From: Sulfurovaceae bacterium
GTDB lineage: Bacteria; Campylobacterota; Campylobacteria; Campylobacterales; Sulfurovaceae
Reading direction: 5' to 3'
Assembly (NCBI GenBank): GCA_028715055.1
Contig: JAQTLE010000004.1
Span: 62,001-126,000, forward strand
Length of the DNA: 64,000 bases
Part shown: one piece after another, positions 1 through 64,000 of the stretch
Layout: the number at the start of each line of letters is the position of its first letter
How positions within the stretch are numbered: the stretch's first letter is position 1
The notes under the pieces: model-generated
Told to the model about the DNA's origin: nothing
What the model saw: the letters and a program-made list of their open reading frames with translations, nothing else
Databases searched by the model: none
Made by a program: the position numbers and the translations under genes

Positions 1-261
1 ATCTGCTTTTGTAAGATCTAGCCCAAAACCTATTCCTTTGAGTTTTTTATCAATAATTAAAAAACATATTTCACCTTCAAATCTGCAATCATTTTGATAA
101 AATTTTAGATTATTTGTAATTGCGGAATTCGGTTTATTAAACAACACCATATTTTCCGGTATTTCATTGCCAAGCTCATAAATATGTTCAACGTAATTTC
201 GGCCTATGCATACTACTTTTGATGGCGTTATTGCTTTGTTATTGAATTGTACTGTTTGCAT
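1..261 (-). CDS. Fumarylacetoacetate hydrolase (FAH) family protein, N-terminal part
   Basis: The first 87 residues of a protein continuing beyond the left edge. The segment has the family pattern G-R-N-Y-x-x-H-x-x-E-L-G (residues 20-31), then F-N-K-P-N-S-A-I (41-48) and an acidic F-E-G-E stretch (61-64) where the metal-binding glutamates normally start. FAH-fold enzymes cleave or isomerise acylpyruvate-type compounds; the exact substrate cannot be told. It starts inside the last codons of the upstream DUF502 gene (23 nt overlap), so both are probably co-translated from the leuA transcript. Confidence 0.8.
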   Translation of the reverse strand, partial: MQTVQFNNKAITPSKVVCIGRNYVEHIYELGNEIPENMVLFNKPNSAITNNLKFYQNDCRFEGEICFLIIDKKLKGIGFGLDLTKAD

Positions 262-928
262 TATTTTTTTTGGTTTCCAGCCATTTTTCAAAAGGCAAAA
301 GAGAATCTATAGGTTTTGGCTCTGTTTTTGATATTTCAGCAAGATTTTTAACCCCCATAGATAAAAGATATTGCAAGTGACTATCAAAAGAAGCTTCTTC
401 TATAATGTAAATATCTTTTTTGTGGACTTCAAACATAAATCCGCCGCTTGGTACAGGTGACAATGAAAGAGAAACTGTATAGTGATCTTTAATGATACTC
501 TCTTTTTGGGAATACATAAGCCCGATGTTGTAGCTATCATTGTTCCCAAAACCGGAAATTGCAACCACCAAAACTTTTGTATCTCCTTTTTTTGATGAGT
601 TGAAAATCCCGATCATATCCTTAACTGTTTGATATCCTGGAATTTTAGCAACCAATCTTCCAAAAAGCATGGCAAGCCTTGTCTCTATAAGAAAACCGAA
701 AATGTAGAGAATTAAAATAAAGATAATTACGGCAATAGCAATCCAAAAAGGCTTATTATCTCCAGGTGTAAATCCTATAGGAGTAAATACATATAAATTT
801 ACAAAAGATTGTATAGTATTATATATCCAAAAAAGTATGACAATCACTAGTGCCGCAGGAAGGACACCAAAGAGTCCCTTGATAACTCTTTGAGTAAAAT
901 GCGAAATTATAATATCTCGAATTTTCAT
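239..928 (-). CDS. DUF502 family membrane protein
   Basis: A 229-residue protein with two hydrophobic segments (about residues 18-37 and 60-82) and a soluble C-terminal domain with the G-x-L-V-A-K-I-P-G-Y region around 88-98. This matches the DUF502 family of inner-membrane proteins, which has no established function. It begins right after the leuA stop and overlaps the FAH gene, so it is likely the second gene of a leuA-DUF502-FAH operon. The functional link to leucine synthesis is unclear; position may only reflect operon packing. Confidence 0.8.
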   Translation of the reverse strand: MKIRDIIISHFTQRVIKGLFGVLPAALVIVILFWIYNTIQSFVNLYVFTPIGFTPGDNKPFWIAIAVIIFILILYIFGFLIETRLAMLFGRLVAKIPGYQTVKDMIGIFNSSKKGDTKVLVVAISGFGNNDSYNIGLMYSQKESIIKDHYTVSLSLSPVPSGGFMFEVHKKDIYIIEEASFDSHLQYLLSMGVKNLAEISKTEPKPIDSLLPFEKWLETKKNNANSTIQ

Positions 929-2488
929 TTATATACCACTATCATGGCAAGAATTTTTAAGAGCTAGTTTGTCTTCCATGCTAAGATAGCTATTGAGCGC
1001 TCCAATATACGCTCTTGCGCTTGCAAGCATAGTATCAAGACTTAGTCCATGACCGATTATAGCCGGTTTATTATCATTGAACATTACTTTTACAGTAACA
1101 TTTGCCAAGGCATCTTTGCCTTTTGAAACCGATGTTACTTTATAATCAAGCAATGTGCCTTGATATCCGGTTATCCTATCTATGGTTTTAAATACGGCAT
1201 CTATCGTACCTCCGCCGATCCCTGCATCCGTGATCTCTTTATTATCATGCTTGATCGTTACGGCTGCACTCGGCACTCCGCCTGTGGAATCCATTAATTG
1301 CATTGCTATAAGTTCAAAAGTCTTTTCTACATGAGTCATCTCGCTTGTGACAAGCGCTCTTATATCATCATCGTAGATTTCTTTTTTCTTGTCTGCTAAT
1401 TCTTTAAATCTGTCAAATGTGCTATTTAAGCTTTCATCGTCAAGTTCAAATCCAAGTTTTGCAAGTTTGTCTTTAAATGCTGCTCTGCCTGAATGTTTGC
1501 CAAGAACAAGCGTATCTTCCATATCAAGGCCGATATCTTCCGGACGGATGATCTCATAAGTTTGTTTGTTTTTCAACATCCCGTCTTGGTGTATGCCGCT
1601 TTCATGTGCAAAAGCGTTTTTACCTACTATTGCTTTATTTGGCTGAGGTTCTATGCCGGTTATATTTGCTATCAAACGGCTTGTTGGATATATCTCTTTT
1701 GTATTGATACGTGTATCAAGTCCTTTAAATACATCTTGACGTGTTTTTATAGCCATGACTATCTCTTCAAGAGCAGCGTTTCCTGCTCTCTCGCCAAGCC
1801 CATTGATAGTGCATTCTATCTGCCTAGCACCATTTAATATGCTTTCCAATGAATTTGCCACACCAAGGCCTAAGTCATTGTGATTATGTACAGATATGAT
1901 AGCTCTGCCTTTGGTGTATTCGCTCATCTCTTTGACTATTGCACCGATCTCAAAAGGCAATAGAAAGCCCACAGTGTCTGGCAAATTGATCGTACTGGCC
2001 CCTGCATCTATAACAGCATCGATTATTTCTTTCAAAAATCCCATATCGCTTCGTCCGGCATCTTCGCAGCTAAACTCTATATCATTTACAAAGGTTTTGG
2101 CATAGCTTACGGCATGGACAGCTCTTTTTATGACTTCATCAGGTGCCATTTTAAGTTTATATTCCATATGGATTGGGCTGGTCGCTATAAAAGTATGTAT
2201 TCTTTTTAATGGCGCTTTAGCTATAGCATCTCCAGCGGCTTTTACGTCATTGTCAGTTGCTCTGGCTAGCGAACACACAGTTGAATGAATGATCTTTTGT
2301 GCTATTAAGCTGATCGCATCAAAATCTCCAGGGCTGGCTGCAGCAAAACCTGCTTCTATGATATCCACACCTAATCGTTCCAATTGAGAAGCTATTTGTA
2401 TCTTTTCTTCCGTATTCATGGATGCTCCCGGGCTTTGCTCTCCATCTCTTAATGTGGTATCAAATATTTTTATCATCTCAGTTTGCAT
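929..2488 (-). CDS. leuA: 2-isopropylmalate synthase
   Basis: Catalyses the first committed step of leucine synthesis, condensing acetyl-CoA with 2-oxoisovalerate. The 519-residue protein has the HMGL-like TIM barrel with the D-T-T-L-R-D-G-E-Q motif (10-18), the metal-binding S-V-H-N-H-N-D motif near residue 200, and a C-terminal regulatory (allosteric) domain from about residue 390. Length is normal. The start at 2488 has an AAAGG-type ribosome site; an internal ATG four codons later is an alternative. A leader peptide and hairpins upstream (2511-2726) suggest leucine-controlled attenuation. Citramalate synthase is a less likely alternative. Confidence 0.93.
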
Positions 2489-2510
2489 TTTGTATTTACC
2501 TTTGTCTTCA

Positions 2511-2532
2511 TAAAAACACCTGTTTACGGTGT
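2511..2532 (-). terminator. Candidate attenuator terminator before leuA
   Basis: On the minus strand ACACC, a 7-nt loop and GGTGT form a 5-bp stem followed by a short T run, 23 nt before the leuA start. It sits downstream of the leucine-rich leader ORF. The stem is short, so termination would be weak; the position relative to the leader is the main argument. Confidence 0.5.
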
Positions 2533-2548
2533 AAAAATTGTTTAATTG

Positions 2549-2563
2549 TACCCTAAAAGGGTA
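2549..2563 (-). promoter_or_regulatory. Small hairpin between leader peptide and leuA terminator
   Basis: Perfect 5-bp inverted repeat TACCC/GGGTA with a 5-nt loop in the leuA leader RNA. Its GGGTAC arm could alternatively pair with a GTACC inside the leader-peptide coding region, which is what a ribosome-position-dependent switch would need. The alternative pairing is inferred by eye only. Confidence 0.4.
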
Positions 2564-2591
2564 GAAAAAATAGAATGAAAATCGTTATTTA

Positions 2592-2666
2592 TTATAGAGA
2601 AATTGAGAGTAGCAGGAGAGAAGTAGCTGCTTTGGCAAATGGTACGGTAATCATTGAAAATTTCAT
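2592..2666 (-). CDS. Leucine-rich leader peptide of leuA (leuL-like)
   Basis: A 24-codon ORF too short for usual gene calling. It has a strong ribosome site (AAGGAG, 5 nt before ATG) and encodes four consecutive leucines (CTC CTG CTA CTC, residues 17-20) plus a final leucine codon (CTA) just before the stop. All five are CTN codons of the kind used sparingly here, unlike TTA/CTT. It lies between a good promoter and hairpins preceding leuA, the classic layout of ribosome-mediated attenuation: stalling at Leu codons when leucyl-tRNA is scarce would allow read-through. Function is inferred; the ORF, codons and layout are seen directly. Confidence 0.75.
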   Translation of the reverse strand: MKFSMITVPFAKAATSLLLLSISL

Positions 2667-2697
2667 TTTCTCTCCTTGGTAAATTGTATTTTACGGG

Positions 2698-2726
2698 ATT
2701 ATATCTTATTTTTTTTGCAATTTCAA
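2698..2726 (-). promoter_or_regulatory. Sigma-70 promoter of the leuA leader
   Basis: TTGAAA (2721-2726) and TATAAT (2698-2703) read on the minus strand with exactly 17 nt between them. This is close to consensus and lies about 30 nt upstream of the leader-peptide start codon. Confidence 0.75.
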
Positions 2727-2841
2727 GTTGCAACTTAAAAACATTATAAAATACATTAACTTTTCTAATGAATCATATATCGTATGCGAAATGACATTTA
2801 AAATTTGATATTATTAGAAATCATTTTCAAGGAACAACCTT

Positions 2842-5800
2842 TTGGCTACCAAAGAACACATATTAGATATATTAAATTACCAATTTCTCATTATAGATGG
2901 AGCAATGGGAACACAGATTCAAGATTTGAAGATCCCGGCTAGTGCTTGGCTTGACGAGCGGGGCAACTCCCAAGAAGGGTGCAATGAACTTCTTAATGAT
3001 ACAGCACCTGATCTTATTAGACAAATACACAAACGCTACGCTATGGCAGGGGCAAATCTAATCTCAACAAATACATTTGGGACAATGCCATGGGTGCTTG
3101 ATGAGTACGGCATTAGCAATAGGTCATATGAATTATCTCGCAAAGGAGCCGAGCTTGTCAAAAGCGTATGCGATGAGTTTCAAAGCGAGCAAAGTCCAAG
3201 GTTTGTGTTGGGTTCTATCGGACCGGGGACTAAGCTCCCTTCTTTGGGGCATATTGATTATGACGAGATGTATGAAGGATTTTTAGAAGTTGCTCTTGGG
3301 CTGATAGATGGCGGATGCGATATCTTTTTGCTAGAGACTTGTCAAGATCCATTGCAGATAAAAGCAGCTCTTCATGCATGCGAGGAGGCAAACGCTCAAC
3401 GTGGTGTGAAATTACCGGTCATGGTATCAGCAACTATAGAACTAAGCGGTACGATGTTAATCGGTACAGACGCTACTACTCTTATGACTATACTAGAGCC
3501 GTTTGATATCCTATCAATTGGATTCAACTGCGGAACTGGGCCAGATCAAGTCAAAAAACATCTTGGACTTTTAAGTGAAATATCTAAATTCCCGCTTTCT
3601 ATTCATGCCAATGCCGGGCTCCCTCAAAACAGAGGAGGATATACTTATTATCCTATGGGGCCGGATGAGTTTGCTGCAAAGCAAAAAGAATTTACACTGC
3701 TTGATGGAATTTCATTTTTGGGGGGTTGTTGCGGTACAACACCACAACATATTTTAGCACTTTCCAAAGCGCTAAAAGGCGAAAAGCCAAAACCTCCAAT
3801 AGGGAGCATTAAGCCATCTATTGCTTCATTGTTTAATAGTGTAGAGCTTGTCCAGACTCCCGCGCCTCTGCTCATAGGTGAACGCAGTAATGCTACAGGT
3901 TCAAAAGCATTTAGAGAACTCATCATAGCCAGTGATTATGAAGGCACACTTAGTGTCGGACAGGCTCAAGTCAGAGATGGAGCGCATTGCTTGGATGTCA
4001 ACGTAGAGTTTGCAGGAAGAGATGGCGCATCGGATATGCGTGAGGTCATGAAACTCTATAATCAAAAGATCTCAATACCTCTCATGCCCGATGCCACCAG
4101 AGTAAATACCACAGAAGAAGCTCTAAAGGCAATAGGTGGAAAGCCTATAATCAATTCAGTGAACTTAGAGGATGGAGAAGAAAAACTTGATGCTATTTGT
4201 CATTTAGCCAAAAAGTTCGGTACAGCGCTTGTATGTCTAGTCATCGACGAAAAGGGTATGGCAAAAACAACTGAAGATAAGATGAGGATAGCTGAGCGCA
4301 TATATGACTTGTGTGTCAATCGTCACGGCATAGATCCATCAAACCTTATCTTCGATATGTTGACTTTTACAGTTGGAAGCGGTGATTTGGAATATCGTGA
4401 TGCTGCGATCCAAACGATCGGTGCTATCAGACAGCTTCATGTCAAATATCCTGCAGTTGGCTCAACGTTGGGGCTTTCTAATATCTCTTTTGGACTCAGT
4501 GCAAACGCTAGAGTTTTTCTCAATTCGGTATTTTTACACCATTGTATCGAAGCTGGTATGACAAGCGTAATTATAAATGTAAAACATATAGTGCCGTTAT
4601 CAAAGATGAGCGATGAAGATAGGACTATTTGTGAAGAGTTGCTTTTCTCTCCAGATGACCAGTCCCTGTTTAAATTTATCAATCATTTCAGCGACAAAAC
4701 CATCGATAGTACTGTGAGTGATGAGGCATATGAAGCTTTGAGCGACGAAGAGAAGATAGCTAGGCTGTTAATTGACGGAGATAAAGAGCGAATGATTCCT
4801 CTTGTGACAAAAGCCAAAGATCATATATCAGCAGACAAGATAGTCAATGAGATATTGATCGATGCGATGAAAGAAGTCGGCGAGCTTTTTGGAAGTGGTA
4901 AAATGCAGCTTCCGTTTGTACTTCAATCAGCAGAAACCATGAAAACAACCGTTGATTTTCTAAATCCTTATCTTACCAAGCAGGAAAAAAGTACCAAAAC
5001 AGCTTTGGTCATAGGTACGGTCAAAGGTGATGTGCATGATGTAGGTAAAAACCTAGTGGACATAATCTTGACAAATAATGGCTTTAAAGTATTCAATATC
5101 GGCATCAAAAAAGAGCTTGATGAATATCTGGAAGTCCTTAAAAACGAAGAGATCCATGCTATAGGCATGAGTGGACTGCTCGTTAAATCAACAGCAGTGA
5201 TGAGAGACAACCTAGAAGCCATGGCAAGCGAGGGCATCACAATACCTGTGCTATTGGGTGGCGCAGCGCTTACTAGAAGCTTTGTCGATGATTTTTGCCG
5301 ACCTATCTACAAAGGAGCAATATTTTATTGCCGCGACGCATTTGATGGTGTTATCGCTATGAGCAGGATAGAGAAATTTATTGAAGACCGAAGTGTTGGA
5401 CTTGATGACCGTTTGGCCGGAGATATGATTGAACATGATAGAAAAGAAGTCAAAGAGGCAATAATCCCTTCATTTGATAAACTTAAAATGCCTTCTATCG
5501 TTCCAGTCCCTACGCCTCCATTTTGGGGCAGAAGGGTATTGCGCCATGAGCAGCTCGATTTTGACATGGTAACGCAATGGGTCAACAAAAGAAGTCTCTT
5601 TAAAATGCACTGGGGATATACAAGTCGCGGCATGAGCAAAGAAGCATATAAACAAATTTTGGAAACAAAAGTATATCCGGCATACGATAGGATAAAAAAA
5701 GAGATAATCTCTCGCGGACTTTTTGAGCCTACTATAATATATGGATATTATCCATGCAGAAGTAATGATAAAGAGTTGTTGCTTTTTGATGAGAGCGAGG

Positions 5801-6348
5801 GATGGAATAATGACGCAGATGCAAATCGAGAACCACTGAATGAGATAATAGGCAGAGCTAAATATCAATTTACTTTCCCGAGACAGCGCAGGGTGCCTCA
5901 TCGTGCATTGAGTGATTTTTTCTCTCACACTAGAGATGATGTCATAGGTATCTCTTGCGTGAGTGTAGGAGATAAATTTAGTGAATACGAAAAAGAGCTT
6001 TATGACAAGGGTGAGTACCTGGAATATAATTTAGTGCATGGATTCGGTGTTGAATTAGCTGAAGCATTAGCCGAGATAGTACACAAACAGATCCGTCTTG
6101 ATCTTAATATTGCCAGCCAAGATGAGGGCTTTAGTCTACGCGATGTGAGAATGAACAGATACCAAGGAGCTAGATACAGCTTTGGTTATCCTGCATGTCC
6201 AGACCTGGAGCCTAGCCGTATCATCTTTGATCTGCTTCGTCCTGAAGAGTTTGGTATCACATTAAGCGAGACATTTCAGATACATCCAGAGCAGAGTACG
6301 ACTGCACTTGTCGTGCATCATAAAGAAGCTAGTTATTATGCTGTTTGA
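2842..6348 (+). CDS. metH: Cobalamin-dependent methionine synthase
   Basis: Transfers a methyl group from 5-methyltetrahydrofolate to homocysteine via B12. The 1168-residue protein carries all modules in order: homocysteine-binding domain (1-~325) with zinc ligands Cys230 in G-F-N-C and Cys296/297 in G-G-C-C-G, pterin-binding domain (~340-600), cap and B12-binding domain with the cobalt-ligating D-V-H-D-V-G-K-N motif (730-737), and the C-terminal S-adenosylmethionine reactivation domain with R-x-x-P-C-P-style residues near the end (G-Y-P-A-C-P). It starts with TTG behind AAGGA, divergent from leuA. The 5' gap is too short for a cobalamin riboswitch. Confidence 0.97.
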   Translation: MATKEHILDILNYQFLIIDGAMGTQIQDLKIPASAWLDERGNSQEGCNELLNDTAPDLIRQIHKRYAMAGANLISTNTFGTMPWVLDEYGISNRSYELSRKGAELVKSVCDEFQSEQSPRFVLGSIGPGTKLPSLGHIDYDEMYEGFLEVALGLIDGGCDIFLLETCQDPLQIKAALHACEEANAQRGVKLPVMVSATIELSGTMLIGTDATTLMTILEPFDILSIGFNCGTGPDQVKKHLGLLSEISKFPLSIHANAGLPQNRGGYTYYPMGPDEFAAKQKEFTLLDGISFLGGCCGTTPQHILALSKALKGEKPKPPIGSIKPSIASLFNSVELVQTPAPLLIGERSNATGSKAFRELIIASDYEGTLSVGQAQVRDGAHCLDVNVEFAGRDGASDMREVMKLYNQKISIPLMPDATRVNTTEEALKAIGGKPIINSVNLEDGEEKLDAICHLAKKFGTALVCLVIDEKGMAKTTEDKMRIAERIYDLCVNRHGIDPSNLIFDMLTFTVGSGDLEYRDAAIQTIGAIRQLHVKYPAVGSTLGLSNISFGLSANARVFLNSVFLHHCIEAGMTSVIINVKHIVPLSKMSDEDRTICEELLFSPDDQSLFKFINHFSDKTIDSTVSDEAYEALSDEEKIARLLIDGDKERMIPLVTKAKDHISADKIVNEILIDAMKEVGELFGSGKMQLPFVLQSAETMKTTVDFLNPYLTKQEKSTKTALVIGTVKGDVHDVGKNLVDIILTNNGFKVFNIGIKKELDEYLEVLKNEEIHAIGMSGLLVKSTAVMRDNLEAMASEGITIPVLLGGAALTRSFVDDFCRPIYKGAIFYCRDAFDGVIAMSRIEKFIEDRSVGLDDRLAGDMIEHDRKEVKEAIIPSFDKLKMPSIVPVPTPPFWGRRVLRHEQLDFDMVTQWVNKRSLFKMHWGYTSRGMSKEAYKQILETKVYPAYDRIKKEIISRGLFEPTIIYGYYPCRSNDKELLLFDESEGWNNDADANREPLNEIIGRAKYQFTFPRQRRVPHRALSDFFSHTRDDVIGISCVSVGDKFSEYEKELYDKGEYLEYNLVHGFGVELAEALAEIVHKQIRLDLNIASQDEGFSLRDVRMNRYQGARYSFGYPACPDLEPSRIIFDLLRPEEFGITLSETFQIHPEQSTTALVVHHKEASYYAV

Positions 6349-6371
6349 TTTAAATAAACAAGGATAAATAT

Positions 6372-6722
6372 ATGATATATTATTTAACTAAAATAATTAT
6401 TACAACAATTTTAATAGTGATTATTTCTGAAATATCAAAGCGAAATACATTGATAGGTAGTATTTTAGCTTCTATTCCATTGGTATCTGTATTGGCAATG
6501 ATTTGGCTGTATGTTGATACAAATAATTCTACAAAAGTAATTGAACTTTCTAACAGCATAATGGTTCTGATTATTCCGTCATTGACTTTATTTATTGCTT
6601 TGCCGATATTGATAAAAAAAGGATTTTCTTTTTATCCAAGTTTGTTAATTTCTATTATTTTGACAATATTTGCTTATTATCTGATAATTTTAATTAGTGA
6701 AAAATTAGGTATTAAATTATAA
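6372..6722 (+). CDS. Small integral membrane protein, DUF3147-like
   Basis: A 116-residue very hydrophobic protein with four probable membrane segments and almost no soluble part. The N-terminal pattern K-x-x-x-T-x-x-I-V-x-x-S-E-x-x-K and the G-S-I-L-A-S-I-P-L-V-S motif resemble the DUF3147 family of uncharacterised inner-membrane proteins. It has a good ribosome site (AAGGATAAATAT) 24 nt after metH and may be co-transcribed. Function unknown. Confidence 0.7.
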   Translation: MIYYLTKIIITTILIVIISEISKRNTLIGSILASIPLVSVLAMIWLYVDTNNSTKVIELSNSIMVLIIPSLTLFIALPILIKKGFSFYPSLLISIILTIFAYYLIILISEKLGIKL

Positions 6723-6796
6723 ATAGAGCATTGCAATAGCAGAATATTTTTGCATACTCTTTATATATAAAGTTAAATATTTTATATGTCGGCTTA

Positions 6797-6830
6797 TGTT
6801 AAACTCACCACGAACGAGTAGTTCGTTATG
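6797..6830. repeat. REP-like palindrome remnant
   Basis: Contains a 6-bp inverted repeat ACGAAC/GTTCGT with a 5-nt spacer (6810-6826), preceded by a CTCACCACGAAC string. The wording resembles REP-type palindromes I recall from many environmental bacterial genomes. It lies in the non-coding gap between two convergent genes, has no T tract and is probably degenerate. Family assignment is from memory only. Confidence 0.35.
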
Positions 6831-6844
6831 AATAGATTCTTGGA

Positions 6845-7276
6845 TTATTTGGATTTTGTTTCTAATGCTTTTTTTTGCTCAGGCGTAAGCAGATCGTACA
6901 TTTTCTCGATTTGGTCAGCTTTTTTTGCCGACATATTATCGCTCATATCGGCATATTTTGTCATGAAAACCTCGCGGTCAAATTTACCGTCATGAAATGC
7001 TGCCATCATTGGTTTACCATTGTCTTGCATCATTTCGGCTTTTTCTTTGTGCCACTGCATCATAAGTTCATTCATTTTGATGCGTTGTTCTTGTGTTAGA
7101 TCAAGATTCATGATAGCAGGCATTGGTCCTTCGCAGCTACATCTGCCCATCATTTGTCCTTTGCCGCCGCACATCATTTTTCCATTACCAGAACCCATTT
7201 TGCATGTTTTTGGAGCTGCCATTGCAACTGTAGCGGCAACCGTCAAGATAGCTATTAAATAACCTTTTTTATTCAT
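6845..7276 (-). CDS. Periplasmic Spy/CpxP-like protein, Met/Cys-rich
   Basis: About 143 residues. The start is chosen at the second of two adjacent ATGs (7276; the other is 7279), because AAAAGGA lies at best spacing there; a longer frame reaches back to 7360 but without a ribosome site. A signal peptide ends at A-M-A-A-P. The next ~30 residues hold four cysteines and many Met/Gly residues, suggesting metal (copper-type) binding. The remainder is helical with L-T-x-E-Q motifs (near L-T-Q-E-Q and L-T-P-E-Q), as in Spy/CpxP/CnrX-like periplasmic chaperones or sensors. A TATAAT box lies at 7305-7310. Partner unknown. Confidence 0.7.
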   Translation of the reverse strand: MNKKGYLIAILTVAATVAMAAPKTCKMGSGNGKMMCGGKGQMMGRCSCEGPMPAIMNLDLTQEQRIKMNELMMQWHKEKAEMMQDNGKPMMAAFHDGKFDREVFMTKYADMSDNMSAKKADQIEKMYDLLTPEQKKALETKSK

Positions 7277-7328
7277 CATTGTTCCTTTTAATTTATCGAG
7301 ATCTATTATATCAAATAAAAGAGAAAAA

Positions 7329-8636
7329 TTATCTCTTTTTCGATTTTTTTGCAGATTCAACTCTTGCTATTTTTGGACCTCTTTTTGTTGCATATTTTGG
7401 TTGGACCAGCTCTTTTTTCTTTTTATTTCCAAATGCACCATCTGCTTTCCTTGGTTTTTCCGCCTCTTTTGTAAGGCTTTTCCCTCGTGTCTTAGTAGTC
7501 TCTGTTATCGTTGCCGATCCAAAGCCTTTGACCGTAATATGTTCCGGTTTTTTGCCAAGCATAGTTTCTATTTTTCTCCAAGATATTTGTTCTGTGGTCG
7601 ATAGAAGCGTGATCGCTACTCCATCTTTGCCTGCACGGCCTGTTCTGCCGATGCGGTGTATGTAGTCATTCGGGATATGTGGGATATCATAATTGATAAT
7701 GACACCCAAGTCGTCGATATCCAATCCGCGTGCTGCTATATCTGTTGCCACTAGAATTTTTATCTCACCTGAACGGAAATCTTTTAAAGCACGGTCTCTA
7801 GCTCCATGCTTTTTGTCTCCATGAATGGTCGCACATGGCAAGCCACTATCTTTTAAATGCCGGCTTACTTCGTCTGCAATAACCTTAGTGCGAGTAAAAA
7901 CCAGCACTTGCGGGTAATTATTGGAACCGATAATGAAAGAAAGAAGCTCACTTTTTTTCTCTTTTTCTATAGGATGAACGATTTGGCGTATTGTTAGATC
8001 AGCAGGCGAGAGATTGTCTATCTCGACCAAGAGAGGTTTTTTTAGGATTTTTTCACTAAGCCTTTTAACTGCACCGGTCATCGTCGCAGAAAATAAAATA
8101 GTTTGGCGTTTTGGAGGTAATAGATCTATGATCTGCTCTACCTCTCGTATAAATCCCATGTCCAAAATCGTATCGGCTTCATCAAGTACTAGAAATTGTA
8201 ATTTTGAAAGTGGGATATGCCCTTGGCGGTTTAGCTCAATAAAACGCCCAGGAGTGGCAACAATGATGTCAGCCCCCTTTTCTAACGATGCAATTTGTTT
8301 GCTTATATTTATACCGCCAGAAATATTAAGGATTCGGAGTTCCGTTTCCAAGGCAAAGCTTCTGATGGCCAATGTGATCTGATCAGAGAGTTCACGAGTA
8401 GGAACGATAACCAAAGCCTGAACTCGTGCAAGTTCGTCAGAGTTTGCTTTGTTAATCATTTGCAAAATAGGCAATGAGTATGCAGCAGTTTTTCCAGTGC
8501 CTGTTTGGGCAGCACCCAAAATGTCACGCCCTTGCAATATCAATGGCATTGCCTTAGCTTGAATCGGAGTGGGAATCGTGTACCCCAAAGAGGCTATATT
8601 TTTTTGTAGTTGAATATTTAAAGTTTTGAATGGCAT
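7329..8636 (-). CDS. rhlE: DEAD-box ATP-dependent RNA helicase
   Basis: A 435-residue helicase with Q motif (P-T-P-I-Q), Walker A A-Q-T-G-T-G-K-T (43-50), D-E-A-D (152-155), S-A-T motif III and H-R-I-G-R-T-G-R motif VI, then a Lys/Arg-rich tail for RNA binding. Length and basic tail fit the RhlE subgroup, which remodels RNA in ribosome assembly or decay. It may be the gene upstream of the Spy-like gene in the same direction, although that gene appears to have its own promoter inside the end of this one. Confidence 0.9.
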   Translation of the reverse strand: MPFKTLNIQLQKNIASLGYTIPTPIQAKAMPLILQGRDILGAAQTGTGKTAAYSLPILQMINKANSDELARVQALVIVPTRELSDQITLAIRSFALETELRILNISGGINISKQIASLEKGADIIVATPGRFIELNRQGHIPLSKLQFLVLDEADTILDMGFIREVEQIIDLLPPKRQTILFSATMTGAVKRLSEKILKKPLLVEIDNLSPADLTIRQIVHPIEKEKKSELLSFIIGSNNYPQVLVFTRTKVIADEVSRHLKDSGLPCATIHGDKKHGARDRALKDFRSGEIKILVATDIAARGLDIDDLGVIINYDIPHIPNDYIHRIGRTGRAGKDGVAITLLSTTEQISWRKIETMLGKKPEHITVKGFGSATITETTKTRGKSLTKEAEKPRKADGAFGNKKKKELVQPKYATKRGPKIARVESAKKSKKR

Positions 8637-8888
8637 TTGCTACCTTTGTATTATATTAATAGATATTTACAGTGCCGATTTATTTGATTAAACTTGAAGC
8701 AGGGCATTGAAGAATAGTGTGATTATATCACAAAAATGCATTTATAGCCCAAAGCTATTATATGTATAGCTTTCAATTATTATTTATTTTTTTATATCAA
8801 TATGGTCGCATAATAATGTATTCAGTATAATTTTTATATTTTTAAATAGAACCAACTAACAAAAATTGACAAAGGAGAGTAGGAGTAT

Positions 8889-9188
8889 ATGAATTTTCGC
8901 GACCGGTGCTATTCACTTTTGCTTCAAATCCCAAAAGGTAAAGTAACTACATATCAAGCAATTGCTCACGCATTAGGTAGTAGGGCGTACAGAGCAGTAG
9001 GCACTGCAATGGCAAAAAATCAAAACCCTATAAATGTGCCTTGCCATAGAGTAGTCAAGAATAATAGGGAGGTCGGCAACTATTCTCTAGGCATAGATAA
9101 AAAGATAGAACTTCTTACAAATGAAGGAATTGAGATAAAAAATGGCAAAATAGCTAATTTTGCCGATGTGTTTTACGATTTTTTATAA
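8889..9188 (+). CDS. MGMT-family DNA-binding protein (O6-alkylguanine repair type)
   Basis: A 99-residue protein consisting only of the C-terminal helix-turn-helix/active-site domain of O6-methylguanine-DNA methyltransferases. The P-C-H-R-V motif with the acceptor Cys52 is intact, and Y-R-A-V-G-x-A-M is present. It lacks the N-terminal domain of full Ogt/Ada proteins, so it could be a compact alkyltransferase or, since Cys is kept, not an alkyltransferase-like (Trp) protein. It has a strong AGGAG site. Its stop overlaps the stop of the convergent cupin gene. Confidence 0.85.
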   Translation: MNFRDRCYSLLLQIPKGKVTTYQAIAHALGSRAYRAVGTAMAKNQNPINVPCHRVVKNNREVGNYSLGIDKKIELLTNEGIEIKNGKIANFADVFYDFL

Positions 9189-9521
9189 TCTTACAAGATT
9201 TTGGACTCTTTGTACAGTATCGTTTTTTGATAGTACGAGTCTTAGGATACTTTGCTCAATAGCTTCAAGAGAATGAGGAATTTTTGCATCAAAATATATC
9301 ATCTCACCATCATGAAGCACTATACTTTTTCCTAGCGAACTGATAGTTACTTCTCCTTGAAGTACCATGATAGTTATCGCTCCTGGAGCTATATGCTCTT
9401 GCATGATATTGTCCTTTGCCATACAGATACGGATCTCTTTGCTGTTAGGAGTTTCCAACATCTTTGTTATTTTAGGTGTTGTATCAAAATGAAGATTTTC
9501 CAAAAAAGCTACTTTTGTCAT
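9183..9521 (-). CDS. Cupin-domain protein
   Basis: A 112-residue single-domain cupin. Motif 1 is partly visible (H-I-A-P-G-A-I-T around residues 42-49, then V-L-Q-G-E-V) and motif 2 reads D-A-K-I-P-H-S-L-E-A. It follows directly after the hemerythrin gene (adjacent, no gap), so the two form a unit. Small cupins of this type often bind a metal and are found beside hemerythrins and redox regulators; substrate unknown. Confidence 0.75.
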   Translation of the reverse strand: MTKVAFLENLHFDTTPKITKMLETPNSKEIRICMAKDNIMQEHIAPGAITIMVLQGEVTISSLGKSIVLHDGEMIYFDAKIPHSLEAIEQSILRLVLSKNDTVQRVQNLVRL

Positions 9522-9932
9522 CTAGCAGCCTTTACTCATGCAGATAAATTGAGCAGTGATGGTGTCCATGGTCATGATGTGAGTATGTAGCCAATCAATC
9601 ATTGAGCCCAAAAAGTAGTCATGCAGTAACTCATTATTTTTGGTACCAAACCACTGTGATGCAATACGCTGCACCTCATTAAATACTCTTATATGTTCAC
9701 TCTCGTGCATAGCAAATGCAGGAAAGCCCACTTCACGCATGAGTCTTTCTTCATTTCCAAAATGTCTTCTTGTATGGTCTATAATCTCATGCAAACAAGT
9801 TGCTATAGAGTCATAATCATTTGGAGAGTTTTTTAACAATTCTTCAAGTGTATTGAGTAGTGTAGCTTCTTCATGATGCACACTGTTCATCTCGTCGAAT
9901 GCAACTTGTGGCAGGTTCGAATGATCTATCAT
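9522..9932 (-). CDS. Bacteriohemerythrin
   Basis: A 136-residue di-iron oxygen/NO-binding protein. The iron ligands of the family are visible: H19 or H20, H53-x3-H57-x3-E61, H76-x3-H80 and H118-x4-D123. It probably stores, senses or scavenges O2 or NO in the cytoplasm (no signal peptide). It is divergent from a Crp/Fnr regulator 72 nt away and followed at once by a cupin, suggesting a small redox-stress unit controlled by that regulator. Confidence 0.9.
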   Translation of the reverse strand: MIDHSNLPQVAFDEMNSVHHEEATLLNTLEELLKNSPNDYDSIATCLHEIIDHTRRHFGNEERLMREVGFPAFAMHESEHIRVFNEVQRIASQWFGTKNNELLHDYFLGSMIDWLHTHIMTMDTITAQFICMSKGC

Positions 9933-9961
9933 TATATTTATCCTTGTTTTTCAGGAAGCAT

Positions 9962-9998
9962 ATACTATAGTATGAATAAAAATATTGATTATGGTTAA
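9962..9998. promoter_or_regulatory. Divergent control region with palindrome and Fnr-like half sites
   Basis: Between hemerythrin and the Crp/Fnr gene lies a perfect 12-bp palindrome ATACTATAGTAT (9962-9973), which can serve as a -10-like box on both strands, and TTGAT-N4-GTTAA (9985-9998), matching 8 of 10 symmetric positions of an Fnr box (TTGAT-N4-ATCAA). The latter sits 6 nt before the regulator start, fitting autorepression. Inference. Confidence 0.4.
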
Positions 9999-10004
9999 GA
10001 TTAT

Positions 10005-10640
10005 ATGAATTTTAAAGAGATTTCACTTTTTGCATCGTTGGATGATGAGACACTCGAGTATTTGGGAACTACAGCCAAAAAAAGAGAATTAGAAGCATAT
10101 AAAATACTTTTTTATGCCGGCGAACAGCCAAAACGATTTTTGATATTAGCTAGCGGTGAAGTAGAAGTCTATAAACATGACAAAAAAGGCAATGAGATCA
10201 TAATGGGTCAATTTATAGCACCTTCGCTCATTGCAGAAATGCCGACATTGAAAGGTATTCCTTATCCGGCTACTGCCAGATGTAAAAGTGATGTCGAGAT
10301 GTATGAGATAGACTTTGAAAGTATTCAGGATTATATATCTAAAACTTCTTCTTTATCACAGATATTTATAAGTTCGCTGACTCAAAAAATACAGCATTTA
10401 GAAAGTGTTTTAAGATATGCCACCATTTCGAATGCATCTGCGCGTGCAGCAACTTTTTTGATAGATAATGAACATCAATTGCACCAAATCACTCAACGCC
10501 AAATTGCTTCAAATATCATGCTTACACCAGAGGGGTTGTCAAGAATTCTAAAGTGTTTCAAAAAGGATGGGCTAATCGAAGTACGTGTTAAAAAGCTATA
10601 TATTGTTGATCGAGAGAGGCTGCTGAAGATTGCAAACTAG
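10005..10640 (+). CDS. Crp/Fnr family transcriptional regulator
   Basis: A 211-residue regulator with an N-terminal cyclic-nucleotide-like beta barrel (~5-115), a long dimerisation helix and a C-terminal winged helix-turn-helix (R-Q-I-A-S-N-I-M-L-T-P-E-G-L-S-R-I-L-K, about 165-183). It lacks an N-terminal cysteine cluster, so it is not a classical Fe-S Fnr; ligand could be NO/haem or none. The divergent hemerythrin-cupin pair is the likely target. Its stop codon overlaps the stop of the convergent methyltransferase gene. Confidence 0.85.
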   Translation: MNFKEISLFASLDDETLEYLGTTAKKRELEAYKILFYAGEQPKRFLILASGEVEVYKHDKKGNEIIMGQFIAPSLIAEMPTLKGIPYPATARCKSDVEMYEIDFESIQDYISKTSSLSQIFISSLTQKIQHLESVLRYATISNASARAATFLIDNEHQLHQITQRQIASNIMLTPEGLSRILKCFKKDGLIEVRVKKLYIVDRERLLKIAN

Positions 10641-11569
10641 AGTGTTCCTATTTTTGTAGCAGTTATAAATATATATTCACGTCCGGTTATAGTGACACGA
10701 AATTTTTTTTGTTGAAGGTATTTTTTGGCAAATATGACATCATTGAACAACAGTGACATTTCAGAATAATTATAGTTCGGTGCTTTTGCACCATATATAA
10801 GTTCGCCGCCCATCCATCTGCTATTTGGAAATCCAAGTATGATAGCTCCATTTTCATTCATATAGTTTTGCACCAAATTCATCAAAAACGGTTTATAATT
10901 AATACTAGGACTTTGAAGTGTGCCTATGGAAATGATAATGTCAAATTTGCCGATGTCTAATTTATCGATATCGTTTATATCTATTTTGAAAAAAGATGCT
11001 TTAGGAAATTTTTCTTTTGCTTGCATTAATGCTGAGTTTGAATGATCTATTCCAACTAAATTCATTTCTTCAAATAGATGTTTTTGTGTTAAGCTTTTGA
11101 TAATGTCAAATTCATCTGCTCTATTGACGCCGAGATTTAATATGCTTTTTCTTTTTTCGATTTTAACAGCTTTTAATGCCTTTGAATAATGATAAATAAA
11201 AGTCGGTTCTTCATTTTTATGTATATTTGCAAAAATAGAATCTGCGCCGTATTTTTCTTCTTTTATATTTATTGGAGCCGTATGAAAAGAATCGTTTATG
11301 TTTAGTTTTTGAAATGTTATGATTATCGTGTGTTCTTGACTTTTGATAGGTGTTTGTATCTTGCATCTGAGTAGTTCAGCTAAGTTTACCCAAGCTTTGT
11401 ATCCGCGATATATATAATGTTTTCCATCAATAAAAATAGGCTCACCGCTAAAAGACCTAGAGATGATATCCGGATTTATCACTTCAAAACTTACAATATT
11501 TGAAGTTTGAAGCGATATTTTTAGCTCTTCTATTATCTCAATAAGCGGCTGAGTAGTAAATGAGATCAT
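10637..11569 (-). CDS. SAM-dependent methyltransferase (class I)
   Basis: A 310-residue protein. A methyltransferase fold occupies roughly residues 135-250: motif I is N-L-G-V-N-R-A-D, followed by an acidic strand end (V-G-I-D-H-S-N), and F-D-I-I-I-S-I-G-T-L-Q. The N-terminal ~130 residues are not recognised. It starts within the end of the cytochrome b561 gene (ATGA overlap), so it is translationally coupled to a membrane redox protein. Substrate unknown. Confidence 0.75.
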   Translation of the reverse strand: MISFTTQPLIEIIEELKISLQTSNIVSFEVINPDIISRSFSGEPIFIDGKHYIYRGYKAWVNLAELLRCKIQTPIKSQEHTIIITFQKLNINDSFHTAPINIKEEKYGADSIFANIHKNEEPTFIYHYSKALKAVKIEKRKSILNLGVNRADEFDIIKSLTQKHLFEEMNLVGIDHSNSALMQAKEKFPKASFFKIDINDIDKLDIGKFDIIISIGTLQSPSINYKPFLMNLVQNYMNENGAIILGFPNSRWMGGELIYGAKAPNYNYSEMSLLFNDVIFAKKYLQQKKFRVTITGREYIFITATKIGTL

Positions 11570-12153
11570 TTGGTTTTTTCTGAGTTTCCTACAATGCTTG
11601 AGATTATTCCGTTTTCATCTCTATTTTCTGCTATTATCACTCCAACTATATGAATAATTACAAATATCAAAATTCCATTATAAAGAAGTTCATGAATTTC
11701 TTTAATGCTTTCTCCTAAATCTTTTCCGATATTGAAAAATTCATGAAAATTCAACAAAAGCCCTGTTGCAGCTATAGCAAACATCATAGCATAAAATATC
11801 AAATACAATGAACTGGCTATTTTATGGTGTATTGTTTTTTGGGAACAGTTTTGATAATTTTGTTTTCCGCTATTAGTAAAAAACAGCATAATCCTCCAAA
11901 TTACCAAAGCAGCCAAGCCATAGCCCAACCAAATATGCCAATCCCACATCGGCGAACTAATAGCTCTAGCTATAGATATTGCTTGGTCTTTGTCTATTGT
12001 TATGTTTAAATCATCAAGTTTATCCATAATAATTGCACCATTTGCTCTTGAGTTGAGAAAAGTTTCTCTTAAAAAAACAGTACCAAGCAAACCAAAAATC
12101 ACTATAGCATTTAACCAATGCCATATTCTAAAATTTAAAGACCATTGTTTCAT
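11566..12153 (-). CDS. Cytochrome b561 family di-haem membrane protein
   Basis: A 195-residue, four-helix membrane cytochrome starting at the ATG with an AAAGGATTTACA site (12153), not at the longer in-frame ATG at 12180. Haem-ligand histidines appear in R-I-W-H-W-L-N (helix 1), W-D-W-H-I-W-L-G-Y-G (helix 2), and I-H-I-V-G-V (helix 4), with H-H-K-I-A-S in between. Such proteins move electrons between quinones and periplasmic partners. It is the first gene of a pair with a methyltransferase. Confidence 0.8.
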   Translation of the reverse strand: MKQWSLNFRIWHWLNAIVIFGLLGTVFLRETFLNSRANGAIIMDKLDDLNITIDKDQAISIARAISSPMWDWHIWLGYGLAALVIWRIMLFFTNSGKQNYQNCSQKTIHHKIASSLYLIFYAMMFAIAATGLLLNFHEFFNIGKDLGESIKEIHELLYNGILIFVIIHIVGVIIAENRDENGIISSIVGNSEKTK

Positions 12154-12264
12154 TGTAAATCCTTTTTTTATATATTCCAAATTATATATTAATTATATTA
12201 ACGATATTTAATAAGCATTGAATTCTGTTTCATATTTTCATATAACAATTTACTATATCCAAGA

Positions 12265-14100
12265 TTAGTCAAGTTCAGCCAATTGGGTATCATATTTGGC
12301 ACTAATTTCATCGAATTTCTCAGTAATTGTTCCTAGTTTCTCAAAATATTCTTCTATCTCACTATTTATTTTTGAGATAATTTGAGAAAATTCTATAATT
12401 TCTGAATTATCGACGTTGTTTGTTGCCTCGGTAAGCCTTTGATTATTGATTTCTAGCTGTTTTTCCAATTTTATAATTTTCTCTTCGCAAACATCCATCT
12501 CTTTTTTATAAGGGGATATCTCTTTGCTTTTTGCTTGTACTAGATTAGATCTAAGCAGTTTTCGTTCTTTTTTATCGAGTTTGGGCTTGGTTTTTTTTGG
12601 TTTGGACGCACCATCTTCTTCCTCCCAGCCTATTTTCTCCAAAAATTCATCATAAGTACCGTCAAAATACTCAGCTCTTCCCTCGTGGAAGATTATTAGT
12701 GCATCAGCTAAACGTCTTAGAAGCATCTCTGAATGTGTTACCATGATCACTGCACCTTCAAAAGATTCTACAGCATCACAAAGTGCGTCGATCGATTGCA
12801 TGTCTAGATGGTTTGTAGGTTCATCTAGCAGCAGCAAGTTTGCAGGGGTTGCTATGATCTTTCCAAGCATAACGCGACTTCGCTCCCCCCCAGAGAGTAC
12901 TTCTATCTTTTTTTCTGCCAGATCACCGCTAAACATCATTGTTCCGCAAATTGCTCTTACTTGGGCAATGCCTAGTTTTTTATCTACAGAACTTATTTCA
13001 TCTATTATTGTGTTTTGGGTGTTGAGTCTTTCGATATTGGTCTGTCCAAAGTGCGCAATAGTTGTAGATGGATGAAAAGTTATCTCTCCTTGCTGCTTTG
13101 GAAGTTCACCCGCGATATAATTAAGCAAAGTAGATTTACCTTTCCCATTCTTCCCTATTATTGCGAGACATTTCCCGTTTTCCAATGAAAAGGTAAGGTG
13201 TTCAAATAACGGCAGCTTCGGATCATATCCAAAGCCCAGATCTTCAGCGCGAAGCACTACTTTTGCAGGCGTTTCTTTATAGTTAAAATTAAATGATAGA
13301 GAGTTTTCGTTTTCTAAGCTCTCCATTTCTTCCATTTTTTCTAAAGCCTTGACTTTTGACTGAGCTAGTGCAGCAGTAGAAGCACGCGCTTTGTTTCTTG
13401 CTATAAACTCTTCGAGTTCTTTGCGTTTTTTCTCTTGATTGAGGCGTGTCTTTTCGTAGGTTTCATCTTGGAGAGCCAAAGTCTCATAATATTTTTTGGT
13501 ATCCCCTTGTATTATATAAAGCCCTTTACGCTGGATGCCCATCGTATGAGTAGTAACGCTATCCATAAACTCACGATCATGCGTGATAAGTATTACTTCT
13601 CCGTCAAATTCACGGATGAATTGCTTGAGCCAACGCAAGGAAAGAATATCGAGGTAGTTTGTAGGTTCATCTAGCAATAGCATATTTGGCTCAGTTGCAA
13701 GAAGTTTAGCTAGATTAATACGTATTTGATAACCGCCTGAAAAGCTCAAAGGATCCTTGTCTAGGTCTTCAGCACTAAATCCAAGTCCGAAAAGGATCTT
13801 TTCTATTTTATAAAAATTATACTGCTCATCTTCGCTAAGTACTTGTGCACACTCTTCGTGTATAGTAGGCTTGGTGAATTCCAAATGTTGACGCAAAGTA
13901 CCTATGCGGTAATTTTTTGGGATACTCACCTCTCCTTCATCATAACTTTCTTCACCCAATATTATCTTAAAAAGTGTAGATTTGCCAGTACCATTACGGC
14001 CTATTAGTCCTATTTTTTGTCCTTTTGACATTTGTAAGTTTAGGCCATTAAATAAAGTTTGACCACCAAAACTTTTGGTTATATTGGTTAGTTGTATCAT
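12265..14100 (-). CDS. ABC-F family ATPase (translation factor type)
   Basis: A 611-residue soluble protein with two ABC domains: Walker A G-R-N-G-T-G-K-S-T and G-K-N-G-K-G-K-S-T; signatures F-S-G-G-Y and L-S-G-G-E-R-S-R; Walker B L-L-L-D-E-P-T-N-Y-L-D and L-L-L-D-E-P-T-N-H-L-D. A charged inter-domain linker and a C-terminal coiled coil (~540-611) resemble the Uup/YheS branch. No membrane segments. ABC-F proteins act at the ribosome E site; the exact member is not determined. Confidence 0.9.
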   Translation of the reverse strand: MIQLTNITKSFGGQTLFNGLNLQMSKGQKIGLIGRNGTGKSTLFKIILGEESYDEGEVSIPKNYRIGTLRQHLEFTKPTIHEECAQVLSEDEQYNFYKIEKILFGLGFSAEDLDKDPLSFSGGYQIRINLAKLLATEPNMLLLDEPTNYLDILSLRWLKQFIREFDGEVILITHDREFMDSVTTHTMGIQRKGLYIIQGDTKKYYETLALQDETYEKTRLNQEKKRKELEEFIARNKARASTAALAQSKVKALEKMEEMESLENENSLSFNFNYKETPAKVVLRAEDLGFGYDPKLPLFEHLTFSLENGKCLAIIGKNGKGKSTLLNYIAGELPKQQGEITFHPSTTIAHFGQTNIERLNTQNTIIDEISSVDKKLGIAQVRAICGTMMFSGDLAEKKIEVLSGGERSRVMLGKIIATPANLLLLDEPTNHLDMQSIDALCDAVESFEGAVIMVTHSEMLLRRLADALIIFHEGRAEYFDGTYDEFLEKIGWEEEDGASKPKKTKPKLDKKERKLLRSNLVQAKSKEISPYKKEMDVCEEKIIKLEKQLEINNQRLTEATNNVDNSEIIEFSQIISKINSEIEEYFEKLGTITEKFDEISAKYDTQLAELD

Positions 14101-14137
14101 GATTTATCCGTTTATGAGCAGTAGATTTTTTTGGAAT

Positions 14138-14148
14138 TATAATATAAT
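14138..14148 (+). promoter_or_regulatory. Overlapping TATAAT boxes before pepD
   Basis: Two overlapping perfect TATAAT hexamers (14138-14143 and 14143-14148), 18-23 nt before the start codon, giving a probable -10 region. No clear -35, as is common in Campylobacterota. Confidence 0.5.
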
Positions 14149-14165
14149 GCGTTAAAAAAAGAGTC

Positions 14166-15431
14166 ATGATGTCAAAAATACTAGAGTATTTTAAGATTAT
14201 TGCTGAAATTCCTCATTGCAGCAAACACACCAAAGCTTTGAGAGATTTTTTAGTAGATTTTGGCAAACAATACGGATACAATACAGAAGTAGATAGCATA
14301 GATAATATTCTTATATATAAAGGAAAACCGCGTCTTGCACTGCAAGCACATTATGATATGGTTTGCATGGGTGAAGCACCAAATATCGAGATTTACGAAG
14401 AAAATGGATGGCTAAAAGCCAAGAATTCATCATTGGGAGCTGATAATGGCATAGCTATAGCAATGATGATGGTACTCATAGAAGAGGGGCACGAGCTTGA
14501 GTTTTTGTTAACATCTGATGAAGAGATAGGTCTTGTGGGTGCAAATGGAGTGGAATTTGAACTCCAAAGCAGATATATGCTTAATCTTGATAGTGAATCA
14601 GAATCAGAAGTTTACATTGGGTGTGCAGGTGGAGTTGATATCAAAGCCTCAAAGAGCATAAATATGATCATAAATAGTGATGAATGTTATGAAATAAGCA
14701 TTTTGGATTTGCCGGGTGGGCATTCAGGTGTAGATATAGACAAAGATATTCCAAATGCTATTATGGAATTAGTTCAATTTTTGAATGGCAATGATGTAAA
14801 ATTGATCAAAATGAGTGGAGGAGAGAGAATAAACTCTATACCCGCAAATGCAAGAGCTATTGTCTCTAGCAGTTTACAATTAATATCCAATGATATTTTT
14901 ACTGTCAGAAGGATAGAGAGTTTACCGCATAAAATTGAAGAATCCATAACTTCTGTTTTGGCAAATTTTCAAAATGGTGTACTAAGCTTTAATGATATGC
15001 TCGATATTCCGCAAGTCAGTCAAAACATAGGCATTATAAGCATACTAGACGATGTTTTGACAATCGAAGTCAGTATAAGAGCCATGAGTATGGATGAACT
15101 TGATCTTCAAGCTAAAGTCACTGTAAATTATTTTAGAGATGCGGGGTTTGAAGTTTATAAGAGAGATAAATATCCGGCATGGAATCCTGAAGAAAATAAT
15201 TTTACAGCATTGAGTGCAAAATGCATACATAAAGTTTTTGGGAAAAGTACATATAAAGCTATCCACGCCGGACTTGAGTGCGGTGTGTTGAAACAAAAAT
15301 ATCCGCATATGCTGTTTGCATCTATGGGACCAACTATAATATATCCTCACTCTACTAGAGAGTCAGTAAATTTAGAATCTGTAGAGAAAACCTTTGAAGT
15401 GCTAAAAAAAATAATTCAAGAGGTTGCTTGA
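14166..15431 (+). CDS. pepD: Aminoacyl-histidine dipeptidase (M20/PepD-type)
   Basis: A 421-residue zinc peptidase. Metal-binding motifs: L-Q-A-H-Y-D-M-V-C (His/first Asp), S-L-G-A-D-N-G-I-A-I-A (bridging Asp), L-T-S-D-E-E-I-G-L-V-G (Glu pair), and H-A-G-L-E-C-G near the C-terminus. It hydrolyses Xaa-His and other dipeptides. It is somewhat shorter than E. coli PepD (about 485) but contains all motifs. Two start ATGs are adjacent. Convergent with nth. Confidence 0.9.
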   Translation: MMSKILEYFKIIAEIPHCSKHTKALRDFLVDFGKQYGYNTEVDSIDNILIYKGKPRLALQAHYDMVCMGEAPNIEIYEENGWLKAKNSSLGADNGIAIAMMMVLIEEGHELEFLLTSDEEIGLVGANGVEFELQSRYMLNLDSESESEVYIGCAGGVDIKASKSINMIINSDECYEISILDLPGGHSGVDIDKDIPNAIMELVQFLNGNDVKLIKMSGGERINSIPANARAIVSSSLQLISNDIFTVRRIESLPHKIEESITSVLANFQNGVLSFNDMLDIPQVSQNIGIISILDDVLTIEVSIRAMSMDELDLQAKVTVNYFRDAGFEVYKRDKYPAWNPEENNFTALSAKCIHKVFGKSTYKAIHAGLECGVLKQKYPHMLFASMGPTIIYPHSTRESVNLESVEKTFEVLKKIIQEVA

Positions 15432-15460
15432 GTCTAATCTTTTAAAGACTAAATCGGATA

Positions 15461-16105
15461 TTACACCTTGAATCGTTCTTTGCTTTTGCAATATGATTTC
15501 AAGAAACACTCTTCGCACAAGGGATTAATAGCCTTGCAATGATATCTCCCAAAAAGCACCATTGCTTGATGGAGCCTATGTAGGTCCGTTTTAAACTTTT
15601 TGGTTAAGTCCTCTTCTGTTTTAATAGCAGTTTTAGCATCACTAAGTCCAAGTCTATGAGCCACTCTAAATACATGGGTATCGACTGCCATTAGATTTGC
15701 ACCGGTAAATTCAAGCATTACTACATTCGCTGTTTTTTGTCCTACACCTGCTAGAGTCATTAATTTTTTTTGTTCAAGAGGTATATTTCCGCCATGATTT
15801 TCTGCTACATCCTTTGCCATTTTGATGAGGTTTGTTGCTTTATTGTTAAAAAATGAGCATGTGTTTATGAGAGATTTTACATCGTTTATATTCGCGTTTG
15901 CCAGATCATATATAGTGGGATATACAGTAAAAAATGCAGGTGTAATTATATTTACTCTTTTGTCTGTACATTGGGCAGATAGCATGACTGCTATGAGCAA
16001 TTCATAAAGATTGGTGTATTTTAGTTCGGATATGCTATTTGGATAATTTTTTAAAAATAACTCTTTTATAGCTTTTATTTCTAATTTTGTTGCTTTTTTT
16101 ATCAT
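15461..16105 (-). CDS. nth: Endonuclease III
   Basis: A 214-residue base-excision repair glycosylase/AP lyase. Helix-hairpin-helix L-A-G-V-G-Q-K-T-A (with catalytic Lys), the catalytic Asp in V-D-T-H-V-F-R and a [4Fe-4S] loop C-x6-C-x2-C-x5-C at the C-terminus are all present. The start at 16105 fits the family; a longer frame runs 62 codons further upstream but those residues are hydrophobic, overlap the divergent isomerase gene and are not part of the family. The order nth-isomerase-fba matches what I recall from Campylobacter jejuni. Confidence 0.93.
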   Translation of the reverse strand: MIKKATKLEIKAIKELFLKNYPNSISELKYTNLYELLIAVMLSAQCTDKRVNIITPAFFTVYPTIYDLANANINDVKSLINTCSFFNNKATNLIKMAKDVAENHGGNIPLEQKKLMTLAGVGQKTANVVMLEFTGANLMAVDTHVFRVAHRLGLSDAKTAIKTEEDLTKKFKTDLHRLHQAMVLFGRYHCKAINPLCEECFLKSYCKSKERFKV

Positions 16106-16193
16106 TTTGTCTTTCTGATTAAATGTTTTTATTAATGTATGATTTACATAGATTAGGTAATATATCAAAAATAGTACAAAAGGAAAATAAAAT

Positions 16194-17033
16194 ATGTACA
16201 GTTTTCTTAAAACGGCTCTATTTTTTTTATCTGTTTTAATGCTTGCTAATGCTAGTGATGTAATTGTAACAGTAAATAATAAGCCTATCACAGTAGATGA
16301 CGCTAAGCAATTTTTGGCATCATCAAATACAAATTTGCAATTTTCTTCTCTTTCTCAAGAGCAAAAATTAGCTGTTGTGGAGAGATTGGTAGAAAGAGAA
16401 CTTTTTGCCGAGGCAGCAAAAAATGCTAAAATCGATCAGAGTCCGCAGTTTAATAAAGAGCTAGAAAGAATTAAAAAAGAATTGATGATAAATTTGTGGA
16501 TTAAAAGCCAAATTGATTCTATGATCATTAGCGATGGAGAAGCCAGAGATTTTTATGATAATAATAAGGAGAAATTCACAGAACCGACCCGTATAAGAGC
16601 AAGGCACATAGTAGTAAATACCAAAAAAGAAGCAAACAGTATTATAGCAGCACTTAAGCCTCTAAGTGGAGATTTGTTAAAACGTACTTTTATAGCTATA
16701 GCTTCTAATAGTTCGCTTGATGCTACTCGCACGAGAGGTGGTGATCTTGGTGAATTTTCAAAAGAACAAATGAGTCCTGATTTTTCCAAGGTCGCATGGA
16801 ATTTGGATGCTGGCCATATATCATTAGCGCCTATTCAAACCCCGATGGGATATCATATTATTTATGTAGAACAAAAGCTTCAACCAAGAGTAATTCCTTA
16901 TAACGAAGCGAAGAAAGATATCGTGTTTTCTTTGAAGCAAAAACAATTTGGCGTATATCTTGCCCAATTGGCAAAAGAGTTTAAAAGAACGGCCAAAATT
17001 GTCGTTTCGAGGTCATTAATACAAGGCAAATAA
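16194..17033 (+). CDS. Periplasmic peptidyl-prolyl isomerase (PEB4/SurA-like)
   Basis: A 279-residue secreted foldase. It has a signal peptide (1-~20), a SurA-N-like helical region (~25-120) and a parvulin PpiC domain (R-A-R-H-I-V-V at ~135 to G-Y-H-I-I-Y-V). It resembles Campylobacter PEB4, a chaperone for outer-membrane proteins, and lies in the same neighbourhood (nth before, fba after). Confidence 0.88.
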   Translation: MYSFLKTALFFLSVLMLANASDVIVTVNNKPITVDDAKQFLASSNTNLQFSSLSQEQKLAVVERLVERELFAEAAKNAKIDQSPQFNKELERIKKELMINLWIKSQIDSMIISDGEARDFYDNNKEKFTEPTRIRARHIVVNTKKEANSIIAALKPLSGDLLKRTFIAIASNSSLDATRTRGGDLGEFSKEQMSPDFSKVAWNLDAGHISLAPIQTPMGYHIIYVEQKLQPRVIPYNEAKKDIVFSLKQKQFGVYLAQLAKEFKRTAKIVVSRSLIQGK

Positions 17034-17055
17034 TCATTATTATATATTAATGATT
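17032..17055 (+). terminator. Hairpin after PEB4-like gene
   Basis: An 8-bp perfect inverted repeat AATCATTA/TAATGATT with an 8-nt AT-only loop at the stop codon. AT-rich stem; probably a weak terminator or mRNA-stabilising hairpin. Confidence 0.4.
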
Positions 17056-17072
17056 GATTTACCAAGATTGTG

Positions 17073-17078
17073 TATAAT
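17073..17078 (+). promoter_or_regulatory. TATAAT -10 box
   Basis: Perfect TATAAT (GTGTATAATTCC) 30 nt before the start of the small SurA-N-like gene, indicating its own promoter. No clear -35 partner. Confidence 0.5.
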
Positions 17079-17107
17079 TCCAACAAATTAAAAAAAAGAG
17101 GAAATAA

Positions 17108-17581
17108 ATGAAAAAAGTTTTATTAGTAACAAGTATAAGCGCATTATTGGCTACATCAATTTTTGCAGATAATGTTGTAGGTTCTGTAAATGGTATACCT
17201 ATTTATCAATCAGAAGCAGAAAATGCTATAAAAGTTCTTTCAGGCGGTAAAACAACTTATGGCCAATTAAAACCTGAAGAGAAAAAACAACTTGTAAATA
17301 TTCTTGCTCCAAGCAAACTCGTTGAAAAAGCAGCAAAAAATGAACTTAGCGAAAAAGAAAAAACTGCTGCAATATCAGCAATGTGGATGCAAAAAAAGAT
17401 GGCCGGTGTTGGTGCAACCGACAGCGAAGCACAAGCAATCTATGACAAAATAAAAGCATCTAGTAAAGATCAAAGCAAAGTTCCTACGTTTGATAAAGTA
17501 AAAGAGAGCATTAAAATGCAAATTAGACAAAATAAAGTGATCAAATCATTGATGAGCGGTGCAAAAATTGTAGCTAAATAG
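17108..17581 (+). CDS. Small secreted SurA-N-like protein, PEB4 paralogue without isomerase domain
   Basis: A 157-residue protein with a signal peptide (ending around I-F-A-D) followed by V-V-G-S-V-N-G-I-P-I-Y-Q-S-E-A and the helical L-V-E-K-A-A-K-N-E-L pattern seen in the neighbouring isomerase. The parvulin domain is missing, with the chain ending in R-Q-N-K-V-I-K-S-L. Probably a periplasmic chaperone fragment-like paralogue. It is 8 nt from fba and likely co-transcribed with it. Confidence 0.75.
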   Translation: MKKVLLVTSISALLATSIFADNVVGSVNGIPIYQSEAENAIKVLSGGKTTYGQLKPEEKKQLVNILAPSKLVEKAAKNELSEKEKTAAISAMWMQKKMAGVGATDSEAQAIYDKIKASSKDQSKVPTFDKVKESIKMQIRQNKVIKSLMSGAKIVAK

Positions 17582-17589
17582 GAGATAGT

Positions 17590-18657
17590 ATGTCATTGCT
17601 TAGTCAAATTAAAGCCGGAGTTGTAACCGGCGATGATTTACAAATCCTATTTAATACAGCAAAAAAAGATGGTTATGCCATCCCTGCCGTTAATGTTGTA
17701 GGGACCGATTCTGTAAATGCTGCCCTTGAGGCTGCTGCAAAAGCAAAATCACCGATCATCATACAATTTTCAAACGGAGGCGGCGTATTTTGGGGCGGTA
17801 AAGGCTTATCGTCGGATAAATCTGCCGCATTGGGCGCAATTGCGGGAGCATTGCATGTTCATGTCCTTGCAGAAGCTTATGGAGTTCCTGTGGTTCTTCA
17901 TACCGACCATGCAGCCAAAAAGTTACTTCCGTGGATAGATATGCTGCTCGATGCTAGTGAAAAATATTTTGCTTCGCACGGCAAACCGTTGTTTTCATCT
18001 CATATGCTTGACCTGTCTGAGGAGCCTCTAGAAGAGAATATCGCAATATGTAAAAAATATTTAACAAGAATGGATAAGCTCGGTATGACGCTCGAGATAG
18101 AACTCGGTGTAACAGGCGGCGAAGAAGATGGAGTGGATAACAGCAGCGTTGACAACTCTTTGCTTTATACCCAACCCCAAGAAGTTGCGTATGCTTACAA
18201 AGAATTAAGCGAAGTTAGCAATAGATTTACTATAGCGGCATCTTTTGGAAATGTGCATGGCGTATATAAACCCGGCAATGTAATTTTGACACCGTCCATA
18301 TTGGACAATTCTCAAAAATACATTCAAAAACAATTTAATACTATAGAAAAACCGGTTAATTTTGTATTTCATGGCGGTTCAGGCTCAGAACTTAGCGATA
18401 TCAGAGAAGCTATATCTTATGGTGTAGTCAAAATGAATATCGATACTGATACCCAATGGGCTTTTTGGGATGGCGTAAGAGGTTATGAGAAAAAATATCA
18501 TGACTATCTTCAAGGGCAGATCGGCAATCCAGACGGTGAAGATAAACCGAATAAAAATTATTACGATCCGCGCAAATGGCTACGAGCCGGAGAAGAAGCA
18601 ATGGTAGCCAGACTTCTTCAGGCATATGAAGATTTAAATTGTATTGCAAAAAATTAA
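17590..18657 (+). CDS. fbaA: Class II fructose-bisphosphate aldolase
   Basis: Zinc-dependent aldolase of glycolysis/gluconeogenesis, 355 residues, normal length for the long class IIA form. The zinc-binding L-H-T-D-H-A motif, E-L-G-V-T-G-G-E-E-D-G-V segment, and phosphate-binding F-H-G-G-S-G-S loop and N-I-D-T-D-T-Q segment are present. GGAG ribosome site. Confidence 0.95.
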   Translation: MSLLSQIKAGVVTGDDLQILFNTAKKDGYAIPAVNVVGTDSVNAALEAAAKAKSPIIIQFSNGGGVFWGGKGLSSDKSAALGAIAGALHVHVLAEAYGVPVVLHTDHAAKKLLPWIDMLLDASEKYFASHGKPLFSSHMLDLSEEPLEENIAICKKYLTRMDKLGMTLEIELGVTGGEEDGVDNSSVDNSLLYTQPQEVAYAYKELSEVSNRFTIAASFGNVHGVYKPGNVILTPSILDNSQKYIQKQFNTIEKPVNFVFHGGSGSELSDIREAISYGVVKMNIDTDTQWAFWDGVRGYEKKYHDYLQGQIGNPDGEDKPNKNYYDPRKWLRAGEEAMVARLLQAYEDLNCIAKN

Positions 18658-18663
18658 TATTAT

Positions 18664-19572
18664 TTGCAAGATCTTAAACTATTTTTACCTACGCCCATAG
18701 AGAATATCTCTTTAGACGGGCACAACTTTTATCTTAAGAGGGATGATCTTATTCATCCTGATTTTTCGGGCAACAAAGCTCGGAAACTTTACTACTTTTT
18801 AATTAACGATTTCCCAAATATATCAAAGATAATCTCTTATGGCTCTGCACAATCAAATGCCATGTATTCATTATCTGTGCTTGCCAATATAAAAGGTTGG
18901 GAGTTTGAGTATATTGTCGACCATATAGCCGATTTTTTGAGAGAAAATCCTCACGGAAATTACGCCAAAGCTTTAGCTAATGGCATGAAATTGATAGTAA
19001 ATAATGAATATGTATCAAATAATACTCAGAGTCATGATAATGGAATTTTATTTATAGAAGAAGGCGGCAGGCAAAAAGAGGCCGGTTACGGTCTGGAAAC
19101 AATGGCAAAAGAGATAATTGATTGGCAAATAACAAACAATGTTCAAAAATTAAATATTTTTTTGCCGTCAGGAACTGGAACAACGGCTCTTTTTTTACAA
19201 AAACATTGTTATTTATTGAATGCCGAAGTCAAAACAATTATACACACTACGCCCTGCGTAGGAAATTCGGATTATCTAAAAGAACAATTTTTTATGCTTG
19301 AAAGTGATGAGAGGCTTCATCCAACTATTTTAGAGCCGCAAAAAAAGTGGCATTTTAGTAAACTTTATAGGGAACATTATAAAATTTGGCTAAAATTACA
19401 TCAACAAACAGGTATAGAGTTTGATATGCTTTATGACCCGATAGGATGGCAAGTGCTTTTGGCAAATATGGACAAACTTGATGGAGAGATTATGTATATT
19501 CATCAAGGAGGAGTGCTTGGCAACGAAAGCATGCTGCCACGATATCAAAGAAAATACAAGGATATGGTATGA
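18664..19572 (+). CDS. PLP-dependent ACC deaminase/D-cysteine desulfhydrase-like enzyme
   Basis: A 302-residue fold-type II PLP enzyme: L-P-T-P-I-E near the start, K-R-D-D-L-I-H-P-D-F-S-G-N-K-A-R-K-L containing the Schiff-base lysine, S-Y-G-S-A-Q-S-N-A-M-Y and the phosphate-binding L-P-S-G-T-G-T-T. Members deaminate ACC or release sulfide from D-cysteine; substrate is not determined here. TTG start with poor ribosome site 6 nt after fba, and ATGA overlap with hisD, so it is the middle gene of a coupled set. Confidence 0.8.
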   Translation: MQDLKLFLPTPIENISLDGHNFYLKRDDLIHPDFSGNKARKLYYFLINDFPNISKIISYGSAQSNAMYSLSVLANIKGWEFEYIVDHIADFLRENPHGNYAKALANGMKLIVNNEYVSNNTQSHDNGILFIEEGGRQKEAGYGLETMAKEIIDWQITNNVQKLNIFLPSGTGTTALFLQKHCYLLNAEVKTIIHTTPCVGNSDYLKEQFFMLESDERLHPTILEPQKKWHFSKLYREHYKIWLKLHQQTGIEFDMLYDPIGWQVLLANMDKLDGEIMYIHQGGVLGNESMLPRYQRKYKDMV

Positions 19573-20858
19573 AGATAATTCAGAGCAATGATGTAAAGTT
19601 TGAAACAGAGTTTGCTGAACTTTTGCAACGAGGAAAAATGGATATAGATGGAGTTTCTGCTATCGTTTCCAATCTTCTAAAAGAGATAAAAAATAACGGC
19701 AATAAAGCAGTCAAAGAGCAAATAGCTAAATTTGACAGATGGACTCCTATAAATGACGAAGACCTAAATATATCAGTTGATGATATGAAAAAAGCATATG
19801 ACAACCTAGATAATGAGCTTAGGGATGCTATGCATTTGGCTTACAATCGCATAGAATCGTATCATCAAAAACTTATGCCTAAAACTTGGATGGATGAAGA
19901 GCCAAACGGCATAATACTCGGTCAAAAGATCACGGCCGTTGATAGAGCAGGGCTTTATATACCAGGCGGAAAGGCTGCATATCCAAGCTCATTACTAATG
20001 AACGCGGTTCCTGCGATCGTTGCAGGCGTAAAAGAGATCGTAGTATGCACTCCGGCTCCTGATAACGAGATAAATGAATTATTGTTGGCTGCTTGTCATC
20101 TATGCAAAGTAACCAAAGTGTTCAAAGTAGGTGGAGCTTCGGCAATCGGTGCTATGGCTTATGGGACAGAGACTATACCAAAAGTAGATGTCATCACCGG
20201 ACCTGGCAATATTTTTGTAGCTACTGCAAAAAAACTAGTGTACGGAGAAGTAAATATAGATATGATAGCAGGACCTAGCGAGATAGGAATACTTGCAGAT
20301 ATGAGTGCAAGAGCAGATTATATAGCCATGGATCTACTCTCTCAAGCAGAGCATGATGAGATGGCAAGTTCTATCTTGATTACTACAAGCATGGAATTAG
20401 CCAGCAAGGTAAGCGATCAAGTTGAGGTTTATTTAAAAACCTTATCCAGAGAAAGTATAGCTAGAAAATCGATAGAAGAAAGAGGCGCTATTATTGTGAC
20501 ATCAACTATGAGCCAAGCAGTAGAGTTAATGAATGAGATAGCCCCGGAACATCTTGAGGTTATGACAGCTGATCCTATGAGCCTGCTTGATAGCATACGT
20601 CATGCCGGAGCTATATTCTTGGGTGAAAACACTCCTGAACCTATCGGAGATTACATAGCAGGGCCAAATCATACTTTACCTACAGGCGGAACTGCTAAGT
20701 TTTATTCACCTCTAAGCGTTGAACACTTTTTAAAAAAATCTTCGATTATTTCAATGAGCAAACAAGGTATCAACGAGCTAGGAAATGCATGTGCCTTGAT
20801 AGCTCATACCGAAGGTCTTACAGCCCATGAAGCAAGCGTGAGAATGAGATTATCATAA
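19569..20858 (+). CDS. hisD: Histidinol dehydrogenase
   Basis: Last two oxidation steps of histidine synthesis, NAD+- and zinc-dependent. 429 residues, normal length. Family segments A-G-L-Y-I-P-G-G, T-G-P-G-N-I-F-V-A-T-A-K, D-M-I-A-G-P-S-E, S-Q-A-E-H-D, A-P-E-H-L-E and G-P-N-H-T-L-P-T-G-G-T-A are present. It stands alone, away from other his genes, as often in this phylum. Confidence 0.96.
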   Translation: MKIIQSNDVKFETEFAELLQRGKMDIDGVSAIVSNLLKEIKNNGNKAVKEQIAKFDRWTPINDEDLNISVDDMKKAYDNLDNELRDAMHLAYNRIESYHQKLMPKTWMDEEPNGIILGQKITAVDRAGLYIPGGKAAYPSSLLMNAVPAIVAGVKEIVVCTPAPDNEINELLLAACHLCKVTKVFKVGGASAIGAMAYGTETIPKVDVITGPGNIFVATAKKLVYGEVNIDMIAGPSEIGILADMSARADYIAMDLLSQAEHDEMASSILITTSMELASKVSDQVEVYLKTLSRESIARKSIEERGAIIVTSTMSQAVELMNEIAPEHLEVMTADPMSLLDSIRHAGAIFLGENTPEPIGDYIAGPNHTLPTGGTAKFYSPLSVEHFLKKSSIISMSKQGINELGNACALIAHTEGLTAHEASVRMRLS

Positions 20859-20905
20859 GATAAAACTTCTCATTCATTTTGATTTAAAATACAAAAAGGT
20901 TTCAA

Positions 20906-22246
20906 ATGCAGCTTGAAAATTCAAATATAAAAAATGCGATACTAAAAGGCGGACTTGGACTTGGTTTCTTGCTCGTGTTTATAGTATCGTGGATATTTGA
21001 TCTTTCATCATCGGTTTTTATAGGATTTTTGGCTCTTGTTATGGCTGTACTTTTTATGAATGGCTTGGCCCAAATAGATATTATAGTAGATAAAAATAAT
21101 CCCAGATGGTGGAAAAACAATATAATATTAAGAACGTTGCATCATATTCATGGCGAAGGTGAACTAGCAGGTATTTGGGTAGGAGTCATACTTTTTGCAT
21201 ATCTTTATTTCCACGGCGAATCTTCTGCAGTTCATTTGCCTTTGGCTGCGGCATTGGGACTCTCAGGCATCATGGCAGCAGCCAATATAGCTACCAAAAG
21301 AATAATTCCCATCATGAACTTGCTAGAAAGGTTTGTAGGGGTATGGGGAGCTGTTTGGATAGGCTCTATGCTGTCTACTCTCACGGGTGCTGCATCTTCG
21401 GTATTTGTCTCCAGATATCTTCTGGACAGGGTAGAAGCCAAAGACAAAGATGAAGTTGCACTTAGGCTTTCAGCCGGTATAGGTCTAGGTAACGGCATAT
21501 TACCGTTTGTAGCGCCTCCTGTCCTTATAGTGTGGGCAAGTTTGCAAGAAAGACTTGGATGGGGTTTGCTTGACCTATTTTTGATGGTAGGATTGATAGG
21601 CATCATATATAGCGGATACATCACGCACCATATCAAAGATCTGGTCAAAGATATAGAGGTTAGACCAAAAGCTTCTTTTTTTAGTATTGAGCTCGGCGTG
21701 CTTGTATTGATAGTATTAGGAAATATTATTGCGTATACTTCGCCGTGGATGATGATATTTAATGCATTGGTCTCATTGGCAGGCGCTTACCTAGGCGAAG
21801 ATAACAATAGTAAATGGCAGCCTATCATCTTGGGCGGATTGCTTATGGCCTTGGAGATTATCGGACATACTGCAGAGCCTTTTGTATATTTGGTTATAAC
21901 TTCAGCTTTACCTCAAAGCATGCCTATCTTGGCTCTTGGTGTGATACTGTTTTTGATGTCGGCTTGGACTTCTCATGTGGCTGATAATGCATTAGCTAGC
22001 AGGATATTTATAGGTACACTTTTTGGTATGGGATATGTCGGTGCGCAGATGGATTTTTTGGTGGCATCCGTTCTTATCGGAGCGTTATTCGGCGGATTTT
22101 TGCTCATTCCTGCCAATATACCAAATTTTCCTATCGCTAGGATATTTGGCATAGAATCAGGCGCATGGTTCAAAGCAGGACTAAAGATATATTGGACTAC
22201 TGTGATACCTCTAGCTTGGATAGTAGGACTTTATTTCCTAGTATAA
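20906..22246 (+). CDS. Putative Na+/H+ antiporter
   Basis: A 446-residue protein with about 12 membrane helices. Whole-sequence character (W-K-N-N-I-I-L-R-T-L-H-H-I-H-G-E-G-E near 72-89, D-R-V-E-A-K-D-K-D-E, W-T-S-H-V-A-D-N-A-L-A) matches an uncharacterised putative Na+/H+ antiporter family. Acid residues in helices could carry cations. It has its own AAAGG site 48 nt after hisD. Confidence 0.75.
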   Translation: MQLENSNIKNAILKGGLGLGFLLVFIVSWIFDLSSSVFIGFLALVMAVLFMNGLAQIDIIVDKNNPRWWKNNIILRTLHHIHGEGELAGIWVGVILFAYLYFHGESSAVHLPLAAALGLSGIMAAANIATKRIIPIMNLLERFVGVWGAVWIGSMLSTLTGAASSVFVSRYLLDRVEAKDKDEVALRLSAGIGLGNGILPFVAPPVLIVWASLQERLGWGLLDLFLMVGLIGIIYSGYITHHIKDLVKDIEVRPKASFFSIELGVLVLIVLGNIIAYTSPWMMIFNALVSLAGAYLGEDNNSKWQPIILGGLLMALEIIGHTAEPFVYLVITSALPQSMPILALGVILFLMSAWTSHVADNALASRIFIGTLFGMGYVGAQMDFLVASVLIGALFGGFLLIPANIPNFPIARIFGIESGAWFKAGLKIYWTTVIPLAWIVGLYFLV

Positions 22247-22263
22247 GGCAAGATGCCTTATAC
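22241..22263 (+). terminator. Hairpin at end of antiporter gene
   Basis: Perfect 10-bp stem GTATAAGGCA/TGCCTTATAC with a 3-nt loop that includes the stop codon. No long T tract follows, so either a Rho-independent terminator without a strong U run or a 3'-end stabiliser; it separates the gene from the convergent tRNA array. Confidence 0.55.
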
Positions 22264-22350
22264 CTAATTGGATATATGCTAGCTAGAATTTTTCTTAACT
22301 ATGTTTTATTTTTAAACAGGACTTAATTGTTTGAAATTGCATAAAAGGAG

Positions 22351-22427
22351 TGGCGCGGCGGACGGGGCTCGAACCCGCGACCCCCTGCGTGACAGGCAGG
22401 TAATCTAACCAGCTGATCTACCGCCGC
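22351..22427 (-). tRNA. tRNA-Asp (GTC), copy 1
   Basis: 77-nt cloverleaf with 7-bp acceptor GCGGCGG/CCGCCGC, anticodon loop CTGTCAC (anticodon GTC) and T arm GGTTCGAGCC. 3' CCA is encoded. Last tRNA of the array. Confidence 0.97.
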
Positions 22428-22442
22428 ATGGTTTGTTTTTGT

Positions 22443-22485
22443 AATGTTGAATGTTAAATTAGTTCATAACTCATCATTCAACATT
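22443..22485 (-). repeat. Inverted repeat inside tRNA array
   Basis: Perfect 11-bp arms AATGTTGAATG and CATTCAACATT, 21 nt apart, between tRNA-Val and tRNA-Asp. Could be a processing hairpin of the tRNA precursor or a small inserted palindromic element. Confidence 0.5.
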
Positions 22486-22493
22486 AGTATCGA

Positions 22494-22569
22494 TGGTGGT
22501 CCCTGCAAGACTCGAACTTGCGACATCTACCTTGTAAGGGTAGCGCTCTACCAACTGAGCTAAGAGACC
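22494..22569 (-). tRNA. tRNA-Val (TAC), copy 1
   Basis: 76-nt cloverleaf with acceptor GGTCTCT/AGGGACC, anticodon loop CTTACAA (TAC), TTCGAGT T loop, CCA encoded. Confidence 0.97.
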
Positions 22570-22627
22570 TTAAAAGCAAACTATGTTTGCGTGAGCCGTC
22601 TGCTGAAGACAATAAATACACAGACTT

Positions 22628-22703
22628 TGGCGACCCTTAGAGGATTTGAACCTCTGTGTCTGCGTTGAAAACGCAACATCCTTGGCCACTAGATGAAAGG
22701 GTC
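22628..22703 (-). tRNA. tRNA-Glu (TTC)
   Basis: 76-nt cloverleaf with anticodon stem GCGTT-TTCAACGC (anticodon TTC), GGTTCAAATCC T arm and encoded CCA. Only copy in this array. Confidence 0.97.
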
Positions 22704-22772
22704 ATCTAGATCCAAACAGTCATAAAAAAAGCGATATATTCGCATGAGTCAACTATTTGAAGTTAACTTTAG

Positions 22773-22848
22773 TGGTGTCCCGTCTAGGATTCGAACCTAG
22801 GGCCCATTCATTAAAAGTGAATTGCTCTACCAACTGAGCTAACGAGAC
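22773..22848 (-). tRNA. tRNA-Lys (TTT), copy 1
   Basis: 76-nt cloverleaf with anticodon loop CTTTTAA (TTT), GGTTCGAATCC T arm and encoded CCA. Confidence 0.97.
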
Positions 22849-22854
22849 ATAAAG

Positions 22855-22931
22855 TGGCGCGGCGGACGGGGCTCGAACCCGCGACCCCCTGCGTGACAGG
22901 CAGGTAATCTAACCAGCTGATCTACCGCCGC
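22855..22931 (-). tRNA. tRNA-Asp (GTC), copy 2
   Basis: Sequence identical to the copy at 22351-22427, CCA included. Only 6 nt separate it from tRNA-Lys copy 1. Confidence 0.97.
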
Positions 22932-22950
22932 ACCGAAAATCTAATTTAAA

Positions 22951-23026
22951 TGGTGGTCCCTGCAAGACTCGAACTTGCGACATCTACCTTGTAAGGGTAG
23001 CGCTCTACCAACTGAGCTAAGAGACC
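22951..23026 (-). tRNA. tRNA-Val (TAC), copy 2
   Basis: Identical to the copy at 22494-22569, CCA included. Confidence 0.97.
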
Positions 23027-23124
23027 AAAGGCTGAAATTATAGCAATCTTTACTTTAATTTCTAATTTAATTTTTAAAAAAATCTCTAAATTTTTTTAAG
23101 TTAACTTTTTTAAAGATAACTTGG

Positions 23125-23200
23125 TGGTGTCCCGTCTAGGATTCGAACCTAGGGCCCATTCATTAAAAGTGAATTGCTCTACCAACTGAGCTAACGAGAC
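23125..23200 (-). tRNA. tRNA-Lys (TTT), copy 2
   Basis: Identical to the copy at 22773-22848, CCA included. It is the first tRNA of the array, directly behind the promoter at 23219-23247. Confidence 0.97.
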
Positions 23201-23218
23201 ATTTATTTAAGAGTCGGC

Positions 23219-23247
23219 ATTATAGCTTATTTACCATCTATTGTCAA
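23219..23247 (-). promoter_or_regulatory. Consensus promoter of the tRNA array
   Basis: Perfect TTGACA (23242-23247) and TATAAT (23219-23224) on the minus strand, exactly 17 nt apart, followed by a GC-rich discriminator (GCCGAC). This is the typical form of a strong, stringently controlled stable-RNA promoter. It lies 19 nt before the first tRNA and drives all seven. Confidence 0.85.
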
Positions 23248-23260
23248 GGTAAAAAGCCTC

Positions 23261-23755
23261 TTAAAAAATAATTTTCATCTCTTTTGCCAATAATTTTACC
23301 GCAAAATCCACCGAAGCATTCTGTACAGCCACCCTGTCGCCTTCAAACAAACAGTGATGCACGATATTTCCGTTTGGTGAAAGCATACCTATATATACTG
23401 TGCCTACAGGCTTAGTAATAGTAGCACCAGTAGGCCCTGCTATCCCAGAAATTGCTATCGCATAATCACAGTTTGTCATTTTTTGGATACCGATCAGCAT
23501 TTGAGCTACGCATTCGCGGCTTACCGCTCCGAATTGTTCTAGTATGCTTGTCTCTACACCAAGCCAGCGGTGCTTTATCTCATTGCTATATGACACTACT
23601 GAGCCGTTGAGCACTCTAGATACGCCTGAAATCGCAGTAAACTTGGATACCAGCAACCCACCTGTGCAACTCTCTGCGAAAGAGATGGTTTGGTTGCTCT
23701 TTTTCAAAGCTTTTATGATGGCGATTATCTGATCTGTAAGTTCATCTTTTTTCAT
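23261..23755 (-). CDS. pncC: Nicotinamide-nucleotide amidohydrolase (CinA C-terminal family)
   Basis: A 164-residue protein equivalent to the C-terminal domain of CinA. Motifs F-A-E-S-C-T-G-G-L-L (30-39), V-V-S-Y-S-N-E-I-K, G-A-V-S-R-E-C-V and I-S-G-I-A-G-P-T-G-A-T are present. Deamidates NMN for NAD recycling. Upstream of the tRNA array in the same direction. Confidence 0.9.
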   Translation of the reverse strand: MKKDELTDQIIAIIKALKKSNQTISFAESCTGGLLVSKFTAISGVSRVLNGSVVSYSNEIKHRWLGVETSILEQFGAVSRECVAQMLIGIQKMTNCDYAIAISGIAGPTGATITKPVGTVYIGMLSPNGNIVHHCLFEGDRVAVQNASVDFAVKLLAKEMKIIF

Positions 23756-23830
23756 ATGATTATTGTAGCATAGTTTGCAACTTGTTTCTCTTTTTTATTA
23801 TAATATGAAAAATAACATAAGGAGTGATTC

Positions 23831-24223
23831 ATGAAACCATTTTCAACAAAAGGTGCTTTTAGTTGGTTTGAGCTGCTTACTAGTGATATTGAGGGTGCAA
23901 AAAAGTTTTATGGAGAGTTGTTCGGATGGAGTTTTAAAAAAGCTGATAATGTAGATTTTGATTACAATGTTGTTTCTTTGAATGGTCAAGAAATGGCAGG
24001 TATCATGGATATAAAACATTGCGGCGATAATAAAATTCCTCCGCATTGGGGAAACTATATAACCGTGCACGATATAAGAGCAACTTTACAAAAAGCACAA
24101 AAGCTTGGAGCGAATGTGATAGTGGAGATCACTCCTATTCCAAAAGTAGGGGATTTTGCTATCATTCAAGATCCGCAAGGTGCTGTTATATCCATGATAG
24201 AATATAAGATGGTGAGCGAGTAA
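23831..24223 (+). CDS. VOC (glyoxalase/bleomycin-resistance) superfamily protein
   Basis: A 130-residue protein with the paired beta-alpha-beta-beta-beta fold signature: F-S-W-F-E-L-L-T-S-D near the start, A-K-K-F-Y-G-E-L-F-G-W, then W-G-N-Y-I-T-V-H-D-I and F-A-I-I-Q-D-P-Q-G-A-V. Substrate unknown. AAGGAG ribosome site. It marks the left edge of the accessory island. Confidence 0.85.
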   Translation: MKPFSTKGAFSWFELLTSDIEGAKKFYGELFGWSFKKADNVDFDYNVVSLNGQEMAGIMDIKHCGDNKIPPHWGNYITVHDIRATLQKAQKLGANVIVEITPIPKVGDFAIIQDPQGAVISMIEYKMVSE

Positions 24224-24234
24224 AAAACGTCCTT

Positions 24235-24306
24235 AAAATGCAAAATAGCTCTAAAAAAATATTTACAAACCGAAAAATATAGTTGCAAAAAAGTAGTTTG
24301 CATTTT
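24235..24306. repeat. Inverted repeat at left edge of accessory island
   Basis: Perfect 10-bp arms AAAATGCAAA (24235-24244) and TTTGCATTTT (24297-24306), 52 nt apart, with CCTT outside the left arm and CCAAG outside the right. Directly after the VOC gene in an otherwise empty 209-nt gap. Could be a distal hairpin terminator or a relic of a mobile element. Confidence 0.4.
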
Positions 24307-24432
24307 CCAAGATGGATAGATTGTCATTTGAGATGATGGCGAAGTTATAATATGTACTAGCTTCATAATAGAAGTTTAGTATAAGTATGGTAAACTTAAA
24401 TAATTAATACTAAATTAGTCTCCGGGGACATC

Positions 24433-24609
24433 ATGGCACTGTTTTCATCTTCTCTCATTCGTGATTACTCTATGGACGAAGCACTTATCGCAACTCGTTG
24501 GGCAAATTTCCAAAAATTCCTATCTAAAATAGATAAAGAGATAAACCAAATGGTGTATAAACTCTATGGGCTTACAGATGATGAGATAAATATTGCAGAA
24601 ATGATATGA
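24433..24609 (+). pseudogene. 58-residue ORF resembling the C-terminal tail of a restriction-modification enzyme
   Basis: Short ORF whose C-terminal half reads K-I-D-K-E-I-N-Q-M-V-Y-K-L-Y-G-L-T-D-D-E-I. That pattern (I-D-x-x-V-Y-x-L-Y-G-L-T-x-x-E-I) is typical of the extreme C-terminus of combined methylase/restriction (Eco57I/type IIG-like) proteins. No methylase domain precedes it; the frame is closed 33 nt upstream by a stop. It ends in an ATGA overlap with the nuclease-STAND gene, as if a larger RM gene once preceded it in an operon. It could instead be a genuine small coupled protein. Confidence 0.5.
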
Positions 24610-27600
24610 ACAAATACCAATTCCCTTTAAAAGATGAAAAAGAGTTTGAATCATTAATTAATGATTTGTGCGAAGAAAAATACGGCATTGAATTTCAAGT
24701 TTATGGGAGAAGAGGTCAAAAACAAAGTGGAATTGATGGGCTTTCTTTTTCGAATAATGAAAAACAAATTGTTTATCAATGCAAAAACAAACTAATAGCT
24801 AGAGATGATACAAAAATTCAAGCTGAGCTTTTAAAAGACATAGAAGATGAAGTTAAATCGGCTAGTACAAAATTTACCAACATAGATACATTTATTTTTG
24901 CGAACTCTTTTAAGCAAGACACTGTTTTGCAAGATAAAGCGACAAAATTAGCATCTCAATATGGCTTTACTATCGTTGTATGGAGCTGGGAAGAGATTGA
25001 AGGATTACTTGAAAAATATCCAAAAGTAGCAAAACACTATTACTCTTGGGCATTTGACAAAAGTATACTAAGTGAAAATGATATAAAACAAAAATTTCAT
25101 GAAAATTCTCTGATTTTACTTTCCTCATCAAATTTATATATTGAAAAAAGTTTTATTGAAATGTCTGAATTTGATGAGATTTTTGAGTTTATAAATAGTG
25201 AAAATTATAAAGATAATTTACTGGTTCTAACAGGAAAAGCGGGTATCGGTAAAACTGCAATACTCAGCAAGATACAAAGTCATCTTATAGAAAACAATAT
25301 GGCATACATAAGTATCAAAAGCGATAAATTCGATATAGACAGCAGAGAATCCTTTTCTAAAATTTTTGGGGTTGAAAATATTTTACACTCTGTAAAACAG
25401 TTAGCTAGGAAAGAAAAAGTTATCATATTAATAGACCAACTGGATGCCCTGTCTTTAACTATGTCATCAAATCAAAAAATGATCAATTTAATTTTAGAGT
25501 TTATTGAGCAGTTAAAGTATATCTCCAATGTAAAAATTATTGTTTCTATCCGTGAATATGATTTAAAAAATGATCCTCTATTCAAAAATTTGGAAGATTC
25601 CAATATTATCAGAACGCAACTATTGAGTTTTGAATATGTCAATGGCAAACTCCAATCTTTTGTAAAAGATTCTACAACATTAAGCAATACCTTAATCGAG
25701 TTATTACGGACACCTTTACATCTCTCGATTTTTATAGATCTATATCCTGATGACAATAGTTGTATATCCATAAAAACTCTACAAGACTTATATAACAATT
25801 TTTGGGAACAAAAAGTTAATAGTAAGTCGATAGAGAGAACTTCGAGACAGAAAATTATTGAGTTATTGAATTCAGTAGTTCATAAAATGAATGAATTGAA
25901 AAAAATTGAAGTTCCTGCTTTGTATTTTGAAGATGAATTTAAAGAAGAAATGAGTCTTTTATTGAGCAATGGTATTTTCAAACAAGAGAATCACAAAATC
26001 TCATTTTTTCATCAAACTTTTTATGATTATGTATTTGCTAGGGATTTTGCCAAAAAAGGTATATCTTTATTTGAGTATATTTTAACAACATCCCAAGATT
26101 TGAGTATAAGGGAACAATTCAAACAGATTATTCAGTTTTTGAGAGGGACTGATCCGGAAAAATATTTATTGGAACTTGACAATATTTTATATTCAGAGCG
26201 AGTTCGATTCCATATCAAGCTTTTATTGATTTCATATCTAGGAAGTCTTGAAAATCCAACTGCAGAAGAGTTTTCATTTATTCAAAAACTTTTTAGAGAT
26301 GATAAAAATTTTGAAAAGTATTTTATTGAGAGTTGGATTTCTGCTGATTGGCTGATCTATTTTAAAGAAGCTGGTTTTTTTAATAATGCAAATTTTCAAA
26401 AATATAACCTACAGAATAGATTAGAAACTTTTATAAACAAAGAAACAGATTTGGTATTTGATATATTGGATAATTGCCAATGTGAAGAGAAAATAAAAAA
26501 CCCTTCAATCATTAATTGCTTAAGTAGATTAGACAACTGGCATGATACAAGCTTTGAAATATTTAAAAAGTATCACTTTTTATTATATGAAGGAGATATT
26601 CATTACTATGACTTAAAAAAGCTTTATCAAAAAATATATCAACTTGATCAAAAATATGCTACAAACATATTTTTTGATTTTTTAAATAAACGAATCGATA
26701 CAGTAGAAGATCATGATAAGAAAGAGTTATTAGACCTTGATTGGTATGAGATATTTGAATTTTTATTAGAACAAAATAATACAGAAATATTGCAAAAACT
26801 ATTAGGGTCAATTTATAAAATTAGTAAAAAATTTTTAAATGAATATTCTAAAAGAGAGTTTTTGATTACTGATAAGGTATTTGATTTTTCTATGTGGCAA
26901 ATTGAAGAATTACATAAAAGCTCATGGGAGATATATCGGAAAACTCTCAATAAGGTATCTCAGTTAGCCATAGATAACAAAGATAGTTTTTTAGAACTTA
27001 TCAAACCATATCAAGATACTCATTATCTTTCGCTTATTACATTTCTAATATTTGGATATTCTAAAACTCCTCATGAATATAGAAGCGAAATATTGAAATT
27101 ATTTACAAATGTAAAGCTTTTAGAAGAACTAGATTTTTCTTATGATAATGGATATGAATTTGCATTACTATTGAATAAGTCTTTTCTACTTTTTAATGAA
27201 ATAGAACAAAAACAAATTTTTAACTCTATAATACAAGTAAATCCAGAATGGCAAAATAAACGGTTTATAGGCAAATATGGGAATGATAAATCCGTATATC
27301 AAGGTACATTTAGAGGATTACAAAAATATGAACTTTTATTTCAACTCGAGATAGAAGATATAAAAAAATTTGGTTATTTCAAAGAGTTTTGTGAATTACA
27401 AAGAAAGTTTTATTGGTATAAGTTAGAAAAACCACATAAGGCAAGAGGAGGATTTATAGGAGCACCTTTATCGGATGATATTTACAACAAAATGAGTTTA
27501 GATAATTGGCTTCACTCAATGAAAGTATTTGATGGAAAAAAATCAAGAAAAAGCGAGGTTTTGGTTTTAAGAGGTGGCAAATCAGAACATTCTCTACAGT

Positions 27601-28901
27601 TTGAAAAAAAGGTTGCAGAAAACCCAGATAATTTTTTTGATTTTTTATTACAACTAAAATCAGAAAATATTCATCCAGATTATTTGTCTGCCGGGCTGAA
27701 TGGACTTATCACAGCGAAATATTACGAGGAAAAAATTTTAAAGATTATTCATTTATATTCAGATATTGATGATAGATGGTTAAAAAGAACTATACTAAAA
27801 GCTATAAAATATTTAATAAGTAAAGATAAGTTCGATGTAAATTTAATAGATATTTTAGAAGTTAATAAAGATATAAGATATCAAGGTCTAGTAAGAGATG
27901 AAAATAAATTTCAAACTATACATGATCATATGTCTAGTTCAATAAATTCTTTTGAAGGTGATTTTGCAGAATTACTGCCTTTAATTTATAAACATGTATT
28001 TAAAGATGAAAATAGCAGAAATAGAGTTTTAAATCTTATTAATGAAGTTATTGCAAAAAATATTGACTTTGTAATATTTGGTTTGCTAAGAACAATAGGA
28101 AATATCGAATCTGTTGATAGACCTTTATTTGTAAAGCTACTAATTGATTTAATTAATAAAGATGAAACAGGACAAGTTGCAATTTATTCTTTACAAAATT
28201 TTCATTATCTATATATGAACAAATTTATTTCAAAAGAAGAAGTAGTAGCTTATATCAGAAAATGTATATCTTTTACGAAGCTTGTAAAAGATAGAGAAGA
28301 TTCAACATGCATAAATAATTTGGGAATGTATTTATATTTTTACTATTTACATGAAGATGATGAAATTTTTGAGGAATTACTTAACGAAGGAATAGATTCA
28401 AACTCTCAAGTTATTCATGGAGTATTACGTCAAATTTTTGAACGAGAAATATATTCAAAAGACAAAGAAAAAGTTGAAAAATCAAAAATGTTTATTTTAA
28501 AATTTAAAGATAATAAAGCAAATGATTATTTTTATACACTTGATTTAGTAAAAATGAATGGACTAAATTTTATTCAAAATGACTTTGAATTTGTAAAAAG
28601 TTTAGCATCATCTCTTCATATAAAGCAAGATGTAAAAAGTTTTATTGAGTATCTTCAAAATGAGTATCATTTAGATACAAATATCGCTGAAAAAATATTT
28701 GAACTTTTAGCAGAGCTAATACAAAATATAGATTCTGTTAAAGATGTTGGTTATTATGACTCACGACCATTGATTGAGTTTATTTTGGAGCTTAACACAA
28801 GAACTAAATCCGATGAAAAAAAATTAGAGATTTTAAATTTGATAGATAAATTTTTAATAAGTGATACGCTAAGATTTAGTACAAAATCAGCAATGGGGTG
28901 A
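24606..28901 (+). CDS. Nuclease-STAND NTPase protein, putative antiphage defence (Avs-like architecture)
   Basis: A 1431-residue protein. Residues ~10-150 look like a PD-(D/E)xK endonuclease of the Mrr/Cap4 type: an early Glu, G-R-R-G-Q-K-Q-S-G-I-D-G (34-45, Asp44) and V-Y-Q-C-K-N-K (56-62, Lys60). Residues ~200-480 form a STAND-type NTPase: Walker A G-K-A-G-I-G-K-T (210-217), Walker B V-I-I-L-I-D-Q-L-D (272-280), a sensor-like S-I-R-E (314-317) and a winged-helix end F-H-Q-T-F-Y-D-Y-V-F-A-R-D-F (~468-481). The remaining ~950 residues are helical, probably a repeat-type sensor. This nuclease-STAND-long sensor order is that of Avs (AVAST) proteins, which sense phage proteins and cut DNA. The subtype cannot be set. 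The gene is visibly AT-richer than its neighbours, suggesting transfer. Start is coupled (ATGA) to the small upstream ORF. Confidence 0.75.
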   Translation: MNKYQFPLKDEKEFESLINDLCEEKYGIEFQVYGRRGQKQSGIDGLSFSNNEKQIVYQCKNKLIARDDTKIQAELLKDIEDEVKSASTKFTNIDTFIFANSFKQDTVLQDKATKLASQYGFTIVVWSWEEIEGLLEKYPKVAKHYYSWAFDKSILSENDIKQKFHENSLILLSSSNLYIEKSFIEMSEFDEIFEFINSENYKDNLLVLTGKAGIGKTAILSKIQSHLIENNMAYISIKSDKFDIDSRESFSKIFGVENILHSVKQLARKEKVIILIDQLDALSLTMSSNQKMINLILEFIEQLKYISNVKIIVSIREYDLKNDPLFKNLEDSNIIRTQLLSFEYVNGKLQSFVKDSTTLSNTLIELLRTPLHLSIFIDLYPDDNSCISIKTLQDLYNNFWEQKVNSKSIERTSRQKIIELLNSVVHKMNELKKIEVPALYFEDEFKEEMSLLLSNGIFKQENHKISFFHQTFYDYVFARDFAKKGISLFEYILTTSQDLSIREQFKQIIQFLRGTDPEKYLLELDNILYSERVRFHIKLLLISYLGSLENPTAEEFSFIQKLFRDDKNFEKYFIESWISADWLIYFKEAGFFNNANFQKYNLQNRLETFINKETDLVFDILDNCQCEEKIKNPSIINCLSRLDNWHDTSFEIFKKYHFLLYEGDIHYYDLKKLYQKIYQLDQKYATNIFFDFLNKRIDTVEDHDKKELLDLDWYEIFEFLLEQNNTEILQKLLGSIYKISKKFLNEYSKREFLITDKVFDFSMWQIEELHKSSWEIYRKTLNKVSQLAIDNKDSFLELIKPYQDTHYLSLITFLIFGYSKTPHEYRSEILKLFTNVKLLEELDFSYDNGYEFALLLNKSFLLFNEIEQKQIFNSIIQVNPEWQNKRFIGKYGNDKSVYQGTFRGLQKYELLFQLEIEDIKKFGYFKEFCELQRKFYWYKLEKPHKARGGFIGAPLSDDIYNKMSLDNWLHSMKVFDGKKSRKSEVLVLRGGKSEHSLQFEKKVAENPDNFFDFLLQLKSENIHPDYLSAGLNGLITAKYYEEKILKIIHLYSDIDDRWLKRTILKAIKYLISKDKFDVNLIDILEVNKDIRYQGLVRDENKFQTIHDHMSSSINSFEGDFAELLPLIYKHVFKDENSRNRVLNLINEVIAKNIDFVIFGLLRTIGNIESVDRPLFVKLLIDLINKDETGQVAIYSLQNFHYLYMNKFISKEEVVAYIRKCISFTKLVKDREDSTCINNLGMYLYFYYLHEDDEIFEELLNEGIDSNSQVIHGVLRQIFEREIYSKDKEKVEKSKMFILKFKDNKANDYFYTLDLVKMNGLNFIQNDFEFVKSLASSLHIKQDVKSFIEYLQNEYHLDTNIAEKIFELLAELIQNIDSVKDVGYYDSRPLIEFILELNTRTKSDEKKLEILNLIDKFLISDTLRFSTKSAMG

Positions 28902-28935
28902 GATTTAATAACATTTCTCATGCATTAATAAATGG

Positions 28936-29028
28936 GTCAGGTAATGTTGATGTTACAAATAACTTTATAGACTCCGAAAATATAGGTGTCAGGTAATGCT
29001 GATGCTACAAATAACTTCTTAGACTCCG
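28936..29028. repeat. Two-copy tandem repeat, 52-nt period
   Basis: A 41-nt unit at 28936-28976 (starting GTCAGGTAATGTTGATGTTA) recurs at 28988-29028 with 37 of 41 positions equal. Both end in TAGACTCCG. Non-coding, directly after the STAND gene. The 14-nt end of the unit also appears after the ORF6N gene at 29775-29789. Confidence 0.8.
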
Positions 29029-29083
29029 CAATGACAATATAGATACTGAAACGAGTTCAGCATTATAAAGATTCCCACCCTTC

Positions 29084-29147
29084 CGACGCGGTTACACTTT
29101 CCAACAATCATATAATAACACTTAAAATCACAATAGGCTAAAAATAT
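29084..29147. repeat. 64-nt non-coding module, copy A (after STAND gene)
   Basis: Starts CGACGCGGTTACACTTTCC and matches 29863-29926 without gaps at 55 of 64 positions. Together with the preceding TAGACTCC element it forms a roughly 135-nt module that follows the STAND gene; a related ~150-nt module follows the ORF6N gene. The rest of the 28902-29227 gap holds the tandem repeat and the ORF6N upstream region. Confidence 0.75.
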
Positions 29148-29151
29148 GACG

Positions 29152-29213
29152 ATTTGACATATTTCACAATTTTACTCAACTTTTTCATTATCATCATAAA
29201 ATATATGTCAAAT
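29152..29213 (+). promoter_or_regulatory. 11-bp inverted repeat upstream of ORF6N gene
   Basis: Perfect arms ATTTGACATAT (29152-29162) and ATATGTCAAAT (29203-29213), 40 nt apart; the right arm ends just before the AGGAGG ribosome site. Candidate operator pair or a long-loop mRNA hairpin controlling the ORF6N gene. Confidence 0.5.
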
Positions 29214-29227
29214 TGTAGGAGGTTACA

Positions 29228-29734
29228 ATGGATGAATTGATAATGCAAGGCGAAATAAATAGTAGAATATTTAATTTACGCAGTAGGCAGATTATGCTAG
29301 ATGCGGACTTGGCAGAACTTTATGGTGTAGAGACAAAATATCTTAAACGGCAAGTACAAAGAAATTTTGAGCGTTTTAATGAAGAAGATTTTATGTTTGT
29401 GCTCTCAAGAGAAGAGTTTGGATTTTTGCGGAGCCAAATTGGCACCTCAAATTTTTCTAAAACTAGAGCAATGCCGTTTGCATTCACGGAGCAAGGAGTA
29501 TATATGCTAGCAACCGTTATTAATAGTCCAATAGCAATAAGCACGACTAAAAATATAATGCGCACATTTGCAAAACTCAGAGAATTTTCAAAACACTATA
29601 ACATACTGGCAAAGCAAATTATAGAGCTTGATAAAAAACATGATAAGCAATACAAGGAGTTAAAAAATGCTCTTGATGAACTTGTCAACAATGCTGCACT
29701 TGCAGATGAGCATGTGATAGGGTTTATAAAATAA
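29228..29734 (+). CDS. ORF6N-domain (KilA-N-associated, phage antirepressor-like) protein
   Basis: A 168-residue protein with an N-terminal ORF6N DNA-binding domain: I-F-N-L-R-S-R-Q-I-M-L-D-A-D-L-A-E-L-Y-G, followed by V-Q-R-N-F-E-R-F and R-A-M-P-F-A-F-T-E-Q-G-V-Y-M-L-A-T-V, and a C-terminal coiled coil (~120-160). Such proteins are common in phages and as single mobile genes in bacterial chromosomes; role uncertain (regulatory). Strong AGGAGG ribosome site. No other phage genes are near. Confidence 0.88.
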   Translation: MDELIMQGEINSRIFNLRSRQIMLDADLAELYGVETKYLKRQVQRNFERFNEEDFMFVLSREEFGFLRSQIGTSNFSKTRAMPFAFTEQGVYMLATVINSPIAISTTKNIMRTFAKLREFSKHYNILAKQIIELDKKHDKQYKELKNALDELVNNAALADEHVIGFIK

Positions 29735-29862
29735 ATGATATGAAATACAGAAGGAGTTTTTAGGCGAAAATGACAACTTTTTAGACTCCATATCAAGTAC
29801 AAAGCAGCACAAAACATAAATTGCAACATTTTGTCTTCAATGATATCTTCCGCCCCCTCAGT

Positions 29863-29926
29863 CGACGCGGTCGCACTTTCCTACAATGATATCATGACAC
29901 TTAAAATCATAATAGGTTTAAAATAT
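29863..29926. repeat. 64-nt non-coding module, copy B (after ORF6N gene)
   Basis: Second copy of the module at 29084-29147 (55 of 64 equal, no gaps), preceded at 29775-29789 by the shared ACTTTTTAGACTCC element. It lies in the 633-nt gene-free stretch 29735-30367, which otherwise shows only the hairpins at 30098-30129, AT-rich DNA and the ileS upstream region. Confidence 0.75.
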
Positions 29927-30097
29927 TGCATTTTTACATATTTTTTAATATTTTTTATCTCCAAAGTTATAATTTACGACATACCATAAACGAGGACATA
30001 TTGACATAGTATGAATAAACGATTTGATGAATAGAATAGGGATGGTTGATAAGGAAAATTTTAAAATAATTCAAGAAAAAATAAAGGGGTTGATTGG

Positions 30098-30129
30098 ACC
30101 CGCTTAAAAAAGCGGGTGTGCCCGAAGGC
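30098..30129. repeat. Paired hairpins in island right edge
   Basis: Perfect 8-bp stem ACCCGCTT/AAGCGGGT with an AAAA loop (30098-30117), followed 2 nt later by GCCCGAAGGC (30120-30129), which on the minus strand is a 3-bp stem with a TTCG tetraloop. GC-rich against an AT-rich background. Possibly a relic of a mobile element end or a terminator of a lost gene. Confidence 0.5.
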
Positions 30130-30367
30130 AAATTGTAAGAAATTATACAATATTTCAAAAACTGTGTAAAGTGGAAAATGATTACTCTCAGCAAAAAACA
30201 TTAGTAGACATTCATAATTTACCAGCGCCTTTGCAATTATTACGATTTTTGCATTACTTTTTCTAAAAAGTAGTAAAGAAAAATTAATCCAAAAATCACA
30301 CCAAAACCAAACCTTAATCCACTTTTGGGTATAATCACCACAATTTAGAGACCGAAGGCATAATGAT

Positions 30368-33127
30368 ATGATAGATTATAAAGATACGCTTTTACTTCCG
30401 CAGACAGATTTTCCAATGCGTGGAAACCTGCCTCAAAATGAGCCGGTCAGATACGCTGCATGGAAGAAAGACGGTGTATATGAGCAGATGAAAACTCTAA
30501 GAGAAGGAAAGCCTAGCTTTACGCTTCATGACGGTCCTCCGTATGCCAACGGCACTATCCATATCGGACATGCACTCAATAAAATACTTAAAGACATAGT
30601 GGTGAAATATCACTATTTCCAAGGCAAATCAGTTCGTTTCGTTCCAGGTTGGGATTGTCATGGATTGCCTATCGAGCAAAAAGTAGAAGAGAGCATCGGC
30701 AAAGAAGCAAAAGAAGCTATGCCTGCTTCTCAGTTTCGTTCGCTTTGTCGTGAACATGCCTCAAAATTCGTAGCTATCCAAAAAGAAGGATTTGAATCTC
30801 TGGGCGTAGTGGCTGATTGGGATAATCCTTATGTGACTATGGATTTCAAATTTGAAGCCAATATCTATAGAACATTATGTGAAGTAGCAAGTAAAGGTTT
30901 GCTCATAGAACGCCATAAACCGATCTTCTGGTCATGGGCTGCCCAAACTGCACTTGCTGATGCAGAGGTAGAGTACAAAGACAAAGAAGATTACTCGATA
31001 TACGTGGCTTTTGAATTAAGCGACAAAACAAAAGAAGAACTCGAAATCCATGGTAAAGCAGCGATAGTTATCTGGACCACGACGCCATGGACATTGCCTG
31101 CAAATACCGGTATATCGCTAAATCCGGACGAGATGTATGTCATCAGTGAAGATGGGTACATCGTGGCTGAAAGCAGATATGGAGCATTATCCGAGATGGG
31201 TATCATAGGCAAACATTCAGGCAGAAAAATTGCCGCTAGAGAACTAGAAAATCATATCGCTATCAATCCATTGAATGACAGAAATTCAACTATCGTTTTG
31301 GGCGAACACGTAATGCTTGACGGCGGTACCGGTGCTGTACATACCGCTCCCGGGCATGGAGAAGACGACTATCGCGTAGGACTCAAGTATGATCTAGAAG
31401 TGCTTATGCCCGTGGATGAAAAAGGGTGTTATGACGAGAGTATAGTAGGGCATCATTTGCTTCCAAATCCAAGCGAATTTGTAGGCATGCATATATTTAA
31501 AGCAAACGCTCCTATCTTGGAACTGCTTGGAGATGCGCTTTTGCATCAAAGCAAGTTCGTTCACTCATATCCGCATTGCTGGAGAACAAAAAAACCGCTT
31601 ATCTACAGAGCAACGAATCAATGGTTCATATCTGTGGACGCCAAACCTAAAGGCGAAGAAAATACTTTGCGCGAGATCGCACTCGAGGAAGTAGCAAATA
31701 CCACATTCTATCCGGCTTGGGGTAGAGGTAGACTTGAAGGCATGATAGAGCAGCGTCCTGACTGGTGTATATCGCGTCAGAGATCATGGGGTGTGCCAAT
31801 AGCATTTTTCCGTGTCAAAAAGACAAAAGAAGTTATCTTTGATGAAAAGGTGCTCAATTTCACAGCTATGATATTTGATAGTCACGGTTGTGATGCATGG
31901 TATGATATGCCAATATCCCAGTTGCTATATCCAGGCAGCGGATACGACCCGGAAGATCTTGAAAAGATCACTGATATTTTGGATGTTTGGTTTGATAGCG
32001 GTTCTACTTGGAACAGTGTGCTAAAAAGCTCGAACTACGACGCGGGACAATATCCTGCCGATCTATACCTAGAAGGCAGCGATCAGCATAGAGGATGGTT
32101 CCAAAGCTCATTGCTTCTTTCAACTGCAGTCAATCATCATGCTCCATATAAAGCTCTGCTTACTCATGGATTTACCGTCGATGAAAAAGGTGAAAAGATG
32201 AGTAAGTCCAAAGGCAATGTCGTAGCTCCTGATGAAGTGACAAAAGAGTTTGGCTCTGAGATCTTGCGTCTTTGGGTAGCGCTCAGTGATTATCAAAGTG
32301 ATCTAAAGATCTCATCCGCAATTCTCAAGCAAACAGCAGAGCAGTACAGAAAGATCCGTAATACATTTAGATTTTTGCTCGCAAATATCAATGACCTAGA
32401 AAACATCGTTGATAACGATAAATTCGGCGAGCTAGACAGATGGATACTTGCAAGCGCAAAAAAAGTATTTGATGAAGTCAAAGTGAATTTTGACAATTAC
32501 GATTTCTTGCGCGGATTTGCGATACTCAATCATTTCTTGACAAACGATCTTAGTGCTATATATATGGATATCTGCAAAGACAGACTTTATTGTGACAGCA
32601 TAAACGGAGATGCTAGACGCTCAGCACAAAGCGCAATGGCGCTTATCGCTAAAAGCATGCTAGCTCTAGTAGCGCCGGTTCTTACTTATACAGCTGATGA
32701 GATACTTGATTTTGCTCCGGCTATGCTAAAAGGAAATGCAAAAAATATATTTGAATTTGAATATATTCAGCTGCCTGAGGTCTGCTCTGATCTTGATGTG
32801 ACGATACTAGCCGATATGAGAGATGCATTTTCCGAGGAGATAGATAAGCTCAAAAAAGAGAAGATCATCAAATCCACATTGGAAGTCGAGCTTGTGAGCG
32901 AAGATGTAGATTTTGATTTTAGCGATCAAAAAGATCTTGAAGATTGGTTCATGGTATCTGATGTTAAAAAATACGGCACTTCTAAAATATTGGCCTCATT
33001 TGAAGTAGGTGGAAAAATATTTGAGATAGCTGCAGCATCACAACACAAATGCCCTAGATGCTGGAGATATAAAAGCACAGCCGAAAATGAACTTTGCAGT
33101 AGATGCGACGAGGTGATTAATGCTTGA
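30368..33127 (+). CDS. ileS: Isoleucyl-tRNA synthetase
   Basis: 919-residue class I synthetase. H-I-G-H (65-68) and K-M-S-K-S (about 609-613) catalytic motifs, an editing domain with T-T-P-W-T-L-P-A-N, and a C-terminal zinc finger C-P-R-C-W...C-S-R-C are present. Normal length for the bacterial form. First gene of ileS - small ORF - gatA - guaB. Confidence 0.97.
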   Translation: MIDYKDTLLLPQTDFPMRGNLPQNEPVRYAAWKKDGVYEQMKTLREGKPSFTLHDGPPYANGTIHIGHALNKILKDIVVKYHYFQGKSVRFVPGWDCHGLPIEQKVEESIGKEAKEAMPASQFRSLCREHASKFVAIQKEGFESLGVVADWDNPYVTMDFKFEANIYRTLCEVASKGLLIERHKPIFWSWAAQTALADAEVEYKDKEDYSIYVAFELSDKTKEELEIHGKAAIVIWTTTPWTLPANTGISLNPDEMYVISEDGYIVAESRYGALSEMGIIGKHSGRKIAARELENHIAINPLNDRNSTIVLGEHVMLDGGTGAVHTAPGHGEDDYRVGLKYDLEVLMPVDEKGCYDESIVGHHLLPNPSEFVGMHIFKANAPILELLGDALLHQSKFVHSYPHCWRTKKPLIYRATNQWFISVDAKPKGEENTLREIALEEVANTTFYPAWGRGRLEGMIEQRPDWCISRQRSWGVPIAFFRVKKTKEVIFDEKVLNFTAMIFDSHGCDAWYDMPISQLLYPGSGYDPEDLEKITDILDVWFDSGSTWNSVLKSSNYDAGQYPADLYLEGSDQHRGWFQSSLLLSTAVNHHAPYKALLTHGFTVDEKGEKMSKSKGNVVAPDEVTKEFGSEILRLWVALSDYQSDLKISSAILKQTAEQYRKIRNTFRFLLANINDLENIVDNDKFGELDRWILASAKKVFDEVKVNFDNYDFLRGFAILNHFLTNDLSAIYMDICKDRLYCDSINGDARRSAQSAMALIAKSMLALVAPVLTYTADEILDFAPAMLKGNAKNIFEFEYIQLPEVCSDLDVTILADMRDAFSEEIDKLKKEKIIKSTLEVELVSEDVDFDFSDQKDLEDWFMVSDVKKYGTSKILASFEVGGKIFEIAAASQHKCPRCWRYKSTAENELCSRCDEVINA

Positions 33128-33251
33128 TCTATCAAAACCGGTATCTAGTGAAGTGATTGTCAGTTCGATCGGATTTATATTCGTGCTTATAAGCATAGGT
33201 TTATTGATAGTAAAATATTATGAAAAAAGATACATTAAGGAGCAAAAGTGA
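33120..33251 (+). CDS. 43-residue conserved-position membrane protein between ileS and gatA
   Basis: Starts inside the last codons of ileS (8 nt overlap) and ends in a GTGA overlap with gatA. It has a single hydrophobic helix (about residues 13-32, [20 protein letters not shown]) followed by a basic C-terminus K-Y-Y-E-K-R. As I recall, Campylobacter jejuni has a similar tiny membrane protein (Cj1060c) at this place between ileS and gatA. Function unknown. Confidence 0.75.
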
Positions 33252-34603
33252 TCACACTTAAAGAAGCGCTTTCAAAAACCAAAGAGGAATTGAGCGAAAT
33301 CAAAAATGAACTTGAAGCCAAGGCAAAAGCAAGCGGGTTAAATGCTTATGTAGGGTTTGAAAGTTCAGGTGAAGGCGTGCCTATCCTTATCAAGGACAAT
33401 ATCCAAGTAAACGGATGGAGCGTCACAAGCGGTTCTAAAATCCTTCAAGGGTATGTTGCTCCTTATGATGCCACGGTTATTACCAAGTTAAAAGAAAATG
33501 GAATGATGGCATTTGGAAGATCAAACATGGATGAGTTTGCGATGGGAAGCACTACTGAGAGCAGTTTTTATGGGATCACCAAAAACCCTCATGATCCATC
33601 CAGAGTTCCAGGTGGAAGTTCAGGCGGAGCTGCTGCGGCAGTAGGCGGCGGTATAGCAATTGCTGCTCTTGGAAGTGATACAGGTGGCTCTATTCGTCAG
33701 CCTGCAGCATATTGCGGATGCGTGGGAATGAAACCGACTTACGGCAGGGTCAGCCGTTATGGTTTGGCTGCTTATGCATCATCATTGGATCAAATCGGGC
33801 CTATTACTCAAAATGTAGAAGACGCTGCAATACTTTATGATATCATCAAAGGACATGATCCAAAAGATTCTACAAGCGCAGAACACGAAGATCAAAAAAC
33901 GGTAATAGATGCCAACAGAAAGCTCACTATCGCAGTCATCGATAACTATATAAGCGAAGCGAGTAGTGATATTCAAAAAGCTTATAGTGATACGGTAAAA
34001 GCACTGCAAGATGCAGGGCATACGATAGTTCATAAAAATATGCAAAATACCAAATACGACATTGCGACATATTATATACTAGCAACCGCTGAAGCTGCGA
34101 CGAACTTGGCTAGATTCGATGGGATCAGATACGGCAGAAGAGCAGAAGCCAACAATGTCTCAGATTTATATTATAATACTAGAAGCGAAGGTTTCGGCGA
34201 TGAAGTAAAAAGACGGATCTTGCTAGGTAATTTCGTATTGTCATCAGGATATTATGATGCTTATTATCTCAAAGCACAAAGAGTAAGACACCTTATCCGT
34301 GATGAATTTAATGCTATATTTAGTGAAGCTGATCTTATACTCTCTCCGGTTGCTCCTAATGTGGCCCCTAAGATCGGAGCGGTACATGATCCGCTAGAAA
34401 TGTATAAAAGTGATATGTATACAATAGCTATAAATCTAGCAGGCCTTCCTGCGATTTCGCTTCCTGTGGCAAAAAATGATGAGGGTATGCCAGTCGGATT
34501 ACAGCTTATCGCTAAAGCATTCGATGAGCAGACGCTTTTCGATGGTGCGGCGAGTATGGAAAAAGCTGTAAATTATCAATACGATTTTACAGCTAAGATA
34601 TAG
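33248..34603 (+). CDS. gatA: Aspartyl/glutamyl-tRNA amidotransferase subunit A
   Basis: 451-residue amidase-signature enzyme of the GatCAB complex, which makes Gln-tRNA and Asn-tRNA by amidation. The Ser-Ser-Lys centre is visible: L-I-K-D-N-I (Lys), G-G-S-S-G-G-A-A and [14 protein letters not shown] start within the GTGA overlap with the upstream small ORF. gatB and gatC are not in the window. Confidence 0.95.
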
Positions 34604-34606
34604 TGA

Positions 34607-36118
<1,512 letters not shown>

Positions 36119-36119
36119 A

Positions 36120-36149
36120 AAACAAATGAAGCATATGCTTCATTTGTTT
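36120..36149 (+). terminator. guaB terminator
   Basis: Perfect 30-nt palindrome with 13-bp arms AAACAAATGAAGC and GCTTCATTTGTTT directly after the guaB stop; A-rich before and AT-rich after, so it could work on both strands. Confidence 0.75.
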
Positions 36150-36208
36150 AATAAAATAAATTATTATATTTTAGATACAATTTGTCTAATATAAAAAAAG
36201 GAAAAAAT

Positions 36209-36913
36209 ATGTCTCCTTTCGTTTCTATGCTTATACCTGCTATCATAGCATCCCTCGGTGGATTTTTAGCAGTATTTTGGAATCCTTCACATCATACCCG
36301 TAGTCATATACAACATTTTGCTGCAGGTGTCATATTGGCTGCTCTTGCTGTGGAAATCCTGCCTGAAATCGGTCGTGAACATGCACACTGGTGGGTGCTT
36401 GTGAGTTCATTTGCTATTGGTGGTATATTGATGTATATCATGAAACTTTGGACTATGGGCCTTGAAGCCAAAAATGAACACGGAAAAGGTCTCAATTACG
36501 GTCTAATAGCAGCCGTGTTTATGGATGTGTCAGTAGATGGCTTCTTGATAGGAGCAGGATTTGCGGCTAATGGAGAAACCGGCCTTGTGTTGGCTCTGGG
36601 GCTTTCGGTTGAGTTATTATTCTTGGGGTTGTCGTTAATATCAGATGTTATCAAAGGCTGGCGTGTAGTAATGATGAGCGTCTTGCTTGCTTTGACAGTA
36701 TTGGCATTTTCGCTTTTAGGTTATTATTTGCTTGCGGGTGCATCGGTTGATATTATCAGTGCTATTTTGTCGTTTGGTGTGGCAGCACTGCTTTATCTAG
36801 TCACAGATGAGCTTCTAGTCGAGGCTCATATCATAGAAGAAAAACCATCATCAACACTATGGCTTTTTACCGGATTTCTTATATTTTGGGGTATTCAATT
36901 AGCTAGTGCATAA
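36209..36913 (+). CDS. ZIP family metal (zinc) transporter
   Basis: A 234-residue inner-membrane protein with seven to eight helices. ZIP signatures: H-F-A-A-G-V-I-L-A-A-L-A-V-E-I-L-P-E (helix 2) and D-V-S-V-D-G-F-L-I-G-A-G-F-A (helix 4/5). A His-rich loop (H-H-T-R-S-H) lies near the N-terminus. Start chosen at the ATG with AAAAAGGAAAAAAT; an in-frame TTG 27 nt upstream has no ribosome site. Confidence 0.85.
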   Translation: MSPFVSMLIPAIIASLGGFLAVFWNPSHHTRSHIQHFAAGVILAALAVEILPEIGREHAHWWVLVSSFAIGGILMYIMKLWTMGLEAKNEHGKGLNYGLIAAVFMDVSVDGFLIGAGFAANGETGLVLALGLSVELLFLGLSLISDVIKGWRVVMMSVLLALTVLAFSLLGYYLLAGASVDIISAILSFGVAALLYLVTDELLVEAHIIEEKPSSTLWLFTGFLIFWGIQLASA

Positions 36914-37037
36914 GATTTTTTTGTTTATGCACTATGAAATCAAAATAGCCATCCGCTGTATTTGAACAGATCAAATACAGTACCTCATTATAATTTTTAA
37001 AAAATCTACACCGAAAAAATTCTCTTAAATCTTTTAT

Positions 37038-37063
37038 TTTACAAAATGTAAATTTTTTGTAAA
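37038..37063 (+). promoter_or_regulatory. Inverted repeat upstream of cytochrome operon
   Basis: 9-bp arms TTTACAAAA/TTTTGTAAA with an 8-nt spacer, 67 nt before the first cytochrome gene. Dyad symmetry and spacing fit an operator for a dimeric regulator; regulator unknown. Confidence 0.4.
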
Positions 37064-37129
37064 GATGTATATTTGGTCTATTTACAACTTCAATCTAATA
37101 TGGCATTATCAAACTAATAAGGAGAAAAT

Positions 37130-37546
37130 ATGAAAAAATATATTTTAGGCATGACACTATGTGTCATAAGTATAAATGCCGGTGGATTCAACCCACCTAT
37201 GCAAGCATACATCAATACGCTCAAAACCCAGGCTAAACAAGCAGACACCGGTTTTAGTGATTTTGATGCCAAAAGAGGTGAAAAGATTTTCCTCTCCAAG
37301 CATATAGGCAAAAGAGGTACCGAAGTTTCTTGTGCTAGTTGTCATTCTCAAAATTTGACAAGTGCCGGTAAAAATCCTGTTACGAATAAATCGATCAAAC
37401 CGTTGGCTCCAAGTGCAAATCCTTCGAGGCTGACCGAGGTTGCAGAAGTTCAAAAGTGGTTAAAAAGAAATTTCAATGATGTCTATAAACGAGAAGGAAC
37501 CGCACAAGAAAAAGGCGATGTTCTATACTACATCAAGTCTAAATAA
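37130..37546 (+). CDS. DUF1924 / SHP-like monohaem cytochrome c
   Basis: 138-residue periplasmic protein with a signal peptide (ends around N-A-G-G) and one C-A-S-C-H haem motif. The overall pattern (G-E-K-I-F-L-S-K-H... K-P-L-A-P-S-A-N-P-x-R-L-T-E... V-Q-K-W-L-K-R-N) matches the DUF1924/Sphaeroides haem protein family, oxygen-binding cytochromes usually found with a dihaem cytochrome and a cytochrome b561. Exactly those partners follow. Confidence 0.85.
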   Translation: MKKYILGMTLCVISINAGGFNPPMQAYINTLKTQAKQADTGFSDFDAKRGEKIFLSKHIGKRGTEVSCASCHSQNLTSAGKNPVTNKSIKPLAPSANPSRLTEVAEVQKWLKRNFNDVYKREGTAQEKGDVLYYIKSK

Positions 37547-37556
37547 GGAGTAACAA

Positions 37557-38087
37557 ATGCATAAAAAAATTATTATTTCAGCAATTTTACTTTCTGGTAT
37601 CGTTTTTGCAGATGAAGGCGGCAGGGATGTAGCTCCTGCTAAAAATACAATGTATCTTAAAGAGTGTGCCAGCTGTCACTTCGGATATCAGCCAGGGCTG
37701 CTTCCAAAACGTTCATGGACCAAAATGATGAATAATTTGGATAACCATTTTGGTACTGACGCTTCATTGGATCCAAAGACTAAGGCATATATAACCAGAT
37801 ACCTGACTCTAAATAGTGCCGACAGTGTTAATGCGGGAGGATATAAAAGAAGCTATAAGATAAATAATTCCATTTCGACAAATCAAGCACCGCTCAGGAT
37901 TTCACAAACACCATATTTTTTACGTGAACATCGCGAGGTACCTAAGCAAGCCATAACTCAAAAAGCTGTCGGAAGTTTAGCAAATTGTACAGCATGTCAT
38001 ACAACTGCGTTTGAAGGATCATATAGCGAAAGAGCCATAAAGATTCCAAATTTTAGAAATTGGGAAGAGGAAGGGGATGATGACTAG
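37557..38087 (+). CDS. Dihaem cytochrome c (DHC family)
   Basis: 176-residue periplasmic protein with signal peptide (ends F-A-D) and two haem motifs, C-A-S-C-H (in A-S-C-H-F-G-Y-Q-P-G-L-L-P) and C-T-A-C-H. It is homologous to the C-terminal domain of the next gene (shared L-L-P-K, S-W-x-K-M-M, N-H-F-G-x-D-A-S-L-D). Probable electron donor to the SHP-like cytochrome. Confidence 0.88.
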   Translation: MHKKIIISAILLSGIVFADEGGRDVAPAKNTMYLKECASCHFGYQPGLLPKRSWTKMMNNLDNHFGTDASLDPKTKAYITRYLTLNSADSVNAGGYKRSYKINNSISTNQAPLRISQTPYFLREHREVPKQAITQKAVGSLANCTACHTTAFEGSYSERAIKIPNFRNWEEEGDDD

Positions 38088-39198
38088 AAGCTATATTTGG
38101 CCTCTAGGCAATAGAATATCCCATGTTTTAATGATAGTGCTTTTTGCAGCAGCTTATCTCTCAGGAGATAGCGATGAGCTTTTGCGCTATCATGTGATAT
38201 TCGGTATTGTTTTTGCCATATTGATATTGTTTCGTATAGGCTGGGGATTGTTTGGTCCCAATTATTCAAAATTTAGAGATTTTGATCTAAGTCTAACAAA
38301 TCTCAAAAGCTATTTGGTATCTGTATTTACCAAACATGAAAAATATGTAGGCCACAATCCGGCATCAAGTTTCGCTATTATCACCATGATAATAGTGAGT
38401 ATTTTGGCTATATTTAGCGGACTTTTGGATTATGGCGTGAGTGAAAATCATGGAGTTTTTGCATTTTTGCATCAAGGTAATTATGAAGATATGGAGATAT
38501 TTGAAGAGCTTCACGAAGTGCTTGTAAATATCTTTTTGGGTATTGTATTGGTGCATATAGCGGGCAGCTTGATGGATAAGTTTGTCCAAAAAGGCGATGC
38601 CGTGGATTCAATGATATCGGGTTTTAAATCAACACCGACATATATTGGCATCAGTACGAATGTAGCACAAAAGGCATATCAAGTACTTTGGATAGTTATA
38701 GCACTTGCTTCTTTGGTTTATCTGTTTGGCTTTAAAGATAATCTATTAACTGTTAATTATAATAAGCCTACAGATTACGCCAAAGTTAATCCTGCATTTT
38801 ATAATGAATGCGGGAGTTGTCATATTGCTTATCCTCCTTACTTGCTGCCAAAAGCATCTTGGGTTAAAATGATGGATAATTTGGAAAATCATTTTGGCGA
38901 TGATGCCAGCTTGGATGAGCAAACAAAAGCAGTTATCCTTGATTTTTTGGTCAAAAACAGCAGTGATAGTTCTACTCATCAAGATGCTATAAAAATCAGA
39001 AAAAGTCTTGAAGGAGAAAAACAAACTATCATAGCTATCAGCCAAACTCCGTTTTGGAAAGCTAAGCATAAGGATATAGATAGTAGAGTTTTTAAATCGA
39101 ACAAGGTCAAAAGTAAAGCAAACTGTCAAGCTTGTCATATAGATATAGAAAAGGGCATGCTGGAAAATGATCTTATAAAAATGCCAAAGGGCGTGTGA
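38077..39198 (+). CDS. Cytochrome b561-dihaem cytochrome c fusion
   Basis: 373 residues. N-terminal di-haem cytochrome b561 domain (~5-185; ligand His in R-I-S-H and E-L-L-R-Y-H, and further His in E-E-L-H-E-V and V-L-V-H-I-A), a fifth helix near 202-219, then a DHC domain with C-G-S-C-H (245-249) and C-Q-A-C-H (~349-353). The DHC part is a paralogue of the preceding gene. Links quinol oxidation in the membrane to periplasmic c haems. ATG start overlaps the end of the previous gene by 11 nt. Confidence 0.88.
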   Translation: MMTRSYIWPLGNRISHVLMIVLFAAAYLSGDSDELLRYHVIFGIVFAILILFRIGWGLFGPNYSKFRDFDLSLTNLKSYLVSVFTKHEKYVGHNPASSFAIITMIIVSILAIFSGLLDYGVSENHGVFAFLHQGNYEDMEIFEELHEVLVNIFLGIVLVHIAGSLMDKFVQKGDAVDSMISGFKSTPTYIGISTNVAQKAYQVLWIVIALASLVYLFGFKDNLLTVNYNKPTDYAKVNPAFYNECGSCHIAYPPYLLPKASWVKMMDNLENHFGDDASLDEQTKAVILDFLVKNSSDSSTHQDAIKIRKSLEGEKQTIIAISQTPFWKAKHKDIDSRVFKSNKVKSKANCQACHIDIEKGMLENDLIKMPKGV

Positions 39199-39199
39199 T

Positions 39200-39571
39200 A
39201 TGAAAATTATATTGGCTTTTTTACTCTTTCTTGGTATCGCATTAGCTGATGATGATCATCATTACTACAAAAAAGATCTGACATTTTTGCAACTTACAGA
39301 TGAGCAAAAAGAACCGGTCAAGCAGATACTGAAAAATTATAGAGAACAGGTAAGAGAGTATAAAGTATACGAACACGATTTGCTTAAACAAAAACAGTCT
39401 GTTTTTCTATCGAAGAATTTTGACGCATCAAAAATAGAGCGGATCAATAAAAATTTGGAACTCAAAGCATCCATAATAGAGATCGATCTGCTTTCAAGTA
39501 TTCACAAGATTCTTAACAATGAGCAAAGAAAGAAATTTGCAAATTACATAGACGAGTGGGAGATAGAATGA
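39200..39571 (+). CDS. Periplasmic Spy/CpxP-like helical protein
   Basis: 123 residues with signal peptide (ends I-A-L-A-D), a His/Asp-rich mature start D-D-D-H-H-Y-Y and helical regions with L-T-D-E-Q-K near 35 and L-N-N-E-Q-R-K near 107, as in LTxxQ/Spy proteins. Its position just before a two-component system (ATGA overlap with the regulator) suggests an accessory sensor like CpxP. Inference. Confidence 0.65.
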   Translation: MKIILAFLLFLGIALADDDHHYYKKDLTFLQLTDEQKEPVKQILKNYREQVREYKVYEHDLLKQKQSVFLSKNFDASKIERINKNLELKASIIEIDLLSSIHKILNNEQRKKFANYIDEWEIE

Positions 39572-40230
39572 ATATATTACTCGTAGAAGATAATCTAGAA
39601 ATGCAAAAGCTATTGACAGAATATCTTGAAAACTATGGGTATGACGTAAAGGCCTTTGATGAGCCTATGGGTGCATTGGATGCATTGAGAAACAGCGGTA
39701 ATTTTGATTTAGTTATACTTGATCTGATGCTGCCAAAAATGGATGGATTTGATGTGTGTAAAACAGTTCGAGGCATAAGCGATATTCCTATAATCATATC
39801 TAGCGCTAGAGGTAATCTGAGCGATAAGATGGTGGCTTTTGAGTATGGCGCGGATGATTATCTAGCCAAGCCATATGAACCAAAAGAGCTTATATTACGT
39901 ATAGATGCTATATTTCGCAGGATAAATAGAAGAACCGGCATCCGTAAGATCGGAGAGTTTCAAATAGATGAGCATAAAATGGAGATAACGCATGAAGATT
40001 ATGTGCTTGAACTTACTAAAATAGAGTACGAGATATTATCTTTGCTTTTGGCAAACCCGAAAGTACCAATTTCAAGAGAGACAATAGCAAATTATATAGG
40101 CGCAGATTATTCTTTTGAGAGAGCAATTGATATGCATATATCGAACATTAGAAATAAGCTCTTTGATGACCCCAAAAATCCCAAATACATAAAGTCTATT
40201 TGGGGGGTTGGGTATAAGTTTATAGGATAA
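39568..40230 (+). CDS. OmpR-family response regulator
   Basis: 220 residues: receiver domain with phospho-acceptor Asp52 (V-I-L-D-L-M-L-P), E7/D8 and K-P motif (~100), then a winged helix with E-Y-E-I-L-S-L-L-L and V-D/A-I-D-M-H-I-S-N-I-R-N-K-L. Start taken at the ATG overlapping the previous stop (39568), where the receiver domain naturally begins, rather than a GTG 12 nt upstream. Confidence 0.92.
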   Translation: MNILLVEDNLEMQKLLTEYLENYGYDVKAFDEPMGALDALRNSGNFDLVILDLMLPKMDGFDVCKTVRGISDIPIIISSARGNLSDKMVAFEYGADDYLAKPYEPKELILRIDAIFRRINRRTGIRKIGEFQIDEHKMEITHEDYVLELTKIEYEILSLLLANPKVPISRETIANYIGADYSFERAIDMHISNIRNKLFDDPKNPKYIKSIWGVGYKFIG

Positions 40231-40233
40231 GAA

Positions 40234-41439
40234 GTGTCTATATTTCATAAAATTATCATACTTTTTGTTATCAGTATATCTTTGATGAGCATACTTTCAT
40301 TCCGGACAAATGAGATATTGACCCAAAATATAGAGACATCACAACAAAGTAGATATACACAAGCTTCTCAAGTATTGTTTGATAGTTTTGTCAAAGGTGA
40401 TATAGCTACACTTGAGAATAAAGCAAAAGAGTTGGGATATGTCAAAGTTGAGCACAAAAGAAGTTCTGCTGCTAGGGTAATATATAGCACAAAAACATCT
40501 TTTGGGGCAATAGAGATATATAAAGATGAAGGTCTTTATTATCTTGACATGAGATATCTAGATGATAAAGTAGTGTTTTTTGACCAGTCGCAAACTGAAA
40601 ATATTTGGCAAAAAGGTTTTTTGAATTTTTTCCTTGTTGCCGATATAGTTATTTTGATCTTAATGTTTGTGATCATACTTGGAATATTAAGACCGCTTAG
40701 AAGTATATCTAGAGGTATAGAGAAGTTCGGAGGCGGTGATTATAAGTATAGATTAAAATCAAACAGTAAAAACAATGATGAGATATCAAAGTTGAAAATA
40801 CAGTTTAATACGATGGCACAAAACATAGAAACACTCATAACTTCTAGGGAGCAGTTCTTAGCAGACATCAGCCATGAGCTTAGAACCCCAATAGCTCAAG
40901 CTAAACTTTCTTTAGAAATGCTTGAGCACAGTAGATACAAGCAGAGCCTGACCAAATCCATTGAGCAGATAGATATACTTACTCATGAACTTTTGGGTAT
41001 TGAGAGATTAAGGTCAGGCAATTTGGAATTAAAGAAACAAATAATATCAATTAAACAAGTTTTACTAGAAGCACTTTCACGCATATTTGCAAATGAAGAA
41101 GAGATAATTATAGAGCAGGAAGAGACATTTGATATCAATGCAGATGTTGATTATCTTTCAATGGCAATCAAAAATCTCATAGATAATGCACTAAAATACA
41201 AGACTCATGGCGCTGTGCATATAGCAATCAAAAAAGATACTCTGGAGATAAGAAATTTTTCACAACCTTTATCAAAGGAACTAACATACTATACCCAGCC
41301 ATTTACTAGAGGAGAGCAGCAAATCGGAACAGGATATGGTTTGGGACTGAATATAGTCGGTAGAATACTTAGCTATCATGGATTTGGGTTTAAATATGAT
41401 TATAAAGACGGACAAAGTATATTCATTATCAAATTTTAA
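40234..41439 (+). CDS. Sensor histidine kinase
   Basis: 401 residues: helix 1 (~6-22), a ~105-residue periplasmic sensor, helix 2 (~130-152), HAMP linker, HisKA box D-I-S-H-E-L-R-T-P (His phospho-site), N box N-L-I-D-N-A-L-K-Y and G2 box G-T-G-Y-G-L-G-L. GTG start 3 nt after the regulator. Probably senses periplasmic or redox stress and controls the upstream cytochrome operon. Confidence 0.9.
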   Translation: MSIFHKIIILFVISISLMSILSFRTNEILTQNIETSQQSRYTQASQVLFDSFVKGDIATLENKAKELGYVKVEHKRSSAARVIYSTKTSFGAIEIYKDEGLYYLDMRYLDDKVVFFDQSQTENIWQKGFLNFFLVADIVILILMFVIILGILRPLRSISRGIEKFGGGDYKYRLKSNSKNNDEISKLKIQFNTMAQNIETLITSREQFLADISHELRTPIAQAKLSLEMLEHSRYKQSLTKSIEQIDILTHELLGIERLRSGNLELKKQIISIKQVLLEALSRIFANEEEIIIEQEETFDINADVDYLSMAIKNLIDNALKYKTHGAVHIAIKKDTLEIRNFSQPLSKELTYYTQPFTRGEQQIGTGYGLGLNIVGRILSYHGFGFKYDYKDGQSIFIIKF

Positions 41440-41513
41440 AAATAATACTAATTTACTACAGATTTAATAACGTCCCAGAAATAGGCAAATAATCATAATA
41501 TGTACTAAAATAC

Positions 41514-41542
41514 TTGACATTATCTTTTTTTTATACTATAGT
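41514..41542 (+). promoter_or_regulatory. Promoter of metY-Rrf2-cysK
   Basis: Perfect TTGACA (41514-41519), 17 nt, TATAGT (41537-41542). The -10 is embedded in a 10-bp palindrome TACTATAGTA (41534-41543), a possible repressor site for the Rrf2 protein encoded in the same cluster. Confidence 0.7.
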
Positions 41543-41573
41543 AACATTAAATATTAAAATATAAGGAAAGATA

Positions 41574-42842
41574 ATGGAAAAAGAGACGATCGCGCTTCAT
41601 GCCGGATATGACCAAAAAGCTGGTTTTGGCACAATGAGTGTACCTATCTTTCAAACCACTGCATATGATTTTAGAGATAGTGAGCATGCAGCCAATCTGT
41701 TTGCACTAAAAGAGCTGGGGCCGATATATACCAGACTTACCAATCCAACTACTGACGTTTTAGAGACAAGATATGCCGAGCTGGAAGGCGGAGCAGCTGC
41801 TATATGTACAGCATCAGGACAAGCTGCTATTTTTTATGCGATAGCCAATGTAGCTGAAGCCGGCGACAATATAATTATATCTGACAAGCTTTATGGTGGT
41901 TCAGTTACATTGCTTACTCACACAATAAAACGCTTTGGAATCGAAGCGCGGATCTTTAAAAGCAGTGATGCTGGCAATTTAGAGGGATTGATAGATGATA
42001 AAACAAAAGCAATATATTTTGAATCATTATCTAATCCACAAATTGCGATTGCTGATATAGATACTATTGTAGAGGTTGCTAAAAAACATGGAGTGCTTAC
42101 CATATGTGATAATACAGTAGCCACGGCTTCACTATTTAATCCAATTGCATGGGGTGTTGATATAGTAGTTCATTCTACTTCTAAATATACAAACGGACAA
42201 GGCACAGCAATCGGCGGTATAGTAGTAGAAAGAAATGGACTAAATGAATTTTTCAAAACGTCGTCTAGATATAGTCATTTTAATACTCCCGATGAAAGTT
42301 ATCATGGACTTGTATACACTGATGTGCCATTGCCTAATTTTTGTTTGCGTATCAGGCTTTCTTTGCTTCGTGATATCGGAGCTGCACAAGCACCGTTTAA
42401 TTCGTGGTTGCTTATACAAGGACTAGAAACATTGGATCTCAGGGTGCAAAAACATTCAGATAATACGCTGGAAATTGCAAAATTTCTAGAATCGCATCCA
42501 AAAGTTAAATCAGTTAATTACCCAGGACTAGAAAGTCATAGTGATTATGCCAAAGCTCAAAAATATTTTAAAGACGGTAAAGCTTCAGGATTACTTTCTT
42601 TTGATGTTGGAAGTTTTGAAGAAGCAAAAAATATCATTGACGGCGTCAAACTTTTTAGCGTAGTGGTAAACATAGGAGACAGCAAATCCCTCATTGTTCA
42701 TCCGGCGAGCACGACCCATTCGCAAATGACAGCAAAAGAGCTTTTAAGCGCAGGGATCAACCCCGCTACTATAAGACTTAGTATCGGATTAGAAAATACA
42801 AAAGATCTAATAGACGATCTTGCCAAAGCATTGGAGCTATAA
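41574..42842 (+). CDS. metY: O-acetylhomoserine sulfhydrylase
   Basis: 422-residue PLP enzyme of the Cys/Met metabolism family forming homocysteine from O-acetylhomoserine and sulfide. Motifs T-L-H-A-G-like start (I-A-L-H-A-G-Y), Y-T-R-L-T-N-P-T and PLP lysine region H-S-T-S-K-Y-T-N-G-Q-G are visible. metX, which makes its substrate, is 2 kb downstream. ATAAGGA ribosome site. Confidence 0.93.
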   Translation: MEKETIALHAGYDQKAGFGTMSVPIFQTTAYDFRDSEHAANLFALKELGPIYTRLTNPTTDVLETRYAELEGGAAAICTASGQAAIFYAIANVAEAGDNIIISDKLYGGSVTLLTHTIKRFGIEARIFKSSDAGNLEGLIDDKTKAIYFESLSNPQIAIADIDTIVEVAKKHGVLTICDNTVATASLFNPIAWGVDIVVHSTSKYTNGQGTAIGGIVVERNGLNEFFKTSSRYSHFNTPDESYHGLVYTDVPLPNFCLRIRLSLLRDIGAAQAPFNSWLLIQGLETLDLRVQKHSDNTLEIAKFLESHPKVKSVNYPGLESHSDYAKAQKYFKDGKASGLLSFDVGSFEEAKNIIDGVKLFSVVVNIGDSKSLIVHPASTTHSQMTAKELLSAGINPATIRLSIGLENTKDLIDDLAKALEL

Positions 42843-43255
42843 TGGCGCTAGTTTCTTCTAAAGGCATATATGGATTGAATGCCATGTATGAACTTTTGAA
42901 ACATGACGGCAATATGCCGCTTCGTGCAAGCCAAATTGCTATAAATACAGATATTCCCCTTGGCTATCTCGAACAATTGCTCGGCAAGTTAAAAAGAGCA
43001 GGTTTGGTTGAGAGTATCAGAGGCGTAAAAGGGGGATTTTTATTATCTAAATCGCCCAGCGATATACTTATCAAAGACATCATTATAGCGCTTGAAGGCG
43101 AGATAAAAGTGGTAGATGATAAGAGCAACTGTCATATATTAAATCTATTTTTTGATGACATTAGCAGCGGAATAGCGACCATGTTAAATTTAAGTCTGGT
43201 AGATTTCAAAAAATACCAAGAAAGATATAATTCTTCTTTGCATTATGATATATAG
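42842..43255 (+). CDS. Rrf2-family transcriptional regulator
   Basis: 137 residues with an N-terminal winged helix (Y-G-L-N-A-M-Y-E-L-L, P-L-G-Y-L-E-Q-L-L-G-K-L-K-R-A-G-L-V-E-S-I-R-G-V-K-G-G-F-L-L). Only one Cys, not the three-Cys cluster of Fe-S IscR/NsrR members, so it resembles CymR-type regulators of cysteine metabolism. Overlaps the metY stop by 1 nt and precedes cysK, which supports that role. Confidence 0.85.
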   Translation: MALVSSKGIYGLNAMYELLKHDGNMPLRASQIAINTDIPLGYLEQLLGKLKRAGLVESIRGVKGGFLLSKSPSDILIKDIIIALEGEIKVVDDKSNCHILNLFFDDISSGIATMLNLSLVDFKKYQERYNSSLHYDI

Positions 43256-43264
43256 GAAATTCAA

Positions 43265-44191
43265 ATGAAATATGCACAAAATGTTACTGAACTTGTGGGT
43301 AATACACCGTTGGTTAAACTTAAAAAAGCAAGTTTAAATGATGCTTTAGTATTGGGCAAATGCGAGTTCATGAATCCGACTCATTCCGTCAAAGACAGGA
43401 TAGGAATCGCAATGATAGATGATGCAATAAATAAAGGTCTTATAACGCCGGACACTACTATAATAGAGCCTACAAGCGGTAATACGGGAATAGGTTTAGC
43501 TTCGGTATGTGCAGCTAAGAATTTGAAATTGATCTTGACCATGCCTAGTTCCATGAGCATTGAAAGACAAAAGTTGCTAAAAGCCCTAGGAGCGACTATA
43601 GTGCTAACCGATTCATCTAAAGGCATGAGCGGTGCGATCTCAATGGCAAATGAACTTAATGATAGTACGCCAAATTCTATAATACTTCAACAATTTGCCA
43701 ACCAAAGCAATCCTGCAGTACATCGCGCTACAACAGCGCAGGAGATATGGCGCGATACAGATGGCAAGGTCGATATCGTAGTGGCCGCCGTAGGAACTGG
43801 CGGTACAATTACAGGTATCGGAGAGAAATTACTAGAGCTCAATCCAAATATTCGTATTATAGCTGTAGAACCTAGTGCTTCACCAGTACTTAGCGGAGGT
43901 TCTCCAGCTCCACATGCGATACAAGGAATAGGAGCAGGATTTGTGCCATCTGTACTCAATACACATATTTATAATGAGATCATTAAAGTAAGTAATGAAG
44001 ATGCGATCCATACAGCCAGAAATTTGGCAAAAGAAGAGGGGTTGCTTGTCGGTATCTCAAGCGGCGCAAATGTATTTGCCGCCTCTCAGGTTGCAAACAG
44101 AGAAGAAAATAAAGGCAAAACGATAGTAACTATTCTTTGCGATACCGGAGAGAGATATCTAAGTACGGCATTGTATAATGAAGACAATTAA
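43265..44191 (+). CDS. cysK: Cysteine synthase A (O-acetylserine sulfhydrylase)
   Basis: 308-residue PLP enzyme making cysteine. N-T-P-L-V-K-L near the start, [12 protein letters not shown] (PLP Lys), [11 protein letters not shown] and the G-T-G-G-T-I-T-G phosphate loop are present. Third gene of the sulfur cluster. Confidence 0.95.
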
Positions 44192-44308
44192 CTTTAATTA
44201 GTATTTAATAAAAAATTAATTATTTATAATAGATTATACAGTTAAGTTTTATGCTATTTTTTTAGCAATATAATATACCAAAGCATAATAAAATATTTGG
44301 GAAAAAAT

Positions 44309-44680
44309 ATGAAAAAATTTTTGATTGGTATTTTTATATTGACTAGCTTGGCATTGATAAATGGATGTGCTGTAAAGAGCAGCAAAATCAAAGCCGAATA
44401 TATATCTCCTGTACAGTATCAATCATTTGAATGCACCAAGATATTAGATGAGATGCAAAGGGTTTCAGTCAGAACTGATGAACTTTCAAAAATACAAGAC
44501 AAAGCTGCACATGACGATACCGTAAAAACAATAATGGGTGTGTTGATTTTTTCAGGAATAATACTCACCAATCAGAAAAAAACAGGAAACGAACCTGAAA
44601 TTGCCCAATTGAAAGGCAAGTACGAAGCACTCGAAGAAATTTCATTGCAAAAACATTGCCAAAACATTGCCAAAAAATAA
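44309..44680 (+). CDS. Small lipoprotein
   Basis: 123 residues with a lipoprotein signal (L-A-L-I-N-G-C lipobox) and a short helical mature part ending in a K-x-x-C-Q-N pattern. Start taken at the ATG after the GGGAAAAAAT site, not the upstream in-frame TTG. Hydrophobic stretch at ~80-90 (I-M-G-V-L-I-F-S-G-I-I-L). No recognised family; membrane-anchored, role unknown. Confidence 0.7.
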   Translation: MKKFLIGIFILTSLALINGCAVKSSKIKAEYISPVQYQSFECTKILDEMQRVSVRTDELSKIQDKAAHDDTVKTIMGVLIFSGIILTNQKKTGNEPEIAQLKGKYEALEEISLQKHCQNIAKK

Positions 44681-44800
44681 ATAAATATTTTACTATGTAG
44701 AATTAATTCAGTTTTTTTAAAATATACAATATATATTAATTTTCTTATCCTAAAGTCATTTTGGGTACAATAAGCAAAATATTATTCCCAAAAGCAGTTT

Positions 44801-45904
44801 ATGAAGATAACCACCAAACAAGCACATTTTAGCAGTCCGCTTTATCTTGAGAGCGGTCGTATATTAGAGCCATACACCATAGCGTATGAAACCTATGGTG
44901 AACTCAATGATGATAAAAGCAATGTAATATTGGTATGCCATGCACTAAGTGGTTCTCATCACGCAGCAGGTACTTATGAAGGTGAAAAAAAGGCCGGTTG
45001 GTGGGATGGACTCATAGGTGATGGTAAAGCTGTGGATACAACCAAGTTTTTTGTGATATGTTCAAATGTCATAGGTAGCTGCTTTGGAACCACCGGCCCT
45101 ATGAGTGATAATTATCCGTCGCATCAGCCATTCCGTCTAAAATTTCCTGTAGTAACTATCAAGGATATGGTGAGAGCTCAAATACATTTGCTTTCACATC
45201 TGGGTATATATCGCTTAAAAGCTATCATAGGCGGCTCTATGGGCGGTATGCAGGCACTTCAATTTGCAGTTGATTATCCAAATCTGGCAGATCATATTAT
45301 TTCTATGGCAGCTACATATGCTACGCGACCATGGACAATAGCTTTTAATAAAGTTGCCGTAGAAGCTATCAGAACTGACCCTAGATTTGAGGATGGGAAT
45401 TATGCAAAAGACGCTTTTAAAGAAGAAGGGCTTAGTGGTCTGGCTATTGGAAGAATAGCTGGACATATTTCATTTCTCTCTCCAAAATCAATGGATAAAA
45501 AGTTTGATAGAAATTATGTAAGTACTGATGGACTTTTTGAGCTTTTTGGCAGGTATGAAGCAGAGAGATATATGGAGTACAATACGACAAACTTTAGTCG
45601 TAATTTTGATCCGCTAAGCTACCTATATATAGTCAAAGCTATTAATACCTTTAGTCTATCTCGCGGATATGATTCGCTGCATGATGCCATTTCGCGTATA
45701 AAATCAAATGTGCATCTATTTAGTTTCAGATCAGACTTTCTATTTTTTCCAGAAGAGATGGAACATATTTATAAGATGATGAAACGCAATGGGCAATCAT
45801 GTAGTTATAAAGAAGTAGATAGCGATTATGGGCATGATGCATTTTTGGTAGAAATTGATAAATTTGAAGATGATATCAGGAATATATTGGGAGATAAACA
45901 ATGA
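44801..45904 (+). CDS. metX: Homoserine O-acetyltransferase
   Basis: 367-residue alpha/beta-hydrolase-fold enzyme supplying O-acetylhomoserine to MetY. Motifs G-S-H-H-A-A-G-T, the nucleophile elbow G-G-S-M-G-G-M-Q and the C-terminal D-Y-G-H-D-A-F (catalytic His) are seen. ATGA overlap with xseB. Confidence 0.95.
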   Translation: MKITTKQAHFSSPLYLESGRILEPYTIAYETYGELNDDKSNVILVCHALSGSHHAAGTYEGEKKAGWWDGLIGDGKAVDTTKFFVICSNVIGSCFGTTGPMSDNYPSHQPFRLKFPVVTIKDMVRAQIHLLSHLGIYRLKAIIGGSMGGMQALQFAVDYPNLADHIISMAATYATRPWTIAFNKVAVEAIRTDPRFEDGNYAKDAFKEEGLSGLAIGRIAGHISFLSPKSMDKKFDRNYVSTDGLFELFGRYEAERYMEYNTTNFSRNFDPLSYLYIVKAINTFSLSRGYDSLHDAISRIKSNVHLFSFRSDFLFFPEEMEHIYKMMKRNGQSCSYKEVDSDYGHDAFLVEIDKFEDDIRNILGDKQ

Positions 45905-46104
45905 AGACTGAAACTTTTGAAGATAAAATAGCCGGCGCTAAAGGCATCATAGAAAAATTAATGCGTCAAGATATTCCACTAGAAGAGAGTGTTAAACTTT
46001 ATGAAGACGGATTAAAAACCATCAAAGAAGCCCAAAAAATGCTCGAAGAGGCAAAAGCAAAAATAACCATTATAGAACAAGACAGCATCAAGGCCAGGGA
46101 GTGA
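45901..46104 (+). CDS. xseB: Exodeoxyribonuclease VII small subunit
   Basis: 67-residue coiled-coil subunit (E-D-K-I-A-G-A..., P-L-E-E-S-V-K-L-Y-E-D-G, E-A-K-A-K-I) of ExoVII. Overlaps metX and the next gene by 4 nt on each side. The large subunit gene is not in the window. Confidence 0.85.
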   Translation: MKTETFEDKIAGAKGIIEKLMRQDIPLEESVKLYEDGLKTIKEAQKMLEEAKAKITIIEQDSIKARE

Positions 46105-46901
46105 AAACACTAGTAGTGGCATCATTGCAACTCCAGACACTGGGGATGAATGGTTCTAAACTAGATTTTTATTTTAAAAATGCTCACTCCAGAGGTGCTA
46201 GATTGATTGTTTTTGGAGAATATGTATTAAATCATTTTTACAAAGAGTTGGCAAATATGCCAGCATCCATGGTGATAGAGCAAACAAATAAACATTTGAC
46301 ACTTTTGAAATCTTTGGCAAAAAAATACGATATGACCGTTATAGCTCCTATTATTTTGTATAAAAAAAACGGTTACCTCAAGGTAATTGCGAAGATAACA
46401 TCAAAACAAGTTTCTTATTATGAACAACAAATTCTCATATCATATGCTCATTGGGATGAGCAGAATTTTTTTATTAACAAAATAAAACCGCTTAAATCCC
46501 CGATGGTTTTTTCAATAGACGGTTTTAGGGTTATGGTAATGGCAGGTTTCGAATTGCATTTTCCAGAGCTCTGGAAATTTGTAAGAGAAAAAAAGATAGA
46601 TTTGGTAGTGCTTCCAACATCTTCAACGTTTGGTTCGCATAATCGCTGGAGAGAGATCATTAAAACGCAAGCATTTTTATATGGATGTTATGTGCTTAGA
46701 GCAAATCGCTTAGGCGAGTATAATAGCAAAGATATTAAATGGCGTTTTTACGGAGATAGTATGCTGGTTAATCCGGACGGCGAAGTCGATATGATGTTAG
46801 AAGACAAAGAATCTATGCTAATTGAAGAGATAAGCAAAAAATTCGTGCGAGAACATCACAAGGCATGGCAATTTGAAAAAGCATTGCAAATAAGACAATA
46901 A
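46101..46901 (+). CDS. Nitrilase-superfamily protein with altered active site
   Basis: 266 residues with the carbon-nitrogen hydrolase fold. The first catalytic Glu context is present (F-G-E-Y-V-L). The nucleophile region normally reading I-C-Y-D-x-R-F-P-E here reads A-G-F-E-L-H-F-P-E, so Cys is replaced by Gly; the Lys region (Y-R-K-x-H-L) reads Y-E-Q-Q-I-L. This suggests a non-catalytic or altered-chemistry member. GTG start in an overlap with xseB. Confidence 0.75.
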   Translation: MKTLVVASLQLQTLGMNGSKLDFYFKNAHSRGARLIVFGEYVLNHFYKELANMPASMVIEQTNKHLTLLKSLAKKYDMTVIAPIILYKKNGYLKVIAKITSKQVSYYEQQILISYAHWDEQNFFINKIKPLKSPMVFSIDGFRVMVMAGFELHFPELWKFVREKKIDLVVLPTSSTFGSHNRWREIIKTQAFLYGCYVLRANRLGEYNSKDIKWRFYGDSMLVNPDGEVDMMLEDKESMLIEEISKKFVREHHKAWQFEKALQIRQ

Positions 46902-46911
46902 AGGAGTTGTC

Positions 46912-47586
46912 ATGATACAAAAATCATATTTTCACAGACAAATTCAGCTTTGGGGCGAAACTACTCAAGAACTATTGGCTACTAAAAAAATAGCCATAAT
47001 AGGCAGCGGCGGGCTTGGTTCTTCATTGGCTTTGGCCCTTGGGACTAGCGGTATAGGCGAGATCGATATGATCGATTTCGACACTATTGCATTACATAAT
47101 ATACACCGTCAAATTGCTTTTACATTAAAAGATGAAGGAAAGTATAAATCAAAAGTCGTAAGTCATTTAATAAAATCCAAAAATCCTTTTGTTAAAACAC
47201 AGGGCCTCGTGATGGATTTTGGAGAATTTAGTCATCTTGGCAAAAGATATGACCTTATTCTTGATGCCAGCGACAATTTTGATACTAGGCACCAGATAGA
47301 TGAGTATTCTAATGAATCTGGTATACCTTGGATATATGCAAGCGTAGAAGCATTTGTAGGGCAGGTCTGTTTTTTTGAGCGTGGAAGATTTACTACATTT
47401 AATACGCCCCCTCACATACCAAGCGGTATAGCTGCACCAATGGTTATGCAAGTGGCTTCGCTTGAGGCAAATTTAGCTTTGCGTTATCTAGCAGGATTGA
47501 AAGTCACAAGAGATAAGCTCTATTATCTTTATTATGATGAATTTGGTGAATTCGTAATGCAAAAGTTTGGTTTGCCGACAACATAA
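46912..47586 (+). CDS. ThiF/MoeB/HesA-family protein
   Basis: 224-residue E1-like adenylating fold: G-S-G-G-L-G-S nucleotide loop (~32-38), D-x-I/R-Q in H-N-I-H-R-Q and D-A-S-D-N-F-D-T-R. The two zinc-binding C-x-x-C pairs of MoeB/ThiF are not seen, and only one Cys is present. It probably activates a small sulfur-carrier protein or a related substrate. 10 nt after the nitrilase-like gene. Confidence 0.85.
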   Translation: MIQKSYFHRQIQLWGETTQELLATKKIAIIGSGGLGSSLALALGTSGIGEIDMIDFDTIALHNIHRQIAFTLKDEGKYKSKVVSHLIKSKNPFVKTQGLVMDFGEFSHLGKRYDLILDASDNFDTRHQIDEYSNESGIPWIYASVEAFVGQVCFFERGRFTTFNTPPHIPSGIAAPMVMQVASLEANLALRYLAGLKVTRDKLYYLYYDEFGEFVMQKFGLPTT

Positions 47587-47651
47587 TTTTCGTTATAAAT
47601 CTAAAGAAAAATGGTAAAATACGGATCAAATAATATAATTAAGGTTGATAC

Positions 47652-48029
47652 ATGAATATAATATCTACACAGAATGCCCCGCAAGCAATCGGACCATACT
47701 CTCAAGCAATTGAAGTTAATGGAATGATTTATACATCAGGACAGATTGGACTTATGCCAAACGGCGAGATGGCCGGAAATGGTATCATTTCACAAACCAA
47801 TCAAGTTCTTAAAAATCTAAAAGCAGTTTTAGAAACAGGCGGAAGTTCTTTGGATAATGTTGTAAAAACCACTATTTTTTTAGCCGACATGGATGATTTT
47901 GTGGCGGTTAATGAGATCTATGCGGAATATTTCGGCACTCATAAGCCAGCACGCAGCACAGTAGCAGCAAAAACTTTACCAAAAAATGCACTTGTTGAGA
48001 TAGAATGTATAGCTGTGGCTGGCCATTAA
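47652..48029 (+). CDS. ridA: RidA/YjgF enamine/imine deaminase
   Basis: 125 residues, normal length. Motifs [24 protein letters not shown] and the terminal L-V-E-I-E-C-I-A identify RidA, which removes reactive 2-aminoacrylate produced by PLP enzymes - apt beside cysK/metY. Confidence 0.93.
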
Positions 48030-48094
48030 CTTTAGGTTTTTGAATATGTTGATTAAAAATAGTTTAATTTAAAAAAGATTAAAGCTTATTTTGA

Positions 48095-48100
48095 TATAAT
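48095..48100 (+). promoter_or_regulatory. TATAAT -10 box before rplU
   Basis: TTGATATAATCAC places a perfect -10 about 45 nt before rplU; -35 not recognisable. Confidence 0.5.
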
Positions 48101-48144
48101 CACACACTTTTAATACCAAGTAAGAAATTAATAAAGGGTTTGCA

Positions 48145-48450
48145 ATGTACGCAATCATTAAAGCAAGTGGGCAACAATTCAAAGTCCAAGAGGGCGATAT
48201 CGTCTGTTTTGACAACATGAATTTAGAGCCTAAAAGTGCTGTAGAATTCAAAGAAGTTTTAGCACTAGATAACGGTACTTTGACTGTAGGTACTCCTTTT
48301 GTAGCGGGTGCAGTAGTTAAAGGTGAGGTCATCAACGAAGGTCGTGACAAAAAAGTCATCATCTATAAAAAACGAAGAAGAAAAGATTCTAAACTTAAAA
48401 GAGGTTTTAGAAGAGATTTCACTCGTGTAAGAATCACAAGTATAGCGTAA
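48145..48450 (+). CDS. rplU: Ribosomal protein L21 (bL21)
   Basis: 101 residues; [11 protein letters not shown] start, K-R-R-R-K near residue 72-76 and C-terminal R-V-R-I are diagnostic. Followed by rpmA, then obgE, the widely conserved order. Confidence 0.97.
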
Positions 48451-48460
48451 GGAGCATTTT

Positions 48461-48715
48461 ATGGCACATAAGAAAGGTCAAGGATCTACCCAAAATAACA
48501 GAGACTCAGCTGGTCGTCGTTTAGGTGTAAAAAAATTTGGCGGTGAGGCAGTAATTCCTGGCAACATCATCATCAGACAAAGAGGTACAAAAGTACATCC
48601 TGGTAATGGCGTAGGCATGGGTAAAGACCACACTATCTTTGCACTTATTGAAGGTGTAGTTAAATTTGAAAACCGCACTTCAACTCAGAAAAAAGTTTCT
48701 GTAGTTCCAGCGTAA
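48461..48715 (+). CDS. rpmA: Ribosomal protein L27 (bL27)
   Basis: 84 residues starting [12 protein letters not shown], with G-R-R-L-G-V-K and [10 protein letters not shown]. Complete. Confidence 0.97.
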
Positions 48716-48725
48716 CACTTCTTCC

Positions 48726-48757
48726 AAGAAGCCTCTTTGGCTTCTTGCATTTTTTAT
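48726..48757 (+). terminator. rplU-rpmA terminator
   Basis: 8-bp stem AAGAAGCC/GGCTTCTT, 5-nt loop, then GCATTTTTTATT: a clear Rho-independent terminator 11 nt after rpmA. Confidence 0.88.
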
Positions 48758-48820
48758 TATTTCTCAATTCATTCATCCACAATTCGATTTTTATTTAGGC
48801 ATTGTTAGGTCTATTTTGGA

Positions 48821-48826
48821 TATAAT
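48821..48826 (+). promoter_or_regulatory. TATAAT -10 box before obgE
   Basis: GGATATAATAAAT, 49 nt before the obgE start, after the rpmA terminator; no clear -35. Confidence 0.5.
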
Positions 48827-48874
48827 AAATCAATTTTCTAATTAAACCATAAGATATCAAAAGGTTAAGCATAT

Positions 48875-49966
48875 ATGTTTGTAGATAGAGTAGAACTAAC
48901 TGTCAGTTCAGGTAAAGGCGGAGCAGGAGCAGTATCATTTTGGACGGAGAAGTTCGTAGCTCAAGGCGGACCTGATGGTGGTGATGGCGGTAGAGGAGGT
49001 TCTGTATATATTCAAGTGGATAATAATACCGACACTTTAACAGCACTAAGAGGAAAGCACCACATCAAAGCCAAGAATGGACGTCCAGGTGAGGGTAGAA
49101 AAAAATATGGCAAAAGCGGTGAAGATGTTACTATTAGTGTGCCTCCAGGAACGCAGATCTTTGATGTTGAGACGGGAGAATTACTGCTTGACTTAACAGA
49201 AGTCGGCGCTAATATCAAATTGTTTGAAGGCGGCAAGGGTGGGCTTGGAAATATGCACTTTAAAAATTCCAGCAACCAACGCCCTACATATGCCCAACCA
49301 GGGCTTCCTGGAATCACTAAGCAAGTTAGATTTGAAATGAAGCTTATTGCCGATGTCGGACTTGTAGGATATCCTAATGTTGGAAAGTCTACGCTTATTT
49401 CTGTGTTATCAAATGCTAGGCCAGAAATTGCTAATTATGAATTCACTACACTTGTCCCAAAATTGGGAGTGATTGAATATAGTGATTATGAATCTTTTGT
49501 TATGGCAGATATTCCAGGTATCATAGAAGGCGCTAGCGAAGGGAGAGGATTGGGGCATGAGTTTTTAAGACATATAGAGCGTACAGGCACGCTTCTTTTT
49601 ATGATAGATGCCAGCAATTATAGAGCTATGGATTATCAATACGTCACACTTCAAGAAGAGCTGGATAAATATTCTAATGTGCTTGGGAGAAAAGCATTTG
49701 GTATAGCTATCACCAAAATAGACGCTCTTGGCCATGATGAAACAAACGAAGTAATAAAAGAATTTTTAGATACTATCGGTTTGAAGCCAAATGATAATTT
49801 GGCAATGTATCATCCAAATAGCAAATATTTATCCTATGGAAATATTGAGATTGATGCACCTCGCTTTGTATTGCCTATATCATCGGTGTCTCACATAAAT
49901 ACCGAACCTTTACGTTATATACTCGGAGATTTTGTTAAACAACAAAAAAGTCAATCGGAGCAGTAA
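48875..49966 (+). CDS. obgE: GTPase Obg
   Basis: 363-residue ribosome-associated GTPase. Glycine-rich OBG fold (G-G-D-G-G-R-G-G-S), G1 [10 protein letters not shown]3 [16 protein letters not shown] and I-T-K-I-D. Complete. Confidence 0.96.
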
Positions 49967-49968
49967 TT

Positions 49969-50730
49969 ATGAAAAGAATCGTTATTAAAGTGGGCTCGCA
50001 TGTACTTACCGAAAACGGTAAGATATCTAAAGACAGAATGGCATCTTTAGTCGAGTTGATCGCCTCATTGCAACATACAAATAAAGAGATCATATTGGTA
50101 AGCTCTGGTGCTGTATCATCCGGATATACTCAACTAAAACTTGATAAATCTTTTATTCCAAACAAACAAGCTCTTGCTGCCATAGGCCAACCGTTGTTGC
50201 TTAGAATGTATCAAGAAAAGTTTGGGAAATTTAATATGCTATGTTCGCAAATACTTTTGACTGCATCTGACCTAGATTCACGCAAACGTACAGAACATGC
50301 AAAACAAGCCATAGAGGTATTGCTGGCTAATAAAGTGATCCCTATTATAAATGAAAACGATGTTACCGCCACTGAAGAGTTGGTTTTTGGAGACAACGAT
50401 AGATTATCAGCGCACGTTGCGTATCATTTTGATGCCGATATATTAGTTATTTTGTCAGACATAGACGGATACTATGACAAAGATCCTAGAAAATTTGTCG
50501 ATGCTATTGTCTTCAAAGAACATGGATTTTTGGATAAAAAATCACTGACCAGCGAGCATACTCCAAATAATGAATTTGCAACCGGTGGTATAGTTACCAA
50601 GCTTCAATCTGCTCAGTTTTTGCTAGAAAACGGTAAAGCCATGTTTTTAGCAAGCGGTTTCGATCTTAGTGATATCAAAAGCTTCTTAATCGATGGCATA
50701 CAACGCGGCGGTACGTTGTTTAGAGTTTGA
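49969..50730 (+). CDS. proB: Glutamate 5-kinase
   Basis: 253 residues; first step of proline synthesis. K-V-G-S-H-V-L start, [13 protein letters not shown] and D-G-Y-Y-D-x-D-P identify the kinase. It lacks the C-terminal PUA domain of the long form, a normal short version. Starts 2 nt after obgE. Confidence 0.92.
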
Positions 50731-50832
50731 CAATCATTATCTAAACAACTTTTGCCATAGCCTGTTATTCCATTAGATCATAACAAAATTTTTGGTATTA
50801 TTGCACTATATCACATTACTTAAAAGATCATC

Positions 50833-51744
50833 ATGAAAAATATCGTATATATGGGCACACCAGAGTATGCCAAAGTTATATTGGAAGCTATATTAAAAAA
50901 TAGTGAATTTAAAGTAACCCTTGTTCTTACGCAGCCAGACCGTCCAGTAGGCAGACATCAAGAGCTCATGCCGCCTCCTGTTAAGTCTTTGGCATTAGAA
51001 TTTGATTTGCCTATTTTGCAACCACAAAATCTAAAAGAAAACGGTGTTTATGAAGCCATAGTAGAGGCTAAACCGGATTTTATCGTAGTAGCCGCATTTG
51101 GACAGCTTTTGCCAAGATCTATTCTTGATATTGCACCATGCATCAACCTCCATGCTTCGTTGCTTCCTATGTATCGTGGAGCCAGTCCTGTGCAACAATC
51201 ATTGCTAAATGGAGATAAATTTACCGGAATTACTGCTATGATGATCGAAGAAGGACTCGACAGTGGGCCTATGCTGGCATATAGATATTTTAAAATCCCA
51301 GATGATATGGTCGTATCAGACTTAATGGATCAATTGAGCAATGATGCTGCGCTTTTGATAGTAGATGTGCTTAAAAATTTTGACAATCTAAATCCGATCA
51401 AACAAACCACGGCAGCAGCAACACATTGTCACAAAATAGCAAAAAGCGACGGAGAGATAAAATTTGAAAATGCGCTTGATGTATCAAATAAATATCGTGC
51501 ATTCTATAGCTGGCCAGGAGTATTTACGACAAACGGGCTTAAAATCTTAGAACTCAAGATTATCGAGAAAGAGAGCCAAAACAAAGCCGGAGAGATATTA
51601 GCAATTGAAAAAGATGATATTATAGTAGGATGCAGTGTCGGTTCAATCAAGATATCATCATTGCAACCACCATCTAAAAAAGCCATGATTGCTAAGGCTT
51701 ATCTAGTAGGAAGGGGGCTGAAGGTTGGAGATACTCTCGTTTGA
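50833..51744 (+). CDS. fmt: Methionyl-tRNA formyltransferase
   Basis: 303 residues. M-G-T-P-E-Y/F-A, folate motif C-I-N-L-H-A-S-L-L-P-x-Y-R-G-A-S-P and I-T-A-M-M-I identify Fmt. Overlaps birA by 20 nt. Confidence 0.95.
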   Translation: MKNIVYMGTPEYAKVILEAILKNSEFKVTLVLTQPDRPVGRHQELMPPPVKSLALEFDLPILQPQNLKENGVYEAIVEAKPDFIVVAAFGQLLPRSILDIAPCINLHASLLPMYRGASPVQQSLLNGDKFTGITAMMIEEGLDSGPMLAYRYFKIPDDMVVSDLMDQLSNDAALLIVDVLKNFDNLNPIKQTTAAATHCHKIAKSDGEIKFENALDVSNKYRAFYSWPGVFTTNGLKILELKIIEKESQNKAGEILAIEKDDIIVGCSVGSIKISSLQPPSKKAMIAKAYLVGRGLKVGDTLV

Positions 51745-52360
51745 TTCGCTACCATCTACCCAGCATTATCTTGTAGATGAAATAAAAAGCAATAGAATTC
51801 AAGCCCCGATAGCTGTTATAGCAGACGAACAAACACATGGCATAGGCAGCAGAACAAATGAATGGCATGGAGTAAAAGGCAATTTTTTTGCTTCATTTGC
51901 ATTTTGTGTATCTGATTTGCCGTCCGATATGCCGCTGGCTTCAGCATCCATATATTTTGCGCATATTATGAAAGAAATATTATGTGACATGAAAGATGGT
52001 ATTTGGCTTAAGTGGCCTAATGATATATATCTTAATGAATACAAAATAGGAGGCGTAATAACGCAAAAAATTGATCAAAATTTAGTATGCGGCATCGGAA
52101 TAAATCTTTTGAAAGCCCAAGAACCGTATACAAGTTTGGATATAAATATTAGTTCTTTTTTTCTTTTGGAAAAATATATAAAAGAGATAGAAAAATTTCC
52201 AAAATGGAAGGAAGTTTTTAGAAAGGTTAAGCTAGAATTTGAAAACAACAGAGAATACTTTGTTCATATCAAAGATAATAAGAAAAGCTTATCAAATGCC
52301 ATGCTGTGCGATGATGGATCGCTTATATTAGATGGAGAAAAGGTATTTAGTTTAAGATGA
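51725..52360 (+). CDS. birA: Biotin-[acetyl-CoA-carboxylase] ligase
   Basis: 211 residues, ligase domain only without the DNA-binding region of E. coli BirA, so it should not be a repressor. Q-T-H-G-I-G-S-R-x-N-E-W and L-K-W-P-N-D-I, I-G-G-V and C-G-I-G-I-N motifs seen. TTG start inside fmt. Confidence 0.88.
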
Positions 52361-53142
52361 AAGAGATTATATGTATTGCAAATCAGAAGGGCGGTGTCGG
52401 AAAGACTACTACAGCAGTTAATTTAGCAGCTTCTTTGGCAGCAAAAAAGAAAAAAGTATTACTTCTAGATATAGATCCGCAGTCAAATGCGACTACGAGT
52501 CTAGGCTTTCATAGAAATGACTATGAATTTAATATCTTGCATGTTATGAACGGTTCAAAAAATATTTCACAAGTCACTATACAGACACATATGGAGTCAC
52601 TATTTTTGGTACCTTCAAATATAGGTCTAGTCAGCATTGAAAAAGAGTTTTATGATCCAAATAAACAAAATCGTGAATTGATGCTTAAAGATAAATTAGC
52701 AGAAGTTAAAGATGTTTATGATTATATAATAATAGATTCTCCACCAGCACTTGGACCGATCACGATCAACGCGCTTAGTGCATCAGATTCTGTAATTATT
52801 CCTATTCAGTGTGAATTTTTTGCATTGGAAGGTTTGGCGCAATTGCTTAGTACTATAAATATGCTTCGTAAAACAATTAATCCAAAACTTGCAATAAAAG
52901 GCTTTTTGCCTACCATGTATTCTAATCAGAATAATCTTTCTAAGCAAGTATTGGAAGATCTTGGTCACCATTTTAAAAATCAATTGTTCTATTTTAAAAA
53001 GAACAAAGAGTGCATAGTGGTTCCGCGCAATGTAAAAATAGCCGAAAGTCCAAGTTTTGGTAAACCTATCAGGGAATATTCATTTGATTCGAAAGGCAGC
53101 ATAGCATACGAAGAATTAGCTAGCGTGATTGCAGGGAGGTAG
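52357..53142 (+). CDS. parA: Chromosome-partitioning ATPase ParA (Soj)
   Basis: 261 residues with deviant Walker A K-G-G-V-G-K-T-T (10-17), D-I-D-P-Q-S-N-A-T and I-I-D-S-P-P-A-L. Coupled by ATGA to birA, followed by parB. Confidence 0.95.
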
Positions 53143-53144
53143 TT

Positions 53145-54014
53145 ATGGCACTTGGAAGGGGACTTGGAGCTATATTGGAAGAAGTAGAAGAGGCATATAG
53201 TAAAAATTTTGATAGCATAGATTCTTTGACTTTGGATGATGCTAAAGCAAGAATTGAAGATATTGATGTAGCTCTTGTAGTTCCAAATCCATATCAGCCT
53301 CGTAAATATTTTGATGATGAAGCGCTAAAAGAGCTTAGTGAATCAATAACTCAGCATGGGCTTCTTCAGCCTATTGTAGTCATAAAAAAAGATAACGGTT
53401 ATTTGTTGGTAGCAGGTGAAAGACGTTTGAGAGCACATAAGCTTGCAAATCTTTCTACTGTAAAAGCTATAGTCGTTCAAGTTGATATTGATAATATAAA
53501 ATTAAGAGAATTAGCACTTGTTGAAAATATTCAAAGAGAAGATCTAAATCCGATAGAATTAGCTAATTCATATTCAGAATTAATCGAAGTACACAATATT
53601 ACACATGATGAGCTATCCAATGTAGTACACAAAAGCCGTTCGCAAATAACAAATACTCTACGTCTTTTGTCTTTAATCCCGGAAGTGCAGGAAAATTTAG
53701 TAAATGGCAAAATAACACAAGGTCATGCCAAAATACTAGTAGGACTTTCTCCTGAAAAACAAAAAATCGCATCATCAACTATTATCGGTCAAAAACTCAG
53801 CGTTAGAGATACTGAAAATTTAATAAAAGGCTACAAACAACCTGAAGCCGCCAAAAATCCCAAAAAATTACCGTTATTTACACTCAAAGAACATACTTTA
53901 TTACTTAAAAAAATACTTCCTATAAAACACAAAATCAAAGGCAATCGTATAGAAATAGAATTTGCCAATGAAGACGAGTTTGCAAACTTTGTACAAATAC
54001 TAAAAAAAGCTTGA
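53145..54014 (+). CDS. parB: Chromosome-partitioning protein ParB
   Basis: 289 residues: N-P-Y-Q-P-R-K, CTPase-type G-E-R-R-L-R-A and E-N-I-Q-R-E-D-L-N-P motifs, followed by KorB-like helix-turn-helix. Binds parS and loads ParA/SMC. No parS was identified in the window. Confidence 0.95.
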   Translation: MALGRGLGAILEEVEEAYSKNFDSIDSLTLDDAKARIEDIDVALVVPNPYQPRKYFDDEALKELSESITQHGLLQPIVVIKKDNGYLLVAGERRLRAHKLANLSTVKAIVVQVDIDNIKLRELALVENIQREDLNPIELANSYSELIEVHNITHDELSNVVHKSRSQITNTLRLLSLIPEVQENLVNGKITQGHAKILVGLSPEKQKIASSTIIGQKLSVRDTENLIKGYKQPEAAKNPKKLPLFTLKEHTLLLKKILPIKHKIKGNRIEIEFANEDEFANFVQILKKA

Positions 54015-54077
54015 AAATTTAACCAAAGTATTACCTCTATAATGGTAGAATAATGCGAAATTATAAGAGGAGTGGAC

Positions 54078-54500
54078 ATGCTTGATATACATCTTCCTTT
54101 GATGGTGTTTGTCTTTGTGGTCTTGATGACTCTTTTGTTTTTATTGAATCGTATTTTATATAAACCGCTTATCGGTTTTATGGATGAACGAAATCAGTCA
54201 ATAGCAAAAGATTTAGAGTCCAGCAAAAACCTTTCTGGGGACAGCGAAGAATTGCACGCGAAAGCAATGCAAATCATAAATGATGCCAAAACAGAAGCAA
54301 CGGCTATTAGACAAAAAGCAATAGATGAAGCTAAATTGGTAGCACAGGGCAAAATAGATGCCAAACAAAATGAACTTGAAGCGACATATAATACTTTTGC
54401 AAAAAATCTTGCAAAAGAGAAAAATGCACTTAAAGATTCTCTTTTGGCGCAAATGCCTTTATTTAAAGATGGTATAAAAGCCAAATTAAGTAAGTTTTAG
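54078..54500 (+). CDS. atpF': F1Fo ATP synthase b' subunit
   Basis: 140 residues: N-terminal membrane helix (~5-28) and long amphipathic coiled coil; second b-type subunit with no Ser/Glu-rich signal. Start chosen at ATG 54078 (AGGAG at 5-nt spacing), not the GTG 6 nt earlier. Heads the atp operon after parB. Confidence 0.88.
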   Translation: MLDIHLPLMVFVFVVLMTLLFLLNRILYKPLIGFMDERNQSIAKDLESSKNLSGDSEELHAKAMQIINDAKTEATAIRQKAIDEAKLVAQGKIDAKQNELEATYNTFAKNLAKEKNALKDSLLAQMPLFKDGIKAKLSKF

Positions 54501-54508
54501 GAGGCTGG

Positions 54509-55072
54509 ATGAAAAATAAATTTATAGCAATAATAGGCTTATTGATTGTTCCAGCAATTTTGTTTGCTAGCGGCGAGCAAGAGGGTTCAGCACAAGCTGC
54601 TAAATACCTTGCTATGACCGGCAGGGAAACGGACTTTGTCCCAAGAATATTTAACTTCTTGATTTTTGCAGGGATACTTTATTATTTATTGGCTGATAAA
54701 CTAAAAAGCTTCTTGGTAGGTCGCCAGGAAGGAATTGCAAATCAGCTTAAAGATATTGAAGATAGATTGCAATTGGCAAAAAAACAACAAAAAGATGCAC
54801 AAGCTTTAGTCAAAGATAGCGATAAAAAAGCTAAAGAGATTATAGCAGATGCTAAAAAAGAAGCTTTGTTTTTATCTGACAAGATCATGCAAAACAATGT
54901 GCAAGAACTATCATTTTTGGATAAGCAACTTGAAGAAAAAATGGAACTTGAATCAAGAAAAAGCGCCAGAGAGACTATAAACGAAGTTCTAAGCGAAAAT
55001 ATCACAAATGATGATATTGCTATTAGCGAAGGTAAAATAGTATCAATGGTTAGTAATAAGGTGGTGGCATAA
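54509..55072 (+). CDS. atpF: F1Fo ATP synthase b subunit
   Basis: 187 residues with a signal-like first segment, a membrane helix (~46-65) and a stator coiled coil. Genes for a and c are absent here and presumably elsewhere on the chromosome, as usual for this phylum. Confidence 0.9.
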   Translation: MKNKFIAIIGLLIVPAILFASGEQEGSAQAAKYLAMTGRETDFVPRIFNFLIFAGILYYLLADKLKSFLVGRQEGIANQLKDIEDRLQLAKKQQKDAQALVKDSDKKAKEIIADAKKEALFLSDKIMQNNVQELSFLDKQLEEKMELESRKSARETINEVLSENITNDDIAISEGKIVSMVSNKVVA

Positions 55073-55608
55073 TGGAAGAGTTAGTAGCGCAAAGATATGC
55101 AAAAGCTATTTTTGCTATCAAAGATTCTGGATTGATAAGTCAATATGCCGATATATTAACACAACTGTCAAAAGCCTTCGATAGTACACCAGCTATAGTT
55201 AATGGCCTTAATTCGCCATTATTGAGTGATACATCAAAAACGCAAAGTATTCTTGATGCACTTGGTAAAACTGCTGATGTAAAATTAACCAATTTTATTA
55301 AAGTTCTAGGGGAAAACAAAAGATTGGCTTTGATTCCATCGATTGCTAAAATTGTAAACTCTGAACTTCAAAAAGAGCAAAATAGTTATCAGGGGGTTAT
55401 TAAAAGCAAGAAAAGTTTGGACAAATCAGAAGTTGCCGAACTTGAAAAAGCTTTAGCCAAATATACAGGGTCTAAAATTTCATTGGTTCAAGAATCTAGT
55501 GATTTTGAAGGTTTTCGTGTAGCAGTAGAGGATTTGGGTATTGAGGTAAACTTCTCTAAACAGAGAGTTAAAGAACAATTAATCGATTATATCAATCGAT
55601 CTTTATAA
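55072..55608 (+). CDS. atpH: F1Fo ATP synthase delta subunit
   Basis: 178 residues, start shares one nt with the atpF stop. R-Y-A-K-A-I-F near the N-terminus and the C-terminal K-I-S-L-V-Q-E...I-E-V-N-F-S pattern identify OSCP/delta. Confidence 0.92.
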   Translation: MEELVAQRYAKAIFAIKDSGLISQYADILTQLSKAFDSTPAIVNGLNSPLLSDTSKTQSILDALGKTADVKLTNFIKVLGENKRLALIPSIAKIVNSELQKEQNSYQGVIKSKKSLDKSEVAELEKALAKYTGSKISLVQESSDFEGFRVAVEDLGIEVNFSKQRVKEQLIDYINRSL

Positions 55609-55636
55609 GTCATTATATTAAAGTAAAGGAGTAGCA

Positions 55637-57151
55637 GTGGCAGTTAAATTACAAGCAGATGAGATTAGTTCTATCATAAAAGAAAGAATCGAAAATTTTC
55701 AAATTGATTTAGATATAAACGAAGTAGGAAAAGTAGTAGGTATTGCAGACGGTGTTTCTACAGTTTATGGATTGAACAATGTTATGGCAGGGGAACTCGT
55801 AGAATTTGAAAACGGCAAAGAAGGAATGGTTCTTAACCTTGAAGAAGCAAGTGTTGGTGTAGTTGTTCTTGGATCAACAACCGGCATTAAAGAAGGTATG
55901 AGCGTAAAAAGAAGAGGCGAACTTCTTAAAGTTCCTGTTGGCGAAGCAATGATCGGAAGAGTTGTAAATGCACTTGGAGCACCAATTGACGGCAAAGGCG
56001 CTATCGCAGCAACAGAAAGCCGTTTTGTTGAAGAAAAAGCTCCTGGTATCATGGCTAGAAAATCAGTTCATGAACCGCTTCAAACAGGTATCAAAGCAAT
56101 CGATGCTCTTGTTCCGGTTGGTAGAGGACAAAGAGAACTTATTATCGGGGACAGACAAACAGGTAAAACAACTATCGCAATAGATACTATCATCAACCAA
56201 AAAGGTCAAGATGTTGTATGTATATATGTAGCTATCGGTCAAAAACAATCAACTGTTGCAGCTACAGTTAAAAAACTTGAAGAATACGGCGCTATGGATT
56301 ATACAATTATCGTTAATGCGGGTGCGTCTGAATCAGCGGCATTGCAATTCCTTGCTCCATATGCAGGTGTTACAATGGCCGAATACTTTAGAGATAATGG
56401 CAAACATGCTGTAATTTTCTATGATGACCTTTCTAAACATGCAGTAGCTTATCGTGAAATGTCACTTATTCTTAGACGTCCTCCAGGTCGTGAAGCTTAT
56501 CCAGGAGATGTATTCTATCTACACTCAAGACTTCTTGAGAGAGCAGCTAAATTGAATGATGAGCTTGGTGCTGGTTCTATTACAGCTTTCCCTATCATTG
56601 AGACACAAGCAGGGGATGTATCAGCGTATATCCCTACAAACGTAATTTCTATTACAGATGGTCAAATATTTCTAGAGACTGACCTATTCAACTCAGGTAT
56701 TAGACCAGCTATCAACGTTGGATTATCCGTTTCTCGTGTTGGTGGTGCAGCTCAAATAAAAGCTACTAAACAAGTAGCAGGTACTTTGAGACTTGACCTT
56801 GCATCATATAGAGAGCTTCAAGCATTTGCTCAATTTGCATCTGATCTTGATGAACACAGCAGACAACAACTTGAGCGTGGACAAAGAATGGTAGAGGTTC
56901 TTAAACAACCTCCTTATTCTCCTGTAGCTATTGAAAAACAAGTTGCTGTTATTTATGCCGGTGCAAAAGGTTATCTTGATAGCATCCCAGCATCAAAAGT
57001 AACTAAATTTGAAGCTGAACTATTGAACTTTATTGATACAAAATATCCTAAAGTTTTAGAGAACATTAGAACTAGTCAAAAAATTGATGATGAGACTGAA
57101 GCACAATTACGAAAAGCAATTGAAGATTTCAAAGAATCATTTAGCGCATAA
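55637..57151 (+). CDS. atpA: F1Fo ATP synthase alpha subunit
   Basis: 504 residues; P-loop [16 protein letters not shown] and normal length. GTG start after AAAGGAG. Confidence 0.98.
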
Positions 57152-57160
57152 GGGTATATC

Positions 57161-59471
<2,311 letters not shown>

Positions 59472-59487
59472 TCCTTAAAGGAATATT

Positions 59488-59874
59488 ATGGAACTTATGA
59501 AGCTTGAAATCGTTACACCCGATGGTGTAATTTTTGACAATGATGTCAAGCAGGTTACTTTGCCTGGAAGTGAAGGAGAATTTGGTGTTTTGCCAAAACA
59601 TGCTACTTTGGTTTCAATTCTTAGTACCGGCGTAATTATCATTGAAACAGCTCAAAATAAAGATATTTTAGTAGCCATCAATTCTGGATATGTTAAAGTC
59701 GATGAGACAAAAGTTACATGTATAGTTGATGGCGCAGTATCATTATCTGAAGAAGATAATGAATTGGCAAGAGCAATTGAAGATGCAAAAGCACTTCTTA
59801 AAAGTACTGAAGCTTCCAGTATGGCTATCGCCGCTGCAGTAAGCAAAGTAGAACACATAGGGAAGTCTAGATAA
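59488..59874 (+). CDS. atpC: F1Fo ATP synthase epsilon subunit
   Basis: 128 residues; L-E-I-V-T-P-D-G-V-I-F start, L-P-G-S-E-G-E-F-G-V-L-P, complete. Last subunit gene; the Tol genes follow without a gap. Confidence 0.95.
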   Translation: MELMKLEIVTPDGVIFDNDVKQVTLPGSEGEFGVLPKHATLVSILSTGVIIIETAQNKDILVAINSGYVKVDETKVTCIVDGAVSLSEEDNELARAIEDAKALLKSTEASSMAIAAAVSKVEHIGKSR

Positions 59875-60462
59875 TTGTTTAATTCAGTAACTCAGTATTT
59901 TTCCCAAAGTAGTGCTATCACTATTTTGGTTTTATTGATTCTTTCTGTCTATTTTATAATTACTTTTTGGGTATTTATAGACCGTTTTAAGTTACTGAAT
60001 AAACGCATTAATATAGAAACCGATTCACTAAAAGCCATTTATATGGGCTTGTCTAATTCTGTAAGCAAATCATCATTATTATATGCATATCTTGGCAAAG
60101 TAAACAATCCAAACTCGATCATACTTGAAGCAGCAGCTTCTGATGCAGTGCGAATTTCTACACGTAATTTAACACTTCTTTCGATTATAGCATCGACATC
60201 TCCTTTTATTGGTCTTTTTGGAACCGTGATCGGTATATTGCAAACTTTTAGCAAACTGGGTAATCAAGCAAGCGCAGCATTAAATGTCGTAGCTCCTGCA
60301 ATATCTGAAGCATTGGTTGCAACTGCAGCGGGTATATTGGTAGCTATTTTTGCTTATAGTTTTCATCTGATACTAAAACGCAAGGCATACGAGCTTAGTT
60401 CTCTTTTAACATCACAATCAAAAATGATGTTGGCTCAAATTGATAATAAAACCGAGGCTTAA
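59875..60462 (+). CDS. TolQ/ExbB-type proton channel protein
   Basis: 195 residues, three membrane helices, with P-F-I-G-L-F-G-T-V-I-G-I-L and A-P-A-I-S-E-A-L-V-A-T-A-A-G-I typical of MotA/TolQ/ExbB. TTG start directly after atpC. As the following genes are tolR-, tolB- and pal-like, TolQ is likelier than ExbB. Confidence 0.9.
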   Translation: MFNSVTQYFSQSSAITILVLLILSVYFIITFWVFIDRFKLLNKRINIETDSLKAIYMGLSNSVSKSSLLYAYLGKVNNPNSIILEAAASDAVRISTRNLTLLSIIASTSPFIGLFGTVIGILQTFSKLGNQASAALNVVAPAISEALVATAAGILVAIFAYSFHLILKRKAYELSSLLTSQSKMMLAQIDNKTEA

Positions 60463-60846
60463 ATGTTTAACTGGGATGATGATCCGGATTTAAATATTAC
60501 TCCGCTGATGGACGTCATGTTGGTACTTATGGCAATATTGATGATAGCAGCTCCTACTATAACTTATCAAGAACAAATTACTCTACCGCAAGGTTCTAAG
60601 CAAAGCCAAACTCAAAAAAGTGATACTGTTACTATACGTATGGATAAAAATAAAAATATATACATAGATAATGATATATATTCATTAGAAACTTTTTCTA
60701 GTAGATTTACAAATAATTCACATCTTGATCCAAAAACATATATATATATTCGTGCCGATGAGTCATTGCCATATAAAGACATTATGTTTCTTTTAAAAAG
60801 TATAAAAACTGCCGGCTTTCAAAATGTATCACTGATCACAGAATAA
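60463..60846 (+). CDS. TolR/ExbD-type protein
   Basis: 127 residues; N-terminal D-x-D-L-N-I-T-P-L-M-D-V-M-L-V-L (proton-bearing Asp in the helix) and a C-terminal periplasmic domain. Directly adjacent to the TolQ/ExbB gene. Confidence 0.9.
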   Translation: MFNWDDDPDLNITPLMDVMLVLMAILMIAAPTITYQEQITLPQGSKQSQTQKSDTVTIRMDKNKNIYIDNDIYSLETFSSRFTNNSHLDPKTYIYIRADESLPYKDIMFLLKSIKTAGFQNVSLITE

Positions 60847-60849
60847 TTT

Positions 60850-61728
60850 ATGAGAAAAGCATATACATTAACTAGCGGTATCATTGCTGTCGCTATATAT
60901 ATAAGTATTGTAGGATTGCTTTTTTGGTATTTTAGTTATAAATCAAAAGAAGAAGATTTTACAACAAAAAATGAACAGATTGTCGCAGTTGATCTATCAA
61001 GCATGCCATCAACAAAAAATAAATCAAATGAAAATTCAAAATTAAATCAAACAAAACAAGAAGAAAAACCACTAGCCAGTGAACTTTCGATAAAACAACA
61101 AAAAGAAATAACATTGCCTCAAGAACAGGTAGAAAATAATTTAAAATCAAAACCAAAAGAAATTAGAGTACAAAAAAAAGCAGAACCTATACCGGTTGAA
61201 AAACCAAAAGAAATAGTAACCAAAATAAAAAAACAAGAAATAAAAAAAATCCAAAATGATCAATTAATACAAAACAAAAATAATAAACCTAAAAATACCG
61301 GTGATTTGTTTGCAAATATTAAATCGGATGCGCCTATCACACCGGTTTCTAAACCTAAGCCATTAGCTTCAAAACAATCAACGCAAACAAATACTGCAAA
61401 ATCCACATCCAATGCAGCATCTGAACTTATCAACAATGAATTTGGTAAAAATGGCAATAAAGGGGTTGAAGATGCATATAAATCAAGAGTAAAATCTATT
61501 TTACAAGGATGGCCTGCTCAAAGCAGTTACGCAGGAGAGAGAGCTAAAATATCTTTTGTCATACAACCAAATGGTGATTTTGATTTTAAAATTATAAAAC
61601 CATCGTCTAATGAAGAATTCAATCAAGGATTGGTACAATATCTTAAGCAACTTCAGAAAGTAGGCTTTGGACCTCATGCAGGTTCGAGAGCATATTTGTT
61701 TGATGTAGATTTTATTGCGGAGAGGTAA
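60850..61728 (+). CDS. TolA/TonB-like energy transducer
   Basis: 292 residues: one membrane helix (~8-28), a long Lys/Gln/Pro-rich linker (~45-180, K-P-K-E and Q-K-K-A-like stretches) and a TonB-type C-terminal domain (R-V-K-S-I-L-Q-G-W-P onward). Position and linker suggest TolA function. Confidence 0.82.
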   Translation: MRKAYTLTSGIIAVAIYISIVGLLFWYFSYKSKEEDFTTKNEQIVAVDLSSMPSTKNKSNENSKLNQTKQEEKPLASELSIKQQKEITLPQEQVENNLKSKPKEIRVQKKAEPIPVEKPKEIVTKIKKQEIKKIQNDQLIQNKNNKPKNTGDLFANIKSDAPITPVSKPKPLASKQSTQTNTAKSTSNAASELINNEFGKNGNKGVEDAYKSRVKSILQGWPAQSSYAGERAKISFVIQPNGDFDFKIIKPSSNEEFNQGLVQYLKQLQKVGFGPHAGSRAYLFDVDFIAER

Positions 61729-61730
61729 TT

Positions 61731-62978
61731 ATGCGTTTTTTATTTTCAATAATACTATTTTTAACCGTTTTAATGGGAGATAGCGATGCCGAATTGACTA
61801 TCAAAAAACATGTAGATAGCCGCAGTAAAATAGCACTTGCAGATGGAAGTGCTTCAATAGACGGCGATATTGCAAAAAAAGTTTTTTTTCTTTTTCAGAA
61901 TGATTTGAAATTAAGCGGCAATTTTAGTGCAGATGGCAAACATTATGTAATGTCATATAATTCTGATATTTTACCTGCCGATATAAAGTTAAACGAATAC
62001 ACTTTGAAATATCAATTGCAAAATTCAAGCGGCGCCAATCTAACGGTTGCGTTAGTGCAAAACAACAATGGAGTAAAATTATTTCAAAAAAATTATTCTA
62101 TATCTGCATTTAACAAATATCCGTTTTTAGTGCATAAAGCCGTAAGTGATATTAATCATATATTGGGATACAATAGTATAAATTGGATGAATCGTTTGAT
62201 CTTATTTACAAGATATTCAGCCCCAAAACAAAGTGAAATAATACTATCTGATTATACATTTACATATAAGCAACCGGTTATTAGAGGCGGGCTCAATCTT
62301 TTTCCGAAATGGGCTGATGCAACGCAAAGCAGTTTTTATTATACATCAATCGATAGATCGAGACCTACTCTTTATAAGTACAATCTCAATAGTGGTACCA
62401 AAAGTGCGATTACATCATCAGAAGGCATGCTGGTTTGTTCTGATGTTAGCAGGGATGGCTCTAAATTGCTTTTAACCATGGCACCATATGGACAACCGGA
62501 TATTTATGAGTTTAATTTGGCAACAAAGACCAACGTTCGTCTTACCGATTTTGGAGGCATTGATGTTGGCGGGCAATATTTATCCGGAGAAAAACAAATA
62601 GTATTTGTCTCAAATAGACTTGGATATCCAAATATTTTTAAAAAATATTTAACAGATCCTTCCGTATCACAAATAGTATTTAGAGGCAAGAACAATAATG
62701 GCTGTGATGCATTTGGAAATAAAATAGTATATTCATCTAGAGAAAGCAGCGAACGATTTAATAGTAATACATTTAATATTTATTTGATTTCCGGCGCAGG
62801 AACTATGCCATTAACAAGTTCAGGCGATAATCAATTTCCCAGATTTTCAAATGATGGCAATATGATTTTATATGTTAAGCAACAAGGTGGTAAGAGTTTG
62901 GCCGGATATATTAATTTAAATACTAATCAAAGTGAGCTTTTTGGTATAGGAAGCAAAGTGCAATCTATTGATTGGTAA
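61731..62978 (+). CDS. tolB: TolB periplasmic beta-propeller
   Basis: 415 residues; signal peptide, an N-terminal alpha/beta domain and WD40-like PD repeats (S-R-D-G-S-K-L-L, L-T-D-F-G-G-I-D, F-V-S-N-R-L-G-Y-P-N-I-F). Links Tol complex to Pal. Confidence 0.9.
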   Translation: MRFLFSIILFLTVLMGDSDAELTIKKHVDSRSKIALADGSASIDGDIAKKVFFLFQNDLKLSGNFSADGKHYVMSYNSDILPADIKLNEYTLKYQLQNSSGANLTVALVQNNNGVKLFQKNYSISAFNKYPFLVHKAVSDINHILGYNSINWMNRLILFTRYSAPKQSEIILSDYTFTYKQPVIRGGLNLFPKWADATQSSFYYTSIDRSRPTLYKYNLNSGTKSAITSSEGMLVCSDVSRDGSKLLLTMAPYGQPDIYEFNLATKTNVRLTDFGGIDVGGQYLSGEKQIVFVSNRLGYPNIFKKYLTDPSVSQIVFRGKNNNGCDAFGNKIVYSSRESSERFNSNTFNIYLISGAGTMPLTSSGDNQFPRFSNDGNMILYVKQQGGKSLAGYINLNTNQSELFGIGSKVQSIDW

Positions 62979-63023
62979 TTTTATGGTAATATCGTAATAA
63001 ACATTTAATTTTAAAGGACCAAA

Positions 63024-63599
63024 ATGAAAAAAACAATCTTTCTTGTGCCAGCTATATTATTATTTTTATTTACAGGATGTTCGCAAAATGCACCGGAGTT
63101 AAACACGGATATACCAAACAATAATATTTCTGATGTTCCGTCAATGGGTGGTGGAGCGGGTAGTGGTGTAAATATCTCGGAGAATGGCGAAGGAGCCAAT
63201 GCAGATGCACTTAAAGCAAAAATGAGTCCAAGCGGCGGCTTGCCAAATGATGGAACATACAATAATAGCAGTGATGGTTTTCAAAGTGTATATTTTGGAT
63301 TCGGAGATTTTACCATAGTAAATGACATGCAAAAGGCAATTGATAAAAATATACAAAGACTAAAAAGTTATAACGGCAATATCAAAATAGAAGGTAATTG
63401 TGACGAATTTGGCACTGATGAATTTAACTATGCGCTTGGACTAAAAAGAGCCAAAGCTGTCAAAGATGCATTGGTTGCACAAGGTGTATCTGCTGATAGA
63501 TTTACCATAATTTCATTAGGCGAGAGTACCCCTGTTTGCACAGAAGCTACCGATGAATGTTATGCCCAAAATCGAAGAGTAGATTTACGCCAACAATAA
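63024..63599 (+). CDS. pal: Peptidoglycan-associated lipoprotein
   Basis: 191 residues: lipobox L-F-T-G-C, flexible linker, OmpA-like domain with I-E-G-N-C-D-E-F-G-T-D-E-F-N-Y-A-L-G-L-K-R-A (the peptidoglycan-binding signature). Confidence 0.94.
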   Translation: MKKTIFLVPAILLFLFTGCSQNAPELNTDIPNNNISDVPSMGGGAGSGVNISENGEGANADALKAKMSPSGGLPNDGTYNNSSDGFQSVYFGFGDFTIVNDMQKAIDKNIQRLKSYNGNIKIEGNCDEFGTDEFNYALGLKRAKAVKDALVAQGVSADRFTIISLGESTPVCTEATDECYAQNRRVDLRQQ

Positions 63600-63610
63600 G
63601 AGTATTATTG

Positions 63611-64000
63611 ATGAATGAAAAAATATTTTTAGGAATTTTTGGCTTATTGTGTTTTTGTACATTTTCTTATGGCGCAGAAGCTCCGGTTTCAAATAATACA
63701 GCACTGCTGGAACAAAAAATACAAGAACAAAATGAACGCATAGATGGGCTTACGAGTATTGTTGAGGGATTGAATACTAAAATAAGTGAATTGGAAGAAA
63801 TAAATAATAATTCCGATTCAAAAAATGATAAAAAATTGATCGAAGATCTAGGTAAAATGATAGACGACATCAATTCTAAATGCGTAACAAAAGACGAATT
63901 GAAAAAGATCCTAGATGAGCATTCAAATAAATATGATTCTGCTGCATCTATTCCAGATAAAACCAAAGCATATGATAATGGAATTTTGTTTTTTAGAAAT
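63611..64000 (+). CDS. CpoB/YbgF-like periplasmic protein, N-terminal part
   Basis: First 130 residues of a protein cut by the window edge. It has a signal peptide (ends about Y-G-A-E) and a coiled coil (~30-110; repeats of N-E-R-I-D-G-L and E-L-E-E-I), as in YbgF/CpoB that follows pal in Tol operons; the TPR part would begin at about residue 118 (A-Y-D-N-G-I-L-F). Confidence 0.8.
   Translation, partial: MNEKIFLGIFGLLCFCTFSYGAEAPVSNNTALLEQKIQEQNERIDGLTSIVEGLNTKISELEEINNNSDSKNDKKLIEDLGKMIDDINSKCVTKDELKKILDEHSNKYDSAASIPDKTKAYDNGILFFRN

Follow-up and report, generated by a model that had tools for sequence, protein, structure and literature searches.

The 1431-amino acid protein encoded in the window, by which we mean the whole stretch of 64,000 nucleotides of Sulfurovaceae DNA that was analyzed, is quite probably an antiphage immune protein encoded by a single gene, similar to the Avs proteins in the way it works but standing outside Avs1-5 and representing an Mrr-nuclease-armed form of the STAND family exemplified by PDC-M54A and PDB entry 9n00. 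Computation established three domains, conserved motifs, selection on the gene, an Avs4-like N-terminal half, the swapping of effectors among relatives and a variable locus with R-M genes. The family is on record both as a PADLOC candidate (PDC-M54A) and as a PDB entry, and the window protein is its nuclease-armed variant. Its most likely function would be that of an abortive antiphage nuclease that is triggered when a phage product binds to the C-terminus. By analogy with Avs and other STAND proteins, a phage-made molecule would be bound by the C-terminal helical solenoid, the STAND NTPase would then bind ATP and oligomerize, the oligomer would gather several of the N-terminal Mrr-type nuclease domains, and these nucleases would cleave DNA and halt the infection, with the cell probably being sacrificed. 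Sensing of terminase or portal by Avs1-4, along with NTP-dependent oligomerization and nuclease-driven cell death, has been described in work on Avs (PMC12931631, PMC12724215).

The gene is present as a single copy in the host genome, and its ATG start is backed by orthologues beginning with MSKYQF or MGKYQF. Five full-length orthologues with approximately 68-76% identity were found, comprising L002-L005 from MAGs of Sulfurimonas, Sulfurovum and Arcobacter as well as L011 in genome G279 (G061, which appeared in the scan of the genus and phylum, probably represents the L003 record again). Values of dN/dS relative to the orthologues ranged between 0.07 and 0.37 in every segment with a computable dS, indicating that the gene is under purifying selection. 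The distribution of the gene is patchy, with no match in the ten other genomes of the same genus; of the 397 genomes searched in the phylum, 6 matched at E 1e-20, partial matches counted. In agreement with the preliminary description, which had noted a gene richer in AT than its surroundings, its GC content is 26.4% compared to 36.8% in the remaining window. Third-position GC drops along the gene from about 0.22 to 0.12, with a value of 0.37 for ileS. Synonymous divergence from L002, L005 and L011 falls sharply over the last ~380 codons (in the comparison with L002, 50 of 309 codons differ in the last part versus 257 of 746 before), which suggests recombination between the gene halves, although the falling third-position GC may contribute. 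Promoter and terminator scans gave results no better than those for shuffled sequences.

Table 1. Coordinates of the protein gene, its domains and the neighboring ORF6N and R-M features in the window.
Feature	Position	Strand	Basis
Gene for the 1431-aa nuclease-STAND-helical protein	24606..28901	+	Intact ORF, orthologues, dN/dS
Mrr-type PD-(D/E)xK nuclease domain, residues 1-165 (D44, Q58, K60)	24606..25100	+	Mrr_cat, PDC-S73, LmuA, AF2 fold
STAND NTPase with winged-helix-like part, residues 185-480	25158..26045	+	nSTAND3 PF20720, Foldseek
All-helical HEAT-like region, residues 481-1431, putative sensor	26046..28898	+	AF2, Foldseek, homology to 9n00
Best-conserved C-terminal core, about residues 928-1061	27387..27788	+	Profile alignments
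ORF6N gene 3'-end remnant, upstream of R-M remnant	24288..24353	+	86% DNA identity to end of G013 ORF6N gene
Type IIG (Eco57I-type) R-M remnant, 58 codons	24433..24609	+	Compared with intact 997-aa G013 gene
Intact ORF6N-domain gene, 168 aa, downstream in variable locus	29228..29734	+	PF10543 2e-30; PDC-S05 4.6e-51

The gene lies beside ileS in a variable locus that keeps scars of an ORF6N/R-M cassette. In the closest relative (G002) the site is empty, with window positions 23692 and 30313 lying about 110 bp apart, and it is also empty in G041. G013 carries two genes at this site, flanked by a glyoxalase-like gene on one side and ileS on the other, namely an ORF6N gene (PDC-S05) and the gene of a 997-amino acid Eco57I-type type IIG R-M enzyme. 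The R-M remnant in the window consists of the first 34 and the last ~23 residues of this enzyme joined together, the internal ~940 amino acids having been lost, and its TGA overlaps the ATG of the STAND gene (ATGA). The window locus shows directly how the STAND gene came to occupy an R-M cassette, and the island in which the gene had initially been placed is borne out as a variable locus. A comparable arrangement is seen in G279, from another family within the order, where an ORF6N gene and a short remnant that ends in ATGA precede the STAND gene. The region around L002 contains an integrase, a SocA/Panacea gene, AbiEi/AbiEii and an ABC-three-component (ABC-3C) protein, and an integrase is found near L004.

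Several further observations were made at these loci. ORF6N genes (PDC-S05), of which the host genome has only two, adjoin the STAND gene in two genera (L050, 7451-8368, and the intact window gene) and a type IIG R-M gene in G013. The intact ORF6N gene of the window is flanked by a 90-nt direct repeat (29084-29173 and 29863-29952, 80% identical), possibly a scar of mobility or duplication, and in G013 a similar stretch (89% to window 29082-29164) precedes ileS. Just 3' of the STAND gene, two imperfect 52-nt copies (85%) are arranged head to tail at 28927-29030, and near the variable locus seven tRNA genes (Asp, Val, Glu, Lys, Asp, Val, Lys) lie at 22351-23200, those for Asp, Val and Lys being duplicated. 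In G013, between the cinA-like and hisD-like genes, L045 contains runs of N around 9150-10450, representing masked or unassembled sequence.

The nuclease domain carries the motifs GIDG at residue 42 and QCK at residue 58, and D44, Q58 and K60 are invariant across seven diverse nuclease sequences, the other six of which are 28 to 74% identical to that of the window protein. The Pfam model Mrr_cat scored 21.4 bits against residues 1-165 alone, exceeding its cut-off of 21 only when the nuclease domain was scanned separately, and the PADLOC models PDC-S73 (6.8e-12) and LmuA, the Lamassu nuclease (1.2e-6), matched the same residues. Both the D...QxK active site and the family HMM place the domain in the Mrr/PD-(D/E)xK group. 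In line with the nuclease fold that the preliminary description expected, the AF2 model of residues 1-530 contains an alpha/beta nuclease followed by the NTPase (pLDDT 63.9); searched against the PDB by itself, the nuclease domain gave no match. The same nuclease, which was present in 8 of the 58 genera sampled, is found elsewhere together with TPRs (L013), on STAND-TPR bodies (L014 and, on an archaeal plasmid, L054) and in short or stand-alone proteins (L055, L056), which indicates that effector and body are exchanged independently.

In the central part of the protein, the model nSTAND3 (PF20720) scored 29.8 bits with a cut-off of 27.2, in agreement with the STAND NTPase recognized in the preliminary description. 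Walker A (GKAGIGKT, 210-217), Walker B (LIDQLD, 275-280), SIRE at 314 and FHQTFYDY at 468 were located, all motifs named in the preliminary description of both domains being present, and the catalytic and nucleotide-binding residues are kept in the orthologues, one of which reads GKPGIGKT. When residues 1-530 were compared to the PDB with Foldseek, the top match was Avs4 with portal (8dgf; E 1.3e-13, 542 columns), which supports an Avs-like fold as well as the Avs-like order originally claimed for a protein made up of a nuclease, a STAND NTPase and ~950 helical residues. The AF2 models, made in two parts (residues 1-530 and 480-1431), rest on five close orthologues and reached modest confidence (pLDDT 63.9 and 68.9, pTM 0.42), so that global TM-scores were low; the Foldseek result therefore indicates that comparable parts follow one another in one order, and not that the structures superpose precisely. 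Matches of residues 411-513 to PI5P4K in the PDB search were judged to be due to chance because they were not reproduced by the family profile.

The model of residues 480-1431 is all-helical (mean pLDDT 68.9), as anticipated, and HEAT solenoids such as importins came first in the corresponding Foldseek search. Alignment A4 showed collinear conservation of the C-terminus, most pronounced in a core with the pattern G-G-[FI]-[IV]-x-x-P-L ... G-G-x-x-E ... N-P-D-x-F, with weak support for homology over the last ~200 residues. Although the preliminary description recognized no family in this region, a profile built from the C-terminus only (from residue 561) gave 86-96% in hhalign with proteins H1, H2 and H3 from Herpetosiphon, Rhizobium and Segatella and with a caspase protein, compared to 0.1-0.2% for reversed sequences, 0.8% for Avs4 and 0.3% for Avs2. 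With the SEFIR protein the value was weak (37.8%), and in tblastn this protein covered 67% of the Herpetosiphon protein. A profile HMM of the window family, which included L012 and left out the plasmid proteins, aligned to the Herpetosiphon protein (profile 162-1113) and the Segatella protein (profile 204-1178). Likewise, profile A4 aligned to residues 242-1511 of the 1523 residues of PDB 9n00 (E 8.9e-129; also to 9n01 and 9yix), and profile A5, built without the caspase protein, aligned to residues 263-1279 of 9n00 (E 9.8e-58) and to the caspase protein from the STAND part to near the C-terminus. The window protein itself matched 9n00 at 2e-16, in keeping with a homologous STAND domain, and the caspase protein is about 33% identical to 9n00. 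The C-terminal region thus belongs to a family shared with STAND proteins that bear other effectors and with 9n00, 9n01 and 9yix.

Moreover, tblastn against plasmids retrieved STAND proteins with differing N-termini, and the N-termini joined to the same STAND and C-terminal parts comprise the Mrr nuclease, a caspase, SEFIR/TIR, a Cap4-like domain and a membrane segment, demonstrating that the C-terminus is a conserved module and not an orphan. Pfam identified SEFIR/TIR in a Nostoc protein and Peptidase_C14 in a Tolypothrix protein, and found neither Cap4 nor DUF4297 in the N-termini of H2 and H3, so that the term Cap4-like reflects motif reading only for these two. L012 has hydrophobic segments where the nuclease would be and a C-terminus split by a frameshift; its membrane N-terminus is open to the contig end without a stop and could be longer. 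The PADLOC candidate PDC-M54A, an uncharacterized label, matches eight of nine family members, aligning with H2 from residue 5 but with the window protein from residue 204 only (2e-13). Both the STAND part and the C-terminal region of the window protein are thus homologous to the PDC-M54A/9n00-type family, while its N-terminal effector differs from that of the PDC-M54A model, which is Cap4-like by motif. Within the plasmid set, the proteins most closely related to 9n00 come from cyanobacteria, and two of them carry the annotation caspase family. A search of the literature library for 9n00, 9n01 and 9yix found no paper describing them, and the window protein was not identified in papers on nuclease-protease pairs, CARD-NLR, the Gifsy protein or DefensePredictor. 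More tentatively, and with some doubt on our part, these proteins may constitute a STAND immune family apart from Avs1-5, in which one STAND-sensor body carries swapped effectors (Mrr nuclease, caspase, SEFIR/TIR, Cap4-like or membrane) across Campylobacterota, Cyanobacteria, Chloroflexota, Bacteroidota and Alphaproteobacteria and the C-terminal core senses a phage ligand new to STAND systems.

Given the common domain order, with an effector followed by STAND and long C-terminal repeats, the top Foldseek match to 8dgf and the alignment of a five-orthologue profile to the nuclease and STAND parts of Avs4, the protein might be regarded as a divergent true member of the Avs2 or Avs4 type that senses terminase or portal, an explanation that we consider highly improbable. 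The Avs1-5 models of PADLOC and NCBIfam gave no match to the window protein at E up to 10, and the Avs4 HMM found nothing in the host genome, although it did detect a true Avs4 in a genome of the same genus (L019). Avs2 proteins are present in the phylum (L029, L030). Against the real Avs4 (L019) and Avs2 (L029), alignment of the family profile was confined to the STAND part, and taking all profiles together only the nuclease and/or STAND half aligned; the C-terminal profile values of 0.8 and 0.3%, as opposed to 86-96% with PDC-M54A-type proteins, point in the same direction. A C-terminal sensor homologous to those of Avs was not found, the sensors of Avs1, Avs3 and Avs5 having been compared via library HMMs only. 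Avs membership, as suggested in the preliminary description, was consequently rejected, and the possibly new branch proposed there is a reasonable reading relative to Avs1-5 but corresponds to a branch that is already a PADLOC candidate and has a structure. As the C-termini were unrelated by every test run, the ligand is not transferable from Avs, and neither terminase nor portal should be assumed.

Two other explanations arise from the genomic context. The STAND nuclease could guard the neighboring R-M system by sensing anti-restriction or the loss of R-M instead of a structural protein of a phage, in which case the recurrent order of ORF6N, R-M and STAND genes and the ATGA overlap would be functional. 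The overlapping start and stop in the window, the comparable arrangement in G279 and the ORF6N and type IIG R-M genes in the same slot of G013 fit such a role; however, the R-M gene in the window is down to 58 codons, and no R-M gene was seen beside the STAND gene in L002, L003, L004 or L005. We consider a guard function very unlikely. Defense against plasmids or other mobile elements instead of phages, or a selfish cargo gene of such elements, is also very unlikely in our estimation. Relatives do occur on plasmids and in integrase-bearing islands, and 50,697 phage records yielded a single match, to the nuclease only (on a Salmonella contig), with no relatives on viral contigs scanned with profile A1 and a degenerate FHQTFYDY pattern. 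On the other hand, effector swapping and the R-M and AbiE neighbors fit antiphage immunity equally well, and the closest folded relative, Avs4, is antiphage. The likely antiphage role put forward at the outset is supported, alongside the location in a variable defense locus.

In Avs proteins the sensor defines both the family and the phage protein that is seen. A different sensor body, kept across phyla with at least four kinds of N-terminus, implies a recurring trigger that as yet has no name. Being encoded by one gene, the nuclease-armed Campylobacterota version makes a simple test case, and the solved relative 9n00 can guide the design of mutants.

Among known systems, Lamassu possesses in LmuA a Cap4/Mrr-type nuclease like that of the window protein. 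LmuA is part of an SMC-based multi-gene system, in contrast to the window locus, which has no SMC-type partner gene. Avs5 (Sir2-nSTAND3) resembles the window protein in its nSTAND3-type NTPase, but has a Sir2 NADase effector and a TPR/PPR-type sensor (PMC12931631), and its model did not match. Avs2 (PDLC02164; L029, L030) also combines a nuclease, STAND and a long C-terminus, and its model was weakly matched by the STAND part of the Segatella family member (6e-6), although alignment is limited to STAND or to nuclease and STAND. Avs4 (AVAST type 4; 8dgf; NF041815; L019) shares the order of nuclease, STAND and helical repeats, a similar fold of residues 1-530 and an Mrr-like nuclease with a (D/E)...QxK active site, as read from L019; it differs in that its HMM gave no match, its C-terminus has no detectable homology and it recognizes portal. 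In comparison, 9n00/9n01/9yix (annotated 'AAA family ATPase', 1523 amino acids) and PDC-M54A, despite the different N-terminus of 9n00, to which the window nuclease gives no match, have both the STAND part and the long C-terminus in common with the window protein.

Follow-up and report, generated by a model that had tools for sequence, protein, structure and literature searches.

The locus described here raises the question of what a frame of only 58 codons is doing directly ahead of, and overlapping, a long STAND NTPase gene in the window, the whole 64,000-nucleotide stretch of Sulfurovaceae DNA that was analysed. The open reading frame (ORF) starts with ATG, stops with TGA and encodes a product of 58 aa, and its stop overlaps the start of the defence gene at ATGA, both as described in a sequence-only reading of the locus. 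That reading took the ORF for the tail of an RM (methylase/restriction) protein, with nothing of the rest, and suggested that the RM gene was lost and only its end remained to start translation of the next gene. The features of the locus, in window positions, are listed below.

24288-24353, plus strand: scrap of a 288-aa ORF6N-type gene, its last ~22 codons (86% over 66 nt to locus L029, 10727-10662)
24362-24432, plus strand: leader of the RM gene (DNA match to genomes G005 and G007)
24433-24609, plus strand: 58-codon ORF, an in-frame shell of a Type IIG RM gene by sequence comparison
24433-24534, plus strand: N-terminal part of the shell, 34 codons (protein and DNA match to G005 and G007)
24535-24590, plus strand: C-terminal part of the shell, ~22 codons after the joint (93.5% to the end of the G005 RM gene)
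24590-24608, plus strand: last shell codons, putatively the STAND gene's own short leader (boundary inferred from the start of the match to locus L054)
24606-24609, plus strand: ATGA, the shell stop over the STAND ORF start, read from the sequence
24606-28901, plus strand: STAND NTPase ORF, 1431 aa (Pfam nSTAND3)
29228-29734, plus strand: ORF6N gene (domain match)

The RM-like tail was borne out by the comparison with known enzymes. Residues 25-56 match the C-terminal end of the PADLOC Type IIG model PDLC03609 (E 1e-6), aligning to its positions 1031-1062 of 1066. The statement that nothing of the rest remains proved wrong, as the N-terminus of the same kind of enzyme is recognisable in residues 1-35, with 91% identity to G007 (E 3.7e-16) and 86% to G005 (E 1.6e-15). 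At E <=0.1, 36 of the 99 related genomes match the ORF, with the best matches N-terminal; these, in G007 and G005, sit where long frames start, and the G005 frame carries the tail (ORF residues 15-56) at its other end. The G005 RM gene, from the same genus as the window, is whole (1008 aa), is assigned to Type IIG by its match to PDLC03609 (E 4.8e-186), and contains the Pfam domains Eco57I, N6_Mtase and TaqI_C. The nuclease, N6-methyltransferase and target recognition parts are all absent from the 58-aa ORF, which is a remnant and not a member of the family.

At the DNA level, positions 24362-24533, comprising the leader and the 34 codons, match G005 at 83.2% and G007 at 85.5%, and positions 24545-24590 match the end of the G005 RM gene at 93.5%; the joint lies between 24534 and 24545. 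Judged from these alignments, about 950 codons of a Type IIG RM gene are missing between the two kept ends, with the frame preserved. Thus, the earlier view that an RM gene was lost and left a remnant overlapping the start of the defence gene stands, but its claim that only the end was left does not, since the leader, the start codon and the first 34 codons are kept, joined in frame to the last ~22. The leader holds an inverted repeat, AAGTTTA...TAAACTT (24385-24410), also seen by eye in the leaders of G005 and G007 (L026 and L027), which could bind a regulator. A promoter consensus scan of the leader found nothing on the plus strand and two matches on the minus strand, equal to shuffles. At the other end, the usual RM ending I-V-E-G is absent from the shell of the window. 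Because the match to L054, a stand-alone STAND relative, begins at 24590, the last codons of the shell may be STAND leader rather than RM, with the stop supplied by the ATGA.

A Pfam scan of the 58-aa ORF gave nothing significant, and FliJ (Pfam, E 0.067) and Fdh-alpha (NCBIfam, E 0.04), considered as its family, were judged to be chance matches. The DNA of the locus had no match among plasmids, and the ORF protein had two weak C-terminal matches among plasmids (Halorubrum, Halorussus) and none among phages. No second copy was found in its own genome, where the window itself is the sole place.

The STAND label that had been given to the next gene holds, the nSTAND3 match being above the Pfam cutoff (E 5.7e-7; 29.8 bits versus 27.2). 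A weak Mrr-like stretch at residues 11-85 fell below the cutoff. In PADLOC, the only matches of the protein were to the candidate family PDC-M54A (E 2e-13), restricted to residues 204-479, and weakly to TRIP13 (E 0.01). A full-length RM gene ahead of this STAND gene was found in no genome, and none of the four near STAND relatives has an RM gene nearby, which ruled out an old fixed pair of STAND and RM. The sequence-only reading had proposed looking for a full-length RM gene at syntenic loci, and this was answered in part: at the equivalent chromosomal position of G006 lies such a gene (997 aa), whose end overlaps the following gene at ATGA, but neither its RM allele nor that following gene is the one of the window.

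The order of genes in the window is cinA, a glyoxalase gene, the shell, the STAND ORF, the ORF6N gene and an Ile/Val-type tRNA synthetase gene (30368-33127). In G006, cinA and the synthetase gene are separated by the glyoxalase gene (found in 2 of the 11 genus genomes), the 288-aa ORF6N-type gene, whole and directly ahead of the RM gene, the RM gene, and a 183-aa ORF at the ATGA overlap. The distance from cinA to the synthetase gene is ~0.1 kb in G005 and G009, ~0.5 kb in G001, 2.6 kb in G010 and 13 kb in G008. This interval (window 23261-30368) is near empty in G005 and G009 and holds differing inserts in G006, G008, G010 and the window, and from this comparison of gene orders it is likely to be an insertion hotspot. 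The RM ends of the window are of the G005/G007 kind, and the G006 enzyme is 52% identical in its N-part. In G005, the RM gene sits at another chromosomal place and is followed by a DUF2971 gene at a TTGA overlap and then by an ORF6N gene, so that the order RM, another gene, ORF6N is common to G005 and the window. The 66-nt ORF6N-type scrap at 24288-24353 is a second decayed gene, directly before the RM leader. ORF6N-type genes recur close to these RM loci; in L095 (8981-11961), three of them stand in tandem after an RM N-terminal scrap.

An N-terminal profile of 36 columns was run on four families of 228, 104, 44 and 175 genomes (551 in total), and detected 62, 30, 12 and 22 places, respectively (126 altogether). 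We tabled 102 of these places together with three loci from the search of near genomes (G079, G061 and G082, outside the four families and all intact), which gave 105 loci; the remaining 24 places were left out as lying at contig ends, as weaker matches, or by choice. When a frame of 850 codons or more is called intact, the table holds 54 intact loci, 14 running off the contig or region, and 37 short ones. Seven of the short loci retain both ends and no core (the window, G595a, G317, G271, G341, G629 and G148). Manual sorting divided the other 30 into 10 long loci that are broken, truncated or located at a contig end, 18 with an N-terminal piece only, and two (G503 and G032) without a match.

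All shells but that of G148 keep the frame (six of seven), as compared with an expectation of one third (P 15/2187 = 0.007, calculated by hand). The discovery of the shells was independent of frame, since each of them was picked up by the N-terminal profile by itself and the search for the other end covered every frame, with those of G271 and G629 resting on short N-parts (E 2e-4 and 8e-4). Downstream of six of the seven, an ORF of 218-1431 aa begins at an offset of -11 to 0 nt. In G595a, the ATGA is present but the next ORF ends after 9 codons; a STAND-like start there, which agrees with L053 in 19 of 24 bases and then stops, was excluded from the count. A clustering of the N-side joints near codon 34 was considered and dropped, since the larger joint of G341 lies further in (by comparison with G613) and G271, G629 and several scraps break elsewhere.

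The shell of G341 and the near full-length RM gene of G613, which carries two nonsense codons, are followed by a common 257-aa protein (98%). G341 differs from G613 by one small and one large deletion, both frame-keeping and the large one at a short shared AAAAGA (by eye), and the homologous block of the two genomes begins ~30 nt ahead of the RM start. The two genomes thus lost RM function along different routes, and the next gene stayed.

The junction is also found at intact RM genes. In 42 of the 54, the RM stop has an ORF start within -11 to +5 nt; the offsets are -11 (n=1), -4 (n=12), -1 (n=12), 0 (n=8) and +1 to +5 (n=9), with four further starts at +30 to +75 and none in eight genes. Under a strict rule that counts only complete ORFs of at least 60 aa, the junction occurs at 40 of 54 RM genes as compared with 45 of 191 other genes (at least 300 aa, from the same loci, with starts predicted by rule in both sets; Fisher P 2e-11) and at 9.4% of random positions. 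The next proteins are diverse, with 51 of them (at least 20 aa; the 9-aa G595a fragment excluded) falling into 44 clusters at E 1e-4. When 30 were scanned against Pfam, 13 had no family at E 0.001; the families above cutoff were FRG, DUF3800 (twice), SieB, RhuM, DUF6602, Schlafen AlbA_2, Mrr, protein kinase, DUF2971 (twice), ApeA N-terminal and zeta toxin, and some further proteins matched below cutoff. PADLOC gave no match for 10 of 20 next proteins, and its matches include LmuA, a NucC-like nuclease, kinases (mad6, PD-T4-6) and the candidate families PDC-S15, PDC-S31 and PDC-M04A. Among the five shell partners other than STAND, three (L090, L091 and L092) have no match in Pfam or PADLOC. Comparison of the sequences thus demonstrates the collapsed-shell origin of the ORF and the tight junction to differing, often defence-like next genes, and the in-frame excess of shells is observed in a small sample.

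We also looked at the end of the RM gene itself. Of the 54 intact genes, 36 have a GGAG/GAGG/AGGA core at 4-20 nt ahead of the last base of the RM stop; the corresponding frequencies are 8.4% inside the genes, 56 of 212 for other gene ends and 26 of 53 where other coupled genes end. The ribosome-site core is therefore commoner in RM ends than in coupled genes generally, by a margin that is not wide. The core is written by the codons for V-E-G, with GTG used in 32 of 47 (15% elsewhere in the gene) and GAG in 36 of 50 (33%). As proof of a ribosome site this codon bias was rejected and is kept as support only, because the E of D-E-I is also GAG in 43 of 53 and the whole tail is biased. The shell of the window has no such core.

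Further RM tails lie downstream of the intact RM gene in 3 of the 54 loci (two in G020, and further ones in G052 and G322b). Extra tails of this kind are seen at L030, L040 and L159, and the L040 tail is 94% identical to the RM gene's own end. The status of G360 and G479 is ambiguous, their RM genes being themselves broken, and tail scraps were seen by eye downstream in G006 and G595a. Such tail copies would fit a stacking of tail-plus-gene units. Among 16 fragments picked by hand as short or tail-bearing, seven lead into an ORF (72 to 660 aa) with an offset of -8 to 0 nt. L102 and L103 are tail-only short ORFs of another RM subfamily and lead into further ORFs (660 aa at -4 and 614 aa at -8), and therefore the junction pattern may reach other Type IIG groups.

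We consider it probable that the ORF is a collapsed Type IIG shell whose parent gene had a stop adjoining exchangeable next genes, and that the shell is still read and couples the translation of STAND, so that in-frame shells last. With the middle of the RM gene (~950 codons) lost, the shell would be translated as the first cistron, and ribosomes ending at its TGA would start STAND at the overlapping ATG. Selection would then keep the shell, because loss of the core with frame, start and end retained preserves the coupling, as the six in-frame shells suggest. This reading is supported by the match of both ends to one kind of RM enzyme, the mostly synonymous changes of the N-part, the shells that are in frame and followed by a coupled long ORF (six of seven in each case), the junction at 42 of 54 intact genes, the next protein kept by G341 and G613, and the ribosome core in 36 of 54 genes. 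It is weakened by the out-of-frame shell of G148, the 9-codon next ORF of G595a, the 12 of 54 intact genes without a start at the junction, and the fact that most short RM loci are not shells (18 of 37 are N-terminal scraps only). Also weighing against it, the window shell lacks both the V-E-G end and the ribosome core, its leader has no plus-strand promoter match, the four near STAND relatives work, if at all, without RM ahead, the starts are predicted rather than annotated, and 24 of 126 places stand outside the table.

A serious rival, although on balance we doubt it, is a neutral scar, i.e. a fairly young internal deletion whose frame was kept by luck (a one-in-three chance), with the ATGA derived from an ordinary operon and no role for the ORF. 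The N-part indeed resembles that of an intact gene, with 12 synonymous and 2 non-synonymous codon differences from G007 (11 and 4 between the intact genes of G005 and G007), a ratio that fits youth as well as constraint. The stand-alone position of the STAND relatives agrees with such a scar, as does the predominance of N-terminal scraps and broken genes over shells. However, chance retention of frame sits poorly with six of seven shells being in frame and six of seven having a coupled long ORF, and with the finding that seven of the 16 fragments picked by hand, tail-only or short, lead into an ORF at -8 to 0.

It seems quite improbable that the shell is a working small protein, e.g. one that acts together with the next protein or regulates other RM enzymes, even though both retained ends are conserved ones and four more profile-found shells (56 to 158 codons, in frame) have both ends, since the joints vary among shells and the next proteins are unrelated. 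The sequence-only reading had named conserved stand-alone homologues with the same start as the mark of a real small gene. Among the 99 near genomes, a whole-ORF match was found only in the genome of the window itself, the next widest match being weak (28%, E 0.07) and in a 537-codon frame. At least 99 of 398 order-level genomes match the ORF at E 0.001; among the matches listed, G317 and G271 are short open ORFs covering both ends, some other genomes have both RM ends close together, and the G300 match (residues 5-56, 29%) has stops inside. No other full-length homologue with the same joint was found in the 99 near genomes or among the matches listed for the 398 order-level genomes. Short relatives with both ends thus exist, but because the joints and next genes of G317 and G271 differ from those of the window, the two look like separate collapses of one gene family and not like one conserved small gene. 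A remnant consisting of just the C-terminal end of an RM gene and a start that arose by chance is hardly credible and is refuted at this locus by the RM origin of the leader and first 34 codons, although tail-only short ORFs exist elsewhere (G399, G322).

Returning to the coupled shell, the data hint that exchangeable coupled genes dock at the RM 3' end, and that the shell keeps this arrangement. As a wider and more tentative proposal, which we hold to be possible without leaning towards it, the 3' end of a Type IIG gene in these Campylobacterota may serve as a landing pad, where a strong ribosome site and a stop meeting the next start would allow an incoming defence gene to be translated at once, tail copies would provide homology for exchange and stacking, and a shell or tail alone could persist as the pad after the enzyme is gone. 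Should this hold, the gene directly following the stop in this RM family would point the way to new defence genes (13 of 30 without a Pfam family), the persistence of in-frame RM gene fragments in genomes would be explained, and the locus would offer a clean case for whether translational coupling alone preserves a gene fragment. If the neutral scar is correct, the locus is one more decayed RM gene. At title and abstract level, in a literature coverage that leaves most subscription journals outside, nothing was found on variable genes coupled to Type IIG ends or on in-frame RM shells.

Compared with known systems, both ends of the shell are those of Type IIG RM enzymes (PADLOC REase_MTase_IIG; Pfam Eco57I and TaqI_C), but these possess nuclease, methyltransferase and recognition parts, and the shell has none of them. 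The next gene resembles STAND defence NTPases, of which Avs is an example, in its nSTAND3 match, but differs in that no Avs model of PADLOC matched its protein. A stop-start overlap is a general feature of translationally coupled gene pairs, and an ATGA, TGATG or TAATG junction is likewise present at many RM loci here; in contrast to such pairs, the second gene is exchanged between genomes (the 51 proteins in 44 clusters), and the first may shrink to a shell. In the domain movement reported for RM genes of Helicobacter pylori (PMC3077401), recombination likewise alters parts of such genes. That work deals with sequences within the RM genes, whereas here it is the gene after the RM stop that differs.
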